DNA of 14,678 nt from DASVDK01 sp036381125 [NCBI: Thermodesulfobacteriota bacterium] (GTDB taxonomy: Bacteria; DASVDK01), in NCBI GenBank assembly GCA_036381125.1, contig DASVDK010000027.1:1-14678 (forward strand), given 5' to 3'. How positions within the stretch are numbered: the first letter of the stretch is position 1; each line of letters opens with the position of its first letter. Below are positions 1 through 14,678 of the stretch, in pieces. A program made the translations under genes and the position numbers. Under the pieces are notes generated by a model. It saw nothing but the letters and a program-made list of their open reading frames with translations, made no database searches and was not told where the DNA came from.

Positions 1-57
1 GTCGGGCTCGCGCTCGTCACCGCGTGGCGGCGGGGCCGGTGGACGCCGGGGGACTGA
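1..57 (+). CDS. 3' end of an unidentified, possibly membrane, protein (5' partial)
   Basis: Frame 1 is open from the window edge to a TGA at 55-57 and encodes 18 residues, VGLALVTAWRRGRWTPGD. A short hydrophobic run followed by an Arg/Trp-rich tail would fit the end of a last membrane helix with a positive-inside tail. This is too short to assign to a family. The 84-bp gap before the Dps gene shows no other gene. Confidence 0.3.
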   Translation, partial: VGLALVTAWRRGRWTPGD

Positions 58-141
58 GGCGCTTCACCGGGTCTGGGCATGGCGCGTGACTCCCGGTCCG
101 CCGGCCTGCGCGGGACGCGCGAGACAGGCGGAGGAGAGACG

Positions 142-741
142 ATGACCAGAGAAGCGACGAGGCGAATGGCGGACCGACAGACGAATCGAGCGGAGCCGAT
201 GACCCAGCAGCGCGCGAAGGAGGTTCAGGCCTACGGGACGATCGTGCGGGCGCCGATCGCCCTCGACGAGCGCGCGATCGCGGCCAGCGTCGGCCTGCTC
301 AACCAGGTCCTCGCCGACACGATGACGCTGCGGGACCTCTACAAGAAGCACCACTGGCAGGTCGCCGGGCCGACCTTCTACCAGCTCCATCTCCTCTACG
401 ACAAGCACTTCGACGAGCAGGTCGCGCTGGTGGACGCCATCGGCGAGCGCATCCAGCTCCTGGGGGGGATCAGCATCGCCATGGCGGCGGACGTGGCCGA
501 GACGACCCGCATCCCGCGCCCGCCGCGAGGCCGCGAGGACGTGCCGACCCAGCTCTCGCGGCTCCTCGAGGCGCACGAGATCGTGATCCGCGAGGTTCGG
601 GAGGGGGCCCGCAAGGCGGACGAGGCCGGCGACGACGGGACCAACGACCTCCTCGTCAGCCAGGTGCTCCGCACGAACGAGTTGCAGGCCTGGTTCATCG
701 GGGAGCACCTGATGGACGTGCCGCTGGTCCGCAGCGAGTGA
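142..741 (+). CDS. dps: Dps-family DNA-binding/ferroxidase mini-ferritin
   Basis: This 199-residue protein belongs to the Dps (starvation-induced DNA-binding) family, cytoplasmic dodecamers that oxidise Fe(II) with peroxide and store iron. The inter-subunit ferroxidase ligands of E. coli Dps (H51, H63, D67, D78, E82) have exact counterparts with identical spacing: H71 in the HHWQVAGP motif, H83, D87, D98 and E102. The Lys/Arg-containing N-terminal extension of about 40 residues is where DNA-binding tails occur in this family. I chose the ATG at 142 because GGAGGAG at 130-136 sits at good spacing; an in-frame GTG near 79 would only lengthen the tail, and an internal ATG at 199 lacks a ribosome binding site. 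It is convergent with the sensor-kinase gene 45 bp downstream. The family assignment is firm; DNA binding is inferred. Confidence 0.93.
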   Translation: MTREATRRMADRQTNRAEPMTQQRAKEVQAYGTIVRAPIALDERAIAASVGLLNQVLADTMTLRDLYKKHHWQVAGPTFYQLHLLYDKHFDEQVALVDAIGERIQLLGGISIAMAADVAETTRIPRPPRGREDVPTQLSRLLEAHEIVIREVREGARKADEAGDDGTNDLLVSQVLRTNELQAWFIGEHLMDVPLVRSE

Positions 742-746
742 CGCGC

Positions 747-762
747 CGGCCGCGAGCGGCCG
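747..762. terminator. GC-rich dyad between two convergent genes, possible bidirectional terminator
   Basis: CGGCCGC-GA-GCGGCCG forms a perfect 7-bp dyad in the 45-bp gap between the stop of dps and the stop of the kinase gene. There is no T-tract on either side, so it is not a canonical Rho-independent terminator. The position is the main argument. Confidence 0.35.
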
Positions 763-786
763 CGCCGGGGGGCGACCGAGGGGCGG

Positions 787-3786
<3,000 letters not shown>

Positions 3787-3849
3787 CGTGACCTCCCCGA
3801 TCGGTTCGAGCGGCACGTCACGGCCTGGCCCCGCGCGCGTGCCAGGTGG

Positions 3850-3878
3850 TGGATAGCCATCCGACGGCGCGAGGTCAA
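3850..3878 (-). promoter_or_regulatory. Candidate sigma70-type promoter for the hybrid kinase gene
   Basis: On the minus strand, TTGACC (3878-3873) is followed after exactly 17 nt by TATCCA (3855-3850), about 64 nt before the kinase ATG. The -35 box matches consensus in 5 of 6 positions, the -10 only in 3 of 6. The -35 overlaps the stop codon of the hydrolase gene. The 88-bp gap suggests the kinase has its own promoter besides read-through. Confidence 0.35.
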
Positions 3879-4732
3879 GGGAAAAGCGGGGGGGCCGATG
3901 GGAATCCGCGCGCCTCGGCCGCGAACTGCGCGAGTTCCCGGTCGAAGCGCTCCGGCGCCTCGAGGAACGGCGCATGGCCGACCCCCTCGTACCAGGAGGC
4001 GCGCGCCGACCGGCAGTGCGCCGTGATGTAGTCGGCCATCGCCGGCAGCGTCAGCGTGTCGGCGCGGCCGTGGGACACCAGGACGGGGACCGTGAGGCGC
4101 GCGAGGACCGGCGCGAAGTCCACCGCTCGCTGCAGCAGGAAGGCCCGTACCTGCGGCTGCACGACCATGTTGGAGGCGAGCGCGACCTCGAAGTCGTCCT
4201 GCGACATCGGCGCGGCGGTGCAGGCCCGCAGGAACCTCCGGATCGCCGCGATGCTCGTCGCGAGGTCCGCGTCGCAGGCCCCGGGCGCGTGGTCGAGGAA
4301 GCCGGGGCCGATGAGCGAGCCGAAGGCGCCCGGGCCGAGGACCACCGCGCCGCCGACGAAGTCGACGCCGGCGATCGCGTGCTGCCCGTGCTTCCGGAGG
4401 TAGTCGCAGACGACGAGGCCGCCGTACGACCAGGCGACGAGGATCGGCCGGTCGAGGCCGAGTCGGTCGATGATCGCCGCGAGGTCGTCGGCCCACCGGT
4501 CGCCGTCGACGTACTGCGCGGCCTCGAGCGGCGCGTCCGAGCCGCCGTGACCGCGAAGGTCGGGCGCCACGAGCCGGAACTCCTCCGCGAGCGGGCCGGT
4601 GTACTGCTTCGTCCAGCAGAGGTGGCTCTGCGACCAGCCGTGGACGAACAGGATCGGCGCGCCCGTGGGCCTGCCCCACTCGTGGACGCGAAGGTCGACG
4701 CCCCCGGCGCCTCGGACCGTATGCGCTCCCAT
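3875..4732 (-). CDS. Alpha/beta-fold hydrolase
   Basis: This 285-residue protein has the alpha/beta hydrolase layout of haloperoxidase/esterase-like enzymes. Visible elements are the oxyanion-hole HGW (31-33), the PDLRGHGGSD loop (57-66), the nucleophile elbow AWSYGG with S102, the acid D225 in HGRAD, and the catalytic His H253 in GVGHAPF. A cap region lies between about 130 and 200. There is no signal peptide, so it is probably cytoplasmic. The substrate cannot be told from sequence. The ATG at 4732 follows a strong AAGGAGG six or so bases upstream. It starts 38 bp after the YkvA gene and probably shares its transcript. Length is normal for the family, and no lesion is visible. Confidence 0.92.
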   Translation of the reverse strand: MGAHTVRGAGGVDLRVHEWGRPTGAPILFVHGWSQSHLCWTKQYTGPLAEEFRLVAPDLRGHGGSDAPLEAAQYVDGDRWADDLAAIIDRLGLDRPILVAWSYGGLVVCDYLRKHGQHAIAGVDFVGGAVVLGPGAFGSLIGPGFLDHAPGACDADLATSIAAIRRFLRACTAAPMSQDDFEVALASNMVVQPQVRAFLLQRAVDFAPVLARLTVPVLVSHGRADTLTLPAMADYITAHCRSARASWYEGVGHAPFLEAPERFDRELAQFAAEARGFPSAPPLFP

Positions 4733-4770
4733 CGGCGCACCTCCTTGCCGGCTCCTCGGCCGGAGCGCTC

Positions 4771-5154
4771 CTACGGCTCGCCGCCGGGCCAGGCGAGCCA
4801 GGCGAGGGCCGCCGCGGCAAGGAGCCAGAGCACGATGACGAGGGCGGCGCCGGCTCGGCTCACCGGCCGCTCTCGCTCGGCCGCGACGGCGCGGTGCTCG
4901 GCGAGGATCTCGGGCGGGATGAGGCGGATCACGAGCCAGATGCCGAGCGGGACGAGGAGGACGTCGTCCAGATAGCCGAGGACCGGCACGAAGTCGGGGA
5001 CGAGGTCGATCGGGCTCAGCGCGTAGGCGGCCACGCAGAGCGCTGCCGACTTCGCGTACCACGGAACCCTGGGGTCCCGCGCCGCCAGGTAGAGGGCGTG
5101 CACGTCCCGCTCGAGCCCGCGTGCCCAGGACCGCAGCCCCCGGGACCACGACAT
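4771..5154 (-). CDS. YkvA/DUF1232-family small membrane protein
   Basis: This 127-residue protein carries the DUF1232 (YkvA) signature around residues 44-70, with the motif SPIDLVPDFVP followed by GYLDDVLL. A first hydrophobic stretch runs through about 33-80, and a clear C-terminal transmembrane helix at about 101-122 is rich in Ala, Leu and Trp. The family is widespread and its molecular role is not established. The ATG at 5154 has GGAGGGAGG upstream. The gene lies 13 bp after the SHOCT gene and 38 bp before the hydrolase, in one leftward cluster. Confidence 0.88.
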   Translation of the reverse strand: MSWSRGLRSWARGLERDVHALYLAARDPRVPWYAKSAALCVAAYALSPIDLVPDFVPVLGYLDDVLLVPLGIWLVIRLIPPEILAEHRAVAAERERPVSRAGAALVIVLWLLAAAALAWLAWPGGEP

Positions 5155-5167
5155 GCCGGCCTCCCTC

Positions 5168-5509
5168 CTAGGAGAGGTCGCGCTTGAGCGTCTCGAACTC
5201 CTCGCGCGTGATCTCGCCCGACGCGTGCCGGCGCCTGGCGATGTCGAGGGGCGTCTCGCGGTGCGGGGCGCGGCCCTGGGCCGCGAGCCAGCGGATCCCG
5301 TAGATCAGCGCCGCGATCACGACGATCCAGAAGAGGAGCATCACGAGGCCCATCCCGATGCCCCACATGCCCCACATGCCTGGCATGCCCCAGGGCCCGT
5401 CGGCGTAGGGACCGTAGTTCGGCTGGGCGGCGGCGGCGGCCGGCATCAGGCCGCCGATCCCGCCGAGAATCGCTCCGGCCGCTGACCCGGTTCGACGCAT
5501 CCCGATCAT
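5168..5509 (-). CDS. SHOCT-domain membrane protein with Met/Trp/Gly-rich segment
   Basis: The 113-residue product has an N-terminal hydrophobic segment (about 10-28, Ala-rich, possibly a signal peptide ending AAAAAQ) and a GMPGMWGMWGIGMG segment (41-54). A transmembrane helix runs about 54-76, and a C-terminal SHOCT domain at about 86-113 reads PLDIARRRHASGEITREEF. SHOCT domains are short oligomerisation-type modules at the ends of many bacterial membrane proteins. The Met-rich stretch could touch copper, but this is only an inference. Start choice is uncertain: ATGs at 5509 and 5500 are both in frame and neither has a good ribosome binding site. It is the first gene of the leftward cluster, divergent from the selenoprotein candidate. 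Confidence 0.82.
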   Translation of the reverse strand: MIGMRRTGSAAGAILGGIGGLMPAAAAAQPNYGPYADGPWGMPGMWGMWGIGMGLVMLLFWIVVIAALIYGIRWLAAQGRAPHRETPLDIARRRHASGEITREEFETLKRDLS

Positions 5510-5809
5510 GGCTCATTGTGACATTGCCGGGTCGGTTCTGGAACCGTAGCCGGACCCGGGAGCGGCTCCCTGGCAACCGGCTCCTTGCCCCGACCGGTCG
5601 AGGTCAGGGCCTTGCTGTCCACCCGGCTCGGCGGGACCGTGTCGACGGCTGCCCGGCGCCGGCGAGCGGCGGTATGCCCGGGCGTTCGACCCCGGTTCGA
5701 GGCGGCCTCGAGCCCGGAGGGGCCGCCGAAGCTCCGGCCGGCCCGCACGGCGGGAACCACGCGGCGCTCCCTGTTACCATGACGGCCGGTCACACGAGGA
5801 GGGCAGGGA
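5510..5809. other. 300-bp divergent intergenic region (SHOCT cluster / PCYCGC gene)
   Basis: No convincing gene is seen. It should hold promoters for both flanking directions. Visible structure includes a dyad CGGTTC-TG-GAACCG at 5533-5546 and a weaker GGGAG-CGG-CTCCC dyad just after it, close to the SHOCT start; either could be an operator. I could not identify well-matched -35/-10 pairs. Confidence 0.4.
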
Positions 5810-6319
5810 GTGACTCGCATCGGAAAGTCGCGGCGCGGCCGCGGGCGCACGTCGGGCGCCAGCCGGCGCCGGCTCCTCATCGCGGGCGCCGGGCTCGTCG
5901 CCGGGGGCGGGCTCGTCGCCGGCCTCTGGCCCTGGGAACCCGCCCGGACGTCGCACGCCTACACGCTCGCGCCGGAGTCGGTGCTCGACGCGCGGATCCG
6001 CCGCGCCCCGGCCAGGGTCCGCGAGGCCTACCGGTTCGCGGTGGCCAACCGCGAGCTGCTCAACAAGTTCCCCTGCTTCTGCGGCTGCTTCGAGCAGGAC
6101 GGCCATCGCGGCAACGCCGACTGCTACGTCGAGGACATCCGTCCCGACGGCTCGGTCGTGTTCGACTACATGAGCCTCGGCTGAGGGATCTGCATCGACA
6201 TCACGCGTGACGTGATGCGCCTCCTCGACAAAGGGACCCCGCTCAGGGAGATCCGGGCGTACATCGACGGCCGGTACGGGAGCTACGGCCCCTCGACGCC
6301 CACGCCGCCCGTCGAGTAA
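5810..6319 (+). CDS. PCYCGC-family Tat-exported protein, probable selenoprotein (UGA at codon 125)
   Basis: The frame opens at GTG 5810 behind AGGAGGG (5797-5803). It has a twin-arginine type N-terminus (SRRRLLIAG, 18-26, then a hydrophobic stretch) and the family hallmark PCFCGC at 88-93, with a further Cys at 105. It meets TGA at 6182-6184. Reading on in the same frame gives GICIDITRD, then a helical segment with LREIRAYIDGRYG, and a TAA at 6317-6319: 169 residues counting the recoded one. From memory of the PCYCGC family, homologs have Cys-x-x-Cys followed by hydrophobic-D-I and an EIR..ID..Y ending. The UGA falls on the first Cys, giving Sec-Gly-Ile-Cys (U125, C128). A SECIS-like stem-loop lies 21 nt beyond the UGA. 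I therefore annotate through the UGA; conventional callers would stop at 6184. Function of the family is unknown, but a redox-active Sec/Cys pair outside the membrane is inferred. The alternative is a Cys-to-stop lesion. Confidence 0.75.
6199..6217 (+). promoter_or_regulatory. Candidate bacterial SECIS stem-loop
   Basis: CAUCACG (6199-6205) pairs perfectly with CGUGAUG (6211-6217) around a five-base loop CGUGA. The loop begins 21 nt after the UGA at 6182-6184 and has a G in its second position. These properties match the general bacterial SECIS rules (short apical loop, early G, loop roughly 16-37 nt from UGA), the site recognised by SelB with Sec-tRNA. It lies within coding sequence, as bacterial SECIS elements do. 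Confidence 0.65.
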
Positions 6320-6349
6320 CGGCCCTCGGGCCGCCCGGGCCCTCCCGGC

Positions 6350-6463
6350 CATCCTGCGGCACGACTCGGCGCAGCGCCGGCAGGTGTCCGCGCAGACGCG
6401 GCCGTGCAGCGCCGACCCGCGCAGCATGAAGTCGGTGCTCGTCAGCCAGATCTGTGCACAGAG
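6350..6463 (-). pseudogene. Fragment of a four-helix-bundle Cys-rich copper-binding protein (DUF326 type)
   Basis: In one minus-strand frame, 38 codons read LCAQIWLTSTDFMLRGSALHG followed by a Cys-rich helix, CADTCRRCAESCRRM. This resembles two separate parts of DUF326/Csp-like copper-storage proteins: the CA-I-x(7)-FMLRGS-LHGR segment and the C-terminal C-x3-C-x2-C-x3-C helix, apparently joined by loss of the part between. No start codon, ribosome binding site or N-terminal helices are found upstream in any frame, and no stop follows. I read it as a remnant; chance similarity is possible because the segment is short. Confidence 0.5.
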
Positions 6464-6634
6464 TCGTCCTCCTGCGGTGAGCGGCGCCGGGTGGTAGGCG
6501 CCGCCCCCACGGCGCTGCACCGCGCGGGCCCCGATGTCGATTCCGGAGGGACCCGATCGACGTGACGGTAGAGGCGCCCCGCGCGGTCCGGACGGTGAAC
6601 GCGCAGGGCTCGCGGAGCCGAGGCACGTCCACTC

Positions 6635-6656
6635 GGGCCGATCGTGCGATCGGCCC
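6635..6656. repeat. Perfect 10-bp inverted repeat upstream of the VOC gene
   Basis: GGGCCGATCG-TG-CGATCGGCCC is a perfect dyad ending 32 bp before the GTG of the VOC protein. It could be an operator, or the stem of a transcript hairpin. No T-tract follows, so it is not a standard terminator. Confidence 0.55.
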
Positions 6657-6688
6657 AGGCGATATGAGCGATCCGCAATGGAGGCACC

Positions 6689-7183
6689 GTGACGGCGACG
6701 AAGGCCACGTCGAGGATCTACACGCATCTGTGGTACGCGAAGGAGGCCGAGGAGGCGGCGGCGTTCTACGCGTCGATCTTCCCGGATTCGCGGGTCGACC
6801 GGGTCTGGGCCCTGCCGGTCGACACGCCGAGCGGACCGGCCGGCTCCGTGAAGGTCGTCGACTTCACGCTCCTCGGCCAGCGCTTCCAGGCCATCACGGC
6901 CGGGCCCCATCACGAGTTCAACGACGCCGTCTCGCTCGTGGTGCCGTGCAAGGATCAGGCGGAGCTCGATCGGTACTGGAACGCGCTCCTCGAGGGGGGC
7001 GGCACGCCGCAGGCCTGCGGGTGGCTGATCGACCGCTTCGGTCTGAGGTGGCAGATCGTCCCGGCCGTTCTGGACGAGATGCTGCGCGACGGCGACCCCG
7101 CCCGGTCGCGCCGGGTTGCCGAGGCGATGCTGAAGATGGTGAAGCTCGACGTCGCCGCGATCGAGGCGGCGTACCGGTCGTGA
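6689..7183 (+). CDS. VOC-superfamily (PhnB-like, 3-demethylubiquinone methyltransferase-type fold) protein
   Basis: The 164-residue product has the PhnB-like glyoxalase/bleomycin-resistance superfamily pattern. This comprises LWYAKEAEEAAAFYASIFPDS near the N-terminus, FNDAVSLVVPCKDQAELDRYW in the middle, and CGWLIDRFGLRWQIVP at 110-125. Family members are small cytoplasmic beta-alpha-beta proteins, often annotated as 3-demethylubiquinone-9 3-methyltransferase without experimental proof, so no reaction is assigned. The GTG at 6689 has GGAGG at 6680-6684. Its stop (TGA 7181-7183) overlaps the GTG of an SDR remnant as GTGA, indicating a former operon. No lesion is visible, in contrast to its downstream neighbours. 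Confidence 0.88.
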   Translation: MTATKATSRIYTHLWYAKEAEEAAAFYASIFPDSRVDRVWALPVDTPSGPAGSVKVVDFTLLGQRFQAITAGPHHEFNDAVSLVVPCKDQAELDRYWNALLEGGGTPQACGWLIDRFGLRWQIVPAVLDEMLRDGDPARSRRVAEAMLKMVKLDVAAIEAAYRS

Positions 7184-7372
7184 CCGCGGCGCTCGACGGA
7201 TAAGGTGGCGCTGGTCGCCGGCGCCACGCCGCGGTTCGTCGGACGTGCCGCCGCCGCGCTTGCCGCCGATCCCGACCGGGCGCGGTGGAACGGCTCGCGC
7301 CCCGATGCGTGGCGCTGCGCCGTCGAGGTGCAGGACGCGGGCAAGCCGGCGGATGCCACGGGATACCGATAG
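7180..7372 (+). pseudogene. Short-chain dehydrogenase/reductase remnant with internal deletions
   Basis: GTG 7180 overlaps the VOC stop (GTGA). The first codons give MTAALDG; a single extra T at 7201 then creates a TAA. In the shifted frame follows KVALVAGAT, the first strand and glycine-rich start of the Rossmann fold of classical SDRs. This jumps directly to PRFVGRAAAALAADPD and then to SRPDAWR...VEVQDAGKPADATGYR with a TAG at 7370-7372, which I recognise as the C-terminal part of an SDR subfamily. The catalytic Ser-Tyr-Lys region is absent, so roughly 200 residues have gone between GAT and PRF, and a further short block after WNG. The gene cannot be functional. Confidence 0.72.
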
Positions 7373-7751
7373 GGGCGGCTCCGCCGGCGCGAGGCGCCCC
7401 GCATACGGGATCGTCCTGATGACCCTCGCCATGCTCACGATCCCGTCCGGACGCTCGCCTTTCAGTGCGTCCTCGGCGTCGCGCTCCCGACGCCGCCGGG
7501 CGTCGCGAGGTGGCGCGTTCTCGGCGCTCGGCCACGTGCTGTCGATCGCCGCGTTCGGGTTGGCCGACGCGTCGACCCTTGCGCCGCTCGTCTACGTCGA
7601 GCTGGTGGGGGCGGCGGTCGTCGGCTACGTCGCGTTCGACGAGGTCCCGAGCCCGACGACCATCGTGGGCGGCGCGTTCATCGTCGTGGCCGGCCTGGTC
7701 CTCCTGGCGGCGCAGCGGCGGGTGGGGGGAGGACGCGGCCGCGAGCACTGA
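7353..7751 (+). pseudogene. EamA/DMT-family transporter remnant, internally deleted
   Basis: From the ATG at 7353, which overlaps the SDR remnant, the frame gives ARRPAYGIVLMTLAMLTIPSG, typical of the first helix of EamA permeases. A non-matching Ser/Arg-rich stretch follows. The last two or three helices are then recognisable: FSALGHVLSIAAFGLADAST, LAPLVYVELVGAAVVGY and TIVGGAFIVVAGLVLLAAQ, ending at TGA 7749-7751. About 132 codons remain of the usual 290-300, lacking most of both EamA repeats. In the middle a different frame reads FQCVLGVAL, which may be a piece of a lost helix. It is convergent with the PepSY-like gene, 16 bp away. Confidence 0.62.
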
Positions 7752-7767
7752 CGCCGGGAGCCGCCGC

Positions 7768-8040
7768 TCAGTCGCCCTCGTCGACGTCGACGATCCGGCC
7801 GTCGGCGGTTACCTCGACCTCGTGCCGCCTGCCGTCCGCGTCGACCTTCACCTCGTAGCGCTGGTGGTCGTCCTCCCGCTCCGCCGACAGGAGGCGCGCG
7901 TTCGGAAAGCGGCCTTCGATGGCCCTGGTCACCGCCTCGGGCAGGTCGTCCAGCGCAACCGATTCGTCGGCGGCACCGATGTCGTGCAGGCCGAGGATCG
8001 CCGCGGCGGGCAGGGCGAGCCATACGGGGCGAAGACGCAT
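7768..8040 (-). CDS. Small exported PepSY-like protein
   Basis: The 90-residue product has a signal peptide (MRLRPVWLALPAAAILGL, likely cleavage near GAA at 22-24). A PepSY-like domain follows, LPEAVTRAIEGRFPNARL (33-50), then alternating strands RYEVKVDADGRRHEVEVTADG. Such proteins are periplasmic or secreted, and PepSY modules are thought to bind or inhibit peptidases or act as small sensory modules; nothing more specific is visible. The ATG at 8040 is preceded by GAGGAGG, so I prefer it over a longer upstream start that would place junk before the signal peptide. Intact and of normal family length. Confidence 0.85.
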   Translation of the reverse strand: MRLRPVWLALPAAAILGLHDIGAADESVALDDLPEAVTRAIEGRFPNARLLSAEREDDHQRYEVKVDADGRRHEVEVTADGRIVDVDEGD

Positions 8041-8358
8041 GGGGCACCTCCTCGGCGGTCCCGGGTGCAGCAGACACGCCGAACCGGACCAAAGGGCCGG
8101 GCGCCCGGCCGCCGTCGTCCGAGCCTGCACGGCCTCCTGCGCGTTCTGCCACGGCACCTCGCATCACGGCCGACCGGTTCTTCTCGTCACCCTGCCCAGC
8201 TCGAACGGCGCCGGGCCGCTCTGCACCTCACGTGTCGGCTCGACGGACGCCTGCCGGCGAAGCCCGAGCGGGGCTCCACGCGTGTCGCCCGAACGTCGGT
8301 TGCCGGGAGCGCTTCGGGGCGGCCCCCGACGAGCCGGCGCCGGAATCAGGAGGCGCGA
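8041..8358. other. 318-bp divergent intergenic region
   Basis: Lies between the PepSY-like gene and the secreted-protein gene, which are transcribed away from each other. I see no convincing coding frame, repeat or RNA structure. It presumably contains two promoters that I cannot place, plus the ribosome binding site AGGAGG at 8348-8353. Confidence 0.4.
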
Positions 8359-8934
8359 ATGCGAACGATTCCACTCCTGGCAGGGGCGCTCGTCAGCTCG
8401 ATGCTCGTCGCCGCGATGTCGGCCGCGGTGGAGGCGGCGCCCAGTAAGGACCGGGTGAGGGGGAATGCACACGGCCTCGGGACACGTTCGCTCGGGCTTC
8501 CGCCCATCACCATGTTCGACCTGCGCGCGCAGGCGCAGAGCGGAGCGACGGGCGAGAAGCCCAAGGGGCACGTCTTCCTCGAGGTGTCGCAGAAGCAATC
8601 GGCCGATTCCGAAGAGGTGCCGATCCTCGACGTGCGCATGCGCGTGAGCTGTCTGCGCGTGGCGAGCGACCCCTTCAGGCCCGAGGACCGACTTGCCACC
8701 GTCGCCGGCGTCATCACGCGATCGAGGACGTCCGGGGTCGTCAAGGGGGACGGACTCCTGATCCTCGTGCTCGATTCCGATGACCCGGCGAGCCTCCAGG
8801 GGATCGCCTACTTCCTGACGCCGTTCCCGGCCGAGTGTCCGCATCCGCTGGACGTTCTCCCGAGCGTGCTCGGGAGTAGCCGGTTCCTCGCGCTGACCGA
8901 CGGCGACGTCAGGGTGGAGGACGCCGAGCCGTAA
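8359..8934 (+). CDS. Secreted protein of unknown function
   Basis: The 191-residue product has a signal peptide (MRTIPLLAGALVSSMLVAAM, Ala-rich, probable cleavage after VEAA near residue 26). The rest has no transmembrane segment and looks beta-rich: KGHVFLEVSQ, LDVRMRVSCLRV, ATVAGVITRSR, GLLILVLDSDDP. Two Cys residues, C98 and one near 154 in AECPHP, could form a disulfide. The pattern 'conserved strand, then VxCLxV, then ATVAGxIT' resembles a loosely defined group of secreted bacterial proteins of unknown function; I do not assign a family. The ATG at 8359 has AGGAGG five bases upstream. Intact, with no operon partner. Confidence 0.75.
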   Translation: MRTIPLLAGALVSSMLVAAMSAAVEAAPSKDRVRGNAHGLGTRSLGLPPITMFDLRAQAQSGATGEKPKGHVFLEVSQKQSADSEEVPILDVRMRVSCLRVASDPFRPEDRLATVAGVITRSRTSGVVKGDGLLILVLDSDDPASLQGIAYFLTPFPAECPHPLDVLPSVLGSSRFLALTDGDVRVEDAEP

Positions 8935-9029
8935 GCCGCCCATGGGCGATCCGCGCCGCGCCGTGGTCGCGTGAGACGCACTCCGATCGAGGAGGTCGCG
9001 GCGTCGGCACCGTTGCGATCGCGGACGGC

Positions 9030-9049
9030 CTAGACGACCGGTCTACTCG
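9030..9049. promoter_or_regulatory. Operator copy 1, in front of the TetR remnant
   Basis: CTAGACGACCGGTCTACTCG contains TAGAC-N5-GTCTA around a perfect GACCGGTC core, typical of TetR-family operators. It ends 18 bp before the TetR ATG. An identical 20-nt copy stands in front of the MDR gene, suggesting autoregulation plus control of the neighbour. Confidence 0.72.
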
Positions 9050-9067
9050 GTGCCGGGATGCGGCCCC

Positions 9068-9471
9068 ATGAACGCCAGCAGGGCGACCGGCGTCCGCAGG
9101 CACATTCTCGACGTGGCGCAGCCGCTGCTCCTGCGCAAGGGCTTCACCGCGGTCGGCCTGGCCGAGGTGCTCGCGGCGGCCCAGGTGCCGAAGGGCTCCT
9201 TCTATCACTACTTCGGTTCCAAGGAGGCCTTCGGCGAGGCGATGCTCGAGGCCTACTTCGCCGACTACCTGGCGCGAATGGACGCGCTGCTGGCCCGGCC
9301 GGGCACGGCCGCCGAGCGGTTGATGGGCTACTTCCGTGACTGGCTCGACTCGCAGACCGGCGGCGAGACGCAGAGCCGTTGCCTCGCGGTCAAGCTCGGC
9401 GCGACCGCGCGCCCCTGGACACCGCGATGGCCAGCACGCGGCGGCTACTCGGCCTGACCCAGGACGCCTGA
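9068..9471 (+). pseudogene. TetR/AcrR-family regulator, internally deleted and frameshifted
   Basis: From ATG 9068 the frame encodes a good TetR N-terminal domain: RRHILDVAQPLLLRKGFTAVG, then the recognition helix region ending VPKGSFYHYFGSKEAFGEAML (40-60). The start of the ligand-binding domain follows, to CLAVKLGA (105-112). The frame then turns to ARPWTPRWPARGGYSA and stops at 9457. A second frame immediately after CLAVKLGA supplies PLDTAMASTRRLLGLTQDA with a TGA at 9469-9471, which looks like the normal C-terminus of this TetR type. About 50-60 residues plus the frame are missing between the two parts. DNA binding might survive in a truncated product, but ligand sensing and dimerisation should not. 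No good ribosome binding site is seen. Confidence 0.72.
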
Positions 9472-9515
9472 GGCGGAACGAGCGCGTCCGTTCCCGCTTC
9501 CCTTGCACCCTGCTT

Positions 9516-9535
9516 CTAGACGACCGGTCTACTCG
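9516..9535. promoter_or_regulatory. Operator copy 2, in front of the MDR oxidoreductase remnant
   Basis: The 20 bases are identical to those at 9030-9049, and the match ends at both sides, so this is a conserved short site rather than a larger duplication. It lies 104 bp before the MDR start. The 168-bp gap 9472-9639 holds no gene; only this site and the CAGGAG ribosome binding site at 9626-9631 are recognised. Confidence 0.72.
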
Positions 9536-9639
9536 CAGCGTCGTCCGGCGCTCTGCCCGTCCCGCGCTCGCCCTTGCCCGCCCGCGCGCAAAGGCGGTCC
9601 GGCCGAATCTCCCGCACTGACATCACAGGAGCCAAGCGC

Positions 9640-10398
9640 ATGCCGCAACGTGACACCGTCAACCGCCGCATCGTCCTCGCCGCGCGCCCGCACGGTCTGC
9701 CGACGCCGCGCGATTTTCGCCTCGAGGAAGCCGCGATGCCGACGCCGGGCGAGGGGCAGGTGCTGCTGCGCACGCTGTACCTGTCGCTCGATCCGTACAT
9801 GCGCAACCTGATGGACGAAACCGGGCCGGCCTACGCGCCGTCGGTGAAGCTCGGCGAGATGGAGCGGCCGTCCCTGGCGCCGGGCGGGCTCGGCATACCC
9901 GCGTTCACCGCCTACGTCGGCCTGCCCGACATCGGCCGGCCCGAACCGGGCGAGACCGTGGTCGTGGCCGCGGCGACCGGAGCGGTCGGCGCGGTGGTCG
10001 GGCAGATCGCCAGGCTCAAGGGGGCGCGCGTGGTCGGCATCGCCGGCGGCGCCGAGAAGTGCCGCTACGCGGTCGAGGCGCTCGGCTTCGACGCCTGTCT
10101 CGACCGCCGCGATCCGCAACTCGCCGAGCGCCTCGCCGCCGCCTGTCCGGACGGCATCGACGTCTACTTCGAGAACGTCGGCGGCCCGGTGCTCGACGCG
10201 GTGCTCCCGCTGCTCAACGTCGGCGTGCGCGTGCCGGTGTGCGGCTTCATCTTCGACGCCTTCCGCCGCGACATGGGCGAGTGGATCGCCGCCGTCGATC
10301 CCGGCGCCGGACGCCGGGGGCCTCGAGGATCAGGCCGGGTCGGCCCGCCCGCCAACCGGGCGGCGACCGGACCGACCTCCTCGGCGAGGAGTACGTGA
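9640..10398 (+). pseudogene. MDR-family NADP-dependent oxidoreductase, internally deleted and 3'-truncated
   Basis: From ATG 9640 (CAGGAG at 9626-9631) the frame matches the leukotriene-B4-dehydrogenase-like/CurA type of medium-chain reductases. These comprise RRIVLAARPHGLPTPRDF, LYLSLDPYMR (46-55), the nucleotide-binding AATGAVGAVVGQIARLKG (111-128), GIAGGAEKCRYAVEALGFDAC and DGIDVYFENVGGPVLDAVLPLL. About 50 residues are missing near residue 75, where the family has the segment before GVLGMPAFTAYVGL. A second block is missing after VPVCG (202), joining it to FIFDAFRRDMGEWIAA. The last 30 codons are unrelated sequence, and the C-terminal GLLEGxNxGKLV part is absent. Total is 252 codons against about 335 normally. 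The operator in front suggests former TetR control. Confidence 0.7.
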
Positions 10399-10528
10399 CC
10401 CTGTAAACGCCGTCCGTCACCTCCCCCTTGCGGCCGAGAGCCTGCTCGATGGTCTGCCAGTGGCCCTCGTCTGCGCTCCACGCGGCGGTGGCCAACGCCG
10501 CCGTGACCACGCCGGCGAGCGTGGACAT
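10391..10528 (-). pseudogene. DUF1259-family exported protein, 5' fragment
   Basis: From ATG 10528 on the minus strand, a short signal-like N-terminus (MSTLAGVVTAALATAAWSAD) is followed by GHWQTIEQALGRKGEVTDGVYRVTY. This is the beginning of DUF1259 (LppY/LpqO-like) domains. After residue 46 similarity is lost and the frame becomes Arg/Pro-rich. Normal members are 130-300 residues, so only the start remains. Its truncated end runs into the truncated end of the convergent MDR gene, as if one deletion took both 3' ends. Confidence 0.55.
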
Positions 10529-10565
10529 CGCGCTTTGCCATCACAGTGACGCCCCTTCCGTGGTA

Positions 10566-10601
10566 CTGTAACGAAAAATCCTGACGATCTGATTGTTACA
10601 G
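10566..10601. promoter_or_regulatory. Inverted repeat in AT-rich patch upstream of chrB, candidate operator
   Basis: CTGTAAC (10566-10572) and GTTACAG (10595-10601) are perfect inverted arms 22 bp apart. The enclosing stretch of about 40 bp is conspicuously AT-richer than the window, as expected for a promoter. It lies 65 bp before the chrB start, between the divergent DUF1259 remnant and chrB. ChrB proteins have been described as chromate-responsive regulators, so self-binding here is possible. I could not place -35/-10 boxes with confidence. Confidence 0.5.
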
Positions 10602-10665
10602 AACGCGTGCGCGTTGCCGGTCAGGTCGTCGGGGCCAGGCAGCCGGGGTGCCGCCGGAGGACGGA

Positions 10666-11667
10666 GTGCCGCCGAATACCGCGCGCTGGCTCCTGCTGAT
10701 CGCCTCGCTCCCGCCGACCCCGTCGCGGCACCGGGTGCGCGTCTGGCGCATGCTCAGAAAGTGGGGCGCGCTCGGCCTGCGCAAGTCGGTGTACGTGCTG
10801 CCCTACAGCAAGGACCACTACGAGTCCTTCCAGTGGATCGCCCAGGAGATCCAGAGCGTCGGGGGCGAGGCGACCTTCCTCAAGGTCGCCAAGGTGGAGA
10901 ACCTCCCCGACGAGGCGCTGATTCGCCTGTTCCGGGACGCGCGGCGCGAAGACTACGGAGCCCTGGCTGCCGAGGTGCGCGAGGCACTCGACGACCTCGA
11001 CAAGACGCCGCCGGCCCGTCCCGGGGCTCGCGTGGAACCGGCGAACGCCCGGCTGGCCGAGCTGACGGCGCGCTTCGAGGCCATCGCCGAGATCGACTTC
11101 TTCGACGCACCGGGGCGCGCCGCCGTGGTGAGGGCGCTCGACCGGCTCCGCCGGCGGCTCGTCGCGCTCGGCGTCGCCGGCGGCGGCGAGGAGGCGACTG
11201 CGTTACGGTTGAACCGGACGGACTACCAGGGGCAGACGTGGGTGACACGCGAACGCCCCTTCGTCGACCGGCTGGCCTCGGCGTGGCTCATCCGTCGCTT
11301 CATCGACCCCGCCGCACGGTTCGGCTTCATCGGCTCCGACGAGCAGCCGCCAGCCGGGGCGATCCCCTTCGATGTCCACGGCGCCGCGCTCGGCCACCGC
11401 GGCGAGGACTGCACCTTCGAAACGCTCGTCAAGGCATTCGGCCTGGAGGCCGACGTGCGGCTCCGCTACCTCGCGGAACTGGTGCACGAGGCCGACCTCA
11501 AGGACGAGAAATTCGCGCATGCCGAGACGCGGGGGCTCGTCTTCGTGCTCACGGCGCTGCGGCGCACGATCGCCGACGATCACCAGCTGCTCGAAGAGGG
11601 CATGACCCTCTTCGAGCGGCTCTACGAGTCCCTCGAAGACGCTCGCCCGACGGCTCGGGGCGAGTGA
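10666..11667 (+). CDS. chrB: Chromate resistance protein ChrB (full length, two domains)
   Basis: The 333-residue product has an N-terminal ChrB domain (about 5-150; ARWLLLIASLPPTPSRHRVRVWRML, KSVYVLPYS, GGEATFLKV). A C-terminal ChrB domain follows (about 191-320; TWVTRERPFVDRLASAWLIRRFIDP, GEDCTFETLVKAFGL, ADDHQLLEEGMTLFERLY). ChrB is a cytoplasmic protein encoded with the ChrA chromate efflux pump and described as a chromate-sensing regulator. I choose GTG 10666 because GGAGG at 10656-10660 fits it; GTG 10648 is in frame but lacks a site. The next gene begins 12 bp downstream, so they are co-transcribed. No lesion is visible. Confidence 0.9.
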   Translation: MPPNTARWLLLIASLPPTPSRHRVRVWRMLRKWGALGLRKSVYVLPYSKDHYESFQWIAQEIQSVGGEATFLKVAKVENLPDEALIRLFRDARREDYGALAAEVREALDDLDKTPPARPGARVEPANARLAELTARFEAIAEIDFFDAPGRAAVVRALDRLRRRLVALGVAGGGEEATALRLNRTDYQGQTWVTRERPFVDRLASAWLIRRFIDPAARFGFIGSDEQPPAGAIPFDVHGAALGHRGEDCTFETLVKAFGLEADVRLRYLAELVHEADLKDEKFAHAETRGLVFVLTALRRTIADDHQLLEEGMTLFERLYESLEDARPTARGE

Positions 11668-11679
11668 GGAGGCACGCCC

Positions 11680-12102
11680 ATGAAGTGGGTGACCCGGATG
11701 CGGCCGAAGGTCGACCGCGTGGCATGTCCCTGGCTCATTCGCCGCTTCGTCGACCCCGAGGCGGAGTTCCTCTACGTCCCGCCCGACGAGGTCACGGCGG
11801 TGGCGGCGCGGGAAGGGGCCATCCCGTTCGACGTGCCGGGTGTCGAGCTCGGCCACCACGGTGACCGGTGCAGCTTCGACGCGATCATCGAGAAGTATGC
11901 CCTCACCGAGCCGGCCCTCGAACGGCTGGCCCAGATCGTCCGGGGCGCTGACACCGACGCGCGACATCTCGCGCCCGAGGCGGCGGGGCTCGAGGCGATC
12001 GCCGAGGGATTCCGCCTCGTCTACCAGGACGACCACGAGCTGCTCGAGCGTGAGCTGACGGTCTACGACGCGCTCTACGCGTACTGCCGGGCGGCGCGAT
12101 GA
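11680..12102 (+). CDS. Stand-alone ChrB C-terminal-domain protein
   Basis: The 140-residue product aligns with the C-terminal half of the preceding ChrB. Shared features are the opening KWVTRMRPKVDRVACPWLIRRFVDP, the AIPFDVPGVELGHHGDRCSFDAIIEKY segment (compare AIPFDVHGAALGHRGEDCTFETLVKAF upstream) and the YQDDHELLERELTVYDALY ending. It has no N-terminal ChrB domain. The ATG at 11680 has GAGGAGG upstream, and its stop overlaps the chrA remnant start as ATGA, so the three genes form one operon. The function of the isolated domain is not known to me; a partner or modulator of ChrB is an inference. Intact. Confidence 0.88.
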   Translation: MKWVTRMRPKVDRVACPWLIRRFVDPEAEFLYVPPDEVTAVAAREGAIPFDVPGVELGHHGDRCSFDAIIEKYALTEPALERLAQIVRGADTDARHLAPEAAGLEAIAEGFRLVYQDDHELLERELTVYDALYAYCRAAR

Positions 12103-13065
12103 GCGCGGTCAGGACGATCCTGTTCCTCTGCCCGGAATGGGGCTCGCGTTCATCCTGCCCTCGTTCCTCATGGTGGTCGCCCCGTCCTGGCTTTACGTGC
12201 GGTTCGGCGGCCTGTGGTGAATGCAGGCGCTCTTCTACGGCATCGGCGCGGGCGTCATTGGCATCGTCGCGATCGCCGCGTACAGGCTCGCCCGGCCGAC
12301 CAATCGACGTGATCCGTTGCTCTGGGGCATCTTCGTGGCACTCGCCGTCATCACGGTCCGGGCAGAGGCAGAGTTGGGCGAGTTCTTCATCCTCGCCGGG
12401 CTCATCGTCCTTCTCGCCCGGGCCACGCCGTCCTGGGTCAAGCGGTTGGCGACCTTCCGCGTGATATTGCCGGCCCCGCTCGCGTTGACCCTTGCGCCGG
12501 CCGCGCCGACCGGCGCCGTTCCGACGGAGGGCCTCCTGCTCCAGATCCTGCTCTTCTTGGCCGAGGCCGGCGCCTTCGTCTTCGGCAGCGGCCCGCCATC
12601 GTCGCCTTCCTCCATCAGGGCGTCGTGCAGCAGTACGGGTGGCTCACCGAGCACCAGTTCCTCGATGCCGTCGCGGTCGCCATGATCGCGCCGGGGCCTG
12701 TCGTCATAACGGTCGCCTTCATCGGCTACCTCGTCGCCGGTCTCACCGGGTCGGTCGTTGCCGCGCTCGGGATCTTCTCGCCGGTCTGCCTGTTCACGGT
12801 CGTCTCGGCCCCCTGGTTCCGGCGGCGTCGCGACAGCCCGCAACTCAAGGCGTTCGTCCAGGGGGCCACCGCGGCGACGACGGGCGCGATCAGCGGGGCG
12901 GTGATCATCCTCGCCGGTCGCGCGATCATCGACCTTCCGACCGCGGCGATCGCGCTCGGTAGCTTGGCGCTGCTGTGGCGGCTCAAGGTGCCTGAGCCGC
13001 TCCTGGTCCAGGCGGCGGGCGCGGCCGGACTGGTGCTGTGGCCGCTGATACACGGAGCCGGGTAG
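12099..13065 (+). pseudogene. chrA: Chromate transporter ChrA, broken
   Basis: The ATG at 12099 overlaps the previous stop and gives MSAVRTILFLCP. Then the frame changes to LPGMGLAFILPSFLMVVAPSW, LYVRFGGLW, a TGA at 12218-12220, and MQALFYGIGAGVIGIVAIAAY (12221 on). Helices continue to GAFVFGSG (about 12592). One base is then missing, and the other frame carries AIVAFLHQGVVQQYGW, the hallmark MIAPGPVVITVAFIGYLVAG, LKAFVQGATAATTGAI and the last helices to TAG 13063-13065. These are ChrA (CHR family) inner-membrane chromate/sulfate antiporter sequences. About 100 N-terminal residues are lacking. The TGA stands where homologs have Trp (GGLPWMQ), so it is best read as TGG-to-TGA. With three lesions the pump should be inactive; if these were sequencing errors, only the N-terminal loss would remain. 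Confidence 0.82.
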
Positions 13066-13099
13066 CACGACCAGGGTGCGGCCGGGTACTACCGCGCGG

Positions 13100-13132
13100 C
13101 AAGGCGTTCGGCCCGGCGTCAAGGCGCTCGGC
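13100..13132. repeat. Two near-identical 13-bp direct repeats, 20-bp period
   Basis: CAAGGCGTTCGGC (13100-13112) and CAAGGCGCTCGGC (13120-13132) differ at one base. They lie about 50-80 bp before the DUF1080-like gene, one helical-turn multiple apart, and could be regulator half-sites or chance. The rest of the 115-bp gap has only a small CCGCC-GGGA-GGCGG hairpin after them. Confidence 0.3.
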
Positions 13133-13180
13133 TCAACCGCCGGGAGGCGGCTTCAGTCACGAACGAAGGGAAGAGAAGCG

Positions 13181-13852
13181 ATGCGGCCAGTCTCTGCAGC
13201 AGTAGTCCTCGTCTTCGCAATCGTCGCCGGACCGGCCACGGCACGGACGCCGCAGGGCGGCGGGTCGACCGCGGTTTGGAACTTCGACGCCGACCGCGCG
13301 GGCGCCCCGCCAGCCGGGTTCACCCTGGCGAAAACCGACGGCGGCACCGAGCCCCGATGGGTCATCCGGGCCGAGACGGATGCGGCCAGCCACCCCAACG
13401 TGCTCGCACAACTCGACGCCGATCGAACCAGCGGCCGGTTTCCCGTCGCCGTCGCACATGCGCCCACGCTGCGCGATCTCCGCCTCTCCGTCCGGTGCAA
13501 GCCCGTCTCGGGACGGGTCGACCAGGCGTGCGGCCTCGTCTTCCGGTATCGGGACGCGAACAACTACTACGTCACGCGCGCCAACGCGCTCGAGGACAAC
13601 GTCCGGCTGTACTACGTCAGGGACGGTCGCCGGCGGGAGATCGCGAGCTGGAATGGGAAGGTCGGGGCCAACGTCTGGCACGAGTTGCGTGCCGAGGCCA
13701 GGGGCGACCGCTTCGAGGTCTACTGGGACGGAGAGAAGGTGCTCGACGCGCAGGACCGCACCTTCCCAGATGCGGGTCGGGTCGGCGTCTGGACCAAGGC
13801 CGATTCGGTCACCTACTTCGACGACCTCAAGGTCGAACCGCTCGGTTCGTGA
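13181..13852 (+). CDS. Secreted DUF1080/LamG-like (concanavalin-type fold) protein
   Basis: The 223-residue product begins with a signal peptide (MRPVSAAVVLVFAIVAGPATA, cleavage likely after residue 21). The mature part is one beta-sandwich-like domain with the DUF1080/LamG pattern: WNFDADRAGAPPAGFTLAK near 33-51, CGLVFRYRDANNYYVTRANA (117-136), VRLYYVRDGRR, WHELRAEARGDRFEVYWDG (166-184) and GRVGVWTKADSVTYFDDLKV at the end. DUF1080 domains (3-keto-disaccharide hydrolase family) often bind or cleave glycosides; catalysis here is not demonstrable. Two Cys, C106 and C117, may form a disulfide. The ATG at 13181 has only a modest purine-rich site (AAGGGAAGAG). It is convergent with a DUF6488 remnant. 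No lesion is seen. Confidence 0.82.
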   Translation: MRPVSAAVVLVFAIVAGPATARTPQGGGSTAVWNFDADRAGAPPAGFTLAKTDGGTEPRWVIRAETDAASHPNVLAQLDADRTSGRFPVAVAHAPTLRDLRLSVRCKPVSGRVDQACGLVFRYRDANNYYVTRANALEDNVRLYYVRDGRRREIASWNGKVGANVWHELRAEARGDRFEVYWDGEKVLDAQDRTFPDAGRVGVWTKADSVTYFDDLKVEPLGS

Positions 13853-13915
13853 GGGCGGTTCGGTATCTCCGAGGCGCGCTATGTACCACGCCCCGGAGAT
13901 CAACCCGTACCGCTC

Positions 13916-14283
13916 CTTGCCTGTGAAGTTCGCCGCCAGGCAGCGCCCTTCCGACGTGAAGAAGACATAGAGCGTCTCCTTCGACTTGTCGGCCGCGCGT
14001 GCTTGCTCGAACGCGGCGACCCACTCTGTGCGGCGGCCCTTGAACGGTTTCTGCTCGACCGTCCCGACGGCGACGTCCTTCCACGAGGCGTCGACCTTGC
14101 CGTCCGCGATCAGCTTGTCGCGTGCCGCCGCCGCCCGCCGCTTGATCTGCCAAGGGCTCGCATCGTGCGCATGCGTGCCTGGTCCGTGCCCGTGCCCCCG
14201 GCTGCCCGAGCCGCGAGCGCGAGGTGCGGGAGCGTGGCCGGCGTGGCAAGCGCGAGCACCAACGCGCGTCCCCCGCAAGACAT
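13916..14283 (-). pseudogene. DUF6488-family exported His-rich protein, frameshifted
   Basis: From ATG 14283 on the minus strand a signal-like peptide reads MSCGGRALVLALATPATLPH and LALAARA. At the G5 run (C14195-C14199 on the plus strand) the frame must change. The next frame then gives the His-rich start HGHGPGTHAHDASPWQIKRR and the domain KVDASWKDVAVGTVEQKPFKG, EWVAAFEQA, KETLYVFFTSEGR and AANFTGK. That order matches DUF6488 proteins of about 110-130 residues, which normally stop just after AANFTGK. Here no stop follows and the frame runs far into the antisense of the DUF1080-like gene, so the 3' end may also be damaged. The His-rich segment suggests a metal link, but the family's role is unknown. 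A one-base sequencing error could explain the frameshift. Confidence 0.68.
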
Positions 14284-14452
14284 GCAGCGGGCCTGGAGAT
14301 TGTCATGTCCGCTCTGACGGCCGGCTGGCTCCTTTCGTGGGCGCGCTGGTGGGCCTCGGAACTCATCCCGAACTCGAAGGGATGGGCCCCGTGGAGGTAG
14401 CCGTGCATCTGCATCAGTCAGGGCATACGGGAGTCGTTTCAACGCTCGCTTA
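14284..14452. other. Short region with no recognised gene
   Basis: Between the DUF6488 remnant and the IS element. On the minus strand a frame reads MQMHGYLHGAHPFEFGM, which I cannot match to a family. No promoter or repeat was identified. Confidence 0.3.
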
Positions 14453-14678
14453 GAGCCGGTCCCAAAACCGGTGACCGTGATGGGGTATGGGGGCTGCACG
14501 ATGGGGGCGCGTCATGGACGCCAAGTTTGCCGAGATCCCCGACCGCCTCTGGCGCCGGGTCGCCCCCCTGCTGCCGCCCGAGCCGCCGAAGCCCCACGGC
14601 GGCCGGCCGCGGGTCCCCGACCGCACGATCCTCGCCGGCATCCTCTACCGCTTGCGTACCGGCTGCCAATGGAAAGCC
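14453..14678 (+). mobile_element. Left end of an IS5-family insertion sequence (cut by window edge)
   Basis: The transposase starts at 14514. The preceding GAGCCGGTCCCAAAACCGGT at 14453-14472 looks like the terminal repeat of such an element, next to a TTAG (14450-14453) of the kind IS5 relatives target. The right end is outside the window, so the terminal repeat and any target duplication cannot be confirmed. Confidence 0.65.
14514..14678 (+). CDS. IS5-family transposase, N-terminal part (3' partial)
   Basis: 55 codons are visible, with the DUF4096-type N-terminus of IS5 transposases: IPDRLWRRVAPLLPPEPP, then GGRPRVPDRTILAGILYRLRTGCQW. The DDE catalytic residues lie beyond the window. The ATG at 14514 was chosen by similarity to the usual start of this protein class; an ATG at 14501 is in another frame. 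The frame is open to the window edge, so whether the element is active is unknown. Confidence 0.85.
   Translation, partial: MDAKFAEIPDRLWRRVAPLLPPEPPKPHGGRPRVPDRTILAGILYRLRTGCQWKA

Follow-up and report, generated by a model that had tools for sequence, protein, structure and literature searches.

A very probable long-type selenoprotein of the PCYCGC (OS_HP4) family with a possibly CcmH-like fold

Background

In its accessible part, a 2026 review (PMC13188914) lists a CYCXC family protein, the hypothetical protein OS_HP4, with the domain PF13798 and a UxxC motif, traces it to the 2007 paper of Zhang and Gladyshev, with an Olavius algarvensis symbiont as the source, and reports a Methylomirabilota MAG in which 63 selenoproteins are predicted. 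OS_HP4 with UxxC is also listed in the part of PMC9312934 consulted, the corresponding part of PMC13068155 describes a PCYCGC lipoprotein as having no assigned function, and the name OS_HP4 does not occur in the accessible part of PMC2398784. An earlier note on the locus described here did not know of this family as a listed selenoprotein; that remark does not hold, since the OS_HP4/CYCXC entry of the review makes the family a known one. The open-licence literature, judged mostly from the listed hits, yielded nothing tying the PCYCGC/OS_HP4 family to CcmH or copper, and no account of a CcmH-type selenoprotein was found there.

The NCBI curated model NF041379 (OS_HP4 / CYCXC) is homologous to the gene over the domain (E 2.9e-16), with UxxC and CxCxC-H-C in both, and it matches all 98 aligned members at E up to 0.001. 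Its cut-off of 90 bits is not reached by our sequence (59.3), by six other long UGA-type sequences (55-73) or by a Bacillota Cys form (79.5), whereas the three short-type members tested (124-131) lie above it. Compared with the short type of NF041379, the long type carries an additional segment between C105 and U125 and a hairpin that is placed differently, and the long-type branch to which our gene belongs is beyond the reach of that model. The PF13798 (lipo)proteins of Bacillota, which are exported lipoproteins by annotation, share the domain but have Cys where our protein would have selenocysteine (Sec); the Priestia copy, unlike ours, is without the first Cys of PCYCGC and without the His.

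CcmH / NrfF (PF03918) is a more distant comparison. The predicted helix arrangement may resemble the three-helix fold of CcmH, and the last helix and R-Y-G end align, but the protein has no PF03918 match up to E 1 and its set of Cys is larger than that of CcmH. We take CcmH to carry RCxxC after its first helix, as is present in L199; at that place our protein has PCFCGC instead, and UxxC opens its second long helix in the model. An ordinary CcmH gene exists besides in 85 of the 95 Rokubacteria-phylum genomes searched.

In this paper, we report a comparative analysis of a gene at 5810-6319 of the window, by which we mean the whole stretch of 14,678 nucleotides that was analysed. We put the probability that this gene inserts Sec at UGA 6182-6184 at roughly 0.93, as judged from sequence comparison, and the gene is very probably a new member, in the long-type branch, of the listed selenoprotein family.

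Genomes and alignments

The term Rokubacteria phylum is used here for the 95 genomes searched from the phylum of G001 (Candidatus Rokubacteria), which we take to be the Methylomirabilota of GTDB. The second phylum is represented by a sample of 400 genomes and is the one to which the Anaerolineae genome G005 belongs (Chloroflexota). Alignment A1 holds the window sequence and 97 of the 113 non-redundant members, with L058 and L149 outside it. Alignment A2 holds 15 rows picked for variety after the pairing result was known; its covariation counts therefore lean upward, and the unselected count is the one over 100 rows.

The gene and its domain

The features of the gene, all on the forward strand, are as follows.

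5797..5802, +: AGGAGG, a likely ribosome binding site, inferred from the sequence and preceding the GTG start
5810..6319, +: PCYCGC-family gene, very probably for a selenoprotein; GTG start, TAA stop, 169 residues, Sec expected at 125
5861..5935, +: Tat-like signal or anchor, SRRRLLIAG and a hydrophobic stretch (motif scan)
5981..6307, +: PF13798 domain, residues 58-166 (Pfam match)
6071..6088, +: PCFCGC motif with C89, C91 and C93, all three invariant in 98 aligned sequences
6104..6106, +: H99, invariant in 98 aligned sequences
6122..6124, +: C105, invariant in 98 aligned sequences
6182..6184, +: in-frame UGA, probably read as selenocysteine U125 (frame and family comparison)
6191..6193, +: C128, the partner Cys of U-x-x-C, invariant in 98 aligned sequences
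6199..6217, +: hairpin of bacterial SECIS type, in which 6199-6205 pairs with 6211-6217 around the loop CGUGA at 6206-6210

The UGA at 6182-6184 is the sole internal stop in the frame, and the 169-codon frame that the earlier note had read through it was borne out in its positions, including PCFCGC, U-G-I-C and the TAA. The same note had taken the tail after the UGA for part of the same family, and the PF13798 profile indeed runs across the UGA from residue 58 to 166 with 100.3 bits (E 1.2e-28), passing the cut-off of 25. It had also called the protein Tat-exported: the Tat-like motif is there, and export is suggested by this motif scan, for which we applied what we take to be the Tat motif rule. 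By a simple rule the motif occurs in the window sequence and in 36 of 100 other UGA rows, and a lipobox-like motif was seen in 24 of 31 Cys or other rows versus 11 of 101 UGA rows. A search of the entire window against Rfam at gathering scores returned zero matches, and promoter-like or terminator-like sites were not found within 5500-6700.

The codon at position 125 among relatives

A first contig scan gave 16 loci, from one Rokubacteria genome and 15 Chloroflexi or Chloroflexi-class genomes, in which the codon opposite U125 was TGA in six, TGC or TGT in nine and CGA in one. Searches of the two phyla extended this picture. There are 81 PCYCGC matches in 70 of the 95 Rokubacteria-phylum genomes (one of the 81 scores below the family cut-off); every match contains one or more TGA codons, and in the alignment all 81 rows have TGA exactly at site 125; the second phylum has 41 matches in 37 of 400 genomes, 15 of them with a TGA inside. 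In the joint alignment of 137 rows, site 125 is TGA in 103, TGC or TGT in 32 and CGA in two, both CGA rows being one locus taken twice, and five duplicate or near-duplicate rows were dropped from later counts. The Cys that the earlier note expected opposite U125 is thus found, and so are the close relatives with UGA or a Cys codon at this site; an in-frame UGA with Cys in homologues, as looked for in a bacterial selenoprotein, is what the 32 Cys and 103 UGA rows of 137 present.

A tree of 131 rows, with 62 of its 128 inner branches open, places our gene in a group made up of 12 rows with Sec and one with Arg (support 86, not starred), close to a Rokubacteria-phylum sequence and the Thermomicrobium roseum group. 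The Sec state is clustered on the tree, with 11 changes against a shuffled mean of 29.6. A DNA search found window fragments in 70 of the 95 Rokubacteria-phylum genomes, at 66-78% identity among the matches listed and with no match at species level; the window sequence likely sits near this phylum, the only one that the DNA comparison covered.

Some members of the family depart from the common form. The CGA stands at the Sec codon of L010 6001-6444 (Chloroflexi, G010), which retains an intact hairpin and whose genome encodes both SelB and tRNA-Sec. We rejected a recoding of CGA, since tRNA-Sec in G010 carries the anticodon UCA; it is likelier that Sec changed to Arg or that the sequence is in error, and either is possible. 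L058 (G025) reads PCYCGL, having lost one Cys, and has a second in-frame TGA; it is perhaps decaying. The short type (L106, L140, L116 and 33 other rows) lacks the segment that separates C105 from U in the long type; it occurs in the Rokubacteria phylum, always with UGA and with the hairpin placed differently, and long and short types are found together in some genomes, for example G020.

The hairpin downstream of the UGA

The SECIS-like stem with loop CGUGA that the earlier note had pointed out is present, starting about 15 nt past the UGA. Over six stem pairs, and with one short row excluded and the one CGA row kept apart, pairing was 0.868 in 100 UGA rows versus 0.699 after synonymous shuffling (sd 0.013; maximum of 300 shuffles 0.738), and 0.661 versus 0.655 in 30 Cys rows. 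The comparison argues that the hairpin is under selection in the UGA genes only.

Counted from the U of UGA, nucleotides 19-24 pair with 30-35 in 98.9% of cells among 61 distinct long-type UGA sequences. The short-type rows are paired in 66.7% of cells in the long-type register and in 85.6% when the 3' side is slid by +2, from which it follows that their hairpin lies differently. Codon choice in the long-type hairpin differs from that in the rest of the genes: among the 64 long-type UGA rows that have Arg in the loop, 52 use CGU and 12 use CGG, whereas for Arg elsewhere in those genes CGC is commonest (250 of 562) and CGU makes up 40 of 562. The p value for the CGU enrichment (52/64 vs 40/562), 7e-39, is not a true probability, as the sequences are related. 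In long-type rows Val is encoded by GUG in 60 of 60 cases and Thr by ACG in 60 of 61.

Two-sided changes that keep the pairing, of which L014, L066 and L061 give examples, number 57 cells in register versus 0-36 when slid by 1-3 over all rows, much of the 57 being a single step between the long and short types, and 8 in register versus 0-3 slid within the long-type rows only. The mean folding-energy z against synonymous shuffles is -1.7 for long UGA, -2.0 for short UGA and -0.2 for Cys rows. Taken singly, the window hairpin is unremarkable (z -0.9 to -1.4), and the full 48-nt stretch by itself favours a different fold; a SECIS hairpin under selection is accordingly seen in the comparison, with the lone window sequence unremarkable, and it is through comparison among relatives only that the hairpin becomes convincing as a putative signal.

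Selenocysteine machinery in the genomes of relatives

Among the first 16 genomes, SelB was above the cut-off of the profile search in 12 and tRNA-Sec scored more than 66 bits in 14, the two exceptions for tRNA-Sec being G006, a UGA-bearer with a 47-bit match, and G008, a Cys-bearer. Four of the six first UGA-bearers were above the SelB cut-off, with weak or C-terminal SelB pieces only in G005 and G011. In the Rokubacteria phylum tRNA-Sec was found in 79 and SelB in 83 of 95 genomes. The earlier note had held that a genome without selB and selC would speak against Sec; put to the relatives, the question finds tRNA-Sec in 60, SelB in 63 and both in 58 of the 70 PCYCGC-positive Rokubacteria-phylum genomes, and at least one of them in 65.

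In the second phylum, tRNA-Sec is present in 32 of 35 carriers (the 37 less G005 and G010, which are counted among the first 16), made up of 13 of the 14 with UGA and 19 of the 21 with Cys. Because it is common in these Cys-bearers too, and is found in 19 of 25 PCYCGC-negative Rokubacteria-phylum genomes too, the machinery fits the presence of Sec and discriminates nothing. The anticodon was UCA in the six tRNA-Sec loci read. Two genomes have a second tRNA-Sec-like gene of 57.9 bits beside the normal one (G050:C49:3626-3723 and G051:C18:9326-9423).

Insertion of Sec, the central claim of the earlier note, is thus corroborated by UGA in 103 and a Cys codon in 32 of 137 rows, by the selected hairpin and by Sec machinery in most carrier genomes. 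On this reading the ribosome would decode UGA 6182-6184 as selenocysteine by means of SelB, tRNA-Sec(UCA) and the hairpin that lies within the coding region at 6199-6217, and the product would be a full-length, exported PCYCGC-family selenoprotein.

Conserved residues and predicted fold

C89, C91, C93, H99, C105 and C128 are invariant among the 98 aligned sequences and position 125 is nearly so. A few members outside the alignment deviate, namely L058, without the third motif Cys, L149, without Cys at 128 in frame, and Priestia L231, without the first motif Cys and the His. The earlier note had proposed a redox role for U125/C128; the conservation of U or C at 125, of C128 and of the other five residues makes it plausible, the few deviating members outside the alignment notwithstanding.

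The AlphaFold model of the window protein has a mean pLDDT of 82.8, and from residue 51 the ten-residue blocks are mostly above 90, the lowest at 80. Helices are predicted at 68-79, 126-140 and 145-159, with U125 immediately ahead of the second. The mature domain would accordingly be a small helical protein in which U125-x-x-C128 opens the second long helix and the conserved C89, C91, C93, H99 and C105 lie in the stretch ahead of it.

Searched with Foldseek, this model ranked CcmH structures first and second (E 0.67 and 1.7), and VIA-align gave Z 5.0 over 73 residues and 3.9 against CcmH, with a MerR protein tied with the latter at 3.8. An AlphaFold model of a short-type member, built from a different but overlapping alignment, again placed CcmH entries first and second (Foldseek E 2.0 and 2.7; Z 5.9 and 5.1), with a designed protein higher at 6.4. 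Values of Z from 3.9 to 5.9 between small helical proteins can be due to chance. At the level of sequence, the family profile aligned locally with 30 CcmH sequences over 24 columns at a probability of 49% and E 1.7e-4, with an hhalign score of 32.0 that none of 150 column-shuffled decoys reached; this local alignment is the informative one, the global hhalign alignment of the family with CcmH having been discarded as meaningless. A PDB sequence search with the family profile gave nothing credible (best E 0.021). Distant kinship of the PCYCGC family with CcmH is likely but unproven, and we give even odds to a CcmH-like fold of the modelled protein.

Gene neighbours and possible role

The gene is flanked in the window by genes for SHOCT, DUF1232 and 3-dmu-9_3-mt proteins and itself has no copper or cytochrome neighbour. 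Over 115 contexts, the largest neighbour clusters were those of a polyferredoxin (23 contexts), of COX2 and cytochrome c proteins (21), of a thiamine-diphosphate enzyme (20), of heavy-metal ATPase-type proteins (19), of a protein that Pfam does not match (17) and of redoxins (16). A nearest same-strand gene exists in 98 of 113 contexts, two near-copies having been dropped from 115, and 15 have none. With six near-copy neighbour genes left out, 144 of 150 such genes were scanned: the thiamine-diphosphate enzyme was commonest (21), followed by AhpC-TSA (13), E1-E2 ATPase (11, with HMA in 10), Fer4_5 (10), cupredoxin (7), cytochrome c (6), COX2 (6), YHS (5) and SCO1 (3).

In a set of 38 loci chosen partly for known redoxin or COX2-type neighbours, with Sec and Cys forms mixed, the 111 genes included AhpC-TSA (14), COX2 (11), cytochrome c (9), Fer4_5 (8) and SCO1 (6). 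Among 65 control genes AhpC-TSA, ATPase, Fer4_5, cupredoxin, cytochrome c, COX2 and SCO1 each had fewer than two members (best 25 of 60 families); this control is small, comprising 65 of 77 genes, three of them SelB, from loci originally fetched for other reasons. The neighbour pattern suggests copper and cytochrome c. The commonest neighbour, the thiamine-diphosphate enzyme with 21 of 144, does not fit such a role, and the role was graded lower because the unselected neighbour count is weaker than that in the chosen loci. In many Rokubacteria-phylum loci (L160, L164, L165, L173 and others) the thiamine-diphosphate enzyme follows the gene, in 20 of 115 contexts, and in loci of the same kind a 166-residue protein without Pfam match precedes the PCYCGC gene, in 17 of 115.

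Plasmid neighbourhoods were viewed for four copies out of 17 records. The Paenibacillus and Exiguobacterium copies lie near heavy-metal P-type ATPases, the latter with a multicopper oxidase and a copper-binding protein close by too, and the T. roseum and Priestia copies have no copper or cytochrome neighbour in the viewed context. All three Bacillota homologues have Cys at the Sec site.

The protein might work as an extracytoplasmic selenol/thiol-disulfide reductase or metal-thiol chaperone with a CcmH-like fold, and its clients might be CuA and the copper sites of multicopper oxidases, or else cytochrome c. We advance a role in copper or cytochrome assembly tentatively, at less than even odds. 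The fuller proposal, which we hold to be rather unlikely as a whole, is that PCYCGC/OS_HP4 would belong to the CcmH superfamily as a remote branch whose Cys/Sec/His site is enlarged, and that its Sec form would be a phylum-wide Rokubacteria selenoenzyme keeping the cysteines of copper sites or cytochrome c reduced outside the membrane. If true, the Sec form would be a selenoprotein of CcmH type, and copper or cytochrome c assembly by a CcmH-like fold would be a concrete hypothesis for a family that the consulted part of PMC13188914 lists as hypothetical.

The selenoprotein could instead be a chaperone or sensor of copper or another metal rather than a reductase, with CxCxC-H-C-UxxC binding the metal and Sec tuning it. 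Seven conserved Cys/Sec/His residues would suit such a site, as would the heavy-metal ATPase, cupredoxin, COX2 and SCO1 neighbours and the fact that, of the four Bacillota/Thermomicrobiota plasmid copies viewed, two have heavy-metal P-type ATPases close by and one of these two has a multicopper oxidase and a copper-binding protein in its vicinity as well. UxxC at the start of a helix is however a common redox arrangement, and redoxin-fold and CcdA-type genes are neighbours also; we regard this alternative as a real possibility that nevertheless falls short of an even chance. Detoxification of extracellular peroxide or other oxidants, with no link to copper or cytochromes, is improbable: Sec often serves peroxide reduction and a ferritin-like protein is among the window genes, but the window protein has no peroxidase domain match in Pfam and the genes next to its relatives suggest copper and cytochrome c instead.

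Alternatives to selenocysteine at the UGA

If the UGA were a true stop, the product would have 124 residues and the remainder would be a relic. UGA does terminate seven of the 11 other window frames checked, so that the window uses the ordinary genetic code, and a code with UGA for Trp was rejected on the same count. A frame of 44 codons, moreover, stays open by chance with a probability of about 0.60 at the base composition and stop density of the window, which makes the open frame weak evidence alone; the case for the tail is made by its homology and GC3. C128, which is invariant in 98 aligned sequences, falls in the tail, as does the C-terminal portion of the Pfam domain, and GC3 is 0.97 upstream of the UGA and still 0.95 downstream, near-equal values that favour a single gene.

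Annotation has in one instance taken the codon for a stop. In Thermomicrobium roseum DSM 5159, whose gene is on the plasmid NC_011961.1 (L229 4863-5350), RefSeq ended WP_012642643.1 (locus 5180) at the in-frame UGA, and the C-terminal part of the family lies beyond. The frame continues there through U106, with the same hairpin as in our gene, ATCACG-CGTGA-CGTGAT; a search for tRNA-Sec that covered this plasmid did not find one. Since annotation stops at the Sec codon, the UxxC part is absent from at least this RefSeq record of a branch annotated "PCYCGC motif-containing (lipo)protein", and T. roseum offers a named strain for testing an uncharacterised selenoprotein family. With UGA at exactly site 125 in 103 of 137 rows and a hairpin selected there only, a true stop is very unlikely.

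A sequencing error, with TGC or TGT misread as TGA, is scarcely credible: elsewhere in the window the chromate transporter, TetR and oxidoreductase genes seem to be broken or cut short, so that the assembly may carry errors, but those breaks look like changes of frame where codon 125 would presumably need a substitution, and the identical TGA with its hairpin recurs in many separate genomes.

Other genes of the window

A TetR-like gene (9050-9457) and a zinc-binding dehydrogenase gene (9574-10398) look truncated, which may reflect assembly frameshifts. The chromate transporter at 12221-13065 is matched in two overlapping frames, weakly at 12221-12682 and strongly at 12625-13062, and may be a broken gene, as the matches fall in two different frames. 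Two ChrB-type genes lie upstream of it.
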